Positions 1 through 64,000 of a stretch of DNA of 64,000 nt are shown one piece after another. The notes under the pieces were generated by a model. The model had not been told where the DNA came from. It did no database searches and saw only the letters and a program-made list of their open reading frames with translations. The stretch is from NCBI RefSeq assembly GCF_900088125.1, contig NZ_FLQT01000003.1:1549071-1613070 (forward strand), in the 5' to 3' direction. Position numbers and translations under genes: made by a program. Positions within the stretch are counted from its first letter, which is position 1. Each line of letters begins with the position of its first letter. Origin of the DNA: Peptoniphilus pacaensis. Lineage in GTDB: Bacteria > Bacillota > Clostridia > Tissierellales > Peptoniphilaceae.

Positions 1-364
1 CGTGAATCTCTTCCAAAAAGAGGGCGTCAACGAAGCGGAATTTAAATCCTTCCTGATCCTCTTAAGCCCCGTGGCTCCTCACATCACGGAAGAATTGTGG
101 GAGGCATGTAACTTCGGCGGCCATTTATGCGAACAATCCTGGCCGAGCTACGACGAAGACAAGACCGTGGAAGATGTGGTGGAAGTCCCCGTTCAATTTA
201 ACGGCAAGGTACGATTCAAAATCACATTGCCCAGAGAAGCATCCCAAGACGAAGCCCTGGGCGTTTTACACGGCGATGAAAACTTCCTCAAACAGACGGA
301 AGGCAAAAATGTCGTGAAAGAAATCTACGTTCCAGGTAAGATTTTGAATGTGGTTGTCAAGTAG
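1..364 (+). CDS. leuS: Leucyl-tRNA synthetase, C-terminal end (partial)
   Basis: The gene enters from the left edge and ends at a TAG at 362-364; only about 120 residues are visible. They hold the end of the anticodon-binding helical domain (motif SPVAPHITEELWE) and the small C-terminal domain that ends LeuRS proteins (VPVQFNGKVR, then KEIYVPGKILNVVV). LeuRS charges tRNA-Leu in the cytoplasm. The catalytic core and editing domain lie outside the window, so nothing can be said about them. A promoter for the next gene starts directly after the stop, so this is the end of its transcription unit or it reads through. Confidence 0.93.
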   Translation, partial: VNLFQKEGVNEAEFKSFLILLSPVAPHITEELWEACNFGGHLCEQSWPSYDEDKTVEDVVEVPVQFNGKVRFKITLPREASQDEALGVLHGDENFLKQTEGKNVVKEIYVPGKILNVVVK

Positions 365-365
365 A

Positions 366-394
366 TTGACAGCCACCGGTGAATGAGGTATCTT
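366..394 (+). promoter_or_regulatory. Sigma-A promoter of the Rrf2 regulator gene
   Basis: TTGACA at 366-371, a 17-bp spacer and TATCTT at 389-394, directly after the leuS stop. The start codon at 433 is preceded by AAGGAGGTGA at 420-429. Confidence 0.7.
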
Positions 395-432
395 ATTCGT
401 ATAAAAAGACTAGGGATTAAGGAGGTGAAGAC

Positions 433-831
433 ATGAAGTTATCGACGAGAGGTCGTTACGGACTCATGGCCATGTACCATTTGGCGGAAAATTACGGCAA
501 GGGACCTTTATCGGTCAACTACATCGCCGAAGCCGAAGGTCTGAGCGTGGCCTATCTGGAGCAATTGTTTTCACGCTTAAAAAAACGCAAGCTGGTAGAG
601 AGCATCCGAGGCGCTCAAGGCGGCTACGTCTTGGCGGCACCGCCGGAAGAGATCGCCATCGCCGATGTCATCGCCGCATTAGAAGGAGAAATGGCTTTTT
701 CCTGTTGTAGCGGCGACGATGACATTTCCTGTGATCGGGGAGAAGCCTGCTCGGCGAAGTCGATCCTGGATCGCATCCAAGAAGAAGTGGACGGCGTTTT
801 AAAATCCATGACTCTCGCGGATATGAGGTAG
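433..831 (+). CDS. Rrf2-family transcriptional regulator, IscR-like
   Basis: A 132-residue winged-helix protein of the Rrf2 family (opening MKLSTRGRYGLMAMYHLA, then a recognition helix around SVAYLEQLFSRLKK). Residues 91, 92, 100 and 106 are cysteines in a loop of the place and kind where IscR holds a [2Fe-2S] cluster, whereas the cysteine-metabolism regulator CymR lacks them, so an Fe-S or redox sensor is the better guess. No isc/suf genes are next to it in the window, so its targets are unknown. It has its own promoter and a near-perfect ribosome site, and the transporter gene follows after 3 bp. Confidence 0.85.
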   Translation: MKLSTRGRYGLMAMYHLAENYGKGPLSVNYIAEAEGLSVAYLEQLFSRLKKRKLVESIRGAQGGYVLAAPPEEIAIADVIAALEGEMAFSCCSGDDDISCDRGEACSAKSILDRIQEEVDGVLKSMTLADMR

Positions 832-834
832 TCT

Positions 835-2073
835 ATGCACCAATTCGATTCCTTTTTCGACGTGGTGACGCCGAATTTCCTCGTCGTCATCCGGGGGCTC
901 TTGCTTATCCTGCTTATTGCCCTAAGCGTCTACTACCTTATCAACATCGGCAATCAATACATCGATAAAAGCAGGCGTATTCATCTGGATCTGAGATTGG
1001 TCGGGCTTTTTCTCTTGGGGATATTGGTCCTCATTGCCCTTCGCTACGTGTTTTCAAAATTTCCCGTTTTGCGAACGGCATTGGCGGCCTTCTTTATCTC
1101 CGTGATTTTGGCCTATATCATCAATCCGTTGGTTAATTATTTGGAGACGAAGCGCATCCCCAGGCGATTCGGCGTGCTCATCGTTTACGTGGGCTTTATT
1201 CTCGCTTTGGTGCTTTTGTTTGTTGTGGTCCTGCCGAAGACCATCGAAGAGCTGAGAAATTTATTTATCGCTCTGCCTCAGTGGCTAAACGAATGGAACG
1301 CTCGCATCTTGGATGCGTCGGACAAAATCGAAAAGATGACGAATCTTGACATGACGCGGATTATGTCCAGCGGGCAGAAACAGGTGGAAGCTTATTTAAA
1401 TTCCCTGGAGAACACCTTTGTCGACAAGGTCCGCTCCATGGCCAGCGGCATGTATGCTGCCCTCGGACGCATGGTGAGCTTTGTTTTGGTCTTGATCCTC
1501 ACCTACTACTTTACGGTGGATAAAAATCGCATCAAGGTGAAATTGTATAAGGCCATCCCTTCCGGTTTCCGGACGGATATTTTGAACCTGGCCTCTGAAA
1601 TAAACGCGGCCATGATGGAATTTGTCAAAGGGAAATTGCTCCTCGCCGTCATCGTCGGCTTAATGACCATGTGCATGCTCTTTATTCTGGGCGTCAATTT
1701 CGCCGTGGCCATCGGCCTGATCACCATGATCGCCGACATCATTCCCTACATCGGGCCCTTCCTCGCCTTCGTGCCGGCCTTCTTCTTTTCCTTTATGGAT
1801 TCCTGGACCAAGGCTTTATGGGTATCGATCTTTTTCGTCTTTCTGCAATGGGCGGAAAACAATCTGTTCGCGCCGAAAATTTTGGGCAAACGCACCGGGC
1901 TTCACCCGGCCGTCGTCCTCATGTGTATCTTTATCGGCGGCGGCACCTTCGGCGTCATGGGTATGATTTTATCCGTGCCCGTGTTCTCCATTTTGGTCAT
2001 CATTAAAAACTTCATCCTCATGAAGTTGCGCGACGGCAAGCGAAAAAAAGAAGAATTGAGACAAGTACAATAA
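835..2073 (+). CDS. AI-2E family transporter (YrrI/YdiK-type membrane protein)
   Basis: A 412-residue polytopic inner-membrane protein. Hydrophobic segments are near residues 15-37, 55-75, 80-105, 120-150 and a cluster from about 205 to the end; the motif ADIIPYIGPFLAFVPAF is typical of the AI-2E exporter family (PF01594). Members have been linked to signal export, Na+/H+ antiport or unknown cargo, so the substrate cannot be assigned. It starts 3 bp after the Rrf2 gene (GAGGT at 826-830 as ribosome site) and is followed by a terminator, so the two form one unit. An AI-2E protein beside alaS is also seen in Bacillus (yrrI). Confidence 0.85.
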   Translation: MHQFDSFFDVVTPNFLVVIRGLLLILLIALSVYYLINIGNQYIDKSRRIHLDLRLVGLFLLGILVLIALRYVFSKFPVLRTALAAFFISVILAYIINPLVNYLETKRIPRRFGVLIVYVGFILALVLLFVVVLPKTIEELRNLFIALPQWLNEWNARILDASDKIEKMTNLDMTRIMSSGQKQVEAYLNSLENTFVDKVRSMASGMYAALGRMVSFVLVLILTYYFTVDKNRIKVKLYKAIPSGFRTDILNLASEINAAMMEFVKGKLLLAVIVGLMTMCMLFILGVNFAVAIGLITMIADIIPYIGPFLAFVPAFFFSFMDSWTKALWVSIFFVFLQWAENNLFAPKILGKRTGLHPAVVLMCIFIGGGTFGVMGMILSVPVFSILVIIKNFILMKLRDGKRKKEELRQVQ

Positions 2074-2100
2074 GTGGCGGAGATCCGTCACTTATTTTAT
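2072..2100 (+). terminator. Intrinsic terminator after the AI-2E gene
   Basis: AAGTGGCGG / AGAT / CCGTCACTT forms a 9-bp stem with one G-T pair at 2072-2093, followed by ATTTTATTT. It begins at the stop codon. Confidence 0.7.
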
Positions 2101-2130
2101 TTGGCCAAAGGCCGCGGCGACGGGAGAAAA

Positions 2131-2159
2131 TTGACTTTCCATGCGGCCAACTTTATAAT
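2131..2159 (+). promoter_or_regulatory. Promoter of alaS
   Basis: TTGACT at 2131-2136, 17-bp spacer, perfect TATAAT at 2154-2159. The short leader (about 30 nt) has no room for a T-box. Confidence 0.8.
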
Positions 2160-2194
2160 TTTAATCAGAGACTATACAAATATCGGGAGGCATT

Positions 2195-4834
2195 ATGAAA
2201 CCATTGGGATTACACGAGATACGCTCTGCGTTCTTGGATTATTTTGAACAAAACGAACACCTGGCTTTGCCCAGCTTTTCTTTGGTACCGAAGGGGGACA
2301 AGTCCCTACTTTTAATCGGTGCAGGCATGGCGCCGATGAAGAAATTCTTTACGGGCGAAGCGGAACCTCCCGCCCACCGCGTTTGTACATCGCAAAAGTG
2401 CATTCGCACCGGCGATATCGAAAACGTGGGCAAGACCGACCGTCACGCCACGTTTTTTGAAATGCTCGGAAACTTTTCCTTCGGCGATTACTTTAAACAC
2501 GAAGCCATTCACTGGGCCTGGGGATTTTTAACCGGCGTCTTGGAAATCGACCCGAACCTTCTTTGGGCCACGGTCTACTTAGATGACGACGAAGCCTTCA
2601 CCATTTGGAACGAAGAGATCGGCCTGCCGAAAGAGCGCATCGTGCGTTTGGGCAAGGACGACAACTTCTGGGAGCTTGCCGTCGGCCCCTCCGGTCCCTG
2701 CTCGGAAATCTATTTCGACCGCGGCGAAAAACACGGCTGCGGCGATCCCGACTGTAAGCCCGGTTGCGACTGCGACCGCTACATCGAAGTGTGGAATCTG
2801 GTCTTCACCCAATTCGATAAAGACGAAGAAGGCGAGTACCACCCTCTGGCCAATCCCAATATCGATACGGGGATGGGACTCGAGCGCATTGCATCGGTGC
2901 TTCAAGATGCGAACAATATTTTTGAAATCGACGCCATCAACGCCATCTTGCAAGACGTTTGTCGCATGGCGAATTACGAATACGGCACGGACAAAAAGAA
3001 AGATGAATCGGTGCGAGTCATCACCGACCATATCCGCGCCATTACCTTTATGATTTCCGACTCCATTGTCCCTTCCAACGAAGGACGGGGCTATGTGGAA
3101 CGGCGCCTCACCCGCCGCGCCGCCAAGCACGGGCGGAATCTGGGCATCGAAGGGGCGTTTTTATACAAACTATGCGAAAGCGTCATCGATTCCTGGAAGG
3201 TTCAGTACAAAGAGTTGGACGACAATCGGGAAGTCATCGCCAGAGTTATTCTGCGTGAAGAAGAGCGCTTCCTTAAGACCCTTGAAACGGGCATGAGCCT
3301 CCTCGATGAGGAAATCGAAAAATTAAAGGCCGAAGGCAAGAAAGAGCTGGGAGGCGCCGAAGCCTTTAAGCTCTACGACACCTACGGTTTTCCCGTGGAC
3401 CTCACCGAAGAAATCCTCGCCGATGCGGGGCTGGCTCTGGACGAAGCGGGCTTTGAAAATGAAATGGAAGCGCAAAAAGAGCGGGCGAGAGAAGCCCGGG
3501 ACGACTCCGACAATATCGGCTGGTCCAGTATGTCTTCCTACGAGCTCAACGATGTAGACGAAAGCATCGAATTTGTCGGCTACGACACCACCGAAGTGAA
3601 GGAAGGCAAGCTGTTGCACATTCTCGCCGGCGGCGAAGAAGTGGATCAATTAGGCGCCGGAGAAAAGGGCGTCTTCTATCTCACGCCCACGCCCTTTTAT
3701 GGCGAAAGCGGCGGCCAAATCGGCGACACGGGAATCATTGCCGGCGACGGCTTTGAAATTCAAGTTGAAGATACGCAAAAGACGAAAAGCGGCCACATTT
3801 ATTCCATCGGTACCGTGACGGAAGGCATTGCATCGACGGGGGCCGTGAAGGCCTCGGTGGACGAAAGACGCCGCGAAAAAATTCGCCGCAACCACTCCGT
3901 CACCCACTTGCTCCACAAGGCGCTGAAAGATCAATTAGGCGATCACGTCAATCAAGCGGGCTCCTATGTCGGCCCCGACTTTATGCGCTTCGACTTCACC
4001 CACTACGAAGCCGTATCCCAAGAGGATCTGCGCGCCATTGAAAAAGCCGTGAACGAAGCGATTTTTAAGTCCCTTCCCGTCAAGACGGAAGTCCTCTCTT
4101 ACGACGAAGCCAAGGACAAAGGGGCCGTGGGACTCTTCGAAGATAAATACGGCGACAAGGTGCGCGTCGTCTCCATGGGCGATTACTCCATGGAACTTTG
4201 CGGCGGTACCCACGTGGACAACACGGCGCAAATCGGTCTCTTTAAGATCTTATCGGAAAGCGGTATTTCCGCCGGCGTCCGCCGTATGGAAACCGTCACC
4301 GGTCCCGCCGTTTACGAGCTGCTCAATCGCTCCATGGGCATGAACAAAAAAATCGCAGGCCTCTTAAAGGCCACTGACGACGTGGTCATCGACAAGCTTG
4401 TCCAACACTTGGATAAGGAAAAAGGCCTGGAAAAAGAATTGACGAAACTTCACGCCGACATGGCCAAGAGCAAAATGGCGGAAGAAGTAGGAGATAAAGA
4501 AGCCATCGCCGGCATCGACGTGATCCGGGGCCACTTTACCGACGTCAGCGTGGAAGATCTCAGAAACATGGCGGAAAATTTGCGGGACAAAGAAACTGCC
4601 CTGGTCATTTTATCTACCGTTTCCGACGGCAAGGTCAATTTTGTCTGCGCATCGCCGAAGTCCTTAATCGAAAAAGGCTTTAAGGCCGGGGACATCGTCC
4701 GCGAGGTGGCAAAAATCGCCGGCGGCGGCGGTGGCGGTCGCCCCGACATGGCCACGGCAGGCGCCAAGGACGCCGGCAAAGTCCAAGAGGCCATGGACAA
4801 GGTAAAAGATATTGTAAATGCCATTGGAAATTAA
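2195..4834 (+). CDS. alaS: Alanyl-tRNA synthetase
   Basis: A full-length 879-residue AlaRS, which charges tRNA-Ala. The N-terminal class II catalytic core is recognisable (FFEMLGNFSFGDYFK, near residue 90), followed by the editing domain with its zinc-binding histidine motifs (HSVTHLLHKAL near 568 and CGGTHVDNT near 669) and the C-terminal C-Ala/DHHA1 domain with the glycine-rich GGGGGGRPDMA signature near 845. The ATG at 2195 follows GGGAGG by a normal distance. It has its own strong promoter and stands upstream of ireB, the order also found in Bacillus (alaS-yrzL-yrrK). Confidence 0.97.
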   Translation: MKPLGLHEIRSAFLDYFEQNEHLALPSFSLVPKGDKSLLLIGAGMAPMKKFFTGEAEPPAHRVCTSQKCIRTGDIENVGKTDRHATFFEMLGNFSFGDYFKHEAIHWAWGFLTGVLEIDPNLLWATVYLDDDEAFTIWNEEIGLPKERIVRLGKDDNFWELAVGPSGPCSEIYFDRGEKHGCGDPDCKPGCDCDRYIEVWNLVFTQFDKDEEGEYHPLANPNIDTGMGLERIASVLQDANNIFEIDAINAILQDVCRMANYEYGTDKKKDESVRVITDHIRAITFMISDSIVPSNEGRGYVERRLTRRAAKHGRNLGIEGAFLYKLCESVIDSWKVQYKELDDNREVIARVILREEERFLKTLETGMSLLDEEIEKLKAEGKKELGGAEAFKLYDTYGFPVDLTEEILADAGLALDEAGFENEMEAQKERAREARDDSDNIGWSSMSSYELNDVDESIEFVGYDTTEVKEGKLLHILAGGEEVDQLGAGEKGVFYLTPTPFYGESGGQIGDTGIIAGDGFEIQVEDTQKTKSGHIYSIGTVTEGIASTGAVKASVDERRREKIRRNHSVTHLLHKALKDQLGDHVNQAGSYVGPDFMRFDFTHYEAVSQEDLRAIEKAVNEAIFKSLPVKTEVLSYDEAKDKGAVGLFEDKYGDKVRVVSMGDYSMELCGGTHVDNTAQIGLFKILSESGISAGVRRMETVTGPAVYELLNRSMGMNKKIAGLLKATDDVVIDKLVQHLDKEKGLEKELTKLHADMAKSKMAEEVGDKEAIAGIDVIRGHFTDVSVEDLRNMAENLRDKETALVILSTVSDGKVNFVCASPKSLIEKGFKAGDIVREVAKIAGGGGGGRPDMATAGAKDAGKVQEAMDKVKDIVNAIGN

Positions 4835-4853
4835 TGTATGCCGATGAAATTTA

Positions 4854-4862
4854 TGATATAAT
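4854..4862 (+). promoter_or_regulatory. Extended -10 promoter of ireB
   Basis: TGATATAAT at 4854-4862 is an extended -10 with perfect TATAAT; no good -35 is visible. GGAGGAG at 4871-4877 precedes the ATG at 4883. Confidence 0.55.
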
Positions 4863-4882
4863 GCTCCTATGGAGGAGATTAT

Positions 4883-5140
4883 ATGGACAATAATCAATTT
4901 GAGACGCATATATTCGAAAAAACCAATGGTGACAGCGAGAAAATTCGTGACGGGATTACTACCGTATTTCATGCGTTAGAGGATAAGGGATACGATCCCA
5001 TCGATCAAATTATTGGCTATATATTATCCGGAGACCCCACCTATATAACAAGCCATTTAGACGCGCGAAGTATCATTCAATCCATTGAACGTGACGAACT
5101 TCTGTCAGAGCTGCTGACATTCTATTTAAAGGAAGATTAG
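4883..5140 (+). CDS. ireB: IreB family regulatory phosphoprotein (UPF0297)
   Basis: An 85-residue protein of the UPF0297/IreB family, the usual family length. In Enterococcus the homologue is phosphorylated on N-terminal threonines by the PASTA kinase IreK and restrains cephalosporin resistance. Threonine-containing motifs [15 protein letters not shown] and [13 protein letters not shown] are present here. Its place between alaS and ruvX matches Bacillus (yrzL). Here an aldo/keto reductase gene separates it from ruvX and a terminator follows the stop. Confidence 0.9.
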
Positions 5141-5169
5141 AGATGGGCTTGGGCTCATCTCTATTTTTT
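5139..5169 (+). terminator. Intrinsic terminator after ireB
   Basis: AGAGATG at 5139-5145 pairs with CATCTCT at 5156-5162, followed by ATTTTTTT. The stem overlaps the ireB stop codon. Confidence 0.75.
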
Positions 5170-5182
5170 TAAGGAGCAAATC

Positions 5183-6124
5183 ATGGCTGTTTTAGGAAAA
5201 ACGGGGATCCACGTGTCGCCCCTTTGTTACGGCTCGTTGACCTTTTCGAGATTTCAGGCGAATTTACCTTTAAAAAAAGGGACGGAATTATTAGTTTATG
5301 CCCACGAAAAGGGTATTAACTTTATCGATACGGCAGAAATTTACGATAATTACGCCTTTATAAAAGGAGCCATTAAGGAAGTCGGTCGCAGTGAATGGGT
5401 GATCACATCGAAAGCCTATTGCTACGACGAAAAGACGGCCGATGCCAGCGTGAAAAAAGCGCTGGAGGAGCTGGACACGGATTACATTGATATTTTTATG
5501 TTGCACGAACAGGAATCCCTCCTGACCTTAAAGGGACATCAGCCTGCATTAAAACGGCTGGCCGAATTAAAAGAGGCGGGTTACATTCGTGCCATCGGTA
5601 TTTCGACTCACTTTATCGGTTGCGTCAATGCCACGGCGCTTTTCCCGGAGATCGAGGTGATCCACCCGATCATTAATCGTCGTGGAGTGGGGATTCAAGA
5701 CGGCACGCCACAGGAGATGTTAAACGCCATTGAACATCGACACAATCAGGGCATCGGGATCTATTCCATGAAAGCTCTGGGCGGCGGCCATTTAATTGCA
5801 GAAAACCGAGAAGCTCTAAAGTGGATTTCGTCCGTCGACTGCATCGACTCGACCGCAATCGGCATGCAATCGAAAGAAGAGATCGACTACAACACGGATC
5901 TTTTTTTAAGGGGAAAAGAGAACGAGCGGGCTCTGGAAGATGTATCGAAGAAGAAACGCAAGCTGATTATCGGCGATTACTGTATCGGCTGCGGCAGTTG
6001 TGAAGCGCGCTGCAAACAAGATGCGATTCACGTGGAAGAGGGCCGTGCCGTCGTAAACGATGACTGTATTTTGTGCGGCTACTGCGCGACGGTATGCCCT
6101 GAATTTTGCATTAAAGTGATTTAA
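5183..6124 (+). CDS. Aldo/keto reductase with C-terminal 2x[4Fe-4S] ferredoxin domain
   Basis: A 313-residue protein. Residues 1-250 are an aldo/keto reductase TIM barrel (GINFIDTAEIYDNYAFI includes the catalytic Asp and Tyr; IDIFMLHEQE, IRAIGISTH). The last 50 residues carry two four-cysteine clusters (CIGCGSCEARC and CILCGYCATVC), the bacterial-ferredoxin pattern. Such Fe-S aldo/keto reductases are common in anaerobes and are thought to couple NAD(P)H and ferredoxin to reduction of unknown carbonyls. The gene starts with a good ribosome site (AAGGAG) and its stop abuts the ruvX start, so the two are co-transcribed. Confidence 0.9.
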   Translation: MAVLGKTGIHVSPLCYGSLTFSRFQANLPLKKGTELLVYAHEKGINFIDTAEIYDNYAFIKGAIKEVGRSEWVITSKAYCYDEKTADASVKKALEELDTDYIDIFMLHEQESLLTLKGHQPALKRLAELKEAGYIRAIGISTHFIGCVNATALFPEIEVIHPIINRRGVGIQDGTPQEMLNAIEHRHNQGIGIYSMKALGGGHLIAENREALKWISSVDCIDSTAIGMQSKEEIDYNTDLFLRGKENERALEDVSKKKRKLIIGDYCIGCGSCEARCKQDAIHVEEGRAVVNDDCILCGYCATVCPEFCIKVI

Positions 6125-6541
6125 ATGAAACGATTGTTAGGACTGGACATTGGAAACAAAACCATCGGTGTCAGCGTCTCCGATCCTTTAGGCATTACGG
6201 CTCAAGGCGTGACGACGATTAAGCGGGCATCGAAGGTGGAGGATGTGGAAGCGTTAAAAGCGCTCATCGACAAGTACGACGTGGAAAAACTGATCGTCGG
6301 TTTGCCGAAAAATATGAACAACACCTTGGGCTTTCAGGCAAAGCGCACCATGAATTACGCCGACTATTTAAAAGAGGCGCTGAACATGGAAATTGTGTAC
6401 GTGGACGAAAGGCTTACAACCTCCGGTGCCGAAGCTGTGCTCATCGAAGGTGGTGTTCGAAGGGAAAACAGGAAGAAACATGTGGACAAACTGGCTGCGA
6501 CTTTAATCCTGCAAATGTATTTGGATCAAATGTCGCTTTAG
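6125..6541 (+). CDS. ruvX: Putative pre-16S rRNA nuclease / Holliday junction resolvase YqgF
   Basis: A 138-residue RNase H-fold protein, the normal size for YqgF/RuvX. The conserved acidic motifs are LLGLDIGNKTIGVSVSDPLG at the start, LIVGLPKNMNN in the middle and YVDERLTTSGAE towards the end. Members mature the 16S rRNA 5' end and were first proposed as Holliday junction resolvases. The ATG directly follows the stop of the aldo/keto reductase, implying translational coupling. Confidence 0.93.
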   Translation: MKRLLGLDIGNKTIGVSVSDPLGITAQGVTTIKRASKVEDVEALKALIDKYDVEKLIVGLPKNMNNTLGFQAKRTMNYADYLKEALNMEIVYVDERLTTSGAEAVLIEGGVRRENRKKHVDKLAATLILQMYLDQMSL

Positions 6542-6603
6542 CCGATGTTTTTCGTGATTTTTTGCGGCAAGCGGATGATGTGGATGAATATAGGTGGTGC
6601 TCC

Positions 6604-7059
6604 ATGGACAATACATTCAAAGAATTTTTACAAAGCAAAGGCTATAAGTTTACGAGACAACGTCAAGTGGTGATGGAAGTTTTCGCCGAGCGCGAAGGCG
6701 AACACATGACCACGGAAGAAGTCTTTCATTACGCCGGAGAAAAAATGCCCGAAATCGGAATCGCGACGGTCTATCGCGCCGTCAGTCTGTTGGATTCCAT
6801 CGGTTTTTTAACGGCGCTGACCTTTGAAGACGGAACGACCCGTTACGAACGTCGCATCGAAGACGAAAAGCATAAACACCATCACCTGGTTTGCAATATT
6901 TGCCACGAAATTACGGAAGTCAACATGGATTTATTAGATGATTTAGAAGATGAAATAGAAAGAAGCGTGCACTTTCACATTACCGATCATAATTTAAAAT
7001 TCTACGGCATATGTGAAAAGTGCAGCCGTAAACAAGAAGGAGAAGCGAATGAAAAGTAA
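6604..7059 (+). CDS. Fur family transcriptional regulator
   Basis: A 151-residue metal-dependent repressor of the Fur/PerR/Zur family: winged helix (TRQRQVVMEVFAER; IATVYRAVSLLDS) and dimerisation domain with the histidine-rich metal site KHKHHHLVCNICHEI and a second cysteine pair CEKCS near the C-terminus, which would form a structural zinc site. The start at 6604 (MDNTFKEF) follows AGGTGGT; an upstream in-frame ATG at 6562 adds residues not seen in the family. Which metal or peroxide it senses is not decidable by eye. The last 11 bases overlap rnj. Confidence 0.9.
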   Translation: MDNTFKEFLQSKGYKFTRQRQVVMEVFAEREGEHMTTEEVFHYAGEKMPEIGIATVYRAVSLLDSIGFLTALTFEDGTTRYERRIEDEKHKHHHLVCNICHEITEVNMDLLDDLEDEIERSVHFHITDHNLKFYGICEKCSRKQEGEANEK

Positions 7060-8719
7060 ACAGAAGCTTCGCATTATTCCCTTGGGGGGATTGCGCGAAG
7101 TCGGGAAGAACATGACCGTCATCGAGTACAAAGACGAGCTCATCGTCGTCGATTGCGGCATGACCTTTCCCGAAGACGACATGCCGGGAATCGACATCGT
7201 CATTCCCGACATTCAATATTTAATTCAGAACAAACACAAAATCAAAGCCATCGTCATTACCCACGGGCACGAAGACCATATCGGCGCCGTCCCTTATGTC
7301 TTAAAGCAAATCAACGTGCCGGTTTACGGAACGAAATTGACCTTGGCCCTCTTGGAAAACAAGCTGAAAGAACACCGCCTCTTGCGCTCGACGAAGATGA
7401 TCAATGTCAGCTACAAGCAGCCGGTAAAAATCGGCAAGTTCTTTGAAGTGGAATGGGTGCAAGTCAACCACTCCATTCCCGATGCGGCGGCTCTTGCCAT
7501 TACCACGCCCCTGGGCGTGTTGGTGCACTCCGGCGACTTTAAGGTGGACTTTACGCCCATCTCAGGCGATCCCATCGACTTGAATCGCCTGGCCGAAATC
7601 GGCAACCGCGGCGTCCTGGCTCTGTTCAGCGAGTCCACCAACGTGCTCCGCGAAGGTTTTTCCATGAGCGAGCGAAAAGTCGGCGCCACCTTCGATCGAC
7701 TCTTCGCCCTGATGCGCAACAATCGTATTATTATCGCCACTTTTGCCTCCAATGTCTATCGGATTCAGCAGATCATTACGGCGGCGGAGCGATACAATCG
7801 GAAAGTCGTTTTAAGCGGCCGCAGCATGTTAAATGTCATGGGCATTGCGGAAAACTTGGGCTATTTAAAGGTCCGCCCCAATACCATCGTGGACATTAAG
7901 GACATGGACAAGTATAATCCCAAGCAATTGGTCCTGATTACCACAGGCAGCCAAGGGGAGCCCATGAGCGCCATGACCCGCATCTCTACCGGGGAACACA
8001 AGCGCATTCAACTGACGAAAGACGACGTTATTATCCTGTCGGCTCACCCGATTCCCGGAAACGAAAATGCGGTCAACACCGTCATCAACCGCCTTATGGA
8101 AAAGGGCGTCCGCGTAGTATACGAATCCCTTTCGGAAATCCACGTCTCCGGTCACGCCTATCAGGAAGAACACAAAATGCTTTTGAGTATTTTGAAACCG
8201 AAATTCTTCATTCCCGTTCACGGGGAAGTGAAGCACCTGTTGAAGCATGCGGAAGTGGCACAAAAAATGGGCGTGCCGAAGAACAATATCTTTATGCTGG
8301 AAAACGGCGCCTGTTTGGAAATGACCAAGACGGAAGCCCGCCGCGTGAAAGACGTGGAAGCGGGACAAGTTTTAATCGACGGCTTGGGCATCGGCGATGT
8401 GGGCAATATCGTGCTCCGCGACAGGAAGCACCTCGCTGAAGACGGCTTGATCATCGCCATTATCGCCATGAACAAAAAGACCGGCCAAATGGTTTCCGGT
8501 CCGGATATTATTTCCAGAGGCTTCGTTTACGTCCGCGAATCCACGGATCTCATGAACGAAGTGCGTAATGTGGTATTGAAATCCGTCGAAAATTGCAAAA
8601 AACAAAACATCAAAGATTGGTCTTCGATTAAATCGCAAATTCGCGACGATTTAAGAAACTTCATCTTTAAGAAGACGAGAAGAAATCCCATGATCTTACC
8701 GATCATTATGGATGTTTAA
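7049..8719 (+). CDS. rnj: Ribonuclease J
   Basis: A 556-residue metallo-beta-lactamase/beta-CASP ribonuclease. The zinc-ligand motif HGHEDHIGAVP is near residue 75, the later catalytic motif HSIPDAAALAI near 142, the beta-CASP motifs follow (HPIPGNENAV; HVSGHAYQEE), and the C-terminal domain ends the protein. RNase J combines endonuclease and 5'-3' exonuclease activity and is central to mRNA turnover in Firmicutes. The ATG at 7049 (MKSKQKLRIIPLGG) follows AGAAGGAGA and overlaps the fur stop, so the two genes are coupled. Confidence 0.95.
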   Translation: MKSKQKLRIIPLGGLREVGKNMTVIEYKDELIVVDCGMTFPEDDMPGIDIVIPDIQYLIQNKHKIKAIVITHGHEDHIGAVPYVLKQINVPVYGTKLTLALLENKLKEHRLLRSTKMINVSYKQPVKIGKFFEVEWVQVNHSIPDAAALAITTPLGVLVHSGDFKVDFTPISGDPIDLNRLAEIGNRGVLALFSESTNVLREGFSMSERKVGATFDRLFALMRNNRIIIATFASNVYRIQQIITAAERYNRKVVLSGRSMLNVMGIAENLGYLKVRPNTIVDIKDMDKYNPKQLVLITTGSQGEPMSAMTRISTGEHKRIQLTKDDVIILSAHPIPGNENAVNTVINRLMEKGVRVVYESLSEIHVSGHAYQEEHKMLLSILKPKFFIPVHGEVKHLLKHAEVAQKMGVPKNNIFMLENGACLEMTKTEARRVKDVEAGQVLIDGLGIGDVGNIVLRDRKHLAEDGLIIAIIAMNKKTGQMVSGPDIISRGFVYVRESTDLMNEVRNVVLKSVENCKKQNIKDWSSIKSQIRDDLRNFIFKKTRRNPMILPIIMDV

Positions 8720-8720
8720 T

Positions 8721-8742
8721 AGCCGGTTCAGCCGGCTTTTTT
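8721..8742 (+). terminator. Intrinsic terminator after rnj
   Basis: AGCCGG / TTCAG / CCGGCT at 8721-8737 followed by a run of six or seven T. It ends only a few bases before the trmR start codon. Confidence 0.8.
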
Positions 8743-8745
8743 CTC

Positions 8746-9390
8746 ATGCATATTACGGAACCTTTTATCGAAGACTATTTGGCGCAGCTTTTTCCCGAAA
8801 AAGTTGGCTATTTAGGCGAGCTGCGTGCCTTTGCCGAAGACGAAGGCATCCCCATCGTCGATCGGCAGGTAGAAAACTTTTTGCAATTTTTCTTGGCCCT
8901 TTTGGCGCCGAAAAAAATTTTGGAGCTGGGAACGGCCATCGGCTATTCCGCATCTATTATGGCAAAAGCCGTAGATGATGCGGAAATCACCACAGTGGAG
9001 CTGGATCCGGATCGCGCGATTAACGCCCGCACCCACTTTCAAAACCAGCATTTGGAAGAGAGGATTCACCTCGTCGTCGGCGACGCACGGGACTTCATTC
9101 AAAAAGACGAGGATTTTTACGATTTTATCTTTATCGACGCGGCCAAGGGGCAGTACGAGACTTTTCTCAAAGAAAGTCTGCGCCGATTGGCGCCCGGCGG
9201 CGTCATCGTCATGGACAATGTGCTGTTTCACGGCATGTTGGCGTCGAAAAAATTATATAAGCGCCGAAAAATTACCATCGTAAAAAGGCTGAAGCGCCTC
9301 TTGTACAAAGTGCTTCGTGCGGACAATTTATCGGCCACGGTCCTGCCCATAGGCGACGGACTTTTGCTAGTAAGGAGATTGGATGGATAG
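8746..9390 (+). CDS. trmR: O-methyltransferase, tRNA 5-hydroxyuridine methyltransferase type
   Basis: A 214-residue class I SAM-dependent O-methyltransferase (family 3): SAM-binding LELGTAIGYSAS, acidic motif VELD, metal/substrate motif FIFIDAAKGQY and GGVIVMDNVLFHG. Its position directly before a U32-family protein and udk copies the Bacillus yrrM-yrrN/O-udk cluster, where TrmR methylates 5-hydroxyuridine at the tRNA wobble position, so that role is inferred. The ATG at 8746 sits 4 bases after the rnj terminator and has no visible ribosome site, so it may be translated from read-through RNA or with weak initiation. Confidence 0.85.
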   Translation: MHITEPFIEDYLAQLFPEKVGYLGELRAFAEDEGIPIVDRQVENFLQFFLALLAPKKILELGTAIGYSASIMAKAVDDAEITTVELDPDRAINARTHFQNQHLEERIHLVVGDARDFIQKDEDFYDFIFIDAAKGQYETFLKESLRRLAPGGVIVMDNVLFHGMLASKKLYKRRKITIVKRLKRLLYKVLRADNLSATVLPIGDGLLLVRRLDG

Positions 9391-10606
9391 AGTAGAACTT
9401 TTGGCACCGGCCGGTGACTTGGAAAAATTAAAAACCGCCATCGACTATGGCGCCGATGCCGTGTATTTAGGCGGGGAAGCTTTTGGCCTGAGAAAGGCGT
9501 CGAAAAACTTTTCGATTGAAAAAATAAAAGAAGGCGTAGCTTACGCCCACGAACGGGGGAAGAAAGTCCACGTGACCTTAAATATCATTCCCCACGACAA
9601 GGACTTCGAGGGCCTGGAAGATTACGTCCGGGCTTTGGAAGATGCGGGAGTGGATGCGGTGATCGTCGCCGATCCCGGCATGTTTATGCGGGTGAAGAAG
9701 GCGTCATCCATTCCCATTCACATGAGCACCCAGGGCAGTTTGACCAATAGCGATACGGTGCGCTTTTGGCGGGATCTCGGCGCCGAGCGCGTGGTGCTCG
9801 CCCGGGAGCTTACCTTGGACGAGATAAGAGGCATTCACAAGGATGTGGACGATATCGAAATCGAAACCTTTATCCACGGCGCCATGTGCATGAGCTACAG
9901 CGGCCGCTGCCTCATGAGCAATTACATGACGGGGAGAGATGCCAATCAAGGGGACTGCGCCCAGCCCTGTCGCTACAAATACCATCTGGTGGAAGAGAAT
10001 CGCCCCGGGGAATATTTTCCCATCGACTCCACGGAGGAAGGAAGTTTTATTTTAAACTCTAAAGACCTGTGCATGATCGAGCACATGGACGAATTAATCG
10101 GCGCCGGCATTCGGTCTTTAAAAATCGAAGGACGGGTCAAGAGCGCCTACTACCTGGCCACGGTGATTCGCGCCTACCGCATGGCTATCGACGCCTACTA
10201 CGCCGATCCGGAGCACTTCGCTTACGACCCCCTATGGCTGGAGGAAATAAAAAAAGTGTCCCACCGGGATTTCACCACGGGCTTTTATTACTCCGAAGCC
10301 AAAGGGCCCGAGGGCATCAGCGACTCCATCACCTATATTAAAGATTACGACTTCGTCGGCGTGGTGCTGGATTACAATCCCGAAACGAAGCGGGCGACCA
10401 TCGAACAGCGCAACCGCCTCTTCGTCGGCGACGAGGTGGAAGTATTCGGTCCGGGAAAAGACTTTTTCAACTGGACCATCGAGGAAATGATCGACGAAGA
10501 GGGCCGGTCCATCGACGTGGCCAACAAGGCGCGGCAAATCTTTACGGCCCCCGTACCTCAAGCGGTAAGGGCGAAGGACATGATTCGAAAGAAGGTAGAG
10601 GGATGA
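9383..10606 (+). CDS. trhP: U32-family tRNA hydroxylation protein
   Basis: A 407-residue protein of the peptidase U32 family. Opening motif VELLAPAGDLEKLKTAIDYG and a four-cysteine region (CMSYSGRCLMSNY and GDCAQPCRYKY) match the family, whose cysteines bind an Fe-S cluster. In Bacillus and E. coli the TrhP homologues make 5-hydroxyuridine at tRNA position 34 from prephenate-dependent chemistry, providing the substrate for the methyltransferase encoded just upstream. The start overlaps trmR by 8 bases with AAGGAG upstream, and the end overlaps udk by 4, so the three genes are tightly coupled. Some relatives were called collagenases, which does not fit this context. Confidence 0.88.
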   Translation: MDRVELLAPAGDLEKLKTAIDYGADAVYLGGEAFGLRKASKNFSIEKIKEGVAYAHERGKKVHVTLNIIPHDKDFEGLEDYVRALEDAGVDAVIVADPGMFMRVKKASSIPIHMSTQGSLTNSDTVRFWRDLGAERVVLARELTLDEIRGIHKDVDDIEIETFIHGAMCMSYSGRCLMSNYMTGRDANQGDCAQPCRYKYHLVEENRPGEYFPIDSTEEGSFILNSKDLCMIEHMDELIGAGIRSLKIEGRVKSAYYLATVIRAYRMAIDAYYADPEHFAYDPLWLEEIKKVSHRDFTTGFYYSEAKGPEGISDSITYIKDYDFVGVVLDYNPETKRATIEQRNRLFVGDEVEVFGPGKDFFNWTIEEMIDEEGRSIDVANKARQIFTAPVPQAVRAKDMIRKKVEG

Positions 10607-11229
10607 CACCTATTTTAATCGGCATTTGCGGCGGTTCCGGAAGCGGCAAGAGCACCGTAACGGAGCGTCTTTTAGAAAACACCGGCGATGCGCGCTGCAC
10701 CGTGATTCGCCAAGACAATTACTACAAGGATCAAAGCCATTTATCCTTTGAGGAGCGGATCAAAACCAATTACGACCACCCCTTCGCCTTCGACAACGAC
10801 CTGTTCATCGAGCACCTAAAGGCATTGAAGGCGGGAGAAAGCGTGGACATGCCCGAGTACGATTTTTCCCTGCACAATCGCAAGCAAGATACGATTCACC
10901 TGGAGCCGAAGGAGATTATTTTAATCGAGGGGATTTTACTTTTCTCCGAGCCCAGGGTGCTGGATCTGTTGGACATGAAAATTTTCGTGGACACGGATAG
11001 CGACGTGCGCATTTTGCGCCGCATCAAGCGAGATATGAAAGAGCGGGGCCGGAGTTTGGATTCGGTCATCGATCAATACATGGCCACGGTGCGACCGGCC
11101 CATCTTCAATTCGTGGAGCCGTCGAAGCGCTACGCCGACATCATTCTTCCCGAAGGCGGGCACAACAAAGTAGCCATGGATTTAATTCAAACGAAATTGA
11201 ATCATATTCTGGCGGACATCGAGAAATAG
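10603..11229 (+). CDS. udk: Uridine kinase
   Basis: A 208-residue P-loop kinase that phosphorylates uridine and cytidine in pyrimidine salvage. The Walker A GGSGSGKSTVTERL is near residue 10, the substrate motif RQDNYYKDQSHL near 39 and the NYDHPFAFD motif near 59, all standard for Udk, and the length is typical. It overlaps trhP by an ATGA. A new promoter begins 2 bases after its stop. Confidence 0.95.
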   Translation: MTPILIGICGGSGSGKSTVTERLLENTGDARCTVIRQDNYYKDQSHLSFEERIKTNYDHPFAFDNDLFIEHLKALKAGESVDMPEYDFSLHNRKQDTIHLEPKEIILIEGILLFSEPRVLDLLDMKIFVDTDSDVRILRRIKRDMKERGRSLDSVIDQYMATVRPAHLQFVEPSKRYADIILPEGGHNKVAMDLIQTKLNHILADIEK

Positions 11230-11230
11230 C

Positions 11231-11259
11231 TTGACAGAGCCAATGGCATTTGATATACT
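11231..11259 (+). promoter_or_regulatory. Consensus sigma-A promoter of the infC operon
   Basis: Perfect TTGACA at 11231-11236, 17-bp spacer, TATACT at 11254-11259. It lies right behind the udk stop and drives a leader of roughly 115 nt before infC. Confidence 0.88.
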
Positions 11260-11265
11260 TGTCGA

Positions 11266-11380
11266 GCATGAAGAAGAAGTCCGCTTCTCACCTTACGACA
11301 ATGTTTTAAGGTTATGTTCCAGTTTTATGGGCGGGTCTTTGTGTGCCCGCTTTTTTTGTTGCCTATGGAGGTGTTTAGTC
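11266..11380 (+). ncRNA. infC-rpmI-rplT leader with attenuator (L20-leader type)
   Basis: The region between the promoter and infC holds a GC-rich hairpin, GCGGG at 11331-11335 with CCCGC at 11346-11350, followed by TTTTTTTG, i.e. an intrinsic terminator inside the leader. In Bacillus and many Firmicutes the same operon is controlled by ribosomal protein L20 binding the leader and favouring termination. The position and the terminator support the same here; the L20 binding site itself was not modelled. Confidence 0.65.
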
Positions 11381-11896
11381 ATTAAGGAAATTCAAATCAA
11401 TGGAGAAATCCGCGCAAAAGAAGTGCGCTTAATCGATCCGCAAGGAGAACAATTAGGTATTGTATCCATTGAAAAAGCAAGAGCTATTGCTGACGAATTT
11501 AAATTGGATCTCGTCAATATTTCGCCAAACGCAAAGCCGCCGGTCTGTCGCGTCCTCGACTACGGAAAATATCGTTACGATATGATGAAGAGGGAGAAGG
11601 AAGCGAAGAAGAAACAAAAGACCATTACGGTAAAAGAATTGCGTCTGACGCCGAAAATCGAGACCCACGATTTAAACACTAAGGCCAATAAAGCCAATGA
11701 TTTCTTAAAAGACGGCAACCGCTTAAAGGTTTCCGTTCGTTTCCGCGGCAGAGAAATGGGTCACACCGAAATCGGCCGGGAAGTCTTGGATGAATTTACG
11801 GAACTCGTCTCGGAGTATGGGGAAGTAGACAGGAAACCGAAGATGGAAGGCAGAAGCATGGTTATGTTTTTCCGCTCGAAGTCTGAGAACAAGTAG
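11381..11896 (+). CDS. infC: Translation initiation factor IF-3
   Basis: A 171-residue IF-3: N-domain (ATT AAG GAA start, then QINGEIRAKEVRLID), linker rich in Lys (KREKEAKKKQKT) and C-domain (RLKVSVRFRGREMGHTEIG). IF-3 prevents subunit joining and proofreads the start codon. No ATG, GTG or TTG stands at the right place: GGAGGTG at 11367-11373 is 7 bases before an ATT at 11381, so AUU is the start, as in other infC genes, where it makes IF-3 limit its own synthesis. A longer in-frame opening from a TTG at 11231 would start inside the promoter and is not real. Confidence 0.93.
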   Translation: MKEIQINGEIRAKEVRLIDPQGEQLGIVSIEKARAIADEFKLDLVNISPNAKPPVCRVLDYGKYRYDMMKREKEAKKKQKTITVKELRLTPKIETHDLNTKANKANDFLKDGNRLKVSVRFRGREMGHTEIGREVLDEFTELVSEYGEVDRKPKMEGRSMVMFFRSKSENK

Positions 11897-11906
11897 GAGG
11901 AATACT

Positions 11907-12098
11907 ATGGGTAAAATGAAAACGCACAGAGGTTCCGCAAAGCGTTTCAGAAGAACGGGAACCGGCAAAATTAGAAGATTCAAAGCCTATAAAGGTCACT
12001 TAACGGGCAAGAAAACGGCAAAGAGAACGCGCAACTTGCGCCAAGGATCACTGGTTTCCAAGGGCGATGCACGTCGCATCGACACCATGATTCCGTAA
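11907..12098 (+). CDS. rpmI: 50S ribosomal protein L35
   Basis: A 63-residue, very basic protein (MGKMKTHRGSAKRFRRTGTG; HLTGKKTAKRTRNLRQ), the standard L35 length and sequence. It lies 10 bp after infC with AGGAGG as ribosome site and 15 bp before rplT, the universal infC-rpmI-rplT order. Confidence 0.97.
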   Translation: MGKMKTHRGSAKRFRRTGTGKIRRFKAYKGHLTGKKTAKRTRNLRQGSLVSKGDARRIDTMIP

Positions 12099-12113
12099 TC
12101 GGGGAGGTAAGAC

Positions 12114-12464
12114 ATGGCTAGAGTAAAAAGAGGTATTAACGCAAAGCGTCGTCATAAAAAAGTATTAAAACAAGCAAAGGGCTATTTCGGAGCAAAATCG
12201 AAATTATATCGCGTAGCAAACCAAGCGGTTATGCGCTCCATGAGCTACTCCTTTGCCGGCAGAAAGCAAAGAAAAAGAGATTTCCGCAAGCTTTGGATCA
12301 CGAGAATCAACGCTGCCGCTCGCTTAAACGGCATGAGCTACAGCCGCTTCATCAGTGGATTGAAAAAGGCCGATGTGGATATTAACCGGAAGGTTCTTTC
12401 CGAATTGGCGATTCACGACCCGGATGCATTTGCACAACTCGTTCAAGTAGCTAAGGGAGAATAA
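12114..12464 (+). CDS. rplT: 50S ribosomal protein L20
   Basis: A 116-residue basic protein ([39 protein letters not shown]) of normal L20 length. Besides its role in 50S assembly, L20 is the likely autoregulator of this operon through the leader upstream of infC. A strong terminator follows 8 bp after the stop. Confidence 0.97.
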
Positions 12465-12471
12465 GCGCTAC

Positions 12472-12504
12472 ACCCTATAGGGACACTCCCTATAGGGTTT
12501 TTTA
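12472..12504 (+). terminator. Strong intrinsic terminator of the infC operon
   Basis: ACCCTATAGGGA at 12472-12483 and TCCCTATAGGGT at 12487-12498 form a perfect 12-bp stem with a 3-base loop, followed by six T. Confidence 0.92.
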
Positions 12505-12517
12505 TTGACAGGAGAAA

Positions 12518-13870
12518 ATGGTGAGACTACCCAATCGTCTTCATAAAAAAATTTCCCATAACCCGCCCTTCGTGCTGGGTATTTCATTTTTGGTCTTAAT
12601 CGCCGTGGGGACGATATTGCTCATGTTGCCCCAGGCTTCGGCAGATCATCACTCCGCCGGCTTTGTGGATGCCTTGTTTACATCCACATCGGCCTCTTGC
12701 GTCACGGGCCTCATCGTCAGAAACACCGCCACGGGCTGGTCCGTATTCGGAAAATGCGTCATTATAAGCCTTATACAAATCGGCGGTTTGGGAACCATGA
12801 CCATGATTATGTGGATCTCAATTTTCACGGGTCAGCGCATATCCCTCACCAGTCGCCTTTATATTCGGGAGCAATTAAACGCCGACAGCCTGTCGGGCCT
12901 GGTGCGGCTCATAAAATTTGCCACTCTGTTGACCCTGGCCTTTGAGGGAGCGGGGGCCCTTATACTTGCGACTCACTTCGTGCCTCAATATGGCGTGAAG
13001 ACGGGCATCGCCTACTCCCTGTTTCATTCGGTCAGCGCCTTTTGTAATGCGGGTTTCGACTTATTCGGCGATTCCCTCGTGTCCTATCAGGGAGATTTTT
13101 TGGTCACTTTAACCATTGCCGCCCTGATTATATTAGGAGGTCTCGGCTTCGTCGTCTACGCCGATTTGTTGCGCTTCAGGAGTCATAAGCGGCTGAGCCC
13201 TCATACGAAATTGGTTTTCGTCACCACGGTGGCCCTGTTGATCACGGGGACGATTATGTTTTACGTCTTTGAGTACAACAACCCGCTGACACTGAAGCCA
13301 CTGCCTCAATCTGAAAAGATTCTGGCGTCATTTTTTCAATCGACGACGATGCGAACGGCGGGATTTAACTCCCTGGAAATGGGCGATATTACCGATCAAT
13401 CCGCCTTCGGAAGCTTGTTATACATGTTTATCGGCGGCTCGCCGGGCTCCACGGCAGGGGGTCTGAAGACCACCACCTTCGCCATCGTCCTGGCATCCAC
13501 CTGGGCAAGTCTTCGCGGTAGCGACGACACGGATCTGTTCCGGCGCCGCGTGGGAAAAGACACGGTGAGAAAGGCCTACTCCCTGTTCGTTATCGGGGTT
13601 TCTTTGGTCTTTGCCGTGTCCGCTACGGTGGTCATGTTTGAAGGCGGCCAATTAAAGTTTATGGACGTGCTCTTTGAAACCTTTTCCGCCTTCGGCACCG
13701 TAGGGGTTACTCGCGGCATCACCCAAATACTGACGAGTCCGTCGAAGTTGATTTTGTCATTTACTATGTACTTGGGACGCGTCGGCCCGACGACCTTTGC
13801 TATGGGGCTGTTACACCGGGAGCACAAACGCAAATTCCGCTATGCGGAAGGAAAATTTATCGTGGGATAG
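12518..13870 (+). CDS. ktrB: TrkH/KtrB family potassium uptake transmembrane subunit
   Basis: A 450-residue membrane protein of the Trk/Ktr/HKT cation transporter superfamily with about ten hydrophobic segments arranged as four pore repeats. Selectivity-filter-like segments are visible (TSTSASCVTGLIV; SVSAFCNAGFDLF; STTMRTAGFNSLE; ETFSAFGTVGVT). It passes K+ (with Na+ in Ktr systems) and is gated by the KtrA ring encoded 9 bp downstream. The ATG at 12518 follows CAGGAGA. No separate promoter was identified between the terminator and the start. Confidence 0.92.
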   Translation: MVRLPNRLHKKISHNPPFVLGISFLVLIAVGTILLMLPQASADHHSAGFVDALFTSTSASCVTGLIVRNTATGWSVFGKCVIISLIQIGGLGTMTMIMWISIFTGQRISLTSRLYIREQLNADSLSGLVRLIKFATLLTLAFEGAGALILATHFVPQYGVKTGIAYSLFHSVSAFCNAGFDLFGDSLVSYQGDFLVTLTIAALIILGGLGFVVYADLLRFRSHKRLSPHTKLVFVTTVALLITGTIMFYVFEYNNPLTLKPLPQSEKILASFFQSTTMRTAGFNSLEMGDITDQSAFGSLLYMFIGGSPGSTAGGLKTTTFAIVLASTWASLRGSDDTDLFRRRVGKDTVRKAYSLFVIGVSLVFAVSATVVMFEGGQLKFMDVLFETFSAFGTVGVTRGITQILTSPSKLILSFTMYLGRVGPTTFAMGLLHREHKRKFRYAEGKFIVG

Positions 13871-13879
13871 GAGAGAGCC

Positions 13880-14548
13880 ATGGTTAAAAGTTTTATCGTC
13901 TTCGGCCTCGGTCGATTGGGTTCGACGGTGGCAAAGACTTTGTTTAATATGCACAATGACGTTTTGGCGGTGGACTTGAATCCCGAGCGAGTGAAGGCGG
14001 TATCGGAAAATGTCACTACGGCCATTCAGGCGGATTTAATGGACGAAGACGTCTTTGAGGATTTGGGCCTGAGCAATTTCGACTGCGCCGTCATCGCCAT
14101 CGGCAGCAGCTTGGATTCCGCCATTATGGCCACCATCGCCTGCGTGGAAGCGGGCATTCCCCTCATCGTCGCCAAGGCGCCGACGAAGCGCTACGGCCAT
14201 ATTTTGCAGCGGCTGGGGGCGAACTCCATTATTTATCCGGAAATCGACATGGGGATGCGCCTGGCGAAGCAGCTGACCGACAATGGGATCACTGATTACT
14301 TCGAATTGTCCGACGATTACGGCATCGTCGAATACGAAGTCCCGGAAGAATGGGTAGGCAAGACTATTCGCGAGCTTCAACTCCGACGGAAATTTCACGT
14401 CAATGTCATCGCCATTCGGCGAGGGAAGGATTTATTGGTTCGCCACTTTGTCGATGAAATTTTACAGAAGAACGATATCATCATTTTCTTCGGAAGCGAC
14501 GACGATTTAAGAGAAATTCAAAACGAGCGTGCCGATGAAGATGATTGA
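13880..14548 (+). CDS. ktrA: KtrA/TrkA family potassium uptake regulatory subunit
   Basis: A 222-residue cytoplasmic RCK protein: N-terminal Rossmann domain (FIVFGLGRLGSTVAKTLF with a DLNPERV acid at the end of strand 2) and C-terminal RCK_C domain from about residue 140. It binds adenine nucleotides and cyclic-di-AMP in homologues and gates KtrB. Pairing with ktrB, 9 bp upstream, makes the assignment firm. Its 3' end overlaps the next gene. Confidence 0.92.
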   Translation: MVKSFIVFGLGRLGSTVAKTLFNMHNDVLAVDLNPERVKAVSENVTTAIQADLMDEDVFEDLGLSNFDCAVIAIGSSLDSAIMATIACVEAGIPLIVAKAPTKRYGHILQRLGANSIIYPEIDMGMRLAKQLTDNGITDYFELSDDYGIVEYEVPEEWVGKTIRELQLRRKFHVNVIAIRRGKDLLVRHFVDEILQKNDIIIFFGSDDDLREIQNERADEDD

Positions 14549-15296
14549 ATCCAAGGACAACAGTCGCTATAAATTTTGGAAAAAATTAAAAGACAAGAAA
14601 CAGCGAAAGGAATCGGGCCTGCTATTAGTGGAAGGCGTGGTGGTCATCGAAGAAGTCATGGCCGAAGGCTATGTGGAAGAGCTGATCGTAGACAAGGATA
14701 AGCTGGCAAGCTTTGATGAACATTTGCGAGAGGCGAAAGTGCCGGTGACGGTGCTGGAATCCTCCCTCTTTAAGCAATTGGCCGCCACTGAAACCAATCA
14801 GGGCATGATCGCCCTGTGCCGCAGCTTTTTAGTCGACGAAGGGGAGCTTCCCGAGAAAGGCCGCTTTCTCTATGCCGACGGCGTGCAGGATCCGGGAAAT
14901 TTAGGCGGCATGATTCGATCCGCCGAAGCCTTTCACTTCGACGGCGTCCTTATCGGCCCCGACACCGTCGATCCCACCAACGACAAGTGCATTCGCGCAT
15001 CCATGGCATCGGCCTTTCGCCTGCCCGTCGCTTACGTCGGCGACGAGGCGCTTTTAAAGCTGAAAGAGAACTGCCGCTTCGTCGCCCTGGACATTCGAGG
15101 CGAGGGAATGACCTTCGAAGGAGACAGCAAAAACATGGTCTTGCTGGTGGGCAATGAAGCGAGAGGCATACGGGGGTGCCTATTAGATGAGGTGGATGTG
15201 CGCCTTCGCATTCCCATGAAAAACACCATCGATTCGCTTAATGCCAACGTGGCCGCTTCCATCGCCATGTTTGTTATAGAAGGAGGAGGACAATGA
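14541..15296 (+). CDS. SpoU/TrmH family RNA 2'-O-methyltransferase
   Basis: A protein of about 251 residues with an N-terminal substrate-binding domain (MIESKDNSRYKFWKKLKD) and a C-terminal SPOUT knot (DGVQDPGNLGGMIRSAEAF; LLVGNEARGI; IPMKNTIDSLNANVAASI), the three SpoU motifs. It methylates a ribose in rRNA or tRNA; the exact nucleotide is not decidable. The start is uncertain: GTG 14529, ATG 14535 and ATG 14541 are in frame, all overlapping the end of ktrA. I chose 14541 because the family usually opens this way. Confidence 0.88.
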   Translation: MIESKDNSRYKFWKKLKDKKQRKESGLLLVEGVVVIEEVMAEGYVEELIVDKDKLASFDEHLREAKVPVTVLESSLFKQLAATETNQGMIALCRSFLVDEGELPEKGRFLYADGVQDPGNLGGMIRSAEAFHFDGVLIGPDTVDPTNDKCIRASMASAFRLPVAYVGDEALLKLKENCRFVALDIRGEGMTFEGDSKNMVLLVGNEARGIRGCLLDEVDVRLRIPMKNTIDSLNANVAASIAMFVIEGGGQ

Positions 15297-16609
15297 CTCA
15301 GATCGTACAACCGTCCACATTGCCGGGCTTTATGGAACTTTTGCCCCAAGACCAATTGGTCTTTAATCGGATGAAAGATATTATTCGCAAGAATTATGAA
15401 GAGAAGGGCTTTTTACCCATCGACACGCCGGTCTTGGAAAAAGAGGAAATTCTCTTGGCCAAAGGCGGCGGCGAAACGGAAAAGCAGGTCTACGCCTTTA
15501 AAAAAGGATCCACGGACATCGCCATGCGTTTCGACCTCACCGTGCCCTTGGCCCGTTACGTGGCTCAACACTACAGCGATTTAAGTTTTCCCTTTCGCCG
15601 CTACCACATCGGCAAGGTGTATCGTGGCGAGCGGGCGCAAAAGGGCCGCTTCCGCGAATTTTATCAATGCGATATCGACATTATCGGCAACGGCAAGCTC
15701 TCTCTCTTTAACGACGGCGAGATTCCTTCCGTCATTGCCAAAACCTTCCAAGACTTGGGCTTCGAGGCCTTTACCATCCATATGAACAACCGCCGCATCT
15801 TAAACGGCTTCTACCGCGCTCTGGGTATCAGCGATTCCCAAGAAGTGCTGCGTATCGTGGACAAGGTGGATAAAATCGGCGTGGATGCCATGAAGGAAGA
15901 GCTGTCGAAAATCGGCCTGGCGGATGATGCCGTAGAAAAAATCGCGGCATTTATCGACATTTCCGGCACCACCGACGAAGTCTTCGCCTCATTGGATGCC
16001 ATGGACGTGGATGACGAAGAATTTAAAACCGGCGTCAGCGAATTGAAAGAAGTCTTTGCCATCGCCCGCGCCCTGGGCGTGTCGGACAAGCACATGATCC
16101 CCGACATGAAAATCGCCCGCGGTCTGGATTACTACACGGGCACGGTTTACGAAACCATCTTAGACGACTACCCGGGCATCGGCTCCGTGTGCAGCGGCGG
16201 CCGCTACGACAATCTCGCCGGCCACTACACCAATCAAAAGCTGCCCGGCGTGGGCATTTCCATCGGCCTGTCCCGCCTGTACTATCAACTGAACGAAGCG
16301 GGGCTTTTAAAGAGCTACGACGACAAGGCGTCAGATTGCTTGATCATTCCCTTCGACGAAACGAAAGAAGAAGGGCTGCGCCTCTTAAGGACCTTGAGAG
16401 ATGCAGGCGTCCGCTGTATTTTCTACGGCGAGTCGGGAAAGATCGGCAAGAAATTCAAATACGCCGACCACTTAAACGTGGCCTATGCCATCGTCCTCGG
16501 TCAATCGGAAGTGGAAAGCCAAATGCCCAAGCTTCGCAATATGAAAACCGGGGAAGAGAAAGCCATGAGCGTGGAAGAAATTATCGAGCTTTTAAAGAAA
16601 GAAGCATAA
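15293..16609 (+). CDS. hisS: Histidyl-tRNA synthetase
   Basis: A 438-residue class II synthetase. Motifs include GFMELLPQDQLVFNRMKDII at the start, motif 2 (YRGERAQKGRFREFYQCDID), the histidine-binding ARGLDYYTGTVYE near residue 275 and the GGRYDNLAG and GVGISIGLSRL signatures, followed by the anticodon-binding domain. It overlaps the upstream methyltransferase gene by 4 bases, with AGGAGGAGG as ribosome site, so it is translated from the same transcript and has no T-box of its own. Confidence 0.96.
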   Translation: MTQIVQPSTLPGFMELLPQDQLVFNRMKDIIRKNYEEKGFLPIDTPVLEKEEILLAKGGGETEKQVYAFKKGSTDIAMRFDLTVPLARYVAQHYSDLSFPFRRYHIGKVYRGERAQKGRFREFYQCDIDIIGNGKLSLFNDGEIPSVIAKTFQDLGFEAFTIHMNNRRILNGFYRALGISDSQEVLRIVDKVDKIGVDAMKEELSKIGLADDAVEKIAAFIDISGTTDEVFASLDAMDVDDEEFKTGVSELKEVFAIARALGVSDKHMIPDMKIARGLDYYTGTVYETILDDYPGIGSVCSGGRYDNLAGHYTNQKLPGVGISIGLSRLYYQLNEAGLLKSYDDKASDCLIIPFDETKEEGLRLLRTLRDAGVRCIFYGESGKIGKKFKYADHLNVAYAIVLGQSEVESQMPKLRNMKTGEEKAMSVEEIIELLKKEA

Positions 16610-16622
16610 AATACAAATCGTC

Positions 16623-16651
16623 TTGCAAAAGAAACAGGAATCTGCTATACT
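16623..16651 (+). promoter_or_regulatory. Promoter of the thrS T-box transcript
   Basis: TTGCAA at 16623-16628, 17-bp spacer, TATACT at 16646-16651, just after the hisS stop. Confidence 0.75.
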
Positions 16652-16655
16652 TCTT

Positions 16656-16842
16656 AGCATGAATGAAGGGACGAGTACACAAACCCTTAGCGAAAGAGGA
16701 CGGTGAAAGCTCTTACTTTGTGGAAAACCAACCCCGACGTCTGCCTTAATCGGCAGCGCTTAACAGGCGTTACATGTTTTGAGAAGCAATGAAGGTGGAA
16801 CCACGGTACCGATCGTCCTTTTGGGGACGGTCGGTTTTTTTT
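16656..16842 (+). ncRNA. T-box riboswitch controlling thrS
   Basis: The leader carries the diagnostic T-box sequence GAAGGTGGAACCACGGTA at 16791-16808. It is followed by the terminator ACCGATCGTCC / TTTT / GGGGACGGTCGGT with a T run up to 16842. The T-box base-pairs with the uncharged tRNA acceptor end to form the antiterminator. In the Stem I part, ACC at 16727-16729 followed by A lies on the 3' side of an internal loop closed by CACAAA/TTTGTG, fitting a Thr specifier codon, which agrees with the downstream gene. The specifier assignment was done by eye and is less sure than the T-box itself. Confidence 0.9.
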
Positions 16843-16855
16843 AATGAGGTGAATG

Positions 16856-18760
16856 ATGTTCAAAGTTACGTACCCTGACGGAAGTGCAAAAGAATACGAT
16901 TCGAAGAAATCGGTAAAAGAATTGATCGCCGATATTTCGGAAGGCCTGGAACGGGCCAGCGTCGGCTGTGTTTATAACGGCGTTATTTTAGGAAAACACG
17001 ACTTTGTCGACGAAGACGGCACCATCAAAGTCGTTAAATTCGACGACGACGAAGGCAAGCAAATTTTCTGGCACTCCACGGCCCACTTAATGGCCTATGC
17101 CATCAAGCGCCTGTGGCCCAACACGAAATTTGCCATCGGTCCGTCCATCGAAAACGGTTTTTACTACGACATCGATTTGGACGAGCAATTGAGCACTGAT
17201 GATTTGGAAAAAATCGAAAAGGAAATGAAGGCCATCGTGAAAGAAGGCCCGGTCTTCGAAAGAAAAGTCCTTTCGAAAGCCGAAGCGGAAGATCTCTTCA
17301 AAGACGAACCCTACAAAATCGAACTTATCGAAGATCTGCCCGCCGATGAAGAAATTTCCATTTACACATTAGGCGATTACGTGGACCTGTGCCGCGGACC
17401 CCATTTGGAAAATGTGAAGGACATTAAGGCCGTGAAGCTGACCTCCATTGCCGGCGCTTACTGGCGCGGCGACGAAAAGAACAAAATGCTGCAACGGATC
17501 TACGGCATTTCCTTCCCGAAGAAAAAAGAATTGGACGAATACATGGAACGTTTGGAAGAAGCCAAGCGCCGTGATCACAGAAAGATCGGCCGCGAGCTGG
17601 ATCTGTTCAGCTTCCGCGACGAAGGCCCCGGCTTCCCCTTCTTCCACCCGAAGGGCATGATTGTGCGCAACGAACTCGAAACCTTCTGGCGCAATCTGCA
17701 AATCGAACGAGGCTACGGCGAAATCAAGACGCCCATGATCTTAAACGAAGATTTGTGGCACCGTTCCGGTCACTGGGATCATTACCGCGACAATATGTAC
17801 TTCACTAAAATCGACGGCGAAGACTACGCCATCAAGCCCATGAACTGCCCGGGATCCATTTTGGTTTACGAACAATCCATGCACTCTTACAGAGACTTCC
17901 CCATTAAGCTCATGGAATTCGGTCAAGTGCACCGCCACGAACTTTCCGGCGCCCTTCACGGCCTGTTCAGAGTTCGTACCTTTACCCAAGACGATGCCCA
18001 CGTGTTTATGCTCCCCAGCCAAATCCAAGAAGAAGTGATTAAGCTCATCGACTTGGCCGACGAATTATACAACACCTTCGGCTTCGACTACACGGTGGAA
18101 CTGTCCACCCGTCCGGAAGACAGCATGGGCACCGACGAACAATGGGATATGGCCATTGACGCACTGAAAAAAGCCTTGGACAGTAAGGACATGGACTACG
18201 AAATCAACGAAGGCGACGGCGCGTTCTACGGCCCGAAGATCGACTTCCACCTGCGCGATGCCATCGGTCGTACCTGGCAATGCGGCACCATCCAACTGGA
18301 TTTCCAAATGCCTCAAAGCTTCGAGCTGACCTATGTGGATGAAAACGGCGAAAAACAACAACCGGTTATGAGCCACCGCGCCCTCATGGGTTCCATGGAA
18401 CGCTTCTTCGGTATCTTGGTCGAACACTTTGCCGGTAAATTCCCCTTGTGGCTCGCACCGGTCCAAGTCAAGGTGCTTCCCATCAGCGAAAAGTTTGAAG
18501 ACTACGCCTTGAAGGTAACCAAAGAATTATCCGACGCCGGCATTCGCGCCGAATACGACGAACGCAACGAAAAGATCGGCAAGAAGATCCGCGACGCACA
18601 AATGGAACGGGTCAACTACATGGTCATTGTCGGCGAAAAAGAAGTGGAAAGCGGCAAGATCTCCGTTCGTAACCGCAACGGCGAAGAACGGGGCGACGTG
18701 GACCTGGGCGATTTCTTGGGCGAATTAAAAGCCGAAATCGAAAGCAAAAAAATTGACTAA
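16856..18760 (+). CDS. thrS: Threonyl-tRNA synthetase
   Basis: A 634-residue ThrRS with TGS domain (residues 1-60), the HxxxH editing domain (WHSTAHLMAYAIKRLWP), the class II core (GPGFPFFHPKGMIVRNELE; motif 2 GQVHRHELSGALHGLFRVR) and the anticodon-binding domain. It charges tRNA-Thr. Two ATGs stand in tandem (16853 and 16856); GAGGTG at 16846-16851 leaves only 1 base to the first, so the second is the better start. Expression is governed by the T-box upstream. Confidence 0.96.
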   Translation: MFKVTYPDGSAKEYDSKKSVKELIADISEGLERASVGCVYNGVILGKHDFVDEDGTIKVVKFDDDEGKQIFWHSTAHLMAYAIKRLWPNTKFAIGPSIENGFYYDIDLDEQLSTDDLEKIEKEMKAIVKEGPVFERKVLSKAEAEDLFKDEPYKIELIEDLPADEEISIYTLGDYVDLCRGPHLENVKDIKAVKLTSIAGAYWRGDEKNKMLQRIYGISFPKKKELDEYMERLEEAKRRDHRKIGRELDLFSFRDEGPGFPFFHPKGMIVRNELETFWRNLQIERGYGEIKTPMILNEDLWHRSGHWDHYRDNMYFTKIDGEDYAIKPMNCPGSILVYEQSMHSYRDFPIKLMEFGQVHRHELSGALHGLFRVRTFTQDDAHVFMLPSQIQEEVIKLIDLADELYNTFGFDYTVELSTRPEDSMGTDEQWDMAIDALKKALDSKDMDYEINEGDGAFYGPKIDFHLRDAIGRTWQCGTIQLDFQMPQSFELTYVDENGEKQQPVMSHRALMGSMERFFGILVEHFAGKFPLWLAPVQVKVLPISEKFEDYALKVTKELSDAGIRAEYDERNEKIGKKIRDAQMERVNYMVIVGEKEVESGKISVRNRNGEERGDVDLGDFLGELKAEIESKKID

Positions 18761-19286
18761 AATCATTGCCTTCGGCGACTCCTATGTGGCGGGCTACGGC
18801 GTGGATTTCGATCAGTGCTGGGTCAGTCGACTGGAAAAGCTTCTGAATCGTCCCATCGCGAACATGGGCATGAACGGCGCCTGGATCACGGAGCTCTCCG
18901 AACATCCGCCGGCCCTGGAAGCGGGAGATGTGCTTCTGGTCTTAGGCGGCGCCAATGACTTTCTGGGCGAGGGCACCGTAACGCAGGTCATGGCTTCTTA
19001 CGAGAGTCTAAAGGCCTACGCAAACAAAGCCGGTGCACGCTGTTTGATCATTTTGCCGCCGACGCCGGTCATCGTAGAGGAAGATCTCTTCGTCGGCCTC
19101 AATATGATTCGCTCCCTTCAGGAAAAGCTGAAGGAGCTCGACGAGAAGGCGGAGGGCCTTCATCTGGAGAAGGCCATTCCTAAAGATCCCGCCCTCTACA
19201 TCGACGGCATTCATCTTACACCCGAAGGCCACGGGTTGATCGCCCGTGCCGTGTACGAATACGGCGTGGAAAAAGATATTTTTTAA
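18753..19286 (+). CDS. SGNH/GDSL-family hydrolase
   Basis: A 177-residue SGNH hydrolase. Block I FGDSYVAGYG with the nucleophile Ser is at residues 6-15, block III GGANDF near 66, block V DGIHLTPEGHG with catalytic Asp and His near 150. There is no signal peptide, so the enzyme is probably an intracellular esterase or lysophospholipase of unknown substrate. The start is TTG at 18753, overlapping the thrS stop by 8 bases, with only a weak A-rich ribosome site; it depends on the thrS transcript. A terminator follows. Confidence 0.82.
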   Translation: MTKIIAFGDSYVAGYGVDFDQCWVSRLEKLLNRPIANMGMNGAWITELSEHPPALEAGDVLLVLGGANDFLGEGTVTQVMASYESLKAYANKAGARCLIILPPTPVIVEEDLFVGLNMIRSLQEKLKELDEKAEGLHLEKAIPKDPALYIDGIHLTPEGHGLIARAVYEYGVEKDIF

Positions 19287-19290
19287 GAAA

Positions 19291-19318
19291 AGAGCTTGCG
19301 CGGCAGGCTCTTTTTTTG
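19291..19318 (+). terminator. Intrinsic terminator after the GDSL gene
   Basis: AGAGCTTGC / GCG / GCAGGCTCT at 19291-19311 (one G-T pair) followed by seven T; it ends the thrS transcription unit. Confidence 0.85.
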
Positions 19319-19340
19319 CCCTTATTTCACGGAAATATCA

Positions 19341-19369
19341 TCGACAGAGCGGATACCCTTTGATACAAT
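19341..19369 (+). promoter_or_regulatory. Promoter of the pilus-like operon
   Basis: TCGACA at 19341-19346, 17-bp spacer, TACAAT at 19364-19369; the first gene starts 20 bp further on. Confidence 0.65.
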
Positions 19370-19388
19370 AATCGGAAGAGGTGATGGT

Positions 19389-20783
19389 GTGAATTTAGAT
19401 TTTTTATCTTCGCGCAAAGGGGACATCCCCGAGCGAAACAGCGAAATGAAACCGCATATTAAAGATACACTCAGTCGAATAAAACAAGGTAATTTTTCGA
19501 AAAAAGAACAGGCGGCACTAGCTGCCGTACTCATTCTGGCGGCATCGGGCACGGGCTACGGCGCCTTTCTTCGCGCGCCCTTGGCGCAACAGGAAGCGCT
19601 GAAGGCGGCCTTAAAGGCCACGCCTTCCGTGGCACACGCCCAAGAAGGCCCGAGCGGCGCCTATGCCGACGAAAAGACCACATTAAAAGAGACGGAAGTG
19701 GAACAGGCCATTGCCAATGATATCGGATCGGATCCCAATGTGGAAATCACCAGCGAAGAAGTGGTGCCCGACGGCGAAAATTCGGGCCTGATGAACTTGG
19801 TGGTGGATCATTACGGCTCCACAGACACCTTGACTCAATACCTTGAAACCCTTCAAGGGGTGTCTTACAAGTTGAATATCGACTCCATCAGCTACAACAG
19901 AGATCCTTCCGATGTGGAATCATCTTCTATTCGTCTGTCCATTCCCTACGAAGTTGTGGACAACAGCTTGGCGTCGAAAACCTTCGATGTACAGGCGCCG
20001 GAAGCGACGCCGCCTGCGGCACCGGACACAACGGCCACGCCCGGCACGGGCAGCAGCGCGCCTTCCACGTCTTCTGGAAGCAGCTATTATTCATCCGGCA
20101 GCTCCTCTTCGAGCTGGAAGCCGAGCTATCCTTCCACATCGACGACGCCGGTCACGCCGTCGAAGCCCGCGACACCTGCGGCAAAAACGCCTGCAACAAA
20201 ACCGCAAGCACAGGCACCGGCAAAGCCACAGGTCAAACCGCAATCGGAAACGCCGCCGAGGATGCCGGAAAGAGTCTACTTGGCGCCGGCTGTCAGCACT
20301 TATTCCATTTTGGATTCCGTTATGTCCGCCTCCACGGTGGACGGCCTGCCCGTGATCTGTGAGCCGCAAACGAATACGAATACGGATAAGAAGGTGGAAA
20401 AGAAAGATCAAGTGCTCGCCGTGAAATTCGAAACCCCGCAACGGGAACAAGGGGCGGAAGCGTTGAAGCGCGTCATCAATCTCGACACGGGCGGAATTTA
20501 TTTGCCGAAAAACGGTTACGAATTCAGCATCGATGTACCGACCACGACTAAAACCGCGGGCAACTTCAGTTTGATTTTGGCGGATCTTCAAGGCAACAGC
20601 AAAGAAGTATTGGCTGCGAGAAAAGTGGATTTAAAGGACGGCTACAGCCGCCTGTTCTTCCCCTTAAACGGCATGGACGGCACCATTAGGGCCAATCAAA
20701 TCCGCTACACCTTTATGGACGGCGGAGCGGTTCAGGAATCGATTAACCTGAAAAACGTTCAAGTTCTTTCCCATGAAAAATAA
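19389..20783 (+). CDS. PilO-like membrane protein with proline/serine-rich linker
   Basis: A protein of about 464 residues. A cytoplasmic N-terminus, one membrane segment (AALAAVLILAASGTGYGAF, residues 42-60) and a compact domain around 135-185 (LMNLVVDHYGSTDTLTQYLE) resemble PilO, the type IV pilus alignment protein. A long Ser/Thr then Pro/Ala/Lys-rich linker (about 190-300) and an unrecognised, probably beta-rich C-terminal domain (340-464) follow. The GTG start at 19389 follows GAGGTG; ATG at 19446 is an alternative. Five overlapping genes continue with pseudopilins, so it probably links the pseudopilus to the membrane platform. PilO similarity is judged from architecture and is not certain. 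Confidence 0.65.
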   Translation: MNLDFLSSRKGDIPERNSEMKPHIKDTLSRIKQGNFSKKEQAALAAVLILAASGTGYGAFLRAPLAQQEALKAALKATPSVAHAQEGPSGAYADEKTTLKETEVEQAIANDIGSDPNVEITSEEVVPDGENSGLMNLVVDHYGSTDTLTQYLETLQGVSYKLNIDSISYNRDPSDVESSSIRLSIPYEVVDNSLASKTFDVQAPEATPPAAPDTTATPGTGSSAPSTSSGSSYYSSGSSSSSWKPSYPSTSTTPVTPSKPATPAAKTPATKPQAQAPAKPQVKPQSETPPRMPERVYLAPAVSTYSILDSVMSASTVDGLPVICEPQTNTNTDKKVEKKDQVLAVKFETPQREQGAEALKRVINLDTGGIYLPKNGYEFSIDVPTTTKTAGNFSLILADLQGNSKEVLAARKVDLKDGYSRLFFPLNGMDGTIRANQIRYTFMDGGAVQESINLKNVQVLSHEK

Positions 20784-21216
20784 ATGTAAAGCCATGACCC
20801 TCGTGGAACTGATATGCGTCGTCGCCATCGTCGCGGTGCTTATCGCCATCGGGGTCTTGGGCCTGAATGGCGTTCGGCGATTTAAAGCTGAACGCCAAAT
20901 TCATACCATGACCGGCGAGTTGAGCGATCTGAGGCATCGAGCCATGGCCCAACGAACAAACACGACCATGGCTTTTTCCTCAAATGACTATGTCTTAGAT
21001 AATGGAGAAAAGACGAAAACCGTTCCCTACGAAGAGGAATTAAAGCTTACCGATGTTACGACGGCTAACAAAGAGCCGAACTTCACCTTTAGTCCTTCCG
21101 GGCGGCCGTCTAACAGCGGGACCGTGACCTTTCAGGTAGGGGAAAGGGCCTATCGCATCATCGTGGCGCCGGTCAACGGCCGCATTCGAATGGAGCAAGT
21201 CGATGAAGAAGAGTAG
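20773..21216 (+). CDS. Type IV pilin-like protein (GspH-like pseudopilin)
   Basis: A 147-residue protein with a class III signal: short basic leader MKNKCKA, then MTLVELICVVAIVAVLIAIG, i.e. a prepilin peptidase site before Met with Glu at mature position 5, followed by the hydrophobic assembly helix. The rest resembles a minor pseudopilin head. It overlaps the PilO-like gene by 11 bases and the next gene by 14. No prepilin peptidase, ATPase or platform gene is in the window. Confidence 0.82.
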   Translation: MKNKCKAMTLVELICVVAIVAVLIAIGVLGLNGVRRFKAERQIHTMTGELSDLRHRAMAQRTNTTMAFSSNDYVLDNGEKTKTVPYEEELKLTDVTTANKEPNFTFSPSGRPSNSGTVTFQVGERAYRIIVAPVNGRIRMEQVDEEE

Positions 21217-21520
21217 CTTTACCTTATTGGAAGTCATGGTGGCCGTGGCCATCGTCGGCCTGATCACCGTCATGCTCAGCGCTTTTTTAGGCGGAAGCTT
21301 TAAGCAGCTCAGCGTCCAGGAGGGCAAGAGAAGCAAACTGAATCGGGCGGGCGACACCATGGAATCCTACATGGCCTACGAGGATCGCGCGGAAGAGGGA
21401 ATGGACGTGCGCATTAGCGACTACGACGGCCAATTGGAAAAAGTGGAGGTGTATGATGCCGAGACCGGGAAGCAGATACTCGTGGCGCTCAGACCGAAAA
21501 AGAGCCTTTACACTCCTTGA
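21203..21520 (+). CDS. Prepilin-type protein (minor pseudopilin)
   Basis: A 105-residue protein opening MKKSS then FTLLEVMVAVAIVGLITVM, a canonical prepilin cleavage site with Glu at position 5 and an N-terminal transmembrane helix. The short globular part (KVEVYDAETGKQILVALRP) resembles small GspI/ComGE-like minor pilins. It overlaps genes on both sides. Confidence 0.82.
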   Translation: MKKSSFTLLEVMVAVAIVGLITVMLSAFLGGSFKQLSVQEGKRSKLNRAGDTMESYMAYEDRAEEGMDVRISDYDGQLEKVEVYDAETGKQILVALRPKKSLYTP

Positions 21521-21977
21521 GCTCCTCTTGGCCATGGCCATCGGTTCTGTCATCGTCGTTCTCATGAGCCAAGTCCTTCTCAGCGGCATCAACGGTGCGA
21601 GTACATTCGGCAAGCGAATCAATGGAGACAACGACATCACCTTTGCCATGAACTCCATGATCGACGAGCTTTTGGAAGCCGACGAGATCTATCAAATACA
21701 AGATGGGGCCGTGCAATTTTACGTTCGTGAACAGGGAGCGGACGGCCACAAAATCGTATCCTATTTACTTAAAGACGGCACCTTGTCACGATACGCCGAT
21801 CACGATCACTTGAAATACGACAAGGAAAAAGTGAAATTGACCAAAGGCACGCGCACCGTCATCCTCGATGACGTGGACGATTTAAAATTCAAACGGGAAG
21901 GCGAGTGCTTGAGGATTTATATGAAGCGAGGAAAAGAAAGCGAGCGAATCGTCGCGTTGCGAGGCAGATATGACTAA
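21453..21977 (+). CDS. Prepilin-type protein (GspJ/PilW-like minor pseudopilin)
   Basis: A 174-residue protein with a longer basic leader ending RKRA, then FTLLELLLAMAIGSVIVVLM. The head contains the FAMNSMIDELLEADEIYQIQ and VSYLLKDGTLSRY segments typical of PilW/GspJ-like pilins. ATGATG at 21453 follows GGAGGTGT. It overlaps the preceding pilin by 68 bases and the next by 8. Confidence 0.82.
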   Translation: MMPRPGSRYSWRSDRKRAFTLLELLLAMAIGSVIVVLMSQVLLSGINGASTFGKRINGDNDITFAMNSMIDELLEADEIYQIQDGAVQFYVREQGADGHKIVSYLLKDGTLSRYADHDHLKYDKEKVKLTKGTRTVILDDVDDLKFKREGECLRIYMKRGKESERIVALRGRYD

Positions 21978-22872
21978 GCGACGCGGATCCATCGCCCTAT
22001 TGGCCATATTTATTTTTGCCATTATAAGCCTGCTGGCACTGGTGATTTTTTCCCGATTGGAAGATAATTTTCTCTTGCTCCGCACGGAATTAGACGAAAA
22101 GCAATCCTCCTACAATTCCGAGTCACTGGCCTACTTGGCCGAGGAAGAATTAAAAAGAGAACAGATCGAAAAGGTGGTGGAGGTTCGGGGGAAATTTAAT
22201 TTGCCCGTCCCGGACTTTAACGGTAGCACCTTGAAGAAAGCGGAAATGTTTCCCTTTATCGAAAAGGGAAGCTACACGCAGGTGCAGCTGGAAGTGCAGT
22301 CAAGCTACAAGGAAATCCCTTCCACGGCCGTCCTCCGGTTTAAAGCCGTCCATCCGATTTTCGAGCAAGAAGACGGCGTCATCAGCACGAAAGAAATGAA
22401 AGAGCGGGGCGTCTACGACACGTGGCAAAAAACATTGGCCGACAGCTTTGTAAAAGAACCGAAAAGCTGGGTCGTCCGTTGGAAGACGGATAAGCCCTCG
22501 ACTTTAAAAAAAGAAGGCAGAAACTTTATCCAAGTATTCGAAGACGAGTCCCAAGCACCCCTTGCGCCCATCGTCCAACAATTGCGCTGGGAAGTGGCCT
22601 CCCCCGTGGTCCTCGAGGCGCCCATGGACATAAAGGGCGTCCTGTGGCTCAAAAAAGGCGCGAGTATTAAAGGCGATATTCACGTGCGGGGCGTCGTCAT
22701 AAGGGAAGAGGGGGCGTCGGTGGAGGGACAAATGATCGTCGACGGGCTCCTTATCGGGGAGAAAGACGATGCCATCCACGTCAACTACCAACCCCGCAAT
22801 GTAGAAGAGGTCTTTTGCTTTTTCGACGACTTCATTCAACCTCACGACTTTCGCTTAAAAAAGCATTACTAA
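21970..22872 (+). CDS. PilX/GspK-like protein, last gene of the pseudopilin operon
   Basis: A 300-residue protein with basic leader MTKRRG and helix SIALLAIFIFAIISLLALVI, lacking the Glu5 of major pilins, as in GspK/PilX tip proteins. The C-terminal third (KGVLWLKKGASIKGDIHVRG, then VRGVVIREEGASVEGQMIVDG) has repeated short strands like a polymer-forming beta-helix. That fits a tip cap of the pseudopilus; the assignment rests on order and topology. Confidence 0.7.
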   Translation: MTKRRGSIALLAIFIFAIISLLALVIFSRLEDNFLLLRTELDEKQSSYNSESLAYLAEEELKREQIEKVVEVRGKFNLPVPDFNGSTLKKAEMFPFIEKGSYTQVQLEVQSSYKEIPSTAVLRFKAVHPIFEQEDGVISTKEMKERGVYDTWQKTLADSFVKEPKSWVVRWKTDKPSTLKKEGRNFIQVFEDESQAPLAPIVQQLRWEVASPVVLEAPMDIKGVLWLKKGASIKGDIHVRGVVIREEGASVEGQMIVDGLLIGEKDDAIHVNYQPRNVEEVFCFFDDFIQPHDFRLKKHY

Positions 22873-22887
22873 GAGATGATCCGCATC

Positions 22888-22916
22888 TTGTGGGTTATTT
22901 TTCAATTTGATATAAT
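22888..22916 (+). promoter_or_regulatory. Promoter of efp
   Basis: TTGTGG at 22888-22893, 17-bp spacer, perfect TATAAT at 22911-22916; AAGGAGGAAA precedes the ATG at 22946. Confidence 0.7.
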
Positions 22917-22945
22917 AAATACGCAGTACAATTAAGGAGGAAATT

Positions 22946-23503
22946 ATGATCTCAGCTGGTGATTTTAGAAAAGGTGTAACTTTTGTTATGGACGGAGACG
23001 TCTACCAAGTCGTGGATTTTCAACACGTCAAACCGGGTAAAGGCGCTGCCTTTGTGCGCGCAAAAATTCGTTCGGTTCTAAACGGCGGTGCGAAGGAAAC
23101 CACCTTCAACCCTTCGGAAAAGTTTGAAAATGCCGTTATCGAAACGAAGCAAATGCAATATTTGTATTCCGACGGCGAGCTTTACTACTTTATGGACAAT
23201 GACACCTACGAACAAATGCCCATCGAAAAAGATTTCGTGGAAGATGCGCTGAACTTTATGCGCGAAAACGACATGGCGACCATCCAAATCTATCAAAACA
23301 AGCCTTTCAACGTCACACCTGAAAACTTTGTCGAATTGGAAGTTACGGAAACGGAACCCGGCGTCAAGGGCGACACCACTTCCGGTGCGACGAAAGCGGC
23401 TACGGTTGAGACAGGTTTCACTTTACTTGTACCCTTGTTTGTCGATCGGGGAGATATCATTCGCATTGACACGCGTTCCGGCGAATATATGTCCAGAGTG
23501 TAG
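22946..23503 (+). CDS. efp: Elongation factor P
   Basis: A 185-residue EF-P of normal length: KOW-like N-domain ([36 protein letters not shown], with Lys in the modification loop), OB domain 2 and C-terminal OB domain ([17 protein letters not shown]). It relieves ribosome stalling at polyproline, relevant to the proline-rich linker protein encoded by the preceding operon. It has its own promoter and is co-transcribed with the small acidic gene after it. Confidence 0.97.
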
Positions 23504-23517
23504 CCAAGGAGGCAATT

Positions 23518-23853
23518 ATGAAAAACATTTTGCAACGCATCGCCTATGTGCAAGGTTTAGCAGATGGATTAGGAATTGAAGACACATCAAAAGAGGGCCA
23601 AATTTTATTGGAACTCGTCGATGTCGTAGCGGAATTGGCTGAAGTCGTCGACGAAAAATTTGAAGATCTCGAAAGCTATGTCGACGTCGTGGAAGAAGAT
23701 CTGGCCGAATTGGAAGACTATGTCTACGAAGAAGATGACTTCGACGATTACGATGACTTCGACCTGGACGATTACGATTTCTTTGACGAATATCATGAAG
23801 CCAACGACGAAGGCTTCGAGGATGTTGAAGCAGAAGCAGATGATGTTGAATAA
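23518..23853 (+). CDS. Acidic protein of the CD1247 N-terminal-domain family
   Basis: A 111-residue protein whose first 60 residues (LQRIAYVQGLADGLGIEDTS; ILLELVDVVAELAEVVDEKF) match a small helical domain common in Clostridia and known only from genome surveys. The remainder is an extremely acidic Asp/Glu/Tyr-rich tail. It starts 14 bp after efp with AAGGAGG and is followed by a terminator. No function is assigned. Confidence 0.75.
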   Translation: MKNILQRIAYVQGLADGLGIEDTSKEGQILLELVDVVAELAEVVDEKFEDLESYVDVVEEDLAELEDYVYEEDDFDDYDDFDLDDYDFFDEYHEANDEGFEDVEAEADDVE

Positions 23854-23860
23854 TTAAAGA

Positions 23861-23884
23861 AACCGCCGTCGGGCGGTTTTTTTG
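23861..23884 (+). terminator. Terminator of the efp operon
   Basis: AACCGCC / GTCG / GGCGGTT at 23861-23878 followed by seven T. Confidence 0.9.
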
Positions 23885-23944
23885 TGTATGGAGAAATCAA
23901 TCGAAACGGGACGCATCAGCGTTAAGACACAGGAGAGAGCAACC

Positions 23945-24721
23945 ATGGATAAACTAAAATCAGCCATTTACGGCCTTGCCGTCGGCGACGCCCTTGGGGT
24001 GCCCTTCGAGTTCAGAGAGCGGGGGACGTTTCGCTGCGAAGGCATGACGGGCTACGGCACGTGGAACAGGGCGCCGGGAACCTGGTCCGACGATACGAGC
24101 ATGACCCTCGCCACCTTGGACTCCATTAAAGAGGTGGGGCGCATCGATCCCCTTGATATGAAGGAGCGCTTTTGCGACTGGCTGCGTAAGGGAAAGTATA
24201 CTGCCGACGGCGACACCTTTGACGTGGGCACGACGACGCGCATGGCCTTGGACAGAGGAAACGGCTTAGACGACTATTATTCTAACGGAAACGGATCCCT
24301 AATGCGTATTTTGCCCCTGGCATTTACCGATGCCACGGACGATGAGATCCGTGCGGTATCGGCTATCACCCACGCTCATAAAATTTCTACGGATGCCTGC
24401 GTCGAATACGTGCACTTGGCGCGGAAACTCATCGAGGGAAAACCGATTATTCGTGAGGAAATCAAAAACAAAAGCATGGATGAAATCAAATCCTCCGGCT
24501 TCGTCTTGCATACCTTGGAAGCGTCGATTTGGTGTTTGCTGAATACGAGCTCCTATAAAGAGGCGGTGCTTACGGCGGTGAATCTCGGCGAAGATACGGA
24601 TACCACCGCAGCCGTGGTGGGCGGCCTGGCCGGCATTGTCTACGGCTATGACAGCATCCCAGGCGATTGGATCGAGGAACTGAAAAATAAAGAGCTTATC
24701 GATGCGATTTTAAAAAAATAG
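23945..24721 (+). CDS. ADP-ribosylglycohydrolase family protein
   Basis: A 258-residue DraG-type hydrolase. The binuclear metal-site motifs are present: GLAVGDALGVPFEF, TWSDDTSMTLAT, SNGNGSLMRILPLAF and NLGEDTDTTAAVVGGLAG. It removes ADP-ribose from proteins or related conjugates. The ATG at 23945 follows AGGAGAGAG; an upstream in-frame start at 23882 lies within the preceding terminator and is rejected. It was the last host gene before a terminator hairpin now split by an insertion sequence. Confidence 0.88.
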   Translation: MDKLKSAIYGLAVGDALGVPFEFRERGTFRCEGMTGYGTWNRAPGTWSDDTSMTLATLDSIKEVGRIDPLDMKERFCDWLRKGKYTADGDTFDVGTTTRMALDRGNGLDDYYSNGNGSLMRILPLAFTDATDDEIRAVSAITHAHKISTDACVEYVHLARKLIEGKPIIREEIKNKSMDEIKSSGFVLHTLEASIWCLLNTSSYKEAVLTAVNLGEDTDTTAAVVGGLAGIVYGYDSIPGDWIEELKNKELIDAILKK

Positions 24722-24801
24722 ACAAACAAAAAGGCTTAACCATGGATTTGCACTGACCCCCAAAAGTTGGACCAAGAAATCCAACCTTTGGGGGTCTTTT
24801 A

Positions 24802-25386
24802 ATGGCAAAATACAGTTATGAATTAAAAAGGAAAATCGTCGAAGAATACCTGTTCGGAGAGTCAAGCTATCCCATCTTAGAAGATAAATATCAAATTGAT
24901 GAATCACTGATCAGACGTTGGGTCAATAATTACAAACAATTTGGCGATGAAGGGTTAATGCGCTCTAGAAATAAACGTGAGTACAGTGTAGAGTTTAAGT
25001 TAGAAGCCATTACACGTTACGAAACGAGCGAATGCAGTTACCAACAATTGGCCCTTGAACTTGGTTTGACGAATCCGTCCATGATCGCCAAATGGCACAG
25101 TCAGTATCGAAAGGAGGGCATGGAGGGGCTGCGAACACATAAGCGAGGGAGACCTGTGACGAAGAAAGACGCCTGCAATCAACCACCGAAGTCTGCAACT
25201 AAGAAGGAGCCTCTTGATGCATCCTCGCGTGAGGCATTGGAAAACCGCATCAAAGAATTAGAGGCGGAGAACCGGAAACTCACCATTCAAAAGCTATACC
25301 TGGAGGAGCTAAGGAGTTTGGTGAGGGAAGAAAAAATGAGAAAAAGGCGAGGATCGTCGCCAAACTCCGAGAACAATTCCAACTAA
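24802..25386 (+). CDS. IS3-family transposase OrfA (helix-turn-helix protein)
   Basis: A 194-residue protein with two helix-turn-helix repeats: one at residues 5-50 (YELKRKIVEEYLFGESSYPI) and one at 60-110 (YSVEFKLEAITRYETSECSY), then a Lys/Glu-rich coiled-coil (about 140-180) used for OrfA-OrfB contacts. It binds the terminal repeats. A-rich tracts at 25331-25336 and 25341-25345 near the 3' end are where a -1 shift would join it to OrfB. Confidence 0.88.
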   Translation: MAKYSYELKRKIVEEYLFGESSYPILEDKYQIDESLIRRWVNNYKQFGDEGLMRSRNKREYSVEFKLEAITRYETSECSYQQLALELGLTNPSMIAKWHSQYRKEGMEGLRTHKRGRPVTKKDACNQPPKSATKKEPLDASSREALENRIKELEAENRKLTIQKLYLEELRSLVREEKMRKRRGSSPNSENNSN

Positions 25387-25427
25387 CAGAGATACTCGCT
25401 GCCATCAACTTTCCCAAATCCACCTTT

Positions 25428-26228
25428 ATGTATTGGCAGAAAAAGTGGAGCGAAGAAGACAAAGACCAAGCGTTAAAAGACGAGATCCTCGCCATTCGGC
25501 GCGAACACAAAGACTACGGCTACCGCCGGATCCATCTGGAGCTGAAGAACCGGGGTTGGGCGGTAAACAAAAAGAAAGTTCAACGACTGGTTCAAGACAT
25601 GGGCCTTCAAGTCCGTGCCTATGGCAGGAAATACAAGAAGTACAACTCTTACAAAGGCGTCGTCGGTAAGATCAAGAAGAATCGAATCAATCGACGCTTC
25701 AACACCTGTATCCCCTACCAAAAAATTACCACCGACACTACAGAATTCAAATACTACGTCGAAGATAAAGCGGGGAAACTTCAAACAAAGAAACTCTACC
25801 TCGATCCATACATGGACATGTACAATCTGGAAATCATTAGCTACGTCCTATCCGATCAGCCCAACGGCGTCACCATGCTACGAGGCTTAGAAAAAGCCAT
25901 CGAACGAACCAACACCTGTCCCTATCGCCGCACCTTCCACTCCGATCGCGGTTGGGGCTACCAAATGACCGCCTATCAAGCCATGTTAGAAGAACACCAC
26001 ATCTTTCAAAGCATGTCGAGAAAAGGTAACTGCTACGACAACGCACCCATGGAAAACTTCTTCAGTGTACTGAAAAGAGAAATCTACGACGGTTACGTCT
26101 ACCGAAGCCGGCAGAAACTTGTGCGGGCGATCGAAGACTTTATCCACTACTATAACAACGACCGAATCAAAGAAAAATTAGGAGGGCTAAGTCCAAAGCA
26201 ATACCGTGAACGAATGAAAACCGCTTAG
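25428..26228 (+). CDS. IS3-family transposase OrfB (DDE integrase core)
   Basis: The 266 residues from the first ATG contain the rve domain: first Asp in KITTDTTEFKYY, second in TFHSDRGWGYQ, and Glu in NAPMENFFSVLKREIY, plus the HTH_21 segment. The same frame is open upstream to at least 25320 and encodes family-typical residues (KARIVAKLREQFQLTEILAA), in the -1 frame relative to orfA. The real product is therefore most likely an OrfAB fusion made by programmed -1 frameshifting near 25331-25346, with the ATG product as a shorter form. Confidence 0.88.
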   Translation: MYWQKKWSEEDKDQALKDEILAIRREHKDYGYRRIHLELKNRGWAVNKKKVQRLVQDMGLQVRAYGRKYKKYNSYKGVVGKIKKNRINRRFNTCIPYQKITTDTTEFKYYVEDKAGKLQTKKLYLDPYMDMYNLEIISYVLSDQPNGVTMLRGLEKAIERTNTCPYRRTFHSDRGWGYQMTAYQAMLEEHHIFQSMSRKGNCYDNAPMENFFSVLKREIYDGYVYRSRQKLVRAIEDFIHYYNNDRIKEKLGGLSPKQYRERMKTA

Positions 26229-26388
26229 AAAATAAGTTATGTAAAACAAAATCGAGCAAGCGAAATGCTTACTCGATTAAGTCCAACTTTATGGGGTCAC
26301 TCTAATTGACATGATTAAGCCTTTTGATTTACACATTGAATTGAAGTGTCTAATGTAACGTGACAGCCATGCGGGTTACAGATATTTT

Positions 26389-26407
26389 TACGCCATTCGT
26401 GCGCCAA
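26389..26407 (+). repeat. Left attachment site (attL core)
   Basis: TACGCCATTCGTGCGCCAA, identical to 60984-61002. It lies 2 bases from the integrase stop codon, the usual arrangement. Confidence 0.85.
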
Positions 26408-26408
26408 A

Positions 26409-27503
26409 TTATAAGATGCTATACGTATCTATCACATCAATCTTTTCATCGTCGAAGACTTCTGTGTAGATGTTTAGGGTGGTGGTCACCTTTGCATGGC
26501 CTAATAATTGAGAAACGGCTTTAATGTTGGCGCCTTGAGCGATGAGGCGTGTCGCGAAGGTGTGGCGCAGCATGTGTGGCGTCAGTTTGCGTTCGATGCC
26601 TGCTTCCTCGACCAGGCGATCAAAGTATCTCCTAAAGTTGGAGAGAGTCCTGAAGTTGAACGTTGATGAGTAGAAGACAAGGTTCAGGACGTTGTTTTCA
26701 GGGTCGTTGTTTCGTTCTCTTTCTTTTAGTATAGCATAGGCATCGCCTGAAAGGGGAACGGTACGAACGCTGTTGTCTGTTTTTGGATAGGGTTGTAGGC
26801 GAGGATTGCCGTGTTCTTCGACCATGATCTGAGCGACGGCGAGGGTGCGATTTTTTAGATCGACGTTGTCCCAGGTAAGCCCTGTCGCTTCGCCGATGCG
26901 TAGGCCGGTGGTGAGCAGGAATAAAATGATATTGGCATACTCTTCCCGGCGGCATCGATCGACAAGTTTGTCTTGTTCCTCTTTGGTGAGGGCGCGAACA
27001 GCGTTGTTCCTGGTTTTCGAGAGTTCAGTTCCTATTGCCGGGTTTTTGTCTATAAGGCCAATGTCCACTGCTTTTTTCAAGCAGGAGGTGATTCGAGACT
27101 TGATTGCTCGGGCCAAGGCGCGGGAGTGGTTTTTATCGATTGTATTGATGTGGGTTTGTAATTGAATGGTCGTAAGGTCTCTTAGTCGGAAGTCGCCAAG
27201 AGGTTCAATGAAGTGGTTGCGCAGTTGGTGTTCGTAGGTAAGGTAGGTGGTGCTGTTTATATTCGGTCGTTTGTATTCTTCAAGCCATATGTCTGCCCAT
27301 TCGGCGACGGTTACTTCAGATTCGTCGAATCCCCGAAGTTGGTCCAGCTTTTGATTGACTTGTTCTCTGGCTTCTTTTTTTGTCTTGCCGGTGCCGCTTA
27401 TGCGAACACGTTCTCCTTGGCGGTTTGTGCCGGCGCTTATGGTCAGCTGCCAGTTTCCGGATGCGAGTTTTCTCCAGGTGCCTTCGCCATAGCCTCTTGC
27501 CAT
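26409..27503 (-). CDS. int: Phage tyrosine-family site-specific integrase
   Basis: A 364-residue integrase: arm-binding domain (MARGYGEGTWRKLASGNWQL), core-binding SAM-like domain (about 60-150) and catalytic domain with the first Arg in TTGLRIGEATGLTW, the HxxR box in LTPHMLRHTFATR, then LLGHAKVTTTLNIY with His and the nucleophilic Tyr. It integrates and excises the prophage at the 19-bp core next to its 3' end. AAGGAGA precedes the ATG on the leftward strand. Confidence 0.95.
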   Translation of the reverse strand: MARGYGEGTWRKLASGNWQLTISAGTNRQGERVRISGTGKTKKEAREQVNQKLDQLRGFDESEVTVAEWADIWLEEYKRPNINSTTYLTYEHQLRNHFIEPLGDFRLRDLTTIQLQTHINTIDKNHSRALARAIKSRITSCLKKAVDIGLIDKNPAIGTELSKTRNNAVRALTKEEQDKLVDRCRREEYANIILFLLTTGLRIGEATGLTWDNVDLKNRTLAVAQIMVEEHGNPRLQPYPKTDNSVRTVPLSGDAYAILKERERNNDPENNVLNLVFYSSTFNFRTLSNFRRYFDRLVEEAGIERKLTPHMLRHTFATRLIAQGANIKAVSQLLGHAKVTTTLNIYTEVFDDEKIDVIDTYSIL

Positions 27504-27518
27504 ATGGATTCTCCTTTC

Positions 27519-28037
27519 TTAGATGCTGCCACGTATATCTTGGTTGAGGTTGTCTTTGTAGTAGTTACGTTGAACAGCGATATGGTAGCGGCGGTCTTTG
27601 ATAATTTGTTTCCTGCGAATGTCCATGGCCTGCTCGCTTACGGCCATGAACCCCGACAATATGCGGGTTTCATAGTCTCTGTAAGCGACCATGAAATGAA
27701 AGGGCATGAGTAGGGCCCCGGCCATGTCATTTGCTTCTTGTTCTTTTTGAGCATATGGAATGTGTTTGCGCTTATTTAGGTGGCCTAATGCAATGTGGGA
27801 CAGCTCATGTGCAATGGTAAAACGATTGTGTGTCACACGATGATTATGTGAATCGATGCAAATGAGGTAATTGTTTCTATATTGAAGAATGTAGCCGCTT
27901 TCTCCTTGAAGGTTGCTTTTTACGATAGAAGCATTCAGTTTTTTTGCGATTTTTTTCAAGTCAGTTGGGAAGTGGAGTGGCTGCTCTATTGAAAGAAGAA
28001 GATTAGCCGCCAGCTGCTCGATTGTTTCGTGCGTCAT
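27519..28037 (-). CDS. ImmA/IrrE-family metallopeptidase
   Basis: A 172-residue protein with the zinc motif HELSHIALGHL and a downstream acidic helix (KEQEANDMAGALLMP), the ImmA/IrrE pattern. In ICEBs1, ImmA cleaves the ImmR repressor to trigger induction; the likely partner here is the CI-like protein at 30127-30498. The start at 28037 (MTHETIEQLA) follows AAAGGTGACC; a longer reading from 28136 has no family similarity. Lies 15 bp upstream of int in the same direction. Confidence 0.85.
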   Translation of the reverse strand: MTHETIEQLAANLLLSIEQPLHFPTDLKKIAKKLNASIVKSNLQGESGYILQYRNNYLICIDSHNHRVTHNRFTIAHELSHIALGHLNKRKHIPYAQKEQEANDMAGALLMPFHFMVAYRDYETRILSGFMAVSEQAMDIRRKQIIKDRRYHIAVQRNYYKDNLNQDIRGSI

Positions 28038-28159
28038 AAGGTCACCTTTCAAAACGTTTGTTCTCAGAGATGGGAAAAATAATAGGATAGCACCTCGCCT
28101 GTTAAAACAGGGAAGAGGTGATTCTATCCTTAACATGGCTCCTTGTTGTTAAGAGAGCG

Positions 28160-29179
28160 TCATTTCTCAATAATATACAGTGGTTTATCAAATATATCCT
28201 CAATTTCAAGGTCGAAGTCAAAAGAAGGCACACCAATACTTTCTAAAATTTTATACTTATCATTTTTATAATTTGATAAGTGAGTGGCTATAGCCAGTCG
28301 ACTACCGACAGATAATTTTATGCATGCTGAGCTATTTCCGAGAACAGATAAACCAAAGATGAGTGTATATAAGTCATTTTTTCCGAGGCCGAGTCTATAA
28401 TTGACTGGATCGATCCCCATTCTCTTATGAAGGAGGTCGTTATATCGAATATTAGATTTATCGGGTCGATAATTATATACTCTACCTGAGTGAGCCGACC
28501 GGTTTCTAAATTTGAAACATAGCGTTAGGACGTCTGAAAACAAGTCTTTGACCGCTTCATTAACAACATTAATTTCAACAACTTCTAAGGGCAGGTCTAG
28601 CATGATACTAATAATTCTATTTTTGAGCTCAGCCTTTTGGAGCTTGTAAAAATGCATCATATTTCCTAGCGTTGCTCCCTTAAAGAGTATCCAAGGAGGT
28701 GTGTTTTTATGATGCATGCGATAATGTTGAAAGGGTTCCACATCATCGTTTATGATTTTATGAAATTTTATGAAGGATGAATCAATATCCCAGTATTTAG
28801 AACCATCTTTCCGTGTGTGTATTTTTCCGCTTTTATAATTGGATTTGATTAAGTATTTGTCTTGATCTGAGGTAAAAGTCTCAGCTATAACGTAGCTCAT
28901 AGCGCTTTTGAGCATAATTTCAAATTCTAATGTCGCATTGAGAACAGATTGTTGAAGCTTTCTGTCCATTTCGTAAATTGAAAATAGTTGCTCAAATGTT
29001 GCGTCTTCAAAATACTTGTCCGGATTTGTTGCTTCGAGTAAATAATCTTTATAACCATTAACAATTTCGTAATAACCGAAAGAGCGCAAGTGCTCTCTAG
29101 CAGCTTTTTCATTGAGAAATTTTAAATTTCTATCTTTTAAAATTTTTATCTGTTGATCGATTGTAGTGAATGGCTTCAT
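28160..29179 (-). CDS. abiF: Abi_2 family HEPN protein (AbiF/AbiD-like abortive infection)
   Basis: A 339-residue protein of the Abi_2 family. It has family landmarks LRSFGYYEIVNGYKDYLLE near 31-49, PPWILFKGATLGNMMHFY at 161-178 and the HEPN ribonuclease motif R-x4-H as RNRSAH at 225-230. HEPN Abi proteins cleave RNA and stop growth of infected cells; AbiF relatives have been proposed as ancestors of Cas13 and as toxins paired with a small RNA. The start at 29179 (MKPFTTID) has GGAGG upstream. The gene is visibly richer in A+T than its neighbours, a sign of cargo. It is preceded by a promoter-hairpins-terminator RNA. Naming it abiF rather than abiD is a judgement from family style. Confidence 0.82.
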   Translation of the reverse strand: MKPFTTIDQQIKILKDRNLKFLNEKAAREHLRSFGYYEIVNGYKDYLLEATNPDKYFEDATFEQLFSIYEMDRKLQQSVLNATLEFEIMLKSAMSYVIAETFTSDQDKYLIKSNYKSGKIHTRKDGSKYWDIDSSFIKFHKIINDDVEPFQHYRMHHKNTPPWILFKGATLGNMMHFYKLQKAELKNRIISIMLDLPLEVVEINVVNEAVKDLFSDVLTLCFKFRNRSAHSGRVYNYRPDKSNIRYNDLLHKRMGIDPVNYRLGLGKNDLYTLIFGLSVLGNSSACIKLSVGSRLAIATHLSNYKNDKYKILESIGVPSFDFDLEIEDIFDKPLYIIEK

Positions 29180-29194
29180 TCTTGTTCCTCCACA

Positions 29195-29262
29195 TAACAC
29201 AAAAGGGCTTCCGAAGTGGAAGCCCTAAAGGTCGGACAGAAACCCTGTCCAGTCATATTGTT
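29195..29262 (-). ncRNA. Structured small RNA upstream of abiF (abiF-motif-like)
   Basis: On the minus strand, an RNA starting near 29262 would contain three hairpins. They are CATATT/AAC/AATATG, then GGACAG/GGTTT/CTGTCC (29250-29234), then GGGCTTCC/ACTTC/GGAAGCCC (29225-29205) followed by TTTTGTGTT. The last is a perfect 8-bp terminator stem ending 26 bases before the abiF start. A conserved structured RNA lying upstream of abiF genes has been described from comparative genomics; this layout agrees with it. It could be an RNA antitoxin for the HEPN protein, an attenuator, or both. Confidence 0.7.
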
Positions 29263-29268
29263 AATATG

Positions 29269-29296
29269 ATTATACCATGAGACTTCGATTTGTAAA
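29269..29296 (-). promoter_or_regulatory. Promoter of the abiF small RNA
   Basis: Reading leftward: TTTACA at 29296-29291, 16-bp spacer, perfect TATAAT at 29274-29269. Transcription would begin right at the first hairpin. Confidence 0.7.
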
Positions 29297-29333
29297 CACG
29301 AAAATGGAAAGTAAGTTCAATAAAATCATTCAA

Positions 29334-29380
29334 ATTGGAATAAGCAAACAGTATTCCAATAAATCGAAATAAATTGGAAT
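29334..29380 (-). repeat. Inverted/direct repeat cluster upstream of the abiF RNA promoter
   Basis: ATTGGAATA at 29334-29342 is inverted as TATTCCAAT at 29352-29360, and AAATTGGAAT recurs at 29371-29380. It lies 40-80 bp upstream of the small-RNA promoter and may be an operator or the weak 3' end of the next leftward gene. Confidence 0.5.
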
Positions 29381-29416
29381 GAAGCAAATTGAGAATTTTT
29401 ATGAACTTAGTTGCCA

Positions 29417-29974
29417 CTATTTCAGAATTTCGAATTTTTTTCTTTCAAACTCTTCTTCAGTAATGATTCCTTGATCCATTAAATTTTTCCACTTAATCAG
29501 TTCATCGACTGCGCTGTTCGTCGGATTGGCATCGTCAACGACGTTTTTGTGTAAGTTTTCTGTATATTCAAATAATTTGCTTGTGACCATTTCGTGAATA
29601 TTTCGAATGGAATTTTTATCGATAGCAATATTAAAAATTTCGTCTCGGGTGTCAATGGTTAAGGTCCCCCATACAATGCCGGTTTTCATGAAAACATCGT
29701 TGACATTGCGCAAGCTTACGACCAGGACGTGTTCCCCGATTACTCGATTCTGAGTCATTATTATCTTGTCCTTTGTTATGCCGTATGCCCAATAACCGTT
29801 ATGATTGCTCATGCTTTTATAATTGTGCAGGCCCATAAAGCAAACGTCAATGTCTTCATTGGGTTTCAGTTGCTTCGCCAGGACTTTGAAGTGTCTTTTT
29901 TCGTTTGCGCTGATAACGCCGGATCCCAGCTTATGTAGTTTCATGAATTCTAACATTTCATCTGCGGTTTTCAT
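29417..29974 (-). CDS. PH-domain protein with C-terminal SHOCT motif
   Basis: A 185-residue protein: residues 25-135 look like a bacterial PH (bPH) domain (YWAYGITKDKIIMTQNRVIG; WGTLTIDTRDEIFNIAIDK). The last 30 are a SHOCT motif (LIKWKNLMDQGIITEEEFER). Such proteins are common in prophage immunity regions and host genomes; their role is unknown, with membrane-associated stress or exclusion roles suggested. The start at 29974 (MKTADEML) follows AGGAGGAGA. It lies between the repressor and the abiF cassette, all leftward. Confidence 0.72.
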   Translation of the reverse strand: MKTADEMLEFMKLHKLGSGVISANEKRHFKVLAKQLKPNEDIDVCFMGLHNYKSMSNHNGYWAYGITKDKIIMTQNRVIGEHVLVVSLRNVNDVFMKTGIVWGTLTIDTRDEIFNIAIDKNSIRNIHEMVTSKLFEYTENLHKNVVDDANPTNSAVDELIKWKNLMDQGIITEEEFERKKFEILK

Positions 29975-30106
29975 GTGGTCTCCTCCTATGAATTGTTTAA
30001 AATTACCTGCCAATAAAACCTTATTTTACCGGACGAAGGATGTGGGTGGCTTTGTCCAGTATGATGAAGAATGAAGTGATAAAACTTATGTTCGTTTAGA
30101 GGTAAT

Positions 30107-30126
30107 TTTAAAAGGGCGTAAGCCCT
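30107..30126 (-). terminator. Terminator after the CI-like repressor gene
   Basis: Reading leftward, AGGGC / TTAC / GCCCT follows directly after the stop, then TTTTAAAATT. Confidence 0.65.
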
Positions 30127-30498
30127 TTATTTTTTTTCTTCTTTTTCTTTCGCGTTGACGCTATCGATGAAGATGTTGGCTATTTCGATCATCTTCGCTT
30201 TCGCTTCCGGAGTGAGTTCGCGGTTGGCCCGGCGTAGGATTTGCACGCCTTCCGGAAAGCCTTCGAGGAGTTCGTCATCGACGGTGCTCTTACCGTGGCG
30301 GTCATCACTAGTTCCCATCAAGTAGTCGATGGATACGTTAAAGAACTTTGAGAACTTAATAATTAGTTCATTGGAAGGATCACGTTGGCCCAATTCGTAA
30401 AACGAAATAGCCTTCGGAGTTAAACCAAATTTATCGGCAAGTTCTTTTTGTGTGTAATTATTCTCTTTTCGAAGTTGCGCTAATCGCTTTGAAAACAT
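30127..30498 (-). CDS. CI-like phage repressor (XRE family)
   Basis: A 123-residue XRE protein: helix-turn-helix at residues 5-58 (LRKENNYTQKELADKFGLT; ISFYELGQRDPSNELIIKFS) and a short C-terminal helical part without a LexA-type protease. It should bind the three operators in the divergent region and keep the prophage silent. Lack of self-cleavage fits removal by the ImmA-type peptidase encoded nearby. It is transcribed from a TATAAT promoter placed back to back with the cro promoter. Confidence 0.88.
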   Translation of the reverse strand: MFSKRLAQLRKENNYTQKELADKFGLTPKAISFYELGQRDPSNELIIKFSKFFNVSIDYLMGTSDDRHGKSTVDDELLEGFPEGVQILRRANRELTPEAKAKMIEIANIFIDSVNAKEKEEKK

Positions 30499-30516
30499 CT
30501 GAACTCCTCCTAATTA

Positions 30517-30603
30517 TGTACTGCCAGTACATATAAAGATTATAGCTAAAAATTTTCAAAAGGGCAATTGACAAAGTACAATCCGTACTGTACAATATGT
30601 ACA
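30517..30603. promoter_or_regulatory. Immunity switch: back-to-back promoters with three operators
   Basis: Rightward: TTGACA 30568-30573, 17 bp, TACAAT 30591-30596. Leftward: TTGCCC 30567-30562, 17 bp, TATAAT 30544-30539; the two -35 boxes touch. Three sites share the geometry xGTAC-N5-GTACx: TGTAC..GTACA at 30517-30531, AGTAC..GTACT at 30575-30589 and TGTAC..GTACA at 30589-30603. Two cover the rightward promoter and one lies downstream of the leftward -10, as in a lambda-like CI/Cro switch. Confidence 0.85.
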
Positions 30604-30625
30604 TAAGAACTGGGGAGGTGGTTTT

Positions 30626-30817
30626 ATGAGTGAATTGAAAAAGTTGCGCTTGGAGAAAGGATATTCGCAAGCTGAATTGGCACAGTTAGTTGGTGTTACC
30701 CCAAAATACATTGGTTTCATTGAGAATAATGAGCGAATGCCTTCGCTAAATGTAGCTGGAATCATTGCAAGAATCTTTAATGTGTCAATAGAAGAAATTT
30801 TTTTACCCAAAAGATGA
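30626..30817 (+). CDS. Cro-like regulator (XRE family)
   Basis: A 63-residue XRE helix-turn-helix protein with no extra domain (LRLEKGYSQAELAQLVGVT; IGFIENNERMPSLNVAGIIA), the size of Cro. First gene of the rightward early operon, with GGGGAGGTGG as ribosome site, opposite the CI-like gene. Confidence 0.88.
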   Translation: MSELKKLRLEKGYSQAELAQLVGVTPKYIGFIENNERMPSLNVAGIIARIFNVSIEEIFLPKR

Positions 30818-30945
30818 ACAGAATGTACAATTAAGCCTTTCCGTTCTACCTATATACTACGTCAATCACGTCGCTACCTCTATAGCGCTTGGTTGCAGGG
30901 AAAGCCGGATGTACGGAATGGAGTTGCAAGGAAGGAGGCTACGTG

Positions 30946-31224
30946 ATGGAGTTTGTCACGATTTTGGGCGTGCCATATTCGGTGAAGATGGTGCCGGTTA
31001 TATCGTTAGATGAGCTGACGGTGGGGCAGATCGATTACCTTAAGCAGGAAATTTTGATCTTAGAGGGCTTAGGTGATGATCTTTTTCAGGTGACGCTCTT
31101 GCACGAGGTATTGCACGGCATTTTTAATCAATTGGGCTTTGATGAGGGAAATAACGAACACCTGATCCAGGCGTTATCAACTGCGCTGTATCAGGTGTTA
31201 CGTGAAAACAAGTTGTTCAGTTAA
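30946..31224 (+). CDS. Small protein with zinc-protease-like HExxH motif
   Basis: A 92-residue protein with LLHEVLHGIFNQLGF near residues 57-71, an HExxH zinc motif, followed by an acidic helix (DEGNNEHLIQALSTAL). Similar short proteins occur in phages of Firmicutes next to the immunity region; activity is unknown. The start at 30946 (MEFVTILG) is chosen for GAAGGAGG upstream. Confidence 0.7.
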   Translation: MEFVTILGVPYSVKMVPVISLDELTVGQIDYLKQEILILEGLGDDLFQVTLLHEVLHGIFNQLGFDEGNNEHLIQALSTALYQVLRENKLFS

Positions 31225-31349
31225 TGTTTTTGATGTTTATGGTTTGCAAGGGTTGATCCGGCTTTGGATTTCGATGTTTTCGATTTGCTTGTGGAAAGTG
31301 TTCTTCCGGCCTTGCGAACTTTGGGACTTGGATTGCATTTCTTTGCCAA
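31221..31349 (-). CDS. Tiny basic phage protein (42 aa), leftward
   Basis: A 42-residue Lys/Ser-rich protein (MAKKCNPSPKVRKAGRTLST; ending HKHQKH) starting at TTG 31349. The Shine-Dalgarno GAAAGGAGGTGAT is complementary to the 16S 3' end over about 13 bases, and an extended -10 (TGCTATAAT) lies directly upstream. Its stop overlaps the stop of the rightward HExxH gene. Function unknown; composition suggests nucleic-acid binding. Confidence 0.55.
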   Translation of the reverse strand: MAKKCNPSPKVRKAGRTLSTSKSKTSKSKAGSTLANHKHQKH

Positions 31350-31353
31350 TATA

Positions 31354-31382
31354 TCACCTCCTTTCGAGGTGATTATAGCAAA
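31354..31382 (-). promoter_or_regulatory. Palindromic extended -10/RBS element, copy 1
   Basis: Reading leftward: TTTGCTATAAT then CACCTC GAAA GGAGGTG, where ATCACCTC and GAGGTGAT are inverted repeats. The predicted start of transcription falls at the ribosome site. A near-identical element occurs at 31806-31834. Confidence 0.55.
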
Positions 31383-31399
31383 TGTACAGGAGGCGTGAA

Positions 31400-31579
31400 A
31401 TGAAAGAAGCGGATGTCCTTGCTTTTCTCAATTTCAGAAGAAAGTTTTCGAAACGGGAATGGCACGAATTAAACCGTGCGGTGGAAGCGCGAGAAATGGA
31501 AAAGGCCGACAAGATTGAGCTTGACGACCTTGATTTAGAAATTATTCTCTCGAAGTTGAATGTTTTATCAGAACTCTGA
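31400..31579 (+). CDS. Small phage protein (59 aa), unknown
   Basis: A charged helical protein of 59 residues (MKEADVLAFLNFRRKFSKRE; KADKIELDDLDLEIILSK). Start at 31400 with AGGAGG upstream. Its 3' end overlaps the 3' end of the leftward gene at 31568 by 12 bases. I do not recognise it. Confidence 0.6.
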   Translation: MKEADVLAFLNFRRKFSKREWHELNRAVEAREMEKADKIELDDLDLEIILSKLNVLSEL

Positions 31580-31801
31580 AACTTGGAGAAAGATGGGGTT
31601 GATTCGATAAGAAATTCCTTTATAAACGAGTTCCACGTAGTCGAGTTCGTAATAGGAATGTTCTTTTCTTTGATGCGGTGCCCAAAGTTCAGCATTTTCT
31701 TCGTACCATGTGCTGGGCGATTGGCCGTTATGGCCAATGACGCAATCGGGATCATCGTTTAGGCAAACCCATTCGCCAAGTAAGCAAGCGTGTAGTTTCA
31801 T
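31568..31801 (-). CDS. Small phage protein (77 aa), leftward, unknown
   Basis: A 77-residue protein rich in Trp/Tyr/Cys (MKLHACLLGEWVCLNDDPDC; NAELWAPHQRKEHSYYELD). The start at 31801 is set by AAGGAGGTGA in the second palindromic element. The N-terminal cysteines could form a metal site, but no family is recognised. Orientation opposite to the surrounding early genes. Confidence 0.55.
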   Translation of the reverse strand: MKLHACLLGEWVCLNDDPDCVIGHNGQSPSTWYEENAELWAPHQRKEHSYYELDYVELVYKGISYRINPIFLQVSEF

Positions 31802-31805
31802 CTGT

Positions 31806-31834
31806 TCACCTCCTTCTGAGGTGATTATAGCAAA
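31806..31834 (-). promoter_or_regulatory. Palindromic extended -10/RBS element, copy 2
   Basis: Reading leftward: TTTGCTATAATCACCTC AGAA GGAGGTGA, again with TCACCTC inverted as GAGGTGA, followed 5 bases later by the ATG of the 77-aa gene. Confidence 0.55.
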
Positions 31835-31849
31835 TAAAGGGGGTGAGTG

Positions 31850-32329
31850 ATGGGTGGTTGTCACAAGCGTACGCAGGAAAACCCGTTTTACAGGGCGCGT
31901 ATGGATGCGGCGGCGTACAACGATGCGTTAAAAAGTCGTGAAGGTGCGGCGGAGGCGCTGGGGGTACATCCTTCGACGATTGCAAATTATGAGTTGGGGA
32001 CGAGGTGCAGTCCACAGCCTGATTTGGTGCTTATGATGGCGGACTTGTATCGTGCGCCGGAGCTTTTAAATTTCTTCTGTTCGAATGAGTGCCCGATCGG
32101 TCTTGAAACGGTGGCGGAGCTTTCTCTGAATGGGATTGATCGCATTGCGATTCAGACGCTTTCGAGCTTGAAGGATGTGGAATCAGTAAAGGATTCCTTG
32201 ATTGAGATCGTGGCCGACGGTGTCGTCAGTGCCGATGAGGAAGCGGCGTTGGAACAAATTTTGGCGCATTTGGAGGCGATTGCAAAGGCGGCTAAGGAGC
32301 TTCGGCTTTGGATAGAAAAGAATGTATAG
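31850..32329 (+). CDS. XRE-family helix-turn-helix protein
   Basis: A 159-residue protein. An XRE-type helix-turn-helix lies at about 24-65 (SREGAAEALGVHPSTIANYE), the middle region has two cysteines (FFCSNECPIGLE), and the C-terminal half is a helical bundle (LEQILAHLEAIAKAAKELRL). Likely a phage early regulator. ATG at 31850 follows AAGGGGGTGA; GTG at 31847 is an alternative. Confidence 0.72.
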   Translation: MGGCHKRTQENPFYRARMDAAAYNDALKSREGAAEALGVHPSTIANYELGTRCSPQPDLVLMMADLYRAPELLNFFCSNECPIGLETVAELSLNGIDRIAIQTLSSLKDVESVKDSLIEIVADGVVSADEEAALEQILAHLEAIAKAAKELRLWIEKNV

Positions 32330-32342
32330 GAAGGGGGCTTGT

Positions 32343-32537
32343 ATGAGTCGACGGCCTGAAATTATTGACGCGAAGACGATTATGGCTGACTACCATTTGA
32401 AGAAGCATGATGCTTATCGCATTTTACACAATGCGGATTGCCCGGTGTTGACGGGCGGAAGCGGTGGCAAGTTTTTGGTTGAGCGAAGTGCGTTTGAGGC
32501 GTACTTGTTTCGCGGAAGGGAGCGTGTGAAGGAATGA
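32343..32537 (+). CDS. Helix-turn-helix / excisionase-like small protein
   Basis: A 64-residue protein, MSRRPEIIDAKTIMADYHLK then HDAYRILHNADCPV and KFLVERSAFEAYLF, the winged-helix pattern of MerR/Xis-like phage DNA-binding proteins. The start at 32343 follows GGAAGGGGG. It may aid excision or replication. Confidence 0.65.
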   Translation: MSRRPEIIDAKTIMADYHLKKHDAYRILHNADCPVLTGGSGGKFLVERSAFEAYLFRGRERVKE

Positions 32538-32752
32538 AGCGAAGGGCGTGTGTGATGTATAACGATGCGAAGTATGTGCGCCGCAGGGCGTTGGCGTTTT
32601 TGGTCATTATCGGCCTGGTAGCGCTGGTGAGTTTTATGCTGGCTGTTGCCTGTGACGACTTGGCAGAGAGCGCCTGTGTGACGCAGCTGGATCAGAAAGC
32701 GGCGTGGGCGGTGGCTTACAGTAAGTCGCTCGGGGAGTATCCTTATGAGTAG
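32534..32752 (+). CDS. Small membrane protein (72 aa), unknown
   Basis: One transmembrane segment (ALAFLVIIGLVALVSFMLAV) after a basic N-terminus, then a short acidic tail. It overlaps the upstream gene by ATGA. Could be a superinfection-exclusion or signalling peptide; not recognised. Confidence 0.55.
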   Translation: MKRRACVMYNDAKYVRRRALAFLVIIGLVALVSFMLAVACDDLAESACVTQLDQKAAWAVAYSKSLGEYPYE

Positions 32753-32775
32753 TCGCCGCACGGAAGTTAGGAAGA

Positions 32776-32839
32776 TAGAAAAAATCTCGCCGGAGAGGTG
32801 TCCAAGCGAGATCAATCGTTAACCACCATTAGTATAACA
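32776..32839 (-). ncRNA. Possible leftward small RNA in the early region
   Basis: Reading leftward: extended -10 TGTTATACT at 32839-32831, then after about 12 nt the hairpin ATCTCGC / 15 nt / GCGAGAT (32812-32784) followed by TTTTTTC. The product would be about 45-50 nt and antisense to the leader of the gene at 32855. The same DNA rightward could encode a 25-residue peptide from ATG 32745 to a TAA at 32822. Both are weakly supported. Confidence 0.35.
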
Positions 32840-32854
32840 CAAAGGAGATCAAAA

Positions 32855-33037
32855 ATGAATTTTGAAAGAGTCCAAGGCCCGACGGCGGGCGAAAGGCTGG
32901 AAGAAAAGCTATCGGAGTTGAATCGCTGCGATGTGGAAATCAGAATCGGCGAGAGGGCGAGAGCAAGAAAGCCCGAGCTTTTAATCGAGATACAAGGTTT
33001 ATGCCGGCAGTTGATGGATGAGGAGGATGTGAAATGA
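32855..33037 (+). CDS. Small phage protein (60 aa), unknown
   Basis: A charged helical 60-residue protein (MNFERVQGPTAGERLEEKLS). The start at 32855 has AAAGGAG upstream and its end overlaps the Gp157 start by an ATGA. No recognised domain. Confidence 0.6.
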   Translation: MNFERVQGPTAGERLEEKLSELNRCDVEIRIGERARARKPELLIEIQGLCRQLMDEEDVK

Positions 33038-33501
33038 AGCTTTATGACATCGCCGAGATTTACGAAAACCTCGAAAACATCGACGACGATGTGGCCGTTG
33101 CCACCGCCATGGATGCGGTGGATGCGGCCCTGGAAGAAAAGTTGGAATCGACGGCGAAGGTGATCCGCAATTTGGAAGCGGAGGCGGAGGCGCTGGAAGC
33201 AGAGGAAAAGCGGTTGAAGGCCCGGAAGACGGCGGTAAGAAACCGCATCGCGGATATTAAAGGCTATGTCCAAGAAAACCTGGAAGCCATGGGCAAGGAC
33301 AAGGTCACTTCGGGGATCTTTAAGTGGAGCATCCAGGCGAACGCGCCAAGTGTGAACATTCTCGACGAGAGCCTAATTCCCGACGCTTACTGGAAGATTG
33401 AGCGAAAGCCCATGAAGACGGAGATCAAGAAGGCCATTGAGACCGGAGAGCTGACGGAAGGCGTGGAGCTGGTACGAACGAAGTCGCTTAGGTTGAGATA
33501 G
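33034..33501 (+). CDS. Siphovirus Gp157-family protein
   Basis: A 155-residue protein with a long coiled coil (residues 25-85, EEKRLKARKTAVRNRIADIK) and the family C-terminal motif (SVNILDESLIPDAYWKIERK). Gp157 proteins accompany phage recombination genes; a role in phage resistance was suggested in Streptococcus thermophilus, but the mechanism is unknown. Coupled to the preceding gene by a 4-base overlap. Confidence 0.85.
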   Translation: MKLYDIAEIYENLENIDDDVAVATAMDAVDAALEEKLESTAKVIRNLEAEAEALEAEEKRLKARKTAVRNRIADIKGYVQENLEAMGKDKVTSGIFKWSIQANAPSVNILDESLIPDAYWKIERKPMKTEIKKAIETGELTEGVELVRTKSLRLR

Positions 33502-33511
33502 GAGGCGCAGC

Positions 33512-33706
33512 ATGGATTTGAATTTGGACCGGAAGATTAAGATCGCCGCTTTACAGGTGTTCTTTGAAGAGGATGCGAATTTAAGCAAGCTTTTCACCGA
33601 GCGTTTGGCGGCCTATGTTTACGACAATTGGGAGTTTTTGGACCGGGTCATCGCCGGGAAAGTGGAAAATTTAAGTGAGGAGGTTCGCTATGTCGAATGT
33701 GAATGA
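33512..33706 (+). CDS. Small phage protein (64 aa), unknown
   Basis: A 64-residue acidic protein (MDLNLDRKIKIAALQVFFEE). AGGAGG lies upstream of the ATG and its end overlaps the next gene by 17 bases. It sits between Gp157 and the annealing protein, a recombination context. Confidence 0.6.
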   Translation: MDLNLDRKIKIAALQVFFEEDANLSKLFTERLAAYVYDNWEFLDRVIAGKVENLSEEVRYVECE

Positions 33707-34406
33707 AGTACAAGTGCAAGAGGTTAACGCCCTGTCTTTAATTGAATCGACGAATTTGCAGTCAATTCAAGGCAGTATTCAAAAGATCAAGCAGTTTCAG
33801 GCCTTGGTGCAAAGTCAATTTACACAAAATCATGACTTCGGCGTGATCCCCGGCACGGGGAAGCCGACGCTTTTAAAGCCCGGCGCGGAAAAGTTGATTA
33901 TGCTCTTGGGCCTGACCAGTGAATTTGAAATTCTGGATTCGACACGAGATTTCGACACGGGCTTCTTCCAATATCAGGTAGCTTGCAGGCTGAAGAAGAA
34001 CGGCGAGGTCATGACGGAAGGGTTTGGCAGCTGCAATACCCGCGAACGAAAATACATTAAGCAGGATCCTTACACCATGGACAACACGGCGCTGAAGATG
34101 GCGAAGAAGCGGGCCATGGTGGATGCTGCCTTGTTGGTGGGCTCTCTGAGCGATGTCTTTACCCAAGACATTGAGGACATGGACTTAGCCGGCAATCAGG
34201 CTTCGGCCTATCAACGGACCTACACGGACCGTGACGGGACGATCTCCCAAGCACAGGCAAAACGGCTCTATGCCATTGCTAAGGGCGACGGGGAGCTGTG
34301 CAAGTCGGTGATGAGTAAGTACGGCTACGGCCACAGTGACGAGATTAAGAAGACGGATTACGAAAAGATTTGTAATGAAGTGGAAGCGTCTGTAACGCAA
34401 GGTTAA
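33690..34406 (+). CDS. Putative Rad52/Sak-like single-strand annealing protein
   Basis: A 238-residue phage protein with HDFGVIPGTGKPTLLKPGAE, CNTRERKYIKQDPYTMDNTA and LKMAKKRAMVDAALLVGSL, a layout seen in phage annealing proteins, plus a small C-terminal helical domain (ISQAQAKRLYAIAKGDGELC) also found on RecT/Erf proteins. Position between Gp157 and the replication and SSB genes supports recombination. The family call is by eye and could be another ssDNA-binding fold. Confidence 0.6.
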   Translation: MSNVNEVQVQEVNALSLIESTNLQSIQGSIQKIKQFQALVQSQFTQNHDFGVIPGTGKPTLLKPGAEKLIMLLGLTSEFEILDSTRDFDTGFFQYQVACRLKKNGEVMTEGFGSCNTRERKYIKQDPYTMDNTALKMAKKRAMVDAALLVGSLSDVFTQDIEDMDLAGNQASAYQRTYTDRDGTISQAQAKRLYAIAKGDGELCKSVMSKYGYGHSDEIKKTDYEKICNEVEASVTQG

Positions 34407-34476
34407 TGGATAAGGCGGGCGGCACATGCTGTCGGATGATGGGTGTGCCGTTTGCCGATTCTGTTAGGAGGTTGTT

Positions 34477-35349
34477 ATGGCCAGACCACTGAAGAGCGGG
34501 ATCGATTATTTCCCGCTGGATTGTAATTTCATGAAGGACATTAAGGTCCGAAAAATTTTGCGTGCCTGCGGTCCGGGCGCTATCGCGGTCATCGTCAACC
34601 TGCTATGTACTATTTATCAAGGTGATGGGTACTACATGTTGTGGGATGAGGATACGGGGTTTTTGATTTCTGACGATGTCGGGGTCAAGGAATCTTTTGT
34701 ACACGAGGTAGTGAAGACGGCCGTACAGGTTGAATTTTTTAACGCAGGGATGTTTGATGCACAGGGGATTTTGACTTCTGCGGGCATTCAGCGCCGGTAT
34801 AAAGAGGCCACGGCACGGCGCAACGATAATTCACTTATTGCTGACTATAATCTACTCTCAAATGAGTTGAGTGGAGTTATTGCATACAATAATCCAGTTA
34901 ATGTAGACAATAACCCGATTAATGTAGACAGAAGTACACAGATGATAGTAGATGATAGTAAAGTAAATAAAACTAAACTAGATGATGATGATATAGGGGA
35001 CGAGTGCGCCCAAAAATTGGCGGAGATCATCGAATCATCATCATCCGACGCCATGGATTTTCTATGCCATTTTAAACCGGAGGATCGTCTGTGTGTGGTG
35101 GAGCAGGTAGAGGCTTCGGAGTATCTCAAAAAGAATTTAGACGTGCACCGAAAGCCGAGCAAGACTTTCATGGCCCGTTTGCTTGCCGGGAACTATCGGA
35201 CGTACAAGAAGACGAGCGCGGCGAAGGCGTCTGAGCGGCGGACGGACGGCTATTCCGCTGAAGAACTAAATGCCATGGCCCGTAGGCGATTCCAAAACAA
35301 AGTCCATGGAGGTAGGGATGGTTCAGGTTCTGATGATCCCCTATCGTAG
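34477..35349 (+). CDS. DUF4373-domain phage replication protein
   Basis: A 290-residue protein whose N-terminal 110 residues (ARPLKSGIDYFPLDCNFMKD; KVRKILRACGPGAIAVIVNL) are the DUF4373/Lin1244-type winged-helix domain of phage replication initiators. The middle (about 125-185) is Asn/Asp-rich and encoded by very A+T-rich DNA with short direct repeats; the C-terminal part is basic. No phage helicase or loader gene was seen, so it probably recruits host enzymes. Confidence 0.8.
   Translation: MARPLKSGIDYFPLDCNFMKDIKVRKILRACGPGAIAVIVNLLCTIYQGDGYYMLWDEDTGFLISDDVGVKESFVHEVVKTAVQVEFFNAGMFDAQGILTSAGIQRRYKEATARRNDNSLIADYNLLSNELSGVIAYNNPVNVDNNPINVDRSTQMIVDDSKVNKTKLDDDDIGDECAQKLAEIIESSSSDAMDFLCHFKPEDRLCVVEQVEASEYLKKNLDVHRKPSKTFMARLLAGNYRTYKKTSAAKASERRTDGYSAEELNAMARRRFQNKVHGGRDGSGSDDPLS
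34890..35000 (+). other. Candidate phage replication origin
   Basis: Inside the DUF4373 gene: TTAATGTAGACA twice (34898-34909, 34919-34930) and GATGATAGTA twice (34941-34950, 34951-34960), in a strongly A+T-rich stretch that contrasts with the flanks. Origins often lie within the initiator gene. Confidence 0.35.
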
Positions 35350-35461
35350 CTTTAAGGAGCGGGTGAGGCTGGTAAAGGAGCTTGTCAACGAGGGCTATTA
35401 TGTTGAGGTTGAGGACGGCTATTTGTATTGCATAAGGCATGTGGAAAGGAGCGTGTTTTGA
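35318..35461 (+). CDS. Small phage protein (47 aa), unknown
   Basis: A 47-residue protein (MVQVLMIPYRSFKERVRLVK, then EGYYVEVEDGYLYCIRHVER) overlapping the end of the DUF4373 gene. GGAGGTAGGG upstream supports the start at 35318. Its end overlaps the VRR-NUC start. Confidence 0.55.
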   Translation: MVQVLMIPYRSFKERVRLVKELVNEGYYVEVEDGYLYCIRHVERSVF

Positions 35462-35796
35462 GAGGCAAAGAGGGGAAGATTCAGAAGGAGATTGCCGATG
35501 CCATAAATGGCACGGGGCTGGGCCGCTGTTGGGTGGCGACCAGCGGGCTTTTAAAGAGCCCGGACGGGAAGCGTTTTGTTCGGGCACTGCCGGAGGGTTT
35601 CCCGGATCTCTTCGGTTATAGAAAAGCGGACGGCAAGATGTTTTTCATCGAGGTGAAGACGGCATCTGGGCGTGTTACCCCGTCGCAGATTGATTTTATG
35701 CTGTCGGAGGTATCGCCGCAGGTGCTCTATGGAATTGCGCGGAACATTGACGATGCATTCGAGATTCTCGGATATGAGCAGGGGAAACTGTTGTAG
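35458..35796 (+). CDS. VRR-NUC domain nuclease
   Basis: A 112-residue VRR-NUC (PD-(D/E)XK) nuclease: GKEGKIQKEIADAINGTG, then PDLFGYRKADGKMFFIEVKT (Asp, Glu, Lys of the active site) and VTPSQIDFML. Phage VRR-NUC proteins are thought to resolve DNA junctions. The start is TTG at 35458 with AAAGGAGC upstream; the in-frame ATG at 35428 lacks a ribosome site. Confidence 0.85.
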   Translation: MRGKEGKIQKEIADAINGTGLGRCWVATSGLLKSPDGKRFVRALPEGFPDLFGYRKADGKMFFIEVKTASGRVTPSQIDFMLSEVSPQVLYGIARNIDDAFEILGYEQGKLL

Positions 35797-35841
35797 TTAA
35801 TGTTTGTTAAGGATTTATGCGGGTTTGAAGGAGATGGAAGA

Positions 35842-36000
35842 ATGAAAAAATTTAAAATATCTTTTAATTTTGAAACAGATGACGATTGGCTTGAAAAAGA
35901 TGTAGAGGAAATGATCGAAAGAGTTATAGACCCTATATATCATTTAGGCGATGTAAGTATCGGTGAACTAAATGTGGAAGAAAGAGAGGTAGAAGGATGA
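35842..36000 (+). CDS. Small acidic phage protein (52 aa), unknown
   Basis: MKKFKISFNFETDDDWLEKD and a further acidic helix; GAAGGAGA precedes the ATG at 35842. Overlaps the next gene by ATGA. Confidence 0.55.
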   Translation: MKKFKISFNFETDDDWLEKDVEEMIERVIDPIYHLGDVSIGELNVEEREVEG

Positions 36001-36173
36001 AAGTTTTTATAGTGATGGACACAACAGAAAAGACTGGTCGAGAATCAATCATTGGTGTTTTTGAATCACTGGGGAAGGCAAAAACGGCACTTGCTGATTA
36101 TGTACTAAACACAGAAGCGGATAGGATAGAGCCTTATTGTGTGGAGATTGCAGAATTTGAGGTTGAAAAATGA
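35997..36173 (+). CDS. Small phage protein (58 aa), unknown
   Basis: ATG at 35997 to TGA at 36173: MKVFIVMDTTEKTGRESIIG, then FESLGKAKTALADYVL and a Glu-rich end. AGAAGG lies upstream and ATGA overlaps join it to the genes on both sides, which is the main support. Not recognised. Confidence 0.5.
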   Translation: MKVFIVMDTTEKTGRESIIGVFESLGKAKTALADYVLNTEADRIEPYCVEIAEFEVEK

Positions 36174-36211
36174 ACTTATCGGAAATCCCGACAAGTTGGG
36201 AGGAGCAAACG

Positions 36212-36553
36212 ATGAACGAATTGATTAAGAAAGTGGAAGCGTGGGGCGAAGAAAAGGGGATTATGGATCCCTCAAACGCACCGAAGCAGTTCATGAAATT
36301 CATGGAAGAGGTCTTTGAGTTTAAGACCATGTTTGATCTTGAAGACATCAATTACACCGGTTACGGAGAATTTTTGCGGTTCGATAACACGAAGATGGAA
36401 TTCGGTGATGTGCTTGTGACTCTTATTATCTTAGCTAGACAAATAGATCTGGACTGGGAAGAGTGTTTATCCATGGCCTACGAGAAAATCAAGGACAGGA
36501 AAGGCAAGACCATCGACGGCATCTTCGTGAAAGAGGAGGACTTGGCGAAATGA
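36212..36553 (+). CDS. MazG-like nucleotide pyrophosphohydrolase
   Basis: A 113-residue all-helical protein with FMKFMEEVFEFKTMFD and KMEFGDVLVTLIILARQI, the E-x3-E and E-x2-D metal motifs of the MazG/dUTPase-like superfamily. It would hydrolyse a (d)NTP, trimming pools or removing alarmones during infection. GGGAGGAG supports the start at 36212; ATG 36170 is an alternative. Confidence 0.8.
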   Translation: MNELIKKVEAWGEEKGIMDPSNAPKQFMKFMEEVFEFKTMFDLEDINYTGYGEFLRFDNTKMEFGDVLVTLIILARQIDLDWEECLSMAYEKIKDRKGKTIDGIFVKEEDLAK

Positions 36554-36768
36554 TTCAACGAAACTTGGACGGTGTCTATTTTAGGGTAGAGCGGGATGGA
36601 AAGTGGGTGAACCGCTGCTTTTCCGATCTAACGGAAGACGAGATGCACCAGGTGATGGCCGGGAGGCCCATTGCGTGGGTACAGTCCCTCTGCGTGATTC
36701 TGGGGCAGTCCATAAGGGGCATAGGTGATGCCCTAGATTTGTATAACGGGGAAGGTGACGAGGAGTGA
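36550..36768 (+). CDS. Small phage protein (72 aa), unknown
   Basis: MIQRNLDGVYFRVERDGKWV, then FSDLTEDEMHQVMAGRP and an aliphatic segment. Overlaps MazG and DUF3310 genes by 4 bases each. Similar small proteins follow MazG in Firmicute phages; no function known. Confidence 0.6.
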   Translation: MIQRNLDGVYFRVERDGKWVNRCFSDLTEDEMHQVMAGRPIAWVQSLCVILGQSIRGIGDALDLYNGEGDEE

Positions 36769-36992
36769 CAGACTTCAATACGCCGGCGCACTATGTTCTG
36801 GAGGACGGATCGGACAGCATGGAGGTTTTGGCGAAGCTCCTCGGAGAAGAACAATACGTCGGCTTTCTCCGGGGCAATGCCTTCAAGTATCTAATTCGCT
36901 ACGCTCTAAAGGGCGGGTTGGAAGACTTGTACAAGGCCGAGGATTATGTGGCTCGGCTGGCGGCCTATGAGGCGGAAAGGATGAAAAAATGA
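36765..36992 (+). CDS. DUF3310 protein
   Basis: A 75-residue DUF3310 protein (PAHYVLEDGSDSMEVLAKLL; FLRGNAFKYLIRYALKGG; LYKAEDYVARLAAYE). DUF3310 is widespread in phage nucleotide and replication clusters and is sometimes named nucleotide kinase without proof. GTG start at 36765, coupled to the preceding gene. Confidence 0.85.
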   Translation: MTDFNTPAHYVLEDGSDSMEVLAKLLGEEQYVGFLRGNAFKYLIRYALKGGLEDLYKAEDYVARLAAYEAERMKK

Positions 36993-37414
36993 ATGTAGTG
37001 ATTTTGTACGGACGTCTGACACGGGATCCGGAGCTGAAGTATAGCCAAGGCGGCGTGGCCAATTGTTTCGCCACGGTGGCCGTGGATCGTGGAATGACGA
37101 AAGAGAAGCGGCAGCAGGCGGAAGCAACAGGGCAGCCGACCGCCGATTTTATCGGGATAAAGGCCTTCGGAAAGACGGCAGAGATGCTGGCGAACTACTT
37201 CCACAAGGGCAATAGAGTGGCCCTGGAAGGACGTATTCAAACGGGAACTTACGAGAAGAACGGCGAACGGGTGTATACCACGGATGTCATTATTAACCGG
37301 CTGCACTTCGTAGAGAGCGCAAAGGAAAATGGCGGAAGAAATGGCGGCAGCATTGAGCCGATGAATGGGCAGGCGGGCTATTATGAGGTGGATGAAAAGG
37401 ATGTGCCGTTTTAG
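36989..37414 (+). CDS. ssb: Phage single-stranded DNA-binding protein
   Basis: A 141-residue SSB with OB fold (MNVVILYGRLTRDPELKYSQ; GIKAFGKTAEMLANYFHKG; VALEGRIQTGTYEKNGERVY) and the acidic tail ending DEKDVPF, which binds replication and repair partners. Last gene of the early replication block. Confidence 0.95.
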   Translation: MNVVILYGRLTRDPELKYSQGGVANCFATVAVDRGMTKEKRQQAEATGQPTADFIGIKAFGKTAEMLANYFHKGNRVALEGRIQTGTYEKNGERVYTTDVIINRLHFVESAKENGGRNGGSIEPMNGQAGYYEVDEKDVPF

Positions 37415-37432
37415 ATCGTTAGTTTCCAGGTA

Positions 37433-37480
37433 TTGACCTCTGAGGTAGAATAAGAGATAATAAAAAAGAACGAACGTTCT
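37433..37480 (+). promoter_or_regulatory. Promoter with LexA-like operator before the late-regulator genes
   Basis: TTGACC 37433-37438, 17 bp, GATAAT 37456-37461. Overlapping the expected start point is AGAACGAACGTTCT (37467-37480), which fits the Gram-positive LexA box CGAACRNRYGTTYC at 12 of 14 positions, including GAAC-N4-GTTC. Confidence 0.65.
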
Positions 37481-37510
37481 TATTGAATTCTTTTACACGG
37501 AGGAACCGGC

Positions 37511-37732
37511 ATGAATTATGGCGAAAAGACGTTTATCCAAGAAGTGTATGATCGAGGTTATGCGACGAAGACAGCGGCCAGAGAGTATGCGAAAGAAAAC
37601 AAAAAGCATTTTTACACAGAGAAGGATCTTTTGAACGTACATGAACGGTATTGGTCCATTCGGACAAAGCGGATGGATCAGGCGCGCTTATGGGCGGACA
37701 AGAAGCTCCGGGGGGAAGACGGAGAGGATTAA
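37511..37732 (+). CDS. Small phage protein (73 aa), unknown
   Basis: A 73-residue charged protein (MNYGEKTFIQEVYDRGYATK; YTEKDLLNVHERYWSIRTKR). First gene behind the LexA-like operator; GGAGGAACC is the ribosome site. Confidence 0.6.
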   Translation: MNYGEKTFIQEVYDRGYATKTAAREYAKENKKHFYTEKDLLNVHERYWSIRTKRMDQARLWADKKLRGEDGED

Positions 37733-37755
37733 CAAAGCATAAGGAAGGAGCTGGC

Positions 37756-38148
37756 ATGGACGCTGCGACGCTAAAGGAGTACCGGTATTTAAAACGTGAA
37801 ATCAAGAGCCTGCAAAAGCGGATCGAGCATCTGAATTCGACGTTGTCGGATCGTGTGCGAGCGTCCAACAGCGAGTTTCCGTATCAAGAGATACATATTC
37901 GGATTGAAGGGGAAGACCCGAGGAAAAGCAACTTGGAGCTAATCCTACAGAAGCGATTGGATGCGTGTGTCGATAAGATCATTGAGATCGAACGATTCAT
38001 TTCGTCCATCGAAGACAGTCGAACACGGATGATCTTTCAAAGGCGTTATGTCGATGGGTGGAGCTGGCAGAAGATCAGTATGAGTATGGGAAGTATGGAT
38101 GAAAGCTATGCGAGGAAAATTCATAATAGATTTACCGAAAACTATTGA
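37756..38148 (+). CDS. ArpU/RinA-type phage late transcription regulator
   Basis: A 130-residue protein: N-terminal coiled coil (LKREIKSLQKRIEHLNSTLS) and C-terminal sigma-70 region-4-like helix-turn-helix (MIFQRRYVDGWSWQKISMSM). This is the ArpU/RinA type of regulator that turns on packaging and structural genes in Gram-positive phages. Start 37756 with AAGGAGCT upstream. Confidence 0.8.
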   Translation: MDAATLKEYRYLKREIKSLQKRIEHLNSTLSDRVRASNSEFPYQEIHIRIEGEDPRKSNLELILQKRLDACVDKIIEIERFISSIEDSRTRMIFQRRYVDGWSWQKISMSMGSMDESYARKIHNRFTENY

Positions 38149-38173
38149 CACGTGCCGTGGATACGTATATACT
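38145..38173 (+). promoter_or_regulatory. Promoter of hicAB
   Basis: Perfect TTGACA 38145-38150, 17 bp, TATACT 38168-38173, beginning inside the stop region of the ArpU gene. A strong promoter of its own, as usual for toxin-antitoxin cargo. Confidence 0.85.
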
Positions 38174-38234
38174 AATAATGTCCCAATCGCTCATATTCTT
38201 ATCTTAAAAACTCTTTCTGCAGAAAGGATGGAAT

Positions 38235-38429
38235 ATGCCAAGAAAAAAATACAAAGAAGTTGTTGAAAAACTACTCGCAAATGGTTGGGAACATGTAAGG
38301 ACTAATGGTTCACATGAAATTTACCGAAATAAAAAAACCGGTGTAAGTGTACCTATAAAATGCACCTCTAAAGAGATTCCGGCCGGTACTGTGAGTAGCA
38401 TTCAACGGATAACAGGGCTCAAATTTTAA
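38235..38429 (+). CDS. hicA: HicA-type mRNA interferase toxin
   Basis: A 64-residue double-stranded RNA-binding-fold toxin: KKYKEVVEKLLANGWEHVRT, catalytic His in TNGSHEIYRN, and PIKCTSKEIPAGTVSSI. It cleaves mRNA unless bound by HicB. The toxin precedes the antitoxin, the common order for this family. Confidence 0.92.
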   Translation: MPRKKYKEVVEKLLANGWEHVRTNGSHEIYRNKKTGVSVPIKCTSKEIPAGTVSSIQRITGLKF

Positions 38430-38440
38430 CCCTGTTATCC
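38407..38440 (+). repeat. Perfect 11-bp inverted repeat across the hicA stop
   Basis: GGATAACAGGG at 38407-38417 and CCCTGTTATCC at 38430-38440 enclose the hicA stop codon. There is no T run, so it is not an ordinary terminator; it may tune the toxin/antitoxin ratio or mRNA stability. Confidence 0.6.
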
Positions 38441-38489
38441 AAACACCTTCTTATGTAAAATATTAAATGTAAATGAGAAGGAGGAACTT

Positions 38490-38900
38490 ATGAAGGATCG
38501 CTATATTTTTCCTGCCATCATTTCATTTAGCGAAGATGAAGGGATATATGATATAAGATTTCCTGACATAAGTAATGGATTTACTTTTGCAGAGAGTGAA
38601 GACGAAATTATGGAGTCGGCTAAAGAAGTTCTAGAGCTCTGTTTATATGATCTTGAAGAAAATGGGAATGAAATTCCTTCACCAACGAGTTTTTCGAGTT
38701 TATTGAACAAAGGACTATCCGTTGTTTTAGTAGAAGTGTGGATGCCCTTAGTAAGGGATAAGTTTCAAAATAAATCGGTAAAAAAGACACTGACTATACC
38801 TAAATGGCTTAACGATGCAGCCCAAGAGTACAACATCAATTTTTCTCAGTTGTTGCAAACAGCCATTAAAAATTATATAGGCATTGATACAAAGAGGTAG
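38490..38900 (+). CDS. hicB: HicB-type antitoxin
   Basis: A 136-residue antitoxin: partly degraded RNase H-like N-domain (YIFPAIISFSEDEGIYDIRF; AKEVLELCLYDLEENGNEIP) and a C-terminal ribbon-helix-helix (KKTLTIPKWLNDAAQEYNIN) for DNA binding. It neutralises HicA and likely represses the promoter at 38145. GAAGGAGGAA precedes the ATG. Confidence 0.9.
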   Translation: MKDRYIFPAIISFSEDEGIYDIRFPDISNGFTFAESEDEIMESAKEVLELCLYDLEENGNEIPSPTSFSSLLNKGLSVVLVEVWMPLVRDKFQNKSVKKTLTIPKWLNDAAQEYNINFSQLLQTAIKNYIGIDTKR

Positions 38901-38925
38901 CGAAGGCTGCCTCTTTTATTTTGTC
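38886..38925 (+). terminator. Terminator after hicB
   Basis: GAGGTAGC / GAAG / GCTGCCTC around 38895-38914 (one G-T pair) followed by TTTTATTTTG. Confidence 0.7.
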
Positions 38926-39158
38926 CGTTTTGTCCGATTTTGCCGTGGCATAATGGTAGTATGGATAACTAGAGAGATCTCCACGGGAGGTTTCTTTTTT
39001 TATGTCCTGAGGTAGCTCGGTCGGGCCTTCTTGAATGAATCGTAAGCATGGACTGTTTCGAACGGATGGTACATTTTGATCTCCTATTTCCTCGAACCGA
39101 GCGGGGCGCGAAGCACGGCACTTTGATCGCGCGGGGTGGGTTTTAGCCGTGATACATA
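38926..39158 (+). other. Non-coding gap before the terminase genes
   Basis: No convincing gene. It holds a terminator-like hairpin (around GATCTCC ACG GGAGGTTTC plus seven T, about 38975-39000) and GC-rich stretches before terS. It is a natural place for a packaging recognition site, but I can see no signal that proves one. Confidence 0.4.
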
Positions 39159-39171
39159 AGGGGGTGATGGT

Positions 39172-39609
39172 ATAGGATTATCGGACAAGCAAAAGGCGGT
39201 GGCGGATGAATATATCGTCACGCTGGACAAGACGAAAAGTTATTTGAAGTACTACAAGAGCGTAAAGAAAAAGGAAACGGCCTACGCTGCGGCGAGTCGT
39301 CTCTTCGAAAAGCCGGCGATGAAGGCCTACATCGAAGAGCGGATGAAAGAACTGGATGAAGAGACGATTGCGGAGCAGCGAGAGGTGCTGCGGTTTCTCT
39401 CGGCGGTGATGCGAGGCGAGACGAAGGAAGCGGTGTTGATCGGACAGGGCAATGGCCGGCAGTCCATCGGCGACATGGAGGTCTCTATGAAGGACCGTAT
39501 CCGCGCCGGGGAGCTCTTAGGCAAGCGCTACGGCCTATGGACGGAGAAGGTGGACTTGGACGGCGGTGTGGCCATTACCTTTATCGAGGATGTGCCGCTG
39601 GATGATTGA
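39172..39609 (+). CDS. terS: Terminase small subunit
   Basis: A protein of about 145 residues recognising the phage genome for packaging. The family-typical opening LSDKQKAVADEYIVTLDKTK begins at 39178, ahead of the first conventional start (GTG 39199). The only candidate with a ribosome site (AGGGGGTGAT, 39159-39168) is an ATA at 39172, so an AUA start is proposed; otherwise the protein begins at 39199 without part of its DNA-binding helix. The C-terminal half (MKDRIRAGELLGKRYGLWTE) is the usual oligomerisation part. Confidence 0.78.
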   Translation: MGLSDKQKAVADEYIVTLDKTKSYLKYYKSVKKKETAYAAASRLFEKPAMKAYIEERMKELDEETIAEQREVLRFLSAVMRGETKEAVLIGQGNGRQSIGDMEVSMKDRIRAGELLGKRYGLWTEKVDLDGGVAITFIEDVPLDD

Positions 39610-40876
39610 GAAGCGATTGAGCATGATGAAGGCTCTGGGAAAGGGCTATAACCGCTTTTACCATAACCGACAATTTTACAGAGTCGTCAAGGGGAGCCGG
39701 GGTTCGAAGAAGTCGAAGACAGCGGCTCTTTGTTATATTCACGATATTTTAAAGTATCCCTGGGCCAATCTGTTGGTGGTGCGGAAGTTTTCCAATACGA
39801 ACAAGCAGTCCACCTACACGGATTTAAAGTGGGCGGCCAATCGGCTGGGGGTTTACGATAAGTTTAAATTCAATGAATCCATGCCGGAGATCACGGTGAA
39901 GCGAACGGGACAAAAGATTTTGTTCCGCGGTATGGACGATCCTTTAAAGATCACATCCATTTCGGTGGATGTGGGCATCCTCTGTTGGGCTTGGTTCGAA
40001 GAGGCCTATCAGTTGGATTCCATGGATGCTTTCGATACGACGGTGGAATCGATTCGGGGATCCTACGACAGCCCGGATTTCTACAAGCAAATCACCTTAA
40101 CCTTTAACCCGTGGTCGGAAAATCACTGGTTGAAGCGGGAGTTTTTCAACGAAGACACCAGGCGGAAGGACGTCTTTAGCATGACGACTACCTTTCGGCT
40201 GAATGAATGGCTGGACGAGCAGGACCGGAAGCGGTACACGGATCTTTACCGCACCAATCCCCGGAGGGCGAAGATTGTCTGCGACGGCGACTGGGGCGTG
40301 GCGGAAGGCTTGGTCTATGAGAATGTGGAGTTTCGGCCCATTGCCGATGAAGAAATCGATATGAAGAAGTTTAAGCTTTTGGTCGGTCTGGACTTCGGCT
40401 TTAAGCATGATCCGACGGCTTTAATCGTGTCTTGGCTGGATGAAGAGAATAAGCGAATTTACGTCGTGGATGAACACTACGAGCAGGGGATGACCACTTC
40501 GGATATTGCCGCCATGATACGGCGAAAAGGCTATGGCAAGTCGACGATTATCGCCGACTGTGCCGAGGGCCGACTGATTTATGAGCTGAAGCGGGAGCAC
40601 GACATTCAGAGGATTCGAGAATCAAGGAAGGGGAAGGACAGTGTCAATTCAGGCATTAGCAAGCTTCAGGATTACCGGATTATTTGTGGCGACAGATGCG
40701 TCAACGCCAAGGAAGAGTTCTACTCCTACGCCTATAAAAAAGACAAGGTGTCGGGGAAGTATACCAATCAACCGGAGGACAAGGACAATCACTTAATGGA
40801 CGCGCTGCGTTACAGCTTGCAGTGCGTGGAGACGGGAAAACTGAAGACGATGTCGAAGAAGGCCTTAGGTCTTTAG
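39602..40876 (+). CDS. terL: Terminase large subunit
   Basis: A 424-residue packaging motor of the PBSX/SPP1 (Terminase_3) type. N-terminal ATPase with Walker A-like KGSRGSKKSKTAALC and Walker B-like CWAWFEEAYQLD; C-terminal RNase H-like nuclease with GLDFGFKHDPTAL and later acidic motifs (IADCAEGR; DNHLMDALRY). It overlaps terS by 8 bases. This type usually packages by headful from a pac site. Confidence 0.93.
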   Translation: MIEKRLSMMKALGKGYNRFYHNRQFYRVVKGSRGSKKSKTAALCYIHDILKYPWANLLVVRKFSNTNKQSTYTDLKWAANRLGVYDKFKFNESMPEITVKRTGQKILFRGMDDPLKITSISVDVGILCWAWFEEAYQLDSMDAFDTTVESIRGSYDSPDFYKQITLTFNPWSENHWLKREFFNEDTRRKDVFSMTTTFRLNEWLDEQDRKRYTDLYRTNPRRAKIVCDGDWGVAEGLVYENVEFRPIADEEIDMKKFKLLVGLDFGFKHDPTALIVSWLDEENKRIYVVDEHYEQGMTTSDIAAMIRRKGYGKSTIIADCAEGRLIYELKREHDIQRIRESRKGKDSVNSGISKLQDYRIICGDRCVNAKEEFYSYAYKKDKVSGKYTNQPEDKDNHLMDALRYSLQCVETGKLKTMSKKALGL

Positions 40877-40886
40877 GAGGTGAAGT

Positions 40887-42290
40887 ATGGATAGCAATAT
40901 TACGGAGCACTTTGAGCTGCCGAAGACGGTGTATTTACCGCCGGAGACGGAGGTCACCGAGGATCTGATTAAGGCCCTGGTGAAGATGAAAGAGAAGGAA
41001 GTGGAGCGGTTCCACGTGCTTCAGGACTACTACGAGGGCAAGTCGAAGATTACGGAGCGGCAAAAGGACAGCCACAAAGCCAATAATAAATTGGCCCTGG
41101 ACTATCCGTCTTATATCGTGGATGTTCTCTTAGGCATGTTTGTGGGCAAGCCTATTTCCTACACAGTGGCGGAAGAAAACAAAGAGATCATGGCAGCGGT
41201 TCAAGACGTCTTCGATCTTAACGACGAGCAGGACGAGAACACGGAACTGGCGAAGATGTGCGGCATTAAGGGCCGAGGCTATGAAATTGTCTACTTAGAC
41301 GAGGAAGGAAGCGTCCGCTTTAACGAAGCGGAGCCGGAGAATGTGGTCATGGTTTACGATAACCGCATTAAGCCGGAGCCACTGTTCTGTCTTTATATTC
41401 GGGATCATGTGACCGTGGACAATTTAGAAGCGGATAAAAAGGACAAGTTCCTCACGCTATACACAAAAGATTCAGTGAAAGAGTACCTCATGGCGGGCGG
41501 CGATTTATCCCTTATGGAAGAATCGGCCAATCTCTTCGGGGAAATCCCGGTGATTGAGTTTCTGAACAACGACGAAGGAATCGGCGATTTCGAGCGGACG
41601 CTGTCGTTGATCGACGCCTTAAACCTGGCGCAGTCCGACACGGCCAACGACTTCCAGGAATTTACGGATGCTCTCCTGGTGCTCTTCGGGATGCCGCAGA
41701 CCGATTCCGACGACGTGAACCAAATGATGGAGGATCGGGTCCTGCTATTAGACAAAAGCGGGGACAACGGGCAAGGGGCCCAATGGCTTATTAAAGAGAT
41801 CAACGACACGGCCCTTGAAAACTACAAGAACCGCCTGGATGCGGACATTCATAAGTTCGCCAAGGTGCCCAACATGAGCGACGAGAACTTCGCCGGGAAT
41901 GTCTCCGGGGAGTCCATGAAGTACAAGCTCTTCGCCACGGATCAAATTATCAGCCAAAAGCAGCGGAAGTTTAAGACGGCCCTGCAAAAACGGTTGAAGT
42001 TGATCCTGGCCATTTTGAATATCAAGGGCTCCGCCGATTTCGATTATCGGGATATTTCTCTGGTCTTTAACGACAACAAGCCTTACAACGAGCTGGACAA
42101 TATCAACACAGTGAAATCGGCTTTAGATGCCGGACTTTCCAAGACCTATGCTTATTCCAAGCTGCGGGATATGGACGACATTCAGGAAGAGTTGGAGCGG
42201 CAAGCTCAGGAAGTGGACGCTTATGTGGAGTCCTTTAAAAGGGAGCTAGACGATGGACAAGAAGTTCCTGAAGATTCAACAGTCGTATGA
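40887..42290 (+). CDS. Portal protein (SPP1 Gp6-like)
   Basis: A 467-residue portal of the SPP1 Gp6 family (HVLQDYYEGKSKITERQKDS; NKLALDYPSYIVDVLLGMFV; LINDALNLAQ-like stretch at SLIDALNLAQSDTANDF; MSDENFAGNVSGESMKYKLF). It forms the dodecameric ring through which DNA enters. Lies between terL and the minor head protein in the SPP1 order. Confidence 0.92.
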   Translation: MDSNITEHFELPKTVYLPPETEVTEDLIKALVKMKEKEVERFHVLQDYYEGKSKITERQKDSHKANNKLALDYPSYIVDVLLGMFVGKPISYTVAEENKEIMAAVQDVFDLNDEQDENTELAKMCGIKGRGYEIVYLDEEGSVRFNEAEPENVVMVYDNRIKPEPLFCLYIRDHVTVDNLEADKKDKFLTLYTKDSVKEYLMAGGDLSLMEESANLFGEIPVIEFLNNDEGIGDFERTLSLIDALNLAQSDTANDFQEFTDALLVLFGMPQTDSDDVNQMMEDRVLLLDKSGDNGQGAQWLIKEINDTALENYKNRLDADIHKFAKVPNMSDENFAGNVSGESMKYKLFATDQIISQKQRKFKTALQKRLKLILAILNIKGSADFDYRDISLVFNDNKPYNELDNINTVKSALDAGLSKTYAYSKLRDMDDIQEELERQAQEVDAYVESFKRELDDGQEVPEDSTVV

Positions 42291-43731
42291 GCGGCTGATC
42301 AAGAAGAAGGAAAAGGGCATCGTTCAAAACTACGGAAGATCCTATAAGCGACTGAGAAAAGAAGTGGAGAAGATCTATGACGATGCCGAAAAAGATGGTG
42401 AGTTGAACTATTCCCGGGAGGACGTGGCCAAGCTGGACAAGAAGACGGCGGATATTATGCTGGACTTGTACCGGACGAACACAGGCGCCATTGAAAACAC
42501 CTTGAAGCAGATCGCCCAAGATACCAGAGAGGCATCGGCGGCGGACAGCATCGTCCCCGTAAAAAAGACCTTCGATCCGAGCCGCGTCATTAACAAGGAA
42601 GTGGCGGGCAGAATATGGACGGAGCGAATTGACCACTATGGCGACAATTTTGTCTATGACGTTCACTCCATTATTAAGGCGGGCTTGGAGCGTGGAGATA
42701 CTTATACCACCATGGGGAAACATCTTCGGGATCGCTTTGGCCGCGATGTAGGCAATGTGGCCAGAATCGCCCGAACGGAAGGGGCCCGAGTGCTGGAAGA
42801 CACCAAGTTCGACACCTTCAGCGAGATCAATAAGAACTCCAAGATTAAGGTGATGAAGGTGTGGCGCACCATGCAAGACGAGGCCGTTCGTTCTACTCAC
42901 CAAGCCATGGAAGGGGTAGAGGTGGAGCTGGAAGAAGAATTCGTACTTCCCAGCGGCGCCACTTGTCTTTATCCAAAGGACACGGGCTTTCCGGAAGAGG
43001 ATATTAATTGCCGCTGCTATTGTGAGTATAAGCCGGTGATCGATGATGGTACTAACGAGGAAAACGGGTATAATACAAACGGGATCTCAGGTGTAAGCAC
43101 TTTCGATGAAATGGCGAGTTACTTCAAAACAAAGAATATTGTCATGGATGACGAGGTCAGAGATCTCGACTTCAAAGCAGTAAAAAGGACCCTTACTGCA
43201 ATTGAGGAAATTGCCGAGCAATATCCGGATGCTTATAATCGAGTGGAGAGAGTAAGCACATCAAGAGAAGGGGTCATGTCTTGTAGCGGTAGAAAAATCA
43301 ACTTTAATCCGAAATATTACAAAGATACAAGTTATTTAGAAAACCGGTGTAAGGAATTGTCCCTTTCCGGCTGGTGGCATAAGAGCTCCAGTCTTGAATC
43401 CCTAGGTGTCCATGAGTTTGGTCATGCTGTCAACTGGGACCTGATCGCGAAGAATGAACACTATGACTATGATTTTCAAAGAATCCTCGATTGGAATGAT
43501 GGCGAAACTGCCAAGAGGATAGTCTCGAAGGCATGTAAAGACATTAAGAAGACGCCTTACGGTAAGGGAAAGGTCAATGCCACGTTGAGAAAAGCTCAAT
43601 CCACATATGGAGCATCTGAACCAAGAGAGGCCATTGCAGAATCTTTTGCCGATGTTTACGCCAATAAGGAGAACGCGAACCCGCTTTCCGTAAGGATTAT
43701 AGAGATTATAAACGATATGTTAAAAGGATAA
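42253..43731 (+). CDS. SPP1 Gp7-like minor head protein fused to a zinc metalloprotease domain
   Basis: A 492-residue two-part protein. Residues 1-262 are a phage head morphogenesis protein (Mu F / SPP1 Gp7 type) ending in the cysteine motif INCRCYCEYKPV. Residues about 275-492 are unrelated: they carry HEFGHAVN (zinc His387, His391, catalytic Glu388) and EAIAESFADVYANK with a likely third ligand Glu463, a gluzincin pattern. The second half is also more A+T-rich. Gp7-like proteins enter the capsid with DNA and can be ejected, so the protease may be delivered into the host cell or process the head. It overlaps the portal by 38 bases. Confidence 0.85.
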   Translation: MDKKFLKIQQSYERLIKKKEKGIVQNYGRSYKRLRKEVEKIYDDAEKDGELNYSREDVAKLDKKTADIMLDLYRTNTGAIENTLKQIAQDTREASAADSIVPVKKTFDPSRVINKEVAGRIWTERIDHYGDNFVYDVHSIIKAGLERGDTYTTMGKHLRDRFGRDVGNVARIARTEGARVLEDTKFDTFSEINKNSKIKVMKVWRTMQDEAVRSTHQAMEGVEVELEEEFVLPSGATCLYPKDTGFPEEDINCRCYCEYKPVIDDGTNEENGYNTNGISGVSTFDEMASYFKTKNIVMDDEVRDLDFKAVKRTLTAIEEIAEQYPDAYNRVERVSTSREGVMSCSGRKINFNPKYYKDTSYLENRCKELSLSGWWHKSSSLESLGVHEFGHAVNWDLIAKNEHYDYDFQRILDWNDGETAKRIVSKACKDIKKTPYGKGKVNATLRKAQSTYGASEPREAIAESFADVYANKENANPLSVRIIEIINDMLKG

Positions 43732-43742
43732 GGGGGAAGAAA

Positions 43743-43919
43743 ATGCTTGAACCTAAATTCGTGCCCTATTTGACGGAAAAGAAGGCGAAATCAGAACATG
43801 GATATAGCTATATCGTCTTGAAGGAAGACACGCCAAAAGATCTAAGGGATGAATACATGGAGATCGTGGCGGAGCAAGACGAAAGAATAAAAAACGGCGA
43901 AATGATTATGATGTATTAA
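43743..43919 (+). CDS. Small protein (58 aa) after the metalloprotease fusion
   Basis: ATG 43743 to TAA 43919: MLEPKFVPYLTEKKAKSEHG, SYIVLKEDTPKDLRDEYMEI, ending EMIMMY. GGGGGAAGAAA provides a weak ribosome site 12 bp after the fusion gene. It is not a standard head gene and could be an inhibitor of the protease domain, by position only. Confidence 0.5.
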   Translation: MLEPKFVPYLTEKKAKSEHGYSYIVLKEDTPKDLRDEYMEIVAEQDERIKNGEMIMMY

Positions 43920-43921
43920 AG

Positions 43922-44012
43922 GCAGCGTTAAGGAGGTTCCTTAAACGTTGCTTTTTTGATGTGGTAAATAAGTGGCTGTTTCCGAAATGGAAATAACCAC
44001 TTTTTTATTGCC
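43922..44012 (+). terminator. Two consecutive terminator hairpins before the scaffold gene
   Basis: First: GCAGCGTTAAGGA paired with TCCTTAAACGTTGC then TTTTTT (43922-43957). Second: AAGTGGCTGTTTCC paired with GGAAATAACCACTT then TTTTTT (about 43971-44012). They separate the upper head genes from the scaffold/capsid genes; no clear promoter was seen after them. Confidence 0.65.
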
Positions 44013-44085
44013 TTTTACTTGCCAGGCGTAAAAGAAGCATGGGGGAATCAAAACAAGATTTAAAAATGGGAAAGGATGAAGAATT

Positions 44086-44661
44086 ATGGATAAAGATGCA
44101 GTTAATGTAAACCAAGAAGCGACATTGGATGCGCAAGAGGCCGAAGCGAAACAAGCGGTAGAAGGTCAAGACCACCAAAAAGAAGAGAACAAAGGCGGCG
44201 ACAAGACTTTTACTCAGGATGAAGTGACCGCCATCGTGGAAGCGAGATTGGCCAGAGAGCGCAGCAAAGCGGAGAAAGAGACGGAAAAGAAGATCGAATC
44301 GGCCATTCAGGAGGCGGAGCGACTGGCGAAGCTGTCGGAAGATGAGCGGAAGCAGGAAGCCGAAGAAGCGAAAGATAAAGAGCTGGAAGCGGCGAAGGCG
44401 GAACTTGCCAGGGTTTACCTGGAAAGGGACACCATGAGCCGGCTGGCGGAGGAGAAGATTCCGTCTGAATTCAAAGACTTCTTAATGGGATCGGATGCTG
44501 AATCGACGAATGAAAACATTAAGGCCTTTAAGCCAATTTTTGAGTCCATGATTCAAAAGCAGGTGGAAGAACGTTTAAAAGGGAAAACGCCGACGGTGGC
44601 CGCTCAGGCTTCGAAGGCGGATGTATGGTCGACATTGAAAGATAAGTACAAGAAAGGATGA
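44086..44661 (+). CDS. Phage capsid scaffolding protein (DUF4355)
   Basis: A 191-residue, highly charged, mostly coiled-coil protein (FTQDEVTAIVEARLARERSK; EEAKDKELEAAKAELARVYL) with the DUF4355 pattern of scaffolds located just before major capsid genes. It guides capsid assembly and leaves the head. AAAGGATGAAGAATT precedes the ATG. Confidence 0.85.
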   Translation: MDKDAVNVNQEATLDAQEAEAKQAVEGQDHQKEENKGGDKTFTQDEVTAIVEARLARERSKAEKETEKKIESAIQEAERLAKLSEDERKQEAEEAKDKELEAAKAELARVYLERDTMSRLAEEKIPSEFKDFLMGSDAESTNENIKAFKPIFESMIQKQVEERLKGKTPTVAAQASKADVWSTLKDKYKKG

Positions 44662-44665
44662 GACG

Positions 44666-45538
44666 ATGGCAATTAAGATTTTTACAAAACAATACGCAGG
44701 ACTTTTAGCAAATGTCTTTGAGAAGAAACAGAACTTTTTAAACACTTTCGGCGGCAAGCTGCAAGTGCAAGACGGGATCACTAACAAGGATTCCTTTATC
44801 GACTTGAAGATTTCCGACACCGATGTGGTCATTCAAAAGTACGACATGGGCGAAAACGTGGCCTTCGGTACCGGAACGGGAACTTCCAATCGCTTTGGTC
44901 AAAGAAAAGAAATCAAGTCCGTTGATAAGCAAGTGCCTTACGAAGAACCCCTGGCCATTCACGAAGGCGTGGACAACTTCACGGTGAACGACAATGCGGA
45001 AGAGGTCATCCAAGAAAGAGCGGCACTGCACGCTGAAGCTTGGGTAGAGCAAATGAACGGCTTCCTGTCCAAGGCTTTGTCCGATGCAGCCCACAAAACC
45101 CTTACCGGTAAACTGACTGAGGAAGACGTGGTTAAGACATTCAACGAAGCATCCAAGATCTTCGTGAATAACAAGGTCTCCAAGGATGTGGCGCGCGTAG
45201 CCTATGTGACCTCTGATGTTTATAACTTTATTGTGGATGCAAAATTGGTTTCCACAGGCAAGGGATCCACCGTCAACATCGACGACAACGAATACCTGAA
45301 GTTCAAGGGCTTTATCCTGGATGAGCTTGCCGACGAATACTTCCAAAAAGGCGAAAACATCATCTTTGCGGCAGACAATGTTGGCGTTGCCGGCGTGGGC
45401 ATTGAAATCTATCGTATGTTGGATTCCGAAGACTTCGCAGGCGTGGCCATTCAGTCCGCAGGCAAGTTCGGCAAATACATTCCCGAGAAAAACCAAAAGG
45501 CCGTCGTAAAGGCTAAATTAGCCGCCGTCACCGCTTAA
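44666..45538 (+). CDS. Major capsid protein
   Basis: A 290-residue capsid protein (IFTKQYAGLLANVFEKKQNF; VPYEEPLAIHEGVDNFTVND; IIFAADNVGVAGVGIEIYRM). Position right after the scaffold and the codon use of a highly expressed gene fit. It probably has an HK97-type fold. Confidence 0.9.
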   Translation: MAIKIFTKQYAGLLANVFEKKQNFLNTFGGKLQVQDGITNKDSFIDLKISDTDVVIQKYDMGENVAFGTGTGTSNRFGQRKEIKSVDKQVPYEEPLAIHEGVDNFTVNDNAEEVIQERAALHAEAWVEQMNGFLSKALSDAAHKTLTGKLTEEDVVKTFNEASKIFVNNKVSKDVARVAYVTSDVYNFIVDAKLVSTGKGSTVNIDDNEYLKFKGFILDELADEYFQKGENIIFAADNVGVAGVGIEIYRMLDSEDFAGVAIQSAGKFGKYIPEKNQKAVVKAKLAAVTA

Positions 45539-45546
45539 GCATAGCC

Positions 45547-45891
45547 ATGGACGAAAAAGGCATGGACAAGCTCTTAGAGCAGGAGCAGGCGAAAAAGGAA
45601 GAGGAGAAGGCAAGGTTAAGGGCCCTGTATTTAGGCCAAATTGAGGACTATTGCAATCTATCTTTCAAAGAAGATCTGCCTGCCGGCGTCGCTTTGGCCT
45701 TGGAGGAGCTGGTGAAGACGGATCCGGGCAAGTTTAACATTGCCGCTGAAAAGCTGTCGGATATGGCGGTGACCTATCAAGTGGCCGGAGACGGCTTGCC
45801 CGATTACATCCGCCATTGGCTGAACCCGTACCGGCGCGCCTATATCCTGTCGAACAAGAAGAAGAGAGAGTATCGTGGCGATCGTATCTGA
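45547..45891 (+). CDS. Head-tail connector protein
   Basis: A 114-residue helical protein (LGQIEDYCNLSFKEDLPAGV; KLSDMAVTYQVAGDGLPDYI; HWLNPYRRAYILSNKKKR) of the kind that forms the adaptor ring under the portal (gp6/gp15-like). It starts 8 bp after the capsid gene stop and overlaps the next by 17 bases. Confidence 0.78.
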   Translation: MDEKGMDKLLEQEQAKKEEEKARLRALYLGQIEDYCNLSFKEDLPAGVALALEELVKTDPGKFNIAAEKLSDMAVTYQVAGDGLPDYIRHWLNPYRRAYILSNKKKREYRGDRI

Positions 45892-46384
45892 TATCTCCCA
45901 TGTGGACGAGATCATCGAGCGACTGGAAGAATTGGAGAGGTATCAGGTGGTTGTGGGTGTGACATCCAGTGCCGGCGGCGAAATACTGATGATCGCCAAT
46001 GTGCACGAATACGGATGCAACATTCCCGTAACGCCTAAAATGCGCGGCTTCTTTCTCTACAATTGGGGGATCATGTTGACCAAGTCGACAATCAATATAC
46101 CGGAGCGTTCCTTTGTTCGTGCCGGCTTCGATGCGAAGAAGGGCGAGATCGAAAGCTACGGAGATTTAATTGAATCCGTCGTCACCGGGGGATTAAGCGG
46201 CCGAGAGTTTTTCGAAATCATCGGCCAGGCTGCGGCGCAGGCGATTCAGTCTTTTTTAATCAACGACGTGAAGAGTCCGCCGAATTCGTCCTTTACTATT
46301 ATGAACAAGCGAGGAAAATCCAATCCCCTGGTGGACAGCGGTCGCCTGGTGAATTCAATCAGTTATGAGATTCGAGGGAAGTGA
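45875..46384 (+). CDS. Neck/tail completion protein (HK97 gp10 or virion morphogenesis type)
   Basis: A 169-residue protein (VVVGVTSSAGGEILMIANVH; VHEYGCNIPVTPKMRGFFLY; NIPERSFVRAGFDAKK; PLVDSGRLVNSISYEIRG). The HEYG, IPERSF and LVDSGRL motifs are those of phage G/gpJ-type tail completion proteins. GTG start at 45875. Confidence 0.82.
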   Translation: MAIVSDISHVDEIIERLEELERYQVVVGVTSSAGGEILMIANVHEYGCNIPVTPKMRGFFLYNWGIMLTKSTINIPERSFVRAGFDAKKGEIESYGDLIESVVTGGLSGREFFEIIGQAAAQAIQSFLINDVKSPPNSSFTIMNKRGKSNPLVDSGRLVNSISYEIRGK

Positions 46385-47274
46385 TGTTTGATTTTAGCGA
46401 GCTGGTTCGCCGTTATAGTCGGGGTACGGTGGTGGCTGAGGTAGAACAAGATGGCTACTACGATATGGACGACGGCGGGCGCTATGTGGAAGGGCGAAGC
46501 CTTCAGTTGCGCCTGGATCCCGCTGCCATTGTGCCGCTTTCGAACGAGGATTTAAGGCACGACGAGGGCGGTCTGTTTAATCAGGATAGCCGGAAGCTCT
46601 ATTGCTATTACCATTTAGACAAGGGCACGTCTATCGTCAACCGTATGGAGGAGGGCCGCGTGAAGGCCTATACCATCACCGGTGAACGCGACTATTCCGA
46701 CTATGACCCGAACCTGCATATTTATTTTATGGAAAGAGCAATCGAAATGATCAAGACGCTTAGACAGCTTGTAGTAAAAGGCATGTATGAGGATACGGGG
46801 CTGGTCGTGGTGGATACGGATAATCCCCACAAAAAGCCGCCGTATCCTTTTTATTCCTTTAAGTTTATGACGCTGAGGCAGAACGTCGGCGAAGACGGCG
46901 TAGAAAGCAGGCACTTCGAGCCTTCGCTGAATCCCGATTTCAAACATGATTACATCGAAGAAATTACTTTTCAGCCGAAGGTGATCATGAGTTTTAACGC
47001 TTATGGTAAGGATATTGTGGCGTGCCAGGAATGGGCCTATAAGGCGTGGGAGTGGTTTCGCTTTCAGTCGAGGCAGCTGTTCGCAGAGAATAATATAAAG
47101 GTCGTAACCGTGGGCGATATGACCGATCGGTCGATTTACATCGCCGATTACTACGAGTACCGGGTGGGCTTCGATGTGGAATTCAGAATCGTGCATCGAA
47201 TCGAAAACCGGACAGAGACAATTGAGCACTACAAATTTAATCAAAAGAAGACGAGGAGAGGAGTTGACCTATGA
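46384..47274 (+). CDS. Neck terminator-like protein with extra N-terminal domain
   Basis: A 296-residue protein. The C-terminal part (from about 115: FMERAIEMIKTLRQLVVKG; KPPYPFYSFKFMTL; ADYYEYRVGFDVEFRIVHR) resembles the gp12/LIC_12616-type neck terminator of contractile-tail phages. The first 110 residues (FSELVRRYSRGTVVAEVEQD; YCYYHLDKGTSIVNRMEEG) look like a separate small neck protein, so two genes may be fused. ATG at 46384; GTG at 46381 is an alternative. Confidence 0.65.
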   Translation: MFDFSELVRRYSRGTVVAEVEQDGYYDMDDGGRYVEGRSLQLRLDPAAIVPLSNEDLRHDEGGLFNQDSRKLYCYYHLDKGTSIVNRMEEGRVKAYTITGERDYSDYDPNLHIYFMERAIEMIKTLRQLVVKGMYEDTGLVVVDTDNPHKKPPYPFYSFKFMTLRQNVGEDGVESRHFEPSLNPDFKHDYIEEITFQPKVIMSFNAYGKDIVACQEWAYKAWEWFRFQSRQLFAENNIKVVTVGDMTDRSIYIADYYEYRVGFDVEFRIVHRIENRTETIEHYKFNQKKTRRGVDL

Positions 47275-48260
47275 TTTTAGATTTTCCCGTCAATATTCAG
47301 CGAAAGACGGTGGGGGTCTCGGAGAGGGGATTCGGCACAATCCTTATTTTTGACCCGAGCCAAGATATTAATTTTAAATACATTACGGCGGAAAACGTGA
47401 AGGAATTCAGCACGGAATCGAAGCTATATAAAATGGCGAGCCGCTTATTTATGCAAAAGCCGCAGCCCCAAGAGGTAGCGGTGGTAGGGAAAAACGGCGC
47501 CGCCGTGGAGGGCTTTAAAAAGGTGTTGGAAGAGACCAATGACTTTTTCTTCCTGACTTGTACGGATAATTCCGTGGAAACCATTAAAGGCCTGTCCAAT
47601 TTATGCCAGGTAAACAATAAGGTCTATGCCGTGACGGTTAACGATTACGAAGATGCGAAAAAGCTTTTCGAAGAAGTTTACGATAACACATTCGTTATGT
47701 ACCACGATGACAGCGAAAGCTTTGTGGCGGAAGCTTTGGCCGTGGTCATGTCCTACAAGATCGGCGGCAAAACGGCGAAGTTTAAGACATTGCAAGGCGT
47801 AAAGGCCGCCAATGTTTCTCTGACGCAAGTCAATGAGCTGCACAAAAGCAACCTCTTCACTTATGTGGAGAAGCTGGGTGTGCTGCAAACGTCGGAAGGA
47901 AAGATGCTATCCGGTGAATATATCGACGTCATTCTCGGCGAATACTGGATCCGCTTCCGCATGGAAGAGCGCATGCAGCGCCTGGCGTTGACTCAGGACA
48001 AGATTCCCTATACGAACCGAGGCATCGGCATGCTGGTCGGCGTGGCGGAGTTGGTTCTGACGGAAGCCGTGGCCATGGGAATCGTGGAAGAAGGACAATA
48101 CAGAGTGGATTATAAGGTTCGCGAAGATGTGGACAGCAATGAAGTGGCCCTCAGAAAATACGATTACATTCTCTGGACGGCCATGCTTCAAGGCGCCATT
48201 CATACGGGCCAAATCAGCGGTATTTTAACCTACGATGTCGTAAACAGAGAGGAGGCATAA
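47271..48260 (+). CDS. Tail sheath protein (DUF3383)
   Basis: A 329-residue DUF3383-type sheath (ILDFPVNIQRKTVGVSERGF; YKIGGKTAKFKTLQGVKAAN; DYKVREDVDSNEVALRKYDY). It forms the contractile tail sheath, the clearest mark that this phage has a myovirus tail. Overlaps the neck gene by ATGA. Confidence 0.88.
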   Translation: MILDFPVNIQRKTVGVSERGFGTILIFDPSQDINFKYITAENVKEFSTESKLYKMASRLFMQKPQPQEVAVVGKNGAAVEGFKKVLEETNDFFFLTCTDNSVETIKGLSNLCQVNNKVYAVTVNDYEDAKKLFEEVYDNTFVMYHDDSESFVAEALAVVMSYKIGGKTAKFKTLQGVKAANVSLTQVNELHKSNLFTYVEKLGVLQTSEGKMLSGEYIDVILGEYWIRFRMEERMQRLALTQDKIPYTNRGIGMLVGVAELVLTEAVAMGIVEEGQYRVDYKVREDVDSNEVALRKYDYILWTAMLQGAIHTGQISGILTYDVVNREEA

Positions 48261-48261
48261 G

Positions 48262-48663
48262 ATGGCAGAAAAGTTAACATTCGTCTATGATCCGGAGAAA
48301 GTCGTCGTTCAAATGGGGAATATGTACCTGACCGGTTTTTCCGAAGACGGCAAAGTGACTGTTGAACAGAACGAGGACGATATTGTGCCCAAGGTCGGCG
48401 TCGACGGGATTGTCAACTACACGATTAATCACGACAAGACGGCGAAGGCGAAGGTGAAGCTAATGTCCACGTCGCCCTGCGTGCCGGCGGTGCGCGATCT
48501 GGCGAAGAATAATCAAGAGTTTGACTTTTCTTTGGTGGACATGAACGATAATGGACAAAACATTGCGTCGAGCAATTGCCGCATTATGAAGACGCCGGAT
48601 TATGTTCGCGCCAAGGAAGCGGAAGAAGTCGAGTTCGAAATCTTCATCCCCTATTACAAATAA
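48262..48663 (+). CDS. Tail tube protein (DUF3277)
   Basis: A 133-residue protein (EKVVVQMGNMYLTGFSEDGK; LMSTSPCVPAVRDLAKNNQE), the DUF3277 structural protein that follows the DUF3383 sheath gene and forms the inner tube. Confidence 0.85.
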   Translation: MAEKLTFVYDPEKVVVQMGNMYLTGFSEDGKVTVEQNEDDIVPKVGVDGIVNYTINHDKTAKAKVKLMSTSPCVPAVRDLAKNNQEFDFSLVDMNDNGQNIASSNCRIMKTPDYVRAKEAEEVEFEIFIPYYK

Positions 48664-48673
48664 GGAGAAGTAA

Positions 48674-48940
48674 ATGGCAAACAAATTCGAAAATAAAAAG
48701 GTGGAAATCAACGGCACCGAATATGTCATTCAAAAGCTTCCGAATCGGGAAGCTATCCGATTGAGAAAGCAGTGGGGAAGCAAGGATGCGGCATCCGGCA
48801 TAGACGATGAAAAGATGATGGACTTGTGTCTTGAACATTTCGTCGTATCGCCGAAGAAAAAAATCGAAGACTTTGACTCCATTCCGGAGATTGAAGAACT
48901 GGTTAAGGTCTGCATCGAATTCCAGTATGTGGGAAAGTAA
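48674..48940 (+). CDS. Tail assembly chaperone, short form (gpG-like)
   Basis: An 88-residue protein (EINGTEYVIQKLPNREAIRL; MDLCLEHFVVSPKKKIEDFD) at the tail-chaperone position between tube and tape measure. It ends GTG GGA AAG TAA, containing the slippery heptamer GGGAAAG at 48931-48937. A fraction of ribosomes should shift -1 and make the longer form. Confidence 0.85.
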   Translation: MANKFENKKVEINGTEYVIQKLPNREAIRLRKQWGSKDAASGIDDEKMMDLCLEHFVVSPKKKIEDFDSIPEIEELVKVCIEFQYVGK

Positions 48941-49104
48941 ATGAGTTAAGGGCGGAGATCAACAACGATTATGAGGATTTCTGGCGGCCGTCTCTGCTTT
49001 TAATGCAAGACGGCATCTTAACTTATACGGAAGCCATGACGATTTCGGCCGACGAGCTGTATAGGCTTCACTATGCCTATACTTTGTTGAGGGAAGAACA
49101 GTAA
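48674..49104 (+). CDS. Tail assembly chaperone, -1 frameshift product (gpGT-like)
   Basis: After slipping at G_GGA_AAG the frame continues with GTA AAT GAG and encodes 55 more residues (VNELRAEINNDYEDFWRPSL; MTISADELYRLHYAYTLLRE) to a TAA at 49102-49104, giving 143 residues. This is the lambda G/GT arrangement with the same heptamer. The T part recruits the tape measure protein, the next gene. Confidence 0.85.
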
Positions 49105-49121
49105 AAGGAGGTGGATAGATA

Positions 49122-51206
49122 GTGGCCGATGCAAGAGAACTGATCTTTAGCATCAAGGCGGAAGGTGCCGACGATAGTGTCGATAAGATTAAAGGAGTAG
49201 ATAAGGCCATGGACGGCGCCAAGTCGAAGGTCGGCGGTTTAGGCGGCGCCATGCAGACACTCGGCTCCGGCATGCAGCTGGTCGGAGGTAAAATCCAGAG
49301 CTTTGGCGGTGCTGTCATGGCACAAGGAAAAGGCATTACGAAACTGGGGAAAAAGGTAACGAGAGCCACCGCGCCTTTTGCGGCTGCTGCCGCTGTTGGT
49401 GTTAAGAAGTTTATGGCCTTGGACACGGCTATTCGCCAAGTATCCACATTAACCACCAACGAAGTGCTGCCAGTTAGCCAAATTCGAAAGGATGTAAAGG
49501 CTATATCTAATGCCCACGGCATCGCCCAAACGGAAGTAGCCGGGGCCATGTATGAGGCGCTGTCTTCGGGGATCGACCAATCGAAGGTCACTGAGTTTAC
49601 CAAGTCCGCCGTGAAACTGACGAAAGCGGGCTTTACGGATATGGCCACGGTCGTGGATGCGACGACTACCGTCTTAAATGCCTATGGCGATGCGGCCTAC
49701 GATGTAAGCAAGATTCACGATATTTTCGTCAAGACGCAGGACAAAGGGAAGATCACCGTAGACGAGTTAGGGAAGAATATCGGTCGCGTTATTCCCTTGG
49801 CTGCGGCTGCCGGAGTCAATGTAGATCAATTGGGTGCATCCTACGCCATGCTGACGGCCAAAGGGCAAAACGCCCGAATCGCCACGACGAATTTAAACAG
49901 CATGATCGCCGAATTGTCTTCCAGCGGTACGCGGGCGGACAAGGTGTTGAGAGGAGCGACGGGGAAGTCGTTCTCTGAATTGACGAAGTCCGGCACAAGC
50001 TTAGGCGACGTGCTTGGAATCCTCAACGAAAATGCGACGAAGTCCGGTATGGCTCTAAATGATATGTTCGGCAACACGTCGGCGGGGCAAGCTGCAATGT
50101 CCCTCTTTTCAGAAGGGGCCGAAGGCTATAACAAAATGCTGAAAGAGATGCAAAACTCCGACGGCGCCACGGATGCCAATTATGAAAAAATGATTGGACC
50201 TGCGGAGCAGTGGGCCCAGGCGAAGTCACAAATAGAAAATTCTCTTATCGATTTAGGCGGGGCCATGGCGCCTTTTGTCTTGGAAATTGCAGGCGCCATC
50301 TCCGAGGTGGTGGCAAAGTTCCAGGAACTTGATCCGGCTACGCAGTCTACTATCGCACAGTGGGCGTTGGTGGTACTGGCCGCAGGGCCTTTGATCACGA
50401 TCTTCGGATCTATTGTCACAGGAGTCGGAGCATTTATATCAGTGATCGGCAGCGTGATTGGTTTCGTCGGATCCCTGATCGGCGTTCTCGGAAGTGTCGT
50501 TTCCGTCGGCGGTTCAGTGATCGGAGCCATTGGCGGCATTGTGGCCGCATTAGGGCCCATCGGATGGGTGATTATGGCCGTCGTCGGCGTGGGTGCTTTT
50601 CTTATCGCAAACTGGCAGGAAATCAAGGCTGAGGCGGCATCTCTCGGCGGAGGGATTCGAGGCTATCTCGTAGGCGCCCTTCACGTCGCCGCAAGTAAAT
50701 TCTCTGGATTAAGAGGAAAGGCTGTTGGAGCCCTCAATGCGATTAAGGGGGCTTGGGAAAGCTTAAAGAGGGCACTGGCCAATCCTATTAAGGGGGTCGT
50801 TTCCATTGTGTCCAGTGCCGCCGGAGGTATTGCGAAACTGGGCGGCGGAGGAGGCAAAGGCAAGGGCAAGGGGAAAAAAGGCGTGCCCTCCCACGCGACG
50901 GGGCTTGATTACGTGCCCCATGATGATTACCTGGCGAATTTGCACGAAGGGGAAATCATCCTTACAAAGACGGCCGCCAATGCCTATCGTGAACTGGGCG
51001 GGACGAAAGACGGGCTGACGGAAGTCAACACGACGAATTCTCAAACAGTGAATCGAAATCGCTCGGAATCCGAAACGGTGAATAACACGTCGCCCCATGT
51101 AACCATTAATGTTTACGGCGGGGAAAACAACCCCATGGCCATTGCGCGAGAAGTTCGGGAAGAATTCAGCAACTTATTCAGGGACTTACAACTACAAAGG
51201 GCGTGA
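49122..51206 (+). CDS. Tail tape measure protein
   Basis: A 694-residue protein (GTG start, AAAGGAGGTGG upstream). N-terminal helical and glycine-rich parts (ELIFSIKAEGADDSVDKIKG; MYEALSSGIDQSKVTEFTK), the TP901 tape-measure domain at about 100-350, and a large hydrophobic region at about 400-495 with many glycines that inserts in the host membrane. A Gly/Lys-rich stretch (GGGGGKGKGKGKKG) follows. Length sets tail length; the modest size implies a tail of roughly 100 nm. Confidence 0.92.
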   Translation: MADARELIFSIKAEGADDSVDKIKGVDKAMDGAKSKVGGLGGAMQTLGSGMQLVGGKIQSFGGAVMAQGKGITKLGKKVTRATAPFAAAAAVGVKKFMALDTAIRQVSTLTTNEVLPVSQIRKDVKAISNAHGIAQTEVAGAMYEALSSGIDQSKVTEFTKSAVKLTKAGFTDMATVVDATTTVLNAYGDAAYDVSKIHDIFVKTQDKGKITVDELGKNIGRVIPLAAAAGVNVDQLGASYAMLTAKGQNARIATTNLNSMIAELSSSGTRADKVLRGATGKSFSELTKSGTSLGDVLGILNENATKSGMALNDMFGNTSAGQAAMSLFSEGAEGYNKMLKEMQNSDGATDANYEKMIGPAEQWAQAKSQIENSLIDLGGAMAPFVLEIAGAISEVVAKFQELDPATQSTIAQWALVVLAAGPLITIFGSIVTGVGAFISVIGSVIGFVGSLIGVLGSVVSVGGSVIGAIGGIVAALGPIGWVIMAVVGVGAFLIANWQEIKAEAASLGGGIRGYLVGALHVAASKFSGLRGKAVGALNAIKGAWESLKRALANPIKGVVSIVSSAAGGIAKLGGGGGKGKGKGKKGVPSHATGLDYVPHDDYLANLHEGEIILTKTAANAYRELGGTKDGLTEVNTTNSQTVNRNRSESETVNNTSPHVTINVYGGENNPMAIAREVREEFSNLFRDLQLQRA

Positions 51207-51210
51207 CGAT

Positions 51211-51681
51211 ATGGACAAGAAAACAAGAATTAAACTTGGCGACGTCATAATGGATGCCGTCGTGGAGGAAAGTCCATCTTTTCCCGCCGAGGTGACGAAC
51301 AAGGCCATCGAAAAGGGCGAAGATATTTCCGACCACATGAAGACGAAGCCTTACACGGTAAAGCTTTCGGGATCCATGGTGGACGATGCGCCGGGAAAAT
51401 TGAAACAGATTAGAGATTACCAAAAGAACGCCACGCTCTTAACCTACATCGGGCGTGGAATTTACGGGGACGTCGTCATCACCAGCTTTGACACGAAGCA
51501 CGGCGTCAAAAACGCCAAGGGCTTTGATTACGACATTACCCTTCAACACGTAAAGGTGGCAGTACCTAAAACGTTCAAGGTATCGGTTAAGAATCCGAAG
51601 TCGAAGAAGCAAGATAAAAAGACGGCCAGCAAGGTCAAAAGGAAGACGAACGAGGGGAGAAAGCAGGTGAAGCGGAAGTGA
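51211..51681 (+). CDS. Baseplate-proximal tail protein (Dit/LysM-like)
   Basis: A 156-residue protein (RIKLGDVIMDAVVEESPSFP; GEDISDHMKTKPYTVKLSGS; YITLQ-like core YDITLQHVKVAVPKTFKV) with a very basic C-terminal tail. It resembles the Dit/gp53-like protein linking tape measure and baseplate. The start at 51211 (MDKKTRIK) replaces an overlapping ATG at 51109 that lies inside the tape measure gene. Confidence 0.7.
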   Translation: MDKKTRIKLGDVIMDAVVEESPSFPAEVTNKAIEKGEDISDHMKTKPYTVKLSGSMVDDAPGKLKQIRDYQKNATLLTYIGRGIYGDVVITSFDTKHGVKNAKGFDYDITLQHVKVAVPKTFKVSVKNPKSKKQDKKTASKVKRKTNEGRKQVKRK

Positions 51682-51983
51682 AATATATCGACATTGAAAA
51701 AGAGAAGATCCCTTACCGCTTTGAAATCGTGCTGAATAACGAGACCTTTCAGTTTGAAGTCTTCTACAACACGGTCGGGGATTTTTTCACCGTAGATTTA
51801 TACAAGAATCATCAGTTGATCCTGTACGGCGAAAAAATCACGCTGGATGTGCCGCTTTTTAACGATTACGCCTATTTAGGGATCCCGAAGGTGATCGTGA
51901 AGCCCGGCGATACAACTCGCCAGGCGCTGCGTATTACCTATGATAATTTAAACGAGGATGTGTTCCTTTATGTATTGGATTAG
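51678..51983 (+). CDS. Baseplate plug protein (Pam3 gp18-like)
   Basis: A 101-residue beta-rich protein (YIDIEKEKIPYRFEIVLNNE; FEVFYNTVGDFFTVDLYKNH) of the small family known as the baseplate plug in cyanophage Pam3 and often found between Dit-like and hub genes. Overlaps both neighbours. Confidence 0.7.
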   Translation: MKYIDIEKEKIPYRFEIVLNNETFQFEVFYNTVGDFFTVDLYKNHQLILYGEKITLDVPLFNDYAYLGIPKVIVKPGDTTRQALRITYDNLNEDVFLYVLD

Positions 51984-52818
51984 GGAGATCGAGGTACTGG
52001 CCGGCGGCAAGAAGTTTGAAAGCACCGGGGACAAGGGACTTGATATTGATCTGAACATTAGCTTCGGAGATAAGGAAGAGCCGGATGTGTCCGAGGTTAC
52101 CATTTACAATCTGTCGGATCATTCGATCAATGAAATCAAGAAGCAGGGCTACTGCATCGTCAATGCCGGGTACAAGGAATTGGGAAACATTGCCAATGTG
52201 CTTTCAGGCGACATTGAAGATGTGAACACGGACTGGCAGGGCCTGGACAAAGTGACGAAGATCAAGGTCTCCGACGGCGGAAAAGCCTGGCGAACGGCGG
52301 AGCTCAATGCAACATACGAGAAAGGCACGAAGGCAAGCTTCATCATGCGAGACCTGGCCAATGTCATGGGCTATGAGATTGTGGAGATAACGCCCAAAGA
52401 AGACAAGGTATATAAGCTGGGCAAGACGATTCAGGGGCCATGCTCCAATTCCTTAAAGCAACTCGTAAAAGATACGAACTCTAAAATGTTCATCAACAAA
52501 AACCGAATCACGATACGAGACGAGAAAAAAGGCTATGATACGGGTTTCGTCTTAAATGGCGAGACGGGCTTGATCGGCAGCCCGACGCTTAACAAGGACG
52601 ACTCCGGCGATAAGACGGAAGCGCGTGAAAAAGATAAAGATAAAAAAAAGAACAAGAAAGAGAAGAAGACGTGGAAAGTGGTCTGTCTTTTAAATCCGAA
52701 AATAGAGACGGACTCCATTATTAAGATCGAATCCAGGTCTGTAAACGGGACTTTCCGCGTCATCAGCGGGAAGCATACCAATGATTTCAATACAGAGCTA
52801 AAGGTAGAGGAGGTGTAG
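51970..52818 (+). CDS. Baseplate hub protein
   Basis: A 282-residue protein (IDLNISFGDKEEPDVSEVTI; GLDKVTKIKVSDGGKAWRTA; ISGKHTNDFNTELKVEEV) with a Lys/Asp-rich insert near 215-235. Matches the T4 gp27 / late control D-type hub by position and the final GxHTNDFNTEL-like motif. ATG 51970 chosen; ATG 51958 is possible. Confidence 0.72.
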   Translation: MYWIREIEVLAGGKKFESTGDKGLDIDLNISFGDKEEPDVSEVTIYNLSDHSINEIKKQGYCIVNAGYKELGNIANVLSGDIEDVNTDWQGLDKVTKIKVSDGGKAWRTAELNATYEKGTKASFIMRDLANVMGYEIVEITPKEDKVYKLGKTIQGPCSNSLKQLVKDTNSKMFINKNRITIRDEKKGYDTGFVLNGETGLIGSPTLNKDDSGDKTEAREKDKDKKKNKKEKKTWKVVCLLNPKIETDSIIKIESRSVNGTFRVISGKHTNDFNTELKVEEV

Positions 52819-53358
52819 ATGGAAGCGGCGAATCAATTTTTAAATGACTTCGCTTCGGGAATCACGAAGGGGATGCACGTGGCGAAACTTGCCAAAGTCG
52901 TGCGATTTGATCCCAATACCATGGTGATCGATGCCCTTCCCCTACCCAGCGAAGACCATGCCATGGTGCTAAATGTGCCGGTGGCCACTGTTCGATCCGG
53001 GGATTATATCCTTTACTACCCCCTTAAAGCCGGGGATATGGTGGTGCTTCTTTTCATGGACAACGACACGGACAACATCTTACTTGGCGAAGATTCAGCG
53101 GAGACGGAAAGAGGCCACGATGTTTCGGACTGCGTGTGCATCGGCGGCATCACCCTCTTAAAAGACTCTATTCCTGTTGCAGAAAAGGATGCTCTCGTCG
53201 TACAAAACATGGGCGGTACGGGAAAGATCGTTTTGAAGCAAGACGGAAGTATAAAACTGGAAAGCCCGAAGATCGAGCTCGTCGGCTATGCAAGTTATAA
53301 CGGCAGGGAAATCGCCGTAAAAGGCGACAAAACCAGTGACGGGGCAAGGATTGTTTAG
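52819..53358 (+). CDS. Tail spike/baseplate central protein (Gp138 N-terminal type)
   Basis: A 179-residue OB-fold spike protein (MHVAKLAKVVRFDPNTMVID; LKAGDMVVLLFMDNDTDNIL; HDVSDCVCIGGI) with a short beta-helical end (VVQNMGGTGKIVLKQDGSIK). It forms the puncturing tip under the hub. Confidence 0.82.
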   Translation: MEAANQFLNDFASGITKGMHVAKLAKVVRFDPNTMVIDALPLPSEDHAMVLNVPVATVRSGDYILYYPLKAGDMVVLLFMDNDTDNILLGEDSAETERGHDVSDCVCIGGITLLKDSIPVAEKDALVVQNMGGTGKIVLKQDGSIKLESPKIELVGYASYNGREIAVKGDKTSDGARIV

Positions 53359-53359
53359 T

Positions 53360-53722
53360 ATGTATAAAAACACATTTAAAATGGTAGGCGGCGATATTGT
53401 CGTCGATGGAGATTTGATTCTCGTCGACGGGCAGGAAGAGCTCAGGCAGAACATAGAAAACCGCCTATCGGTCAATGTCGGGGAGTGGTTCTTGAATATC
53501 GGCATGGGCTTGGACTATGCCGCCATTTCAGGAAAGGGCATAGAAGACCGGGGGATCGAATTCGCCCTGAGGGAATGTTGCTTCCAGGATGATCGCGTCA
53601 AAGAAGTTCGCGATGTTCGGGTGAAAAGAAATCCGGAGACGCGAGAGGTGTTGATCGAATTCGTCATCATCGACAAGGAAGATAATCCCCTGTATATGGA
53701 GGAGGTGGTGAATCTTGGATAA
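53360..53722 (+). CDS. Baseplate wedge protein, gp25-like (DUF2634 type)
   Basis: A 120-residue protein (GDLILVDGQEELRQNIENRL; VNVGEWFLNIGMGLDYAAIS; EVLIEFVIIDKEDNPLYMEE). The LRQ and GEWFLN motifs mark the gpW/gp25 wedge family that nucleates sheath assembly. ATG 53360 overlaps nothing upstream; overlaps baseplate J by 8 bases. Confidence 0.85.
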   Translation: MYKNTFKMVGGDIVVDGDLILVDGQEELRQNIENRLSVNVGEWFLNIGMGLDYAAISGKGIEDRGIEFALRECCFQDDRVKEVRDVRVKRNPETREVLIEFVIIDKEDNPLYMEEVVNLG

Positions 53723-54911
53723 ACCTGAAAGAGAAGAAATTCGCTACGGCGTGACGCCTTACGGCTTCCGGCGCAAGCTCTATGCCGAAGCACTTGCGGA
53801 GCGTATGTCCCGGGCGAAAGAGGTCTTCGGCGTCAATATCGACTTATCGGAGACCTCCTTTCTCGGGAAGCTGATCCGAAATATGGCATGGGATGAAGCC
53901 GGCTTATGGGAACGAATTGAAGAGGTCTATTTTTCCGCCTTCGTCAACTCTTCGGAAGGAACGGGCCTGGATAATGTGGGCCAGTACCTTACCATCACCC
54001 GGCGCCCGGCAGTGAAGTCGAAAGGGATTTTGACCATTAAAGGCGTGGACGGCACGAAAATTCCCAAGGGGTTTCGGGTAACGACGAAAAGCGGCGTGAT
54101 TTTTGAAACCACTGACGATGCGGTTATTACCAACGGGCAGGTGGACGTGGCCATTATTTCTGTGGCTGCGGGGAAAAGCAACAATGTGGCTGAAAATGCC
54201 GTGACCGAAATTGTGAATCCAAGCTTCGGCATTAATTCCATCGTCAATGTAAAGGCGACGGAAGGCGGCCTGGACACGGAAACCGACAAGGAATTCCGCG
54301 AGCGATACAAAAAATCATACTCCCGAGGCGGCGGCTCCACGGTGCCGGCATTGACGGCAGCCTTACTGGATATTGATTCCGTCGTGGATGCGGAGGTCGT
54401 GGAGAATGTCACCATGGAAACCGTGAACGGCATTCCACCGAAGTCCGTGGCCTGTTATGTCTTCGGAGGAAGCGATGAAGCCGTGGCAGAAGCTATCTTC
54501 CAAAACAAGGCAGCAGGCATCGAAGCTTTCGGCGATCACTATGTAGACCAAGAAGACACCAAAGGCCGCAAGCATAAAATCGGCTTTACACGGGCGAAGG
54601 TGGAGGACGTCTATGTGAACCTGAAGCTTTTAAAAGACGAAAACTACAAGGGCGACGATGCAGTGAAGCGGGCCGTGCTGAATTATATCGGCGGCATCGA
54701 CGAGGACGGCATCGAATATGCCGGGCTGAAACTGGGGAATGACGTGATTCTATCCAAGGTCATCGGCGCCGTTATGTGCATGGGCGGCGTGGCCGATGTG
54801 GCGGTGGAACTGTCGAAGGACGGTAAAACGTACAAGGAAGCCACGGTAGAAATCGCGAGCAACCATATTGCCCGCACGGCACCGAGCAAGGTGATGATCC
54901 GCTATGTCTAA
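53715..54911 (+). CDS. Baseplate J-like protein
   Basis: A 398-residue baseplate J protein (TSFLGKLIRNMAWDEAGLWE; YFSAFVNSSEGTGLDNVGQY; IPKGFRVTTKSGVIFETTDD; RERYKKSYSRGGGSTVPALT). It forms the wedge connecting hub and fibres. TTG start at 53715 with GGAGGAGGTGG upstream. Confidence 0.92.
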   Translation: MDKPEREEIRYGVTPYGFRRKLYAEALAERMSRAKEVFGVNIDLSETSFLGKLIRNMAWDEAGLWERIEEVYFSAFVNSSEGTGLDNVGQYLTITRRPAVKSKGILTIKGVDGTKIPKGFRVTTKSGVIFETTDDAVITNGQVDVAIISVAAGKSNNVAENAVTEIVNPSFGINSIVNVKATEGGLDTETDKEFRERYKKSYSRGGGSTVPALTAALLDIDSVVDAEVVENVTMETVNGIPPKSVACYVFGGSDEAVAEAIFQNKAAGIEAFGDHYVDQEDTKGRKHKIGFTRAKVEDVYVNLKLLKDENYKGDDAVKRAVLNYIGGIDEDGIEYAGLKLGNDVILSKVIGAVMCMGGVADVAVELSKDGKTYKEATVEIASNHIARTAPSKVMIRYV

Positions 54912-55536
54912 ACTTTATGAAGAAGCATGGGGGCGATTGCCGGAGCGCTTCCGAAAGCCGAGGAACAAAGATCTTTACTACGTGCTCTACACCCAAAGCT
55001 ACGATGAATTTTATGAGACATTAGATTCCATCGAAGCCAGTCGAAACATCGACAAGGCGAAGGGAAAGTCTCTCGACCATTTAGGTGCCAATGTGGGGCA
55101 GTTCCGCATCGACGAAGACGACGAACTGTATCGACTGTTGATTAAGACGAGGATCATCGCCAATTTATCCATTGGAGATATCCCCACCATTAACGAGGTT
55201 ATGTCCGTACTGGTGAAGGAAATCTATCTCGGACTGGAAGAGGTATGGCCACTGGACGATGACCTCAACGAGCCGGCGGCAATAAAGCTGCATCTCGGGC
55301 CACTGGCAAAGTCCATCCCTTATGAAATCATCGACCGCATCAAGGCGGCAGGCGTGCGCGTGTTGATCGAGCTGAACTACAGGAAAGATTTTTATGGCGC
55401 AGCGGCGAGTGTAGCCGGTGAAATGATTACCATTGCACCGCCGAAGCCGAAGAATCCGGACCGGCCCGTGGTGGATCATCTGGCGGCAAGCCTCTATACG
55501 GAGCACGAAGCAATAACCATAGAAAGGGGTGTGTAA
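54904..55536 (+). CDS. Tail protein DUF2313 (YmfQ-like)
   Basis: A 210-residue protein (LPERFRKPRNKDLYYVLYTQ; IDKAKGKSLDHLGANVGQFR; YRLLIKTRIIANLSIGDIPT) of the Mu gp48/YmfQ family placed between baseplate J and the fibre. Overlaps baseplate J by 8 bases. Confidence 0.85.
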   Translation: MSKLYEEAWGRLPERFRKPRNKDLYYVLYTQSYDEFYETLDSIEASRNIDKAKGKSLDHLGANVGQFRIDEDDELYRLLIKTRIIANLSIGDIPTINEVMSVLVKEIYLGLEEVWPLDDDLNEPAAIKLHLGPLAKSIPYEIIDRIKAAGVRVLIELNYRKDFYGAAASVAGEMITIAPPKPKNPDRPVVDHLAASLYTEHEAITIERGV

Positions 55537-56568
55537 ATGGAGGAGAAGTTTTTTAGCCTGATCACCGAAATCGGGAAGCAGAAGATCACCAATGCCGTGG
55601 CGCTTGGGAAAAAGGTCGAACTGACCAATCTCTGTGTCGGTGACGGCGACGGCGGCTATTACGACATTTCAGAAAGCCAGACCGCACTGAAGAATCAAGT
55701 GTGGGAAGGCGGCCTGACAAAGGTGGTCGTCGGACAGCAAAATAAAAATGAGATTTTAGCGGAAGCCTATATCCCGACGGATGTAGGCGGTTTTTATATC
55801 CGCGAAGCCGGTATTAGAGATAAAGACGGCGACTTAATCGCCATTGCCAAGCATCCGGAAACATTCAAGCCTATCGGCGAATTCGGCGCCTACAAAGACA
55901 TTACGATTCGGATGATTTTAAGTTTTTCCAATGCGGCCAATGTGGTATTGAAGGTGGATCCTTCCATCGTGGTGGCCACGCAAAAGGACTTGCAGGATCT
56001 TGCCGGGAATATCCATCAAATGATCGATACAACGGCCTTTGAAAAAATTGAAAACAAGGACACGGCGGGTGGCTATGCCGGGCTGGATGCCAATGGAAAG
56101 GTACCGAAGACCTTGCTATATCCGGCAGAAAAAGGGCTGGCCCTCGGCGAAGCGTCGGACACGGCATACCGCGGGGACAGGGGCAAGATCGCCTATGACC
56201 ATAGCCAGTCGCCCCACGCACCAAGCAATGCCTATAGCAAAGAGTCTATGGATACCATCGTGGACGGCATAAAGAAAAATATGCTGACTCTCGGCGAAAC
56301 GTCGAGCACGGCATATCGTGGGGATCGCGGAAAACTGGCCTATGACCACAGCCGCAGTGCCCATTTGGGCCTCGGCGAGACAAGCGGAACGGCGTATCGA
56401 GGGGACAGGGGGAAGATCGCCTATGACCACAGCCAATCGCCTCATGCGCCGGCGGATGCGCTGAGTCGGGCGCAGTCGTATAGCCGGGCTGAGGTGGATG
56501 CGCTCATAAAGAAGACGAAGGAAGAAATAAACAATGATATTTATGCCCTGATTCTTGGGCTAAGTTAA
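55537..56568 (+). CDS. Tail fibre protein with RGDRGK repeats
   Basis: A 343-residue fibre: N-terminal tail-attachment domain (FFSLITEIGKQKITNAVALG; PTDVGGFYIREAGIRDKDGD), then three repeats in the C-terminal half with the core TAYRGDRGK(I/L)AYDHS at about residues 206, 265 and 292, and a short end. The distal end decides host binding. The repeats at DNA level (56150-56450) could recombine. Followed by three small paralogous genes. Confidence 0.85.
   Translation: MEEKFFSLITEIGKQKITNAVALGKKVELTNLCVGDGDGGYYDISESQTALKNQVWEGGLTKVVVGQQNKNEILAEAYIPTDVGGFYIREAGIRDKDGDLIAIAKHPETFKPIGEFGAYKDITIRMILSFSNAANVVLKVDPSIVVATQKDLQDLAGNIHQMIDTTAFEKIENKDTAGGYAGLDANGKVPKTLLYPAEKGLALGEASDTAYRGDRGKIAYDHSQSPHAPSNAYSKESMDTIVDGIKKNMLTLGETSSTAYRGDRGKLAYDHSRSAHLGLGETSGTAYRGDRGKIAYDHSQSPHAPADALSRAQSYSRAEVDALIKKTKEEINNDIYALILGLS
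56145..56450 (+). repeat. Three coding repeats in the tail fibre gene
   Basis: The motif CTCGGCGA(A/G)-x-TCG ... GGGGACAGGGGCAAGATC-like recurs near 56145, 56290 and 56371, encoding LGE-TAYRGDRGK-AYDHS each time. Confidence 0.8.
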
Positions 56569-56578
56569 GGAGGGTATG

Positions 56579-56793
56579 ATGGCAAAACTAAAGTATGATC
56601 GACCGATTAATTTCCCCGGTAGATTAAACACCAAAGTAACAATCCCTGACGACGAAGTGTGGAAAGTGACAACCTACCCTACCATAAGCAGCCTTGATAG
56701 CTGTACAAAACTGTACGGGGGGGGTACAGCTTCGACAGTACAAATACACCTGGCGGGGTCTCCGGCATCGCCTTCAAACACGTCGAAGAGTAA
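56579..56793 (+). CDS. Small tail-tip paralogue 1, out of frame at a G8 tract (phase-variable candidate)
   Basis: The first 46 residues (MAKLKYDRPINFPGRLNTKV; PDDEVWKVTTYPTISSL) match the two following paralogues. At 56717-56724 is a run of eight G. With one more G the frame would continue YGGGYSFDSTNTPGGVSGIA then FKHVEE and stop at 56791-56793, giving 71 residues and the same ending as paralogue 2 (GIAFKVVEE). In the present sequence the frame runs on to 57097 as nonsense across the next gene. The gene is thus off or frameshifted; a homopolymer read error is the alternative. Confidence 0.7.
56717..56724 (+). repeat. G8 homopolymer tract
   Basis: CTGTAC-G8-TACAG: eight consecutive G within paralogue 1, flanked by a short palindrome. 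Length change by one would switch the reading frame. Confidence 0.85.
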
Positions 56794-56799
56794 GCGACT

Positions 56800-56821
56800 C
56801 CATGGAGGTGATTCTCCATGG
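56800..56821 (+). promoter_or_regulatory. Hairpin masking the ribosome site and ATG of paralogue 2
   Basis: CCATGGAG / GTGATT / CTCCATGG is a perfect 8-bp stem containing the ribosome site GGAGGTG and the start codon 56818-56820. Ribosomes finishing paralogue 1 at 56793 would be needed to open it. Confidence 0.65.
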
Positions 56822-57066
56822 CTAGAAAACTTGTTTTCGATCGGACGCTTTGGATCGAAACAAAACAATCATCGAGTGTTGTGGTACCGAAAGACGAGTT
56901 GTGGAAAGTTGGTTACGCGTCCGGCAATAGCTCTGGGGTTTGTATATCTGAGTCGTATTTTCACTCTGCTTACTCTTGGGATCGAGTTCTTGCCGGAGGC
57001 GTGGCGGTCAAAATGCAGGAAAAGGCAGCACTCTGCGGCATCGCCTTTAAGGTCGTGGAGGAATAA
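56818..57066 (+). CDS. Small tail-tip paralogue 2
   Basis: An 82-residue protein (MARKLVFDRTLWIETKQSSS; VPKDELWKVGYASGNSSG) ending CGIAFKVVEE. It shares the K(L/F)-D-R, (D/E)-E-(L/V)-W-(K/S)-V and GIAFK landmarks with its neighbours. Not recognised outside this trio; probably a decoration or receptor-binding accessory, judging by its place after the fibre. Confidence 0.7.
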   Translation: MARKLVFDRTLWIETKQSSSVVVPKDELWKVGYASGNSSGVCISESYFHSAYSWDRVLAGGVAVKMQEKAALCGIAFKVVEE

Positions 57067-57073
57067 TACGGTG

Positions 57074-57088
57074 GAGGGGGTGACCCTC
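57074..57088 (+). promoter_or_regulatory. Hairpin over the ribosome site of paralogue 3
   Basis: GAGGG / GGTGA / CCCTC covers the ribosome site just before the ATG at 57090, repeating the arrangement before paralogue 2. Confidence 0.5.
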
Positions 57089-57089
57089 T

Positions 57090-57341
57090 ATGCCTAAGAA
57101 ATTGGTTTTGGATCGAGGAATAAGCTTGAAATTATCTGGAGGGCAAGTGACAACTGTACCCGATGGCGAAGTGTGGTCTGTCTCAATACATGAATCGGAT
57201 TACAATGCAGCCTCTCTTTTAGACGGTAACGGTCAACTTAGATCATTTGCGCGTGCGTCGTTTTCCGGTGGCACGTCTTTTAGTGCGTATTTTAAAACAA
57301 GTATTATAACCGGTCTCGCTTTTAAGTTACAGGAGGTATAA
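57090..57341 (+). CDS. Small tail-tip paralogue 3
   Basis: An 83-residue protein (MPKKLVLDRGISLKLSGGQV; VPDGEVWSVSIHESDYNAAS) ending ITGLAFKLQEV. Third copy of the family; the middle region diverges strongly among the three, as expected for surface-exposed or receptor-binding loops. Confidence 0.7.
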   Translation: MPKKLVLDRGISLKLSGGQVTTVPDGEVWSVSIHESDYNAASLLDGNGQLRSFARASFSGGTSFSAYFKTSIITGLAFKLQEV

Positions 57342-57668
57342 ATGTACAAATATTTTGACACTCGAAATAAGTGCTGGATTTCGTGGGTACCGCCCCATGA
57401 AAAGCTGGCGGAGGATATTGTGTTGGAGGTCACCGGCAAGGTGGGCACGAAGGACGACCCGGTGGAAGTGACCGAGGAAGTCGCCGACAAGATCAGTAAG
57501 CTCTATGAGGAGCGTGCGCCGAAAGAGGAGCCGAAGCCGGAAGAGCCGAAGCCCTCTGAAATCGAAGCGCTAAAAAAGGAGCTGGACAATACCAACGCCA
57601 CGGTGGCGGAGCTGATGCTTTTGATTCCCACTGTCGCCGCTCCGAGTATGGAAGGAGGTGACAAATGA
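57342..57668 (+). CDS. Phage tail-region protein (108 aa), unknown
   Basis: N-terminal part MYKYFDTRNKCWISWVPPHE and a Glu/Lys/Pro-rich middle (EEPKPEEPKPSEIEALKKEL) with a short coiled coil. Starts directly after paralogue 3. Resembles small proteins found between fibres and holins; role unknown. Confidence 0.6.
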   Translation: MYKYFDTRNKCWISWVPPHEKLAEDIVLEVTGKVGTKDDPVEVTEEVADKISKLYEERAPKEEPKPEEPKPSEIEALKKELDNTNATVAELMLLIPTVAAPSMEGGDK

Positions 57669-57811
57669 TGGCCATGTTTATCGCCCATCGTATCATCGAT
57701 GGTACCTTTACCTATAAGCAAATCTTTAGCTTTAGACTGTATCAGCGTTACAAGCCCGACACCGACGCGATTCTGATTGCCGAAGGTCGCCAAGACTTGA
57801 TCGCAGAATAA
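57668..57811 (+). CDS. CD1375-family small phage protein
   Basis: A 47-residue protein (MAMFIAHRIIDGTFTYKQIF; DTDAILIAEGRQDLIAE) of the kind found in clostridial prophages after fibre genes (CD1375/XkdX position). AAGGAGGTGAC upstream; an adjacent ATG at 57665 is an alternative. Confidence 0.65.
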   Translation: MAMFIAHRIIDGTFTYKQIFSFRLYQRYKPDTDAILIAEGRQDLIAE

Positions 57812-57851
57812 GGTCAAAGATGATATAGTAGTTTCCGAGGAGTGTGATTAA

Positions 57852-58679
57852 ATGTTCCTAAAACTAGTTGAAGCATTGTCTATCGCAATAGAGGCCTTGA
57901 AAGACTTGGATTGGTCAACAATTTTGTCTACAGTCCTCGGATCTCTTATATCTGCGGCTGTCGCCTTCAAGGTGGCGAAGTATCAGGTCGACAAGTCAAA
58001 ACAACAACAGCAAGAACAAATAGACGAAAACAGACGACTTGAAAAAGAATTATTTTTCTATAAAAGTCGCCACGATGCTCTTGGAGCGTGTATAAATGCT
58101 TTGGATGATGTGATAGATTCATTTCAAAAGGCTTTCAGTTCAAGTCGAGCGGGAGACCGCATGAAAGCCAGTCTGGAAGACTTGGGTAAAGATAGGACTA
58201 TAGATTTACTAGTAAATGAAATTTACGGGCCTATAGACAAGATAGCAGAGTTTGAAGCGAAATATAGAAGGGTGATTTGGAGAAGTTACTTCGATGACGA
58301 AAGTGTCGTTTCAATTGAACGTAAGGCGAATCTTCAATCAAATGCACTAAGAAAATTTTTCAATCAGTATACTGATTGTATAAGCTCAATGGTTAAAGAT
58401 AATAATTTCGATATCTTGTCATATGCCTTGGAGTATTATATTTTCAACGAGCTGATGATTTTGCAACATTTGTATTTGACGATTTATAAAATTAACAGCC
58501 TATACTTTTCGGACGAACGCTATGTGAAAGTAATCGTTGAAGAGATTTTAAAAGCATACAGAAATGAAACCACATTCATGGAGAGCGAAAAAAACGAATG
58601 GAAATTACTGCTGGAAAAACGCGACATAAACGGGATCGTTGAAAAGCGATTAAATATGATGTCCGGTGAACCTCGATAG
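57852..58679 (+). CDS. Membrane-anchored cargo protein (275 aa), unknown
   Basis: An N-terminal hydrophobic segment (STILSTVLGSLISAAVAF, residues 24-41), a Gln/Glu-rich coiled coil (50-75) and a long helical cytoplasmic domain (80-270). The gene is clearly richer in A+T than its neighbours and has its own weak extended -10 (TGATATAGT) and a terminator, i.e. the features of a moron. It lies just before the lysis genes. A role in superinfection exclusion or defence is possible but unproved. Confidence 0.65.
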   Translation: MFLKLVEALSIAIEALKDLDWSTILSTVLGSLISAAVAFKVAKYQVDKSKQQQQEQIDENRRLEKELFFYKSRHDALGACINALDDVIDSFQKAFSSSRAGDRMKASLEDLGKDRTIDLLVNEIYGPIDKIAEFEAKYRRVIWRSYFDDESVVSIERKANLQSNALRKFFNQYTDCISSMVKDNNFDILSYALEYYIFNELMILQHLYLTIYKINSLYFSDERYVKVIVEEILKAYRNETTFMESEKNEWKLLLEKRDINGIVEKRLNMMSGEPR

Positions 58680-58692
58680 AGGTTCTTTTTTA
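58668..58692 (+). terminator. Terminator after the cargo gene
   Basis: GAACCTC / GATA / GAGGTTC at 58668-58685 followed by six T; it overlaps the stop codon. Confidence 0.88.
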
Positions 58693-58713
58693 TTGCGAAT
58701 AGGGGGGTGATGT

Positions 58714-58992
58714 ATGCTTGAATTGTATCAACCGATCGTGAATTTCGGGGTGCTCGTCGTCATTGCGGCTATGTACCTGTGGCAAACACCGAAGACCATC
58801 GAGAAAATCACGAAGGTGATTGAATCAAATACTTCGGTAATCAAGGACAGCAAGACTTATCACGAACGTATGGAAGCGGTACTCGCCGAAATGCGGACGG
58901 ATGTGGAGATGCTGAAGGAAAGTAAAAACTACGACGAGATCCACGATATCCTCATCAGGATCGAGGGCAAGGTAGATTCCTTGGGAAAATGA
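58714..58992 (+). CDS. Hemolysin XhlA/BhlA-like holin protein
   Basis: A 92-residue protein with one N-terminal membrane segment (IVNFGVLVVIAAMYLW) followed by a heptad-like helix (IEKITKVIESNTSVIKDSKT; MLKESKNYDEIHDILIRIEG). This topology matches small holin-like or holin-accessory proteins before the endolysin. GGGGGGTGAT is the ribosome site. Confidence 0.65.
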   Translation: MLELYQPIVNFGVLVVIAAMYLWQTPKTIEKITKVIESNTSVIKDSKTYHERMEAVLAEMRTDVEMLKESKNYDEIHDILIRIEGKVDSLGK

Positions 58993-58994
58993 CG

Positions 58995-59016
58995 AGGCGG
59001 GGAAACCCGCCTTTTT
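58995..59016 (+). terminator. Terminator between the two lysis genes
   Basis: AGGCGGG / GAAA / CCCGCCT at 58995-59012 with TTTTT, so the endolysin gene may need read-through or another start of transcription. Confidence 0.75.
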
Positions 59017-59033
59017 GATTGGAGGTGATGAAA

Positions 59034-60335
59034 ATGGTTAAGATATTACTAGATCCCGGCCACGGTGGCGGCCGTGCCTATAACCGCGGCTTTAAGCAGG
59101 TGGAGAATCTCCCTTATTGCAATGAGGGGGATTGTAATTTCCTTTATGCCAGAGATTACCTAAAGCCGGCACTTGAGTCTTATGGCTTCCAAGTGGGCAT
59201 GACGAAAAATACCATCGGCCCGGACATTCCATTGAAGACACGTGGAGCCATGGGTAAGGGTTATGACCTACTCATTTCGTGCCACTCAAACGCCTGTGGA
59301 GGTTCCGTTCGAGGCGTAGAGATATGGGATAGCACGAATCCACGTGAACAAATAACAGCACTGACAGATATGTTATGCAAGTCCATAGCTGCGACGTTAG
59401 GGATCCTCAACAGGGGGACAAAACGGCGAAAAAACAGACATGGTTCGAACTTTTATGGAATATTGCGCCATGGGTTGGCGAAGCACAATTTTATCATTGA
59501 GCACGCCTTCCATGATAATCTGCAAGACGCCACGGTTTACAGAAAGAATCTGAAGCCTTTAGCCGAAGCAGTTGCGAGGACATTGGCCGCCTATTATGGG
59601 CTAACGAAGACCGATGTTGAAACACCGAACGTGAAAGTGGAAGACCCACAATCTGATTTCATCGACATGATCGTTGAAAATATCAAAGGTAAACAACTTC
59701 GAATTCTTCCATCCATTACTATTGCCCAAGCTATTTTAGAATCCGGGTGGGGAAAATCAGAATTGGCGAAGAATGCCCATAACTTATTTGGTATTAAAGC
59801 AAGTAAAGATTGGGCAGGAAAAACCTATGCCAAGAAAACGAAAGAACAAAAACCGACAGGCGAGATCTACGAAATTGTCGCCGACTTTAGAGCCTATGAC
59901 AGCTATGCTGATTCCATAGTGGATCATGACAAGTTTTTTGTATCTACTCCATGGAGAGAAAAAAACTATGCTGCGGTTCTTAATGCGAAGGAATACAAGA
60001 CTCAAGCAAAGGCGTTGCAGTCTTGCGGCTACGCCACGGCGCTGGATTACGGAAAGCAGCTGATCGGGCTCATCGAGCGGCTAGGGTTGCAGCAATACGA
60101 TAAAGGAGTTGAGAAGTACGTGACCAGAGATATTACAAAGCCCTCGGACTGGGCGAAAGATGCGTGGGATTGGGGTCAAGAGCAAGGAATTTGCGACGGA
60201 ACCCGCCCCGGTGATGATATAACAAGGGAAGAGTTTATGGCGATTCTTTACCGCTACGACCAAAAGAAGGGGGACAACCATGCAAAGTGCGATAGTACTG
60301 ACAAGCGCGACACTCGGTTTGACACAGGCCTTTAA
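59034..60335 (+). CDS. Endolysin: N-acetylmuramoyl-L-alanine amidase + glucosaminidase + SLH-like end
   Basis: A 433-residue modular lysin. Residues 1-180 are an Amidase_3 domain (KILLDPGHGGGRAYNRGF with zinc His; HSNACGGSVRGVEIW; NFIIEHAFHDN with Glu and His). Residues 200-345 are a glucosaminidase (IAQAILESGWGKSELAKNAH with catalytic Glu; NLFGIKASKDWAGKTY). Residues 358-420 (DITKPSDWAKDAWDWGQEQG; DDITREEFMAILYRYDQKKG) resemble an S-layer-homology repeat for wall binding. Two cutting sites in peptidoglycan give strong lysis. GGAGGTGATG supports the start at 59034. Confidence 0.9.
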   Translation: MVKILLDPGHGGGRAYNRGFKQVENLPYCNEGDCNFLYARDYLKPALESYGFQVGMTKNTIGPDIPLKTRGAMGKGYDLLISCHSNACGGSVRGVEIWDSTNPREQITALTDMLCKSIAATLGILNRGTKRRKNRHGSNFYGILRHGLAKHNFIIEHAFHDNLQDATVYRKNLKPLAEAVARTLAAYYGLTKTDVETPNVKVEDPQSDFIDMIVENIKGKQLRILPSITIAQAILESGWGKSELAKNAHNLFGIKASKDWAGKTYAKKTKEQKPTGEIYEIVADFRAYDSYADSIVDHDKFFVSTPWREKNYAAVLNAKEYKTQAKALQSCGYATALDYGKQLIGLIERLGLQQYDKGVEKYVTRDITKPSDWAKDAWDWGQEQGICDGTRPGDDITREEFMAILYRYDQKKGDNHAKCDSTDKRDTRFDTGL

Positions 60336-60555
60336 GATCGCAGGGCTCCCGAGCCGATACAGCCCGATTGTGGCCATTGTCGTAGGTACGATTATGAACC
60401 TGGCGCTTGCAGGTTTGTCCGCGGAAAGCGCCGTAACGGGCATGGTCATCGGTCTCTCCGCCGTCGGGCTCTACGAGAGCGGCACGAGGATCGGCGATTC
60501 GGGGGCAGTAAGTCCCCAAGAAAAAGAGGCATACGAAGATCACAAGCGCGGATAG
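60280..60555 (+). CDS. Phage holin
   Basis: A 91-residue protein with two hydrophobic segments (SAIVLTSATLGLTQAFKIAG; YSPIVAIVVGTIMNLALAGL and following) and a charged C-terminus (SPQEKEAYEDHKRG), a holin layout. It overlaps the 3' end of the endolysin by 56 bases in another frame, with AAGGGGGAC as ribosome site. Confidence 0.75.
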   Translation: MQSAIVLTSATLGLTQAFKIAGLPSRYSPIVAIVVGTIMNLALAGLSAESAVTGMVIGLSAVGLYESGTRIGDSGAVSPQEKEAYEDHKRG

Positions 60556-60558
60556 CCT

Positions 60559-60816
60559 ATGCGGCTTACCATTCTGTACAAGCCTGGATGTGGCGATAGG
60601 CCTTGGTTGATTAAAAGAGAGGGCGGCGCTTATGAGCAGCACGCCCATCTGCATACGAAGAAAGATGCGCTGCGGGTGCGTCAAATTATTGATTCCGGCA
60701 AGTATCCGTATTGTAAGGGATATAAAATCGCAGTGCGGCGTTTACTGACCGAAGAAGAGTTTAAAAATCTGCATAAAAAGCAGAGGTACTTAAACTCGCA
60801 GGAAGGGCCGAGGTAG
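60559..60816 (+). CDS. Small basic phage protein (85 aa), unknown
   Basis: MRLTILYKPGCGDRPWLIKR, HTKKDALRVRQIIDSGKYPY, then Lys/Arg-rich end. Follows the holin by 3 bp; last gene of the prophage. Not recognised. Confidence 0.55.
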   Translation: MRLTILYKPGCGDRPWLIKREGGAYEQHAHLHTKKDALRVRQIIDSGKYPYCKGYKIAVRRLLTEEEFKNLHKKQRYLNSQEGPR

Positions 60817-60892
60817 TACAACACTTGGTAATGATTTAAAACGCCTTAGAATCGATCTGAGGACGTTGGGAAAATTGATTAGAGCAATAAAA

Positions 60893-60933
60893 TAGCGTCT
60901 AGGGAGCGTGATTCCTTAGACGCTTTTTTTATT
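60893..60933 (+). terminator. Terminator of the prophage late transcript
   Basis: AGCGTCTAGGGA / GCGTGA / TTCCTTAGACGCT, then seven T (to about 60933). Confidence 0.88.
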
Positions 60934-60983
60934 GGATCATTGAAAACAAACTGACGTTAAATCTATTTTGCGTGCGCCATTCA

Positions 60984-61002
60984 TACGCCATTCGTGCGCC
61001 AA
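60984..61002 (+). repeat. Right attachment site (attR core)
   Basis: TACGCCATTCGTGCGCCAA, identical to attL at 26389-26407. A related half copy (TGCGCCATTC at about 60973-60982) lies just to the left and may be an arm-type site. Confidence 0.85.
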
Positions 61003-61056
61003 TTATTATAAAATAGGCGGAAAAGATGGACTAATTAGAATAGAACGGATAAGAGA

Positions 61057-61097
61057 AATGGCTTAGTAATGCGTGTTTCAGCAACCAAGCCATTCTA
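61057..61097 (-). terminator. Probable terminator of ychF
   Basis: Reading leftward after the ychF stop: AGAATGGCTTGG ... CTAAGCCATTTCT, an inverted repeat around AATGGCTT/AAGCCATT followed by a short T-containing stretch. The T run is weak. Confidence 0.45.
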
Positions 61098-61103
61098 AAA
61101 ATT

Positions 61104-62189
61104 TTACACGTTGAATTTGAAGTTGACGACATCGCCGTCTTCCATGACATAGTCTTTGCCTTCGCTTCGTATCCAGCCTTTTTCCCGAGCTTGCGCCAGA
61201 GAGCCGGCCTCCACTAATTTATCGTAGGCGATGGTATCGGCTTTAATGAAGCCGCGCTCGATGTCGGTGTGAATTTTCCCGGCGGCTTCCGGTGCCTTGG
61301 CGCCTTTTTTTACGGTCCAAGCGCGGGATTCCATTTCGCCGGTGGTGAGGAAGCTGATCAAGCCCAAGAGGGTGTAGGAAGCCTTGACCAAGCGGTCCAA
61401 TCCGGAGTCGGCGAGGCCCATGGCGTCGAGGAATTCCTTTTTACTTTCGTCGTCGAGGGAAGAAATTTCCTCTTCGATGGCGGCGGAGATAATGATGGTT
61501 TCGTCGCCGCTCTTATCGGCAAAGGCCTTCACTTCATCTACATAGCTGTTGCCTGTGGCTACGTCGTCTTCGCTGACATTGGCGGCATAGATGACGGGCT
61601 TCATGGTTAAAAGGCTGAAGGAGGAGAGGAGCTTCAAGTCCTCTTCCGTGTACTCCAGGGAGCGGGCTGGCTTCTCCGCTTCCAATGCGGCGATAATTTT
61701 TTCGATCAACTCTTTTTCCGGCTGCAGGCTCTTGTCGCCCTTCATTTGTTTTTTGACTCTTTCCAGGCGCTTTTCAAGAAGTTCCAGGTCGGAAAAGATC
61801 AGCTCCAGATTGATGGTGTCTATATCTCTCACGGGATCGACGCTGCCTTCCACGTGAATGATATTGCCGTCGTCGAAACAGCGGACCACGTGGACCAAGG
61901 CGTCGACTTCGCGAATGTGTGACAAAAATTGATTGCCCAGGCCTTCGCCTTTGCTGGCGCCTTTGACCAAGCCAGCGATGTCGGCGAATTCGATGGTGGC
62001 GTAGATGATTTGCTTCGAATGGCTCATCTCGCTCAACACATCGAGTCGGCGGTCTTTTACCTCCACCATGCCTACATTGGGCTCGATGGTGGCGAAGGGA
62101 TAGTTGGCCGCTTCGGCACCTGCTTGGGTAATGGCGTTAAATAAAGTGGACTTGCCTACATTGGGCAGTCCGATAATTCCTAATTTCAT
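61104..62189 (-). CDS. ychF: Redox-regulated ATPase YchF
   Basis: A 361-residue Obg-family protein: G1 motif GIIGLPNVGKSTLFNAITQA, switch region NYPFATIEPNVGMVEVKD, DIAGLVKGASKGEGLGNQFL, a coiled-coil insert and the C-terminal TGS domain (RGFIKADTIAYDKLVEAGSL; DYVMEDGDVVNFKFNV). YchF binds ribosomes and prefers ATP over GTP. The opposite direction to the prophage late genes means the two transcripts converge at attR. Confidence 0.95.
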   Translation of the reverse strand: MKLGIIGLPNVGKSTLFNAITQAGAEAANYPFATIEPNVGMVEVKDRRLDVLSEMSHSKQIIYATIEFADIAGLVKGASKGEGLGNQFLSHIREVDALVHVVRCFDDGNIIHVEGSVDPVRDIDTINLELIFSDLELLEKRLERVKKQMKGDKSLQPEKELIEKIIAALEAEKPARSLEYTEEDLKLLSSFSLLTMKPVIYAANVSEDDVATGNSYVDEVKAFADKSGDETIIISAAIEEEISSLDDESKKEFLDAMGLADSGLDRLVKASYTLLGLISFLTTGEMESRAWTVKKGAKAPEAAGKIHTDIERGFIKADTIAYDKLVEAGSLAQAREKGWIRSEGKDYVMEDGDVVNFKFNV

Positions 62190-62219
62190 AATTTCTTCCC
62201 CCTAATCCTAATCCTGCTC

Positions 62220-62228
62220 ATTATATCA
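62220..62228 (-). promoter_or_regulatory. Extended -10 promoter of ychF
   Basis: Reading leftward, TGATATAAT at 62228-62220, 30 bases before the start codon; no clear -35. Confidence 0.5.
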
Positions 62229-62281
62229 TAGTTTTTCCCGCTATTTTATGGGATTCGATTTCATTTTATGGGGCGTTCATG

Positions 62282-62287
62282 TATAAT
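62282..62287 (+). promoter_or_regulatory. -10 box of the ABC exporter operon
   Basis: TATAAT at 62282-62287 with only a weak -35 (TTTCAT near 62259); the ATG at 62311 has GCGAGGTGAC upstream. Confidence 0.5.
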
Positions 62288-62310
62288 ATTAAGGAAAAGC
62301 GAGGTGACAC

Positions 62311-63552
62311 ATGAGTGCTATAGTTGTAAGCGGACTCACCAAAAAATTTCGTCGGGATTTAGTTTTCAACGATTTTAATTTGGAAGTGTTCGACGGAGAA
62401 ATTTTTTCGATCATGGGAATGGAAGGTTCGGGCAAGACGACCTTGGCTCGTATCTTATTCCATTTTTTAAAACCGAATAAGGGCAGCGTTCGTATTTTCG
62501 ATATGGACGGCCAAAAGGAATCCAAGTCGGTGAAGGAATTTACCGGTTACGTGCCCGAAGATGTGTGGATTTATGATAATATGAAGCCCATGGCTATTTT
62601 TAAACATACATTGGCATTCCATGGTTTAAAAAATACGGACGACATTCAATCGTTAATGGAATTTTTCGAATTGGACAATCGGCATAAATTTTCCGATTTG
62701 ACGGATTCGGAACGCAAGCGCGTGGCAATCATCAATGCATTGATTACGAAACCGAAATTGCTGGTTTTGGACAATCCGTCCAAGCATTTGTCTCACGCCA
62801 TGTTGGATAAATTGTTTACCCATATTAAACGCCTTCAAAGTTCGGAAGGCTTAACTGTTTTGCTCCTTACCGACGACATGTCCATCGGCCAACGCTACGG
62901 CGATCGCGGCGGTTACTTAGCCGGCGGCCGTCTGACGGGCATCGAATATTTAAAGGACAAGAAGAACAACGACAAGATTCTTCGCATCTTCGATGAATTG
63001 ATCAATGTCAATGCCTTCGAAGAAGTGGGGGCAAGTTTATTAAAAGATGAATCCGGCGATGTGGAATTTTTCTACGACGGCTACTTGCCGACCTTGACCA
63101 CGGTTTTACATCAACAAAAGGTGAAGAATTACGTCTTGGAAGACGCCGAATTGGAAGACAAGGTTGAAATCTTTAAATCCGGAAAGGATTTAAGCGCCAA
63201 CCGACCGGCTCCCCCTGCAGAGGATGAAGCCGACGACGCCGCTTTGGAAGATACGATTCTTGCCTACCATGCAGACGAATTAAATGCGAAGGCCGATGAG
63301 GAACCGGCGGCCGCTGATGAGGATGCGACCGTTGTTTTAAGCGAGCCTGTAAGGGAAGACGCTGCTGCTCCGGCGGAAGAAGATGCCGAAGCACCCGTCG
63401 CCGAAGAGGCGCAAGAAAAATCCTCTGAAGAAGGCTTTGTTTCCGACGAGCTGATTTTGGACAGCCGCAAGACACAGCCCATCGAACCGGTGGATACCGA
63501 CAAGTTTGTCGAGGAAAAATACAACTTTAATCCGGAAAAGGGGGAAGAGTGA
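62311..63552 (+). CDS. ABC transporter ATP-binding protein with acidic C-terminal extension
   Basis: A 413-residue protein. Residues 1-215 form an ABC ATPase: Walker A SIMGMEGSGKTTLARILF and Walker B KLLVLDNPSKHLS. The signature segment reads DLTDSERKRVAI instead of LSGGQ-type, and the residue after the Walker B Asp is Asn rather than Glu, both unusual. Residues 215-285 may be an accessory domain, and about 290-413 is a long Ala/Glu/Asp-rich low-complexity tail. It energises the permease encoded immediately downstream, with overlapping stop and start. Confidence 0.82.
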   Translation: MSAIVVSGLTKKFRRDLVFNDFNLEVFDGEIFSIMGMEGSGKTTLARILFHFLKPNKGSVRIFDMDGQKESKSVKEFTGYVPEDVWIYDNMKPMAIFKHTLAFHGLKNTDDIQSLMEFFELDNRHKFSDLTDSERKRVAIINALITKPKLLVLDNPSKHLSHAMLDKLFTHIKRLQSSEGLTVLLLTDDMSIGQRYGDRGGYLAGGRLTGIEYLKDKKNNDKILRIFDELINVNAFEEVGASLLKDESGDVEFFYDGYLPTLTTVLHQQKVKNYVLEDAELEDKVEIFKSGKDLSANRPAPPAEDEADDAALEDTILAYHADELNAKADEEPAAADEDATVVLSEPVREDAAAPAEEDAEAPVAEEAQEKSSEEGFVSDELILDSRKTQPIEPVDTDKFVEEKYNFNPEKGEE

Positions 63553-64000
63553 TGGTTTTTAATCTCGAAATGAAAAATAACCGGGGCAAGGCCTTTGGTT
63601 GGTTCTTGGTTGTGGGGATTTTAACCGGCTTGTTAATGGCTTTCTTCCCGCTGTTGCAAGACAACAATCTTCTGTCTCTGGCCAACGGTTTTCGCGACGG
63701 TTTTTCCGAAAACATGCAGCCTGTTTTAGGCTTCGGTCGCGAAGTTGCCTTTGACAAGTTCACGGACTACATTCCCTTTATTTTCCAATATCTGGGCATT
63801 CTCTTTGCGATTTTCGCCATTCAACTGGGCGCCAAAAGTTTGTCTCGTGAACAAAGCGCCGGTACCATCGAGTACCTTTACGCCAATCCCATTACGCGGA
63901 CGGAAATTTACAGCGGCAAGTTCAGTGCCAATATGTTGCACTACGGCCTCGTATTGCTCTTTGTCCTCGTCGTGGCCTTTGTTTCGGCCTACGCATTCGG
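63552..64000 (+). CDS. ABC-2 type permease (partial, runs off the window)
   Basis: From ATG 63552 the frame stays open to the end (about 149 residues). It has membrane segments at FGWFLVVGILTGLLMAFFPL, IPFIFQYLGILFAIFAIQLG and YGLVLLFVLVVAFVSAYAFG. The motif SLSREQSAGTIEYLYANPIT is the typical cytoplasmic loop of ABC-2 permeases. Cargo unknown. Overlaps the ATPase stop by 1-4 bases, so the two are one operon. Confidence 0.8.
   Translation, partial: MVFNLEMKNNRGKAFGWFLVVGILTGLLMAFFPLLQDNNLLSLANGFRDGFSENMQPVLGFGREVAFDKFTDYIPFIFQYLGILFAIFAIQLGAKSLSREQSAGTIEYLYANPITRTEIYSGKFSANMLHYGLVLLFVLVVAFVSAYAF

What the first reader, a model, noticed from the sequence alone, without database searches (positions are those of the whole stretch)
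42253..43919. Zinc metalloprotease domain fused to an SPP1 Gp7-like minor head protein, with a small gene behind it
The first 262 residues are a standard minor head protein; the next 220 carry HEFGHAVN and EAIAESFADVY, a complete-looking gluzincin site, in DNA of different composition. Gp7-like proteins travel with DNA in the capsid, so this could be a virion-delivered effector. The 58-aa gene at 43743 might be its inhibitor.
Basis: partly seen in the sequence, partly recalled or inferred. Interest (0 to 1): 0.75.

Follow-up and report, generated by a model that had tools for sequence, protein, structure and literature searches.

The report
Phage-carried protease toxin with likely antidote
A prophage's minor head protein carries a zinc-protease domain at its tail end, followed by a small gene of a family that accompanies this protease in other phages, which fits a toxin delivered with phage DNA and an antidote for the lysogen, although no activity has been measured.

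Summary
ORF 42253-43731 is a MuF minor head protein (PF04233) with a 230-residue C-terminal zinc-metallopeptidase domain, followed 11 bases on by a 58-aa gene. The domain's model (pLDDT 94) is closest to M34 peptidases: anthrax lethal-factor catalytic domain Z 12.6, Pro-Pro endopeptidases Z about 8. It is a mobile cassette: relatives sit behind MuF, Phage_min_cap2 or the eCIS core domain, or stand alone. None of 46 sampled loci of other MuF proteins has it, so it is not a standard head part. The 58-aa protein belongs to a small family without a Pfam match above cut-off. A member lies beside the peptidase in 15 of 15 non-redundant loci with a minor-head carrier (one carrier call below cut-off) and beside 0 of 30 MuF proteins with other extensions. 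Members also occur away from the protease, one in a sister species next to the prophage site. Best reading: a MuF polymorphic toxin (known kind; metallopeptidase versions counted in 2017) with an M34-like toxin domain and a putative immunity family. Delivery, proteolysis, toxicity and inhibition are inferred, not shown.

The parts
42253..43731 (+). MuF minor head protein with C-terminal M34-like metallopeptidase domain (492 aa)
42253..43038 (+). Carrier part, residues 1-262 (PF04233 at 137-256)
43039..43731 (+). Toxin-type domain, residues 263-492 (AlphaFold2 pLDDT 94.4, pTM 0.89)
43411..43425 (+). HEFGH zinc-binding motif, residues 387-391
43606..43641 (+). Tyr452 ... Glu459 ... Glu463, the conserved Y-x6-E part of the site
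   Evidence: ligand roles recalled from M34 structures
43732..43742 (+). Purine-rich, ribosome-binding-like stretch before the 58-aa gene
   Evidence: direct reading
43743..43919 (+). 58-aa putative immunity protein (predicted beta-hairpin plus helix, pLDDT 82.7, pTM 0.63)
40887..42290 (+). Portal protein, directly upstream (its end overlaps the MuF start)
39566..40876 (+). Terminase large subunit
44086..44661 (+). Scaffolding protein
44666..45538 (+). Major head protein
26409..27503 (-). Prophage integrase (temperate phage)

Best explanation
This is a MuF polymorphic toxin of a temperate contractile-tailed phage. Residues 1-262 are the head protein that should bind the portal and leave with the DNA (known of SPP1 gp7-type proteins; inferred here). 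Residues 263-492 are an M34-like zinc metallopeptidase that would be carried into the newly infected cell and cut a protein there (target unknown). The 58-aa gene directly downstream most likely encodes its immunity protein, which keeps the lysogen and the phage-producing cell from being cut. Shown: domain architecture, predicted fold, conserved zinc-site residues, mobility of the domain among carriers, and conserved and specific adjacency of the small family. Inferred: virion packaging and delivery, proteolysis, a harmful effect, and inhibition by the 58-aa protein.
For: MuF domain, in place after the portal of a prophage with integrase, terminase, scaffold, head, tail-sheath and tape-measure genes. 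Confident model; best folds lethal-factor catalytic domain Z 12.6 with 170 aligned, rmsd 3.3, and PPEP-3/PPEP-1/PPEP-2 Z 8.3-7.9. Histidines and glutamates of the zinc site invariant in the 25 aligned members, the Tyr in 90% or more. The same domain sits behind MuF, Phage_min_cap2 and eCIS_core carriers and was found in 0 of 46 sampled loci of other MuF proteins. Small family adjacent in 15 of 15 non-redundant loci with a minor-head carrier, by profiles from which seeds at least 50% identical to any ORF of the locus were removed, against 0 of 30 MuF places with other extensions of 100 residues or more. Distances of peptidase domain and small protein correlate, Mantel r 0.55, 3 of 5000 permutations, 12 loci. 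A copy 81% identical lies in a sister species of the genus, next to an ADP-ribosylglycohydrolase and the prophage site. Published MuF toxins Apk2 and Bxa have adjacent immunity genes, and Bxa's include an ADP-ribosyl hydrolase (PMC12226406, PMC11699363, passages read).
Against: No activity data. Sequence-level membership is weak: Pfam ATLF 14.9 bits against a cut-off of 27.4, no Foldseek PDB hit under E 0.001, profile hits to PPEP-1 only E 0.16-0.37, behind a ribosomal protein at 0.031. The window's 58-aa protein is a divergent family member (E 2.4e-4 with related seeds left out). Of 17 non-redundant stand-alone loci, 14 lack the small gene, so it is not required by every peptidase of the family. 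One family member follows a MuF protein with a DUF3626 end and a further 142-aa gene (L032). The excess of other MuF small genes near family members that lack the protease (4 of 12 loci against 0 of 10 controls) is not significant (Fisher p 0.096).
Confidence: 0.7

Rival explanations
1. The protease is a delivered takeover or counter-defence enzyme rather than a growth-inhibiting toxin: it cleaves a host factor at the start of infection, and the small protein only keeps it quiet during head assembly. (This overlaps with the best explanation; the odds do not add to one.)
For: Jamet et al. suggest that moderately toxic MuF domains such as peptidases could steer the lysis-lysogeny choice or resist host defence (PMC5576092, passages). 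The architecture and the neighbour gene fit equally well. Stand-alone phage versions mostly lack the small gene (14 of 17).
Against: Family members in genomes where no protease was found make most sense if cells gain from neutralising it.
Confidence: 0.35
2. The domain is a head-maturation protease that processes scaffold or head proteins, and the small gene is an assembly factor.
For: Some PHROG hits carry the label 'head maturation protease' (phrog_17987 for 4 of 25 members; phrog_595 for the full protein). The gene lies in the head module.
Against: 0 of 46 sampled MuF loci have the domain. A related domain follows eCIS core domains (L038, L041), which are not heads. Other extensions are followed by other small genes.
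Confidence: 0.08
3. The 58-aa family is a general small companion of phage effectors (loading factor or chaperone) rather than the inhibitor of this protease.
For: A member follows MuF-DUF3626 plus a 142-aa gene in L032. Members occur away from any protease.
Against: None of 30 sampled MuF proteins with other extensions has it. A loading factor would not be expected beyond the prophage end in a sister species (L031).
Confidence: 0.15

Closest known systems
MuF polymorphic toxins of temperate phages (Jamet et al. 2017, PMC5576092; Apk2, PMC12226406; Bxa, PMC11699363; passages read)
   Same: N-terminal MuF domain, gene directly after the portal gene, variable C-terminal enzyme domain, small gene directly downstream, temperate phage. 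[quoted passage not shown] it also counts PF06152 (Phage_min_cap2) as a MuF domain.
   Different: The members described as studied are ADP-ribosyltransferases and alarmone synthetases. No M34-type member with a defined immunity family was seen in the passages read; the survey's supplementary tables were not readable here.
M34 metallopeptidases: anthrax lethal-factor catalytic domain and Pro-Pro endopeptidases PPEP-1/2/3
   Same: Predicted fold, HExxH, downstream Tyr and Glu seven positions apart (PPEP-1 E143/Y178 and PPEP-3 E153/Y189 from PDB titles; the third zinc ligand is recalled).
   Different: 12-18% identity in the listed rows, longer stretch between HExxH and the Tyr, below Pfam ATLF's cut-off. 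Fused to a phage head protein.
Tox-ALFMetallopeptidase of polymorphic toxins (Zhang et al. 2012, PMC3482391, passages)
   Same: Lethal-factor-like peptidase as a toxin domain; the paper's table lists it for PVC and T2SS delivery, and eCIS_core-linked relatives of our domain were found (L038, L041).
   Different: The table row seen does not list MuF for this domain and gives Imm-SuFu as its immunity protein; the 58-aa family has no Pfam match above cut-off.
Lethal-factor-like metallopeptidase domain of N4-type virion RNA polymerases and polyvalent proteins (PMC5512222, passages)
   Same: HEXXH domain of phage proteins that enter the cell with the DNA, linked by the authors to lethal factor by profile comparison.
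   Different: Part of very large multidomain proteins, not a MuF fusion with a small gene behind it in the passages seen; not compared with our domain here.
Phage proteins already named 'Lethal factor', and phrog_7153 'zinc-finger protease'
   Same: Best predicted viral structure match is 'Lethal factor (Fragment)' of Siphoviridae sp. ctwnj8, E 2.5e-19, TM 0.95; a MuF-like protein of Mycobacterium phage Rope follows at E 8.5e-6. phrog_7153 matches 11 of 25 aligned members, best E 1e-8.
   Different: Automatic names without tested function; the window's own domain matches phrog_4415 'peptidase' (E 0.0027), not phrog_7153, at the limit used.
phrog_20195 (unknown function)
   Same: Three of four small-family members given to PHROGs match it, E 3.3e-5, 7.5e-4 and 0.04.
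   Different: The window's 58-aa protein did not match it; PHROGs gives no function.

Membership tests
MuF polymorphic toxin | N-terminal MuF domain (PF04233) | tested here: met
   57.7 bits against cut-off 29.6
MuF polymorphic toxin | Gene directly downstream of the portal gene of a temperate phage | tested here: met
   Portal 40887-42290 overlaps the MuF start; integrase 26409-27503
MuF polymorphic toxin | C-terminal enzyme domain that also occurs on other carriers | tested here: met
   Phage_min_cap2 fusions L035/L050, L052, L082, L039; eCIS_core fusions L038, L041
MuF polymorphic toxin | Small gene directly downstream | tested here: met
   58-aa gene 11 bases after the stop codon; family adjacent in 15 of 15 non-redundant loci with a minor-head carrier
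MuF polymorphic toxin | Toxicity neutralised by the neighbouring gene | not testable with these tools
   needs expression experiments
M34 metallopeptidase (lethal factor / PPEP) | Fold | tested here: met
   Model pLDDT 94.4; lethal factor Z 12.6, 170 aligned, rmsd 3.3; PPEP-3 Z 8.3. No Foldseek PDB hit under E 0.001, though the first 31 rows are all M34 proteins
M34 metallopeptidase (lethal factor / PPEP) | HExxH plus downstream Tyr and Glu | tested here: met
   HExxH and Glu invariant, Tyr in 90% or more of the 25 aligned members; the pattern itself is recalled
M34 metallopeptidase (lethal factor / PPEP) | Pfam ATLF curated cut-off | tested here: not met
   14.9 bits against 27.4; hence called M34-like, not a Pfam ATLF member
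M34 metallopeptidase (lethal factor / PPEP) | Zinc-dependent proteolysis | not testable with these tools
   needs assay
SPP1 gp7 family TIGR01641 | NCBIfam curated cut-off | tested here: not met
   32.3 bits against 39.65
Known immunity or inhibitor families (for the 58-aa protein) | Match to a Pfam or NCBIfam model above cut-off | tested here: not met
   Best Pfam DUF5512 13.6 bits against 27; no NCBIfam family; PADLOC was not searched

The most novel reading that the evidence does not exclude
The small family is a natural, dedicated inhibitor family for M34-type proteases, and bacteria keep copies without the protease, some beside a prophage site or behind tape-measure genes, as resident immunity against protease-bearing phages. 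The protease cassette itself moves between three delivery routes (head-protein fusion, contractile injection systems, and MGGRG-tagged stand-alone cargo).
Probability: 0.35. Interest if true: 0.7.

Novelty: new member of a known kind. Interest (0 to 1): 0.5.

Why it matters
MuF toxins are common in prophages, but the members described as studied in the passages read are ADP-ribosyltransferases and alarmone synthetases. A lethal-factor/PPEP-fold member with a tightly linked small partner gives a concrete pair to test for phage-delivered proteolysis, and a candidate small protein inhibitor for this peptidase fold. I did not search the literature on inhibitors of M34 peptidases, so no claim of being first is made.

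Tried and rejected
Matches in named phages: tblastn of the domain against 50,697 phage records gave none; the same for a stand-alone relative and for L036's small protein. The 58-aa protein matched only four records of two Streptococcus phages inside helicase genes at E 0.1-0.9, taken as chance. The first genome-contig scan with the single sequence found no relative; the scan with a four-sequence alignment found 9. Single-sequence viral scans found only the window's own prophage contig.

Rejected as chance among the 10 of 391 class genomes: G060 (phosphoglycerate mutase), G083 (no HExxH and no match to the window protein), G295 (stops inside). Two further hits (3 of 398 genomes, own included) were not inspected.

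'Universal structural part of Gp7 proteins' was rejected on 0 of 46 loci. From the 54 MuF places I left out the window itself and six partial, weak places and used 47 places on 46 loci; one of them (L180) is interrupted. Three of the 47 (L165, L176, L193) do have an HExxH in their extension but do not match the domain profile; they were not studied further.

'The 58-aa gene follows every MuF effector' was rejected. I chose the small-family seeds by eye from downstream ORFs. The adjacency test was therefore repeated with related seeds left out (which leaked a seed for L049, corrected). The limits used there (E 1e-3 for a nominal 500 sequences, -160 to +200 bases) were set after one search was seen. 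Three loci truncated inside the domain were dropped from the counts: L051 and L062 have the small gene, L063 does not.

The Mantel test used 12 of the loci with both proteins; L069 and L082 (partial domains) and near-duplicates were left out; shared ancestry of the carrier phages was not corrected for. In the comparison the 12 loci are not independent (L199, L200 and L201 come from one genus), and the controls were loci at hand: two eCIS loci, two dismissed hits (L040, L042), and L202, L203, L206, L208-L210, whose small-family hits were weak.

The tag MGGRG was followed with an unbiased scan of 61 stretches. It starts many short phage proteins of diverse kind as well as toxin-like ones, so it is not specific to toxins.

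Paper searches: MuF with polymorphic toxin and phage (20 of 22 listed), MuF / lethal factor / prophage, two of three (15 of 212 listed), MGGRG with phage (one unrelated paper), minor capsid protein with metalloprotease, prophage and immunity protein (none), Pro-Pro endopeptidase with M34 and lethal factor (none), three tag strings (none).
Full report
What is there. The window lies in a 1.85-Mb genome held in 3 contigs. It contains a prophage with integrase (26409-27503), terminase, portal, scaffold, major head protein, head-tail adaptor, tail sheath and tape measure. The ORF at 59019-60335 reads like a lysis enzyme and has a 63% identical relative in another prophage; no family search was run on it. 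ORF 42253-43731 starts inside the end of the portal gene and encodes 492 residues. Residues 137-256 match Phage_Mu_F PF04233 above its cut-off; the SPP1 gp7 model TIGR01641 matches below its cut-off. Residues 263-492 match no Pfam model above cut-off; the best is ATLF, 14.9 bits against 27.4. GC falls from 51.0% to 42.3% and third-position GC from 65.3% to 44.8% at the junction, though 25 of 151 blocks of the prophage are as AT-rich or more so. The 58-aa ORF 43743-43919 begins 11 bases after the stop codon behind a purine-rich stretch.

The domain. An alignment of the window's domain with 24 relatives has invariant H387, E388, H391, S450, E459 and E463, and Y452 in 90% or more (numbering converted to the full protein). 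AlphaFold2 with this alignment gave mean pLDDT 94.4 and pTM 0.89. Foldseek against the PDB had no hit under E 0.001, but its first 31 rows are all Pro-Pro endopeptidases or anthrax lethal factor. Structural alignment gave lethal factor Z 12.6 (170 residues, rmsd 3.3, 13% identity) and PPEP-3, PPEP-1 and PPEP-2 Z 8.3 to 7.9. Among predicted viral structures the best match is a fragment already named 'Lethal factor' from a siphovirus (E 2.5e-19, TM 0.95), and a MuF-like minor capsid protein of Mycobacterium phage Rope is also found (E 8.5e-6). A sequence profile reached PPEP-1/Zmp1 at E 0.16-0.37 only, behind a ribosomal protein at 0.031 that I take as chance. I therefore call the domain M34-like. 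The seven positions from Y452 to E459 equal the distance from PPEP-1's Tyr178 to its third zinc ligand as I recall it; Y178 and E143 as active-site positions appear in PDB titles.

Mobility. Sequence relatives of the domain were sought in viral contigs (39 of 139 candidate stretches, the window's own prophage among them), in species genomes (9 of 355) and in class-level genomes (10 of 391 with a match, own included, three dismissed). Of 8 genomes of the genus only the window's own has it. Carriers by Pfam: MuF in the window, L036, L044, L045, L047 (for L046), L048, L064, L069, L083, L084, L087; Phage_min_cap2 in L035 (for L050/L086), L052, L082 and the more distant L039; a VG15 match below cut-off in L085; eCIS_core in L038 and L041. 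Stand-alone proteins make up the other half of the non-redundant set. Conversely, of 47 MuF places on 46 loci sampled from 196 class genomes, none carries this domain. The window's MuF part has relatives with other extensions (L177, L184, L188, L154) and with hardly any (L161, L171). A constant head part with exchangeable C-terminal domains is the hallmark of MuF polymorphic toxins.

The small gene. It had looked unlinked at first: in the taxonomic family, 17 of 130 genomes gave matches, five of them clear, the window's included. Of the other four, G005 has no protease in the whole genome, and none was seen in the 19-20-kb stretches around the rest; one of these copies (L018/L034) is cut by a stop codon. 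Wider loci showed a family of small proteins (47-66 aa among the seeds) with a pattern like D-x-x-G ... G-[IL] ... D-A-P ... Y-E-E-Y directly behind the protease. To avoid circularity, for each locus the profile was rebuilt without any seed at least 50% identical to an ORF of that locus, and all ORFs of 30-260 residues in the locus were scored on both strands. Of 34 non-redundant protease loci (85% identity), 17 have the domain at residue 139 or later and 17 are stand-alone. A family member at E under 1e-3 lies next to the protease in 15 of the first 17 and 3 of the second 17 (Fisher p 9e-5). The two misses, L072 and L089, have no head-protein match, so among loci with a minor-head carrier the count is 15 of 15 (14 above Pfam's cut-off, L085 below); in one (L064) the small gene lies on the opposite strand. 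L039, outside this set, has one at E 0.014. For the window's 58-aa gene the value is 2.4e-4, the next-best ORF 2.8. Stand-alone proteases without it are mostly followed by other small ORFs. None of the 46 other MuF loci has a family member on either strand; of places with an extension of at least 100 residues, 0 of 30, although 28 of 30 are followed by some small ORF against 8 of 17 with shorter ends. That agrees with the published 89.4% of 191 against 25.5% of 952 (PMC5576092, passage). Distances between protease domains and between small proteins correlate (r 0.55, 3 of 5000 permutations reach it, 12 loci).

Copies without the protease. In G005, of the same genus, a different prophage occupies the same chromosomal site, between a YchF-like gene (name recalled) and an ADP-ribosylglycohydrolase gene (PF03747). 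It shares the integrase and early genes; its head and tail genes did not match the window's. The 58-aa homologue there (81% identical) lies beyond the integrase end, between it and the ADP-ribosylglycohydrolase. I place it outside the prophage by gene order; the attachment site was not mapped. Published Bxa immunity consists of an ADP-ribosyl hydrolase and a small blocking protein, and its authors mention polyimmunity loci (PMC11699363, passages). In class-level genomes 28 of 341 had a match to the small family at E 0.01 or better, own included; many of the weaker ones lie inside longer ORFs. Twelve loci with a family member away from the protease were compared with the small genes that follow 30 other MuF toxins: 4 of 12 hold a homologue at E under 1e-5 (L033, L204, L205, L211) against 0 of 10 control loci, suggestive but not significant (p 0.096). 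L198 and L204 lie directly behind tape-measure genes.

How it most likely works. SPP1 gp7 binds the portal and is present in one or two copies per capsid, and MuF proteins are thought to bind phage DNA (PMC5576092 and PMC12226406, passages). By analogy the 492-aa protein would sit at the portal and enter with the DNA, bringing the peptidase into the new cell. The lysogen makes the 58-aa protein from the next gene and is protected. Whether the cut harms the cell, guides lysogeny or disarms defence is open; the 2017 authors proposed the milder roles for peptidases.

Verdict. The kind is known; the member, its fold assignment and the putative immunity family are the additions. Lethal-factor-like domains in phages and in polymorphic toxins are in print, and phage proteins named 'Lethal factor' are in databases. 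A paper on an M34-type MuF toxin with such a partner did not show in the listings; the listing was partial and the 2017 supplement was not readable here, so priority is uncertain.

Noticed in passing
L049, L053-L061, L078, L080, L081, L088 (e.g. L059:3278-7087, L088:5947-8700): Of 17 non-redundant stand-alone relatives of the protease, 10 begin (or have an early second start) with MGGRG and 4 more have a close variant near the start. In several of these phages neighbouring unrelated genes begin the same way, including ADP-ribosyltransferase (PF03496) and glutamine-deamidase (PF15644) folds; without the first 15 residues, 13 such neighbours plus 3 proteases fall into 6 unrelated clusters. It looks like a shared N-terminal cargo tag. 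An unbiased scan shows it on many other short phage proteins too.
   Followed up: partly
L031 9889-10861 and window 23882-24721: An ADP-ribosylglycohydrolase gene flanks the prophage site in both species; in G005 the 58-aa homologue sits right behind it, in the window a transposase pair that reads like an IS3-type element (24802-26228, name recalled) does.
   Followed up: partly
window 38235-38900: Two small genes that look like a HicAB toxin-antitoxin pair (name recalled) are 100% and 99% identical in the other species' prophage, although the neighbouring packaging genes differ.
   Followed up: no
window 28160-29200 (-): Prophage gene matching PHROG 'abortive infection resistance protein' (E 1.9e-62).
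   Followed up: no
L038 806-3001, L041 8300-10180: eCIS core domain followed by a relative of the protease domain with large insertions; no small-family gene was detected in either locus.
   Followed up: partly
L198 4885-5501, L204 4932-5627, L205 4806-5473: Clusters of small immunity-like genes, two of them directly behind tape-measure genes; they may be polyimmunity arrays.
   Followed up: partly
L033 10296-11916: The small-family gene of G461 lies near a CRISPR-like repeat array (seen as recurring peptides in the ORFs) and a 338-aa MuF-like gene (by reading) on the other strand.
   Followed up: no
L165, L176, L193: Three other MuF proteins have an HExxH in their extension but do not match this domain's profile; they may be other metallopeptidase toxins.
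   Followed up: no
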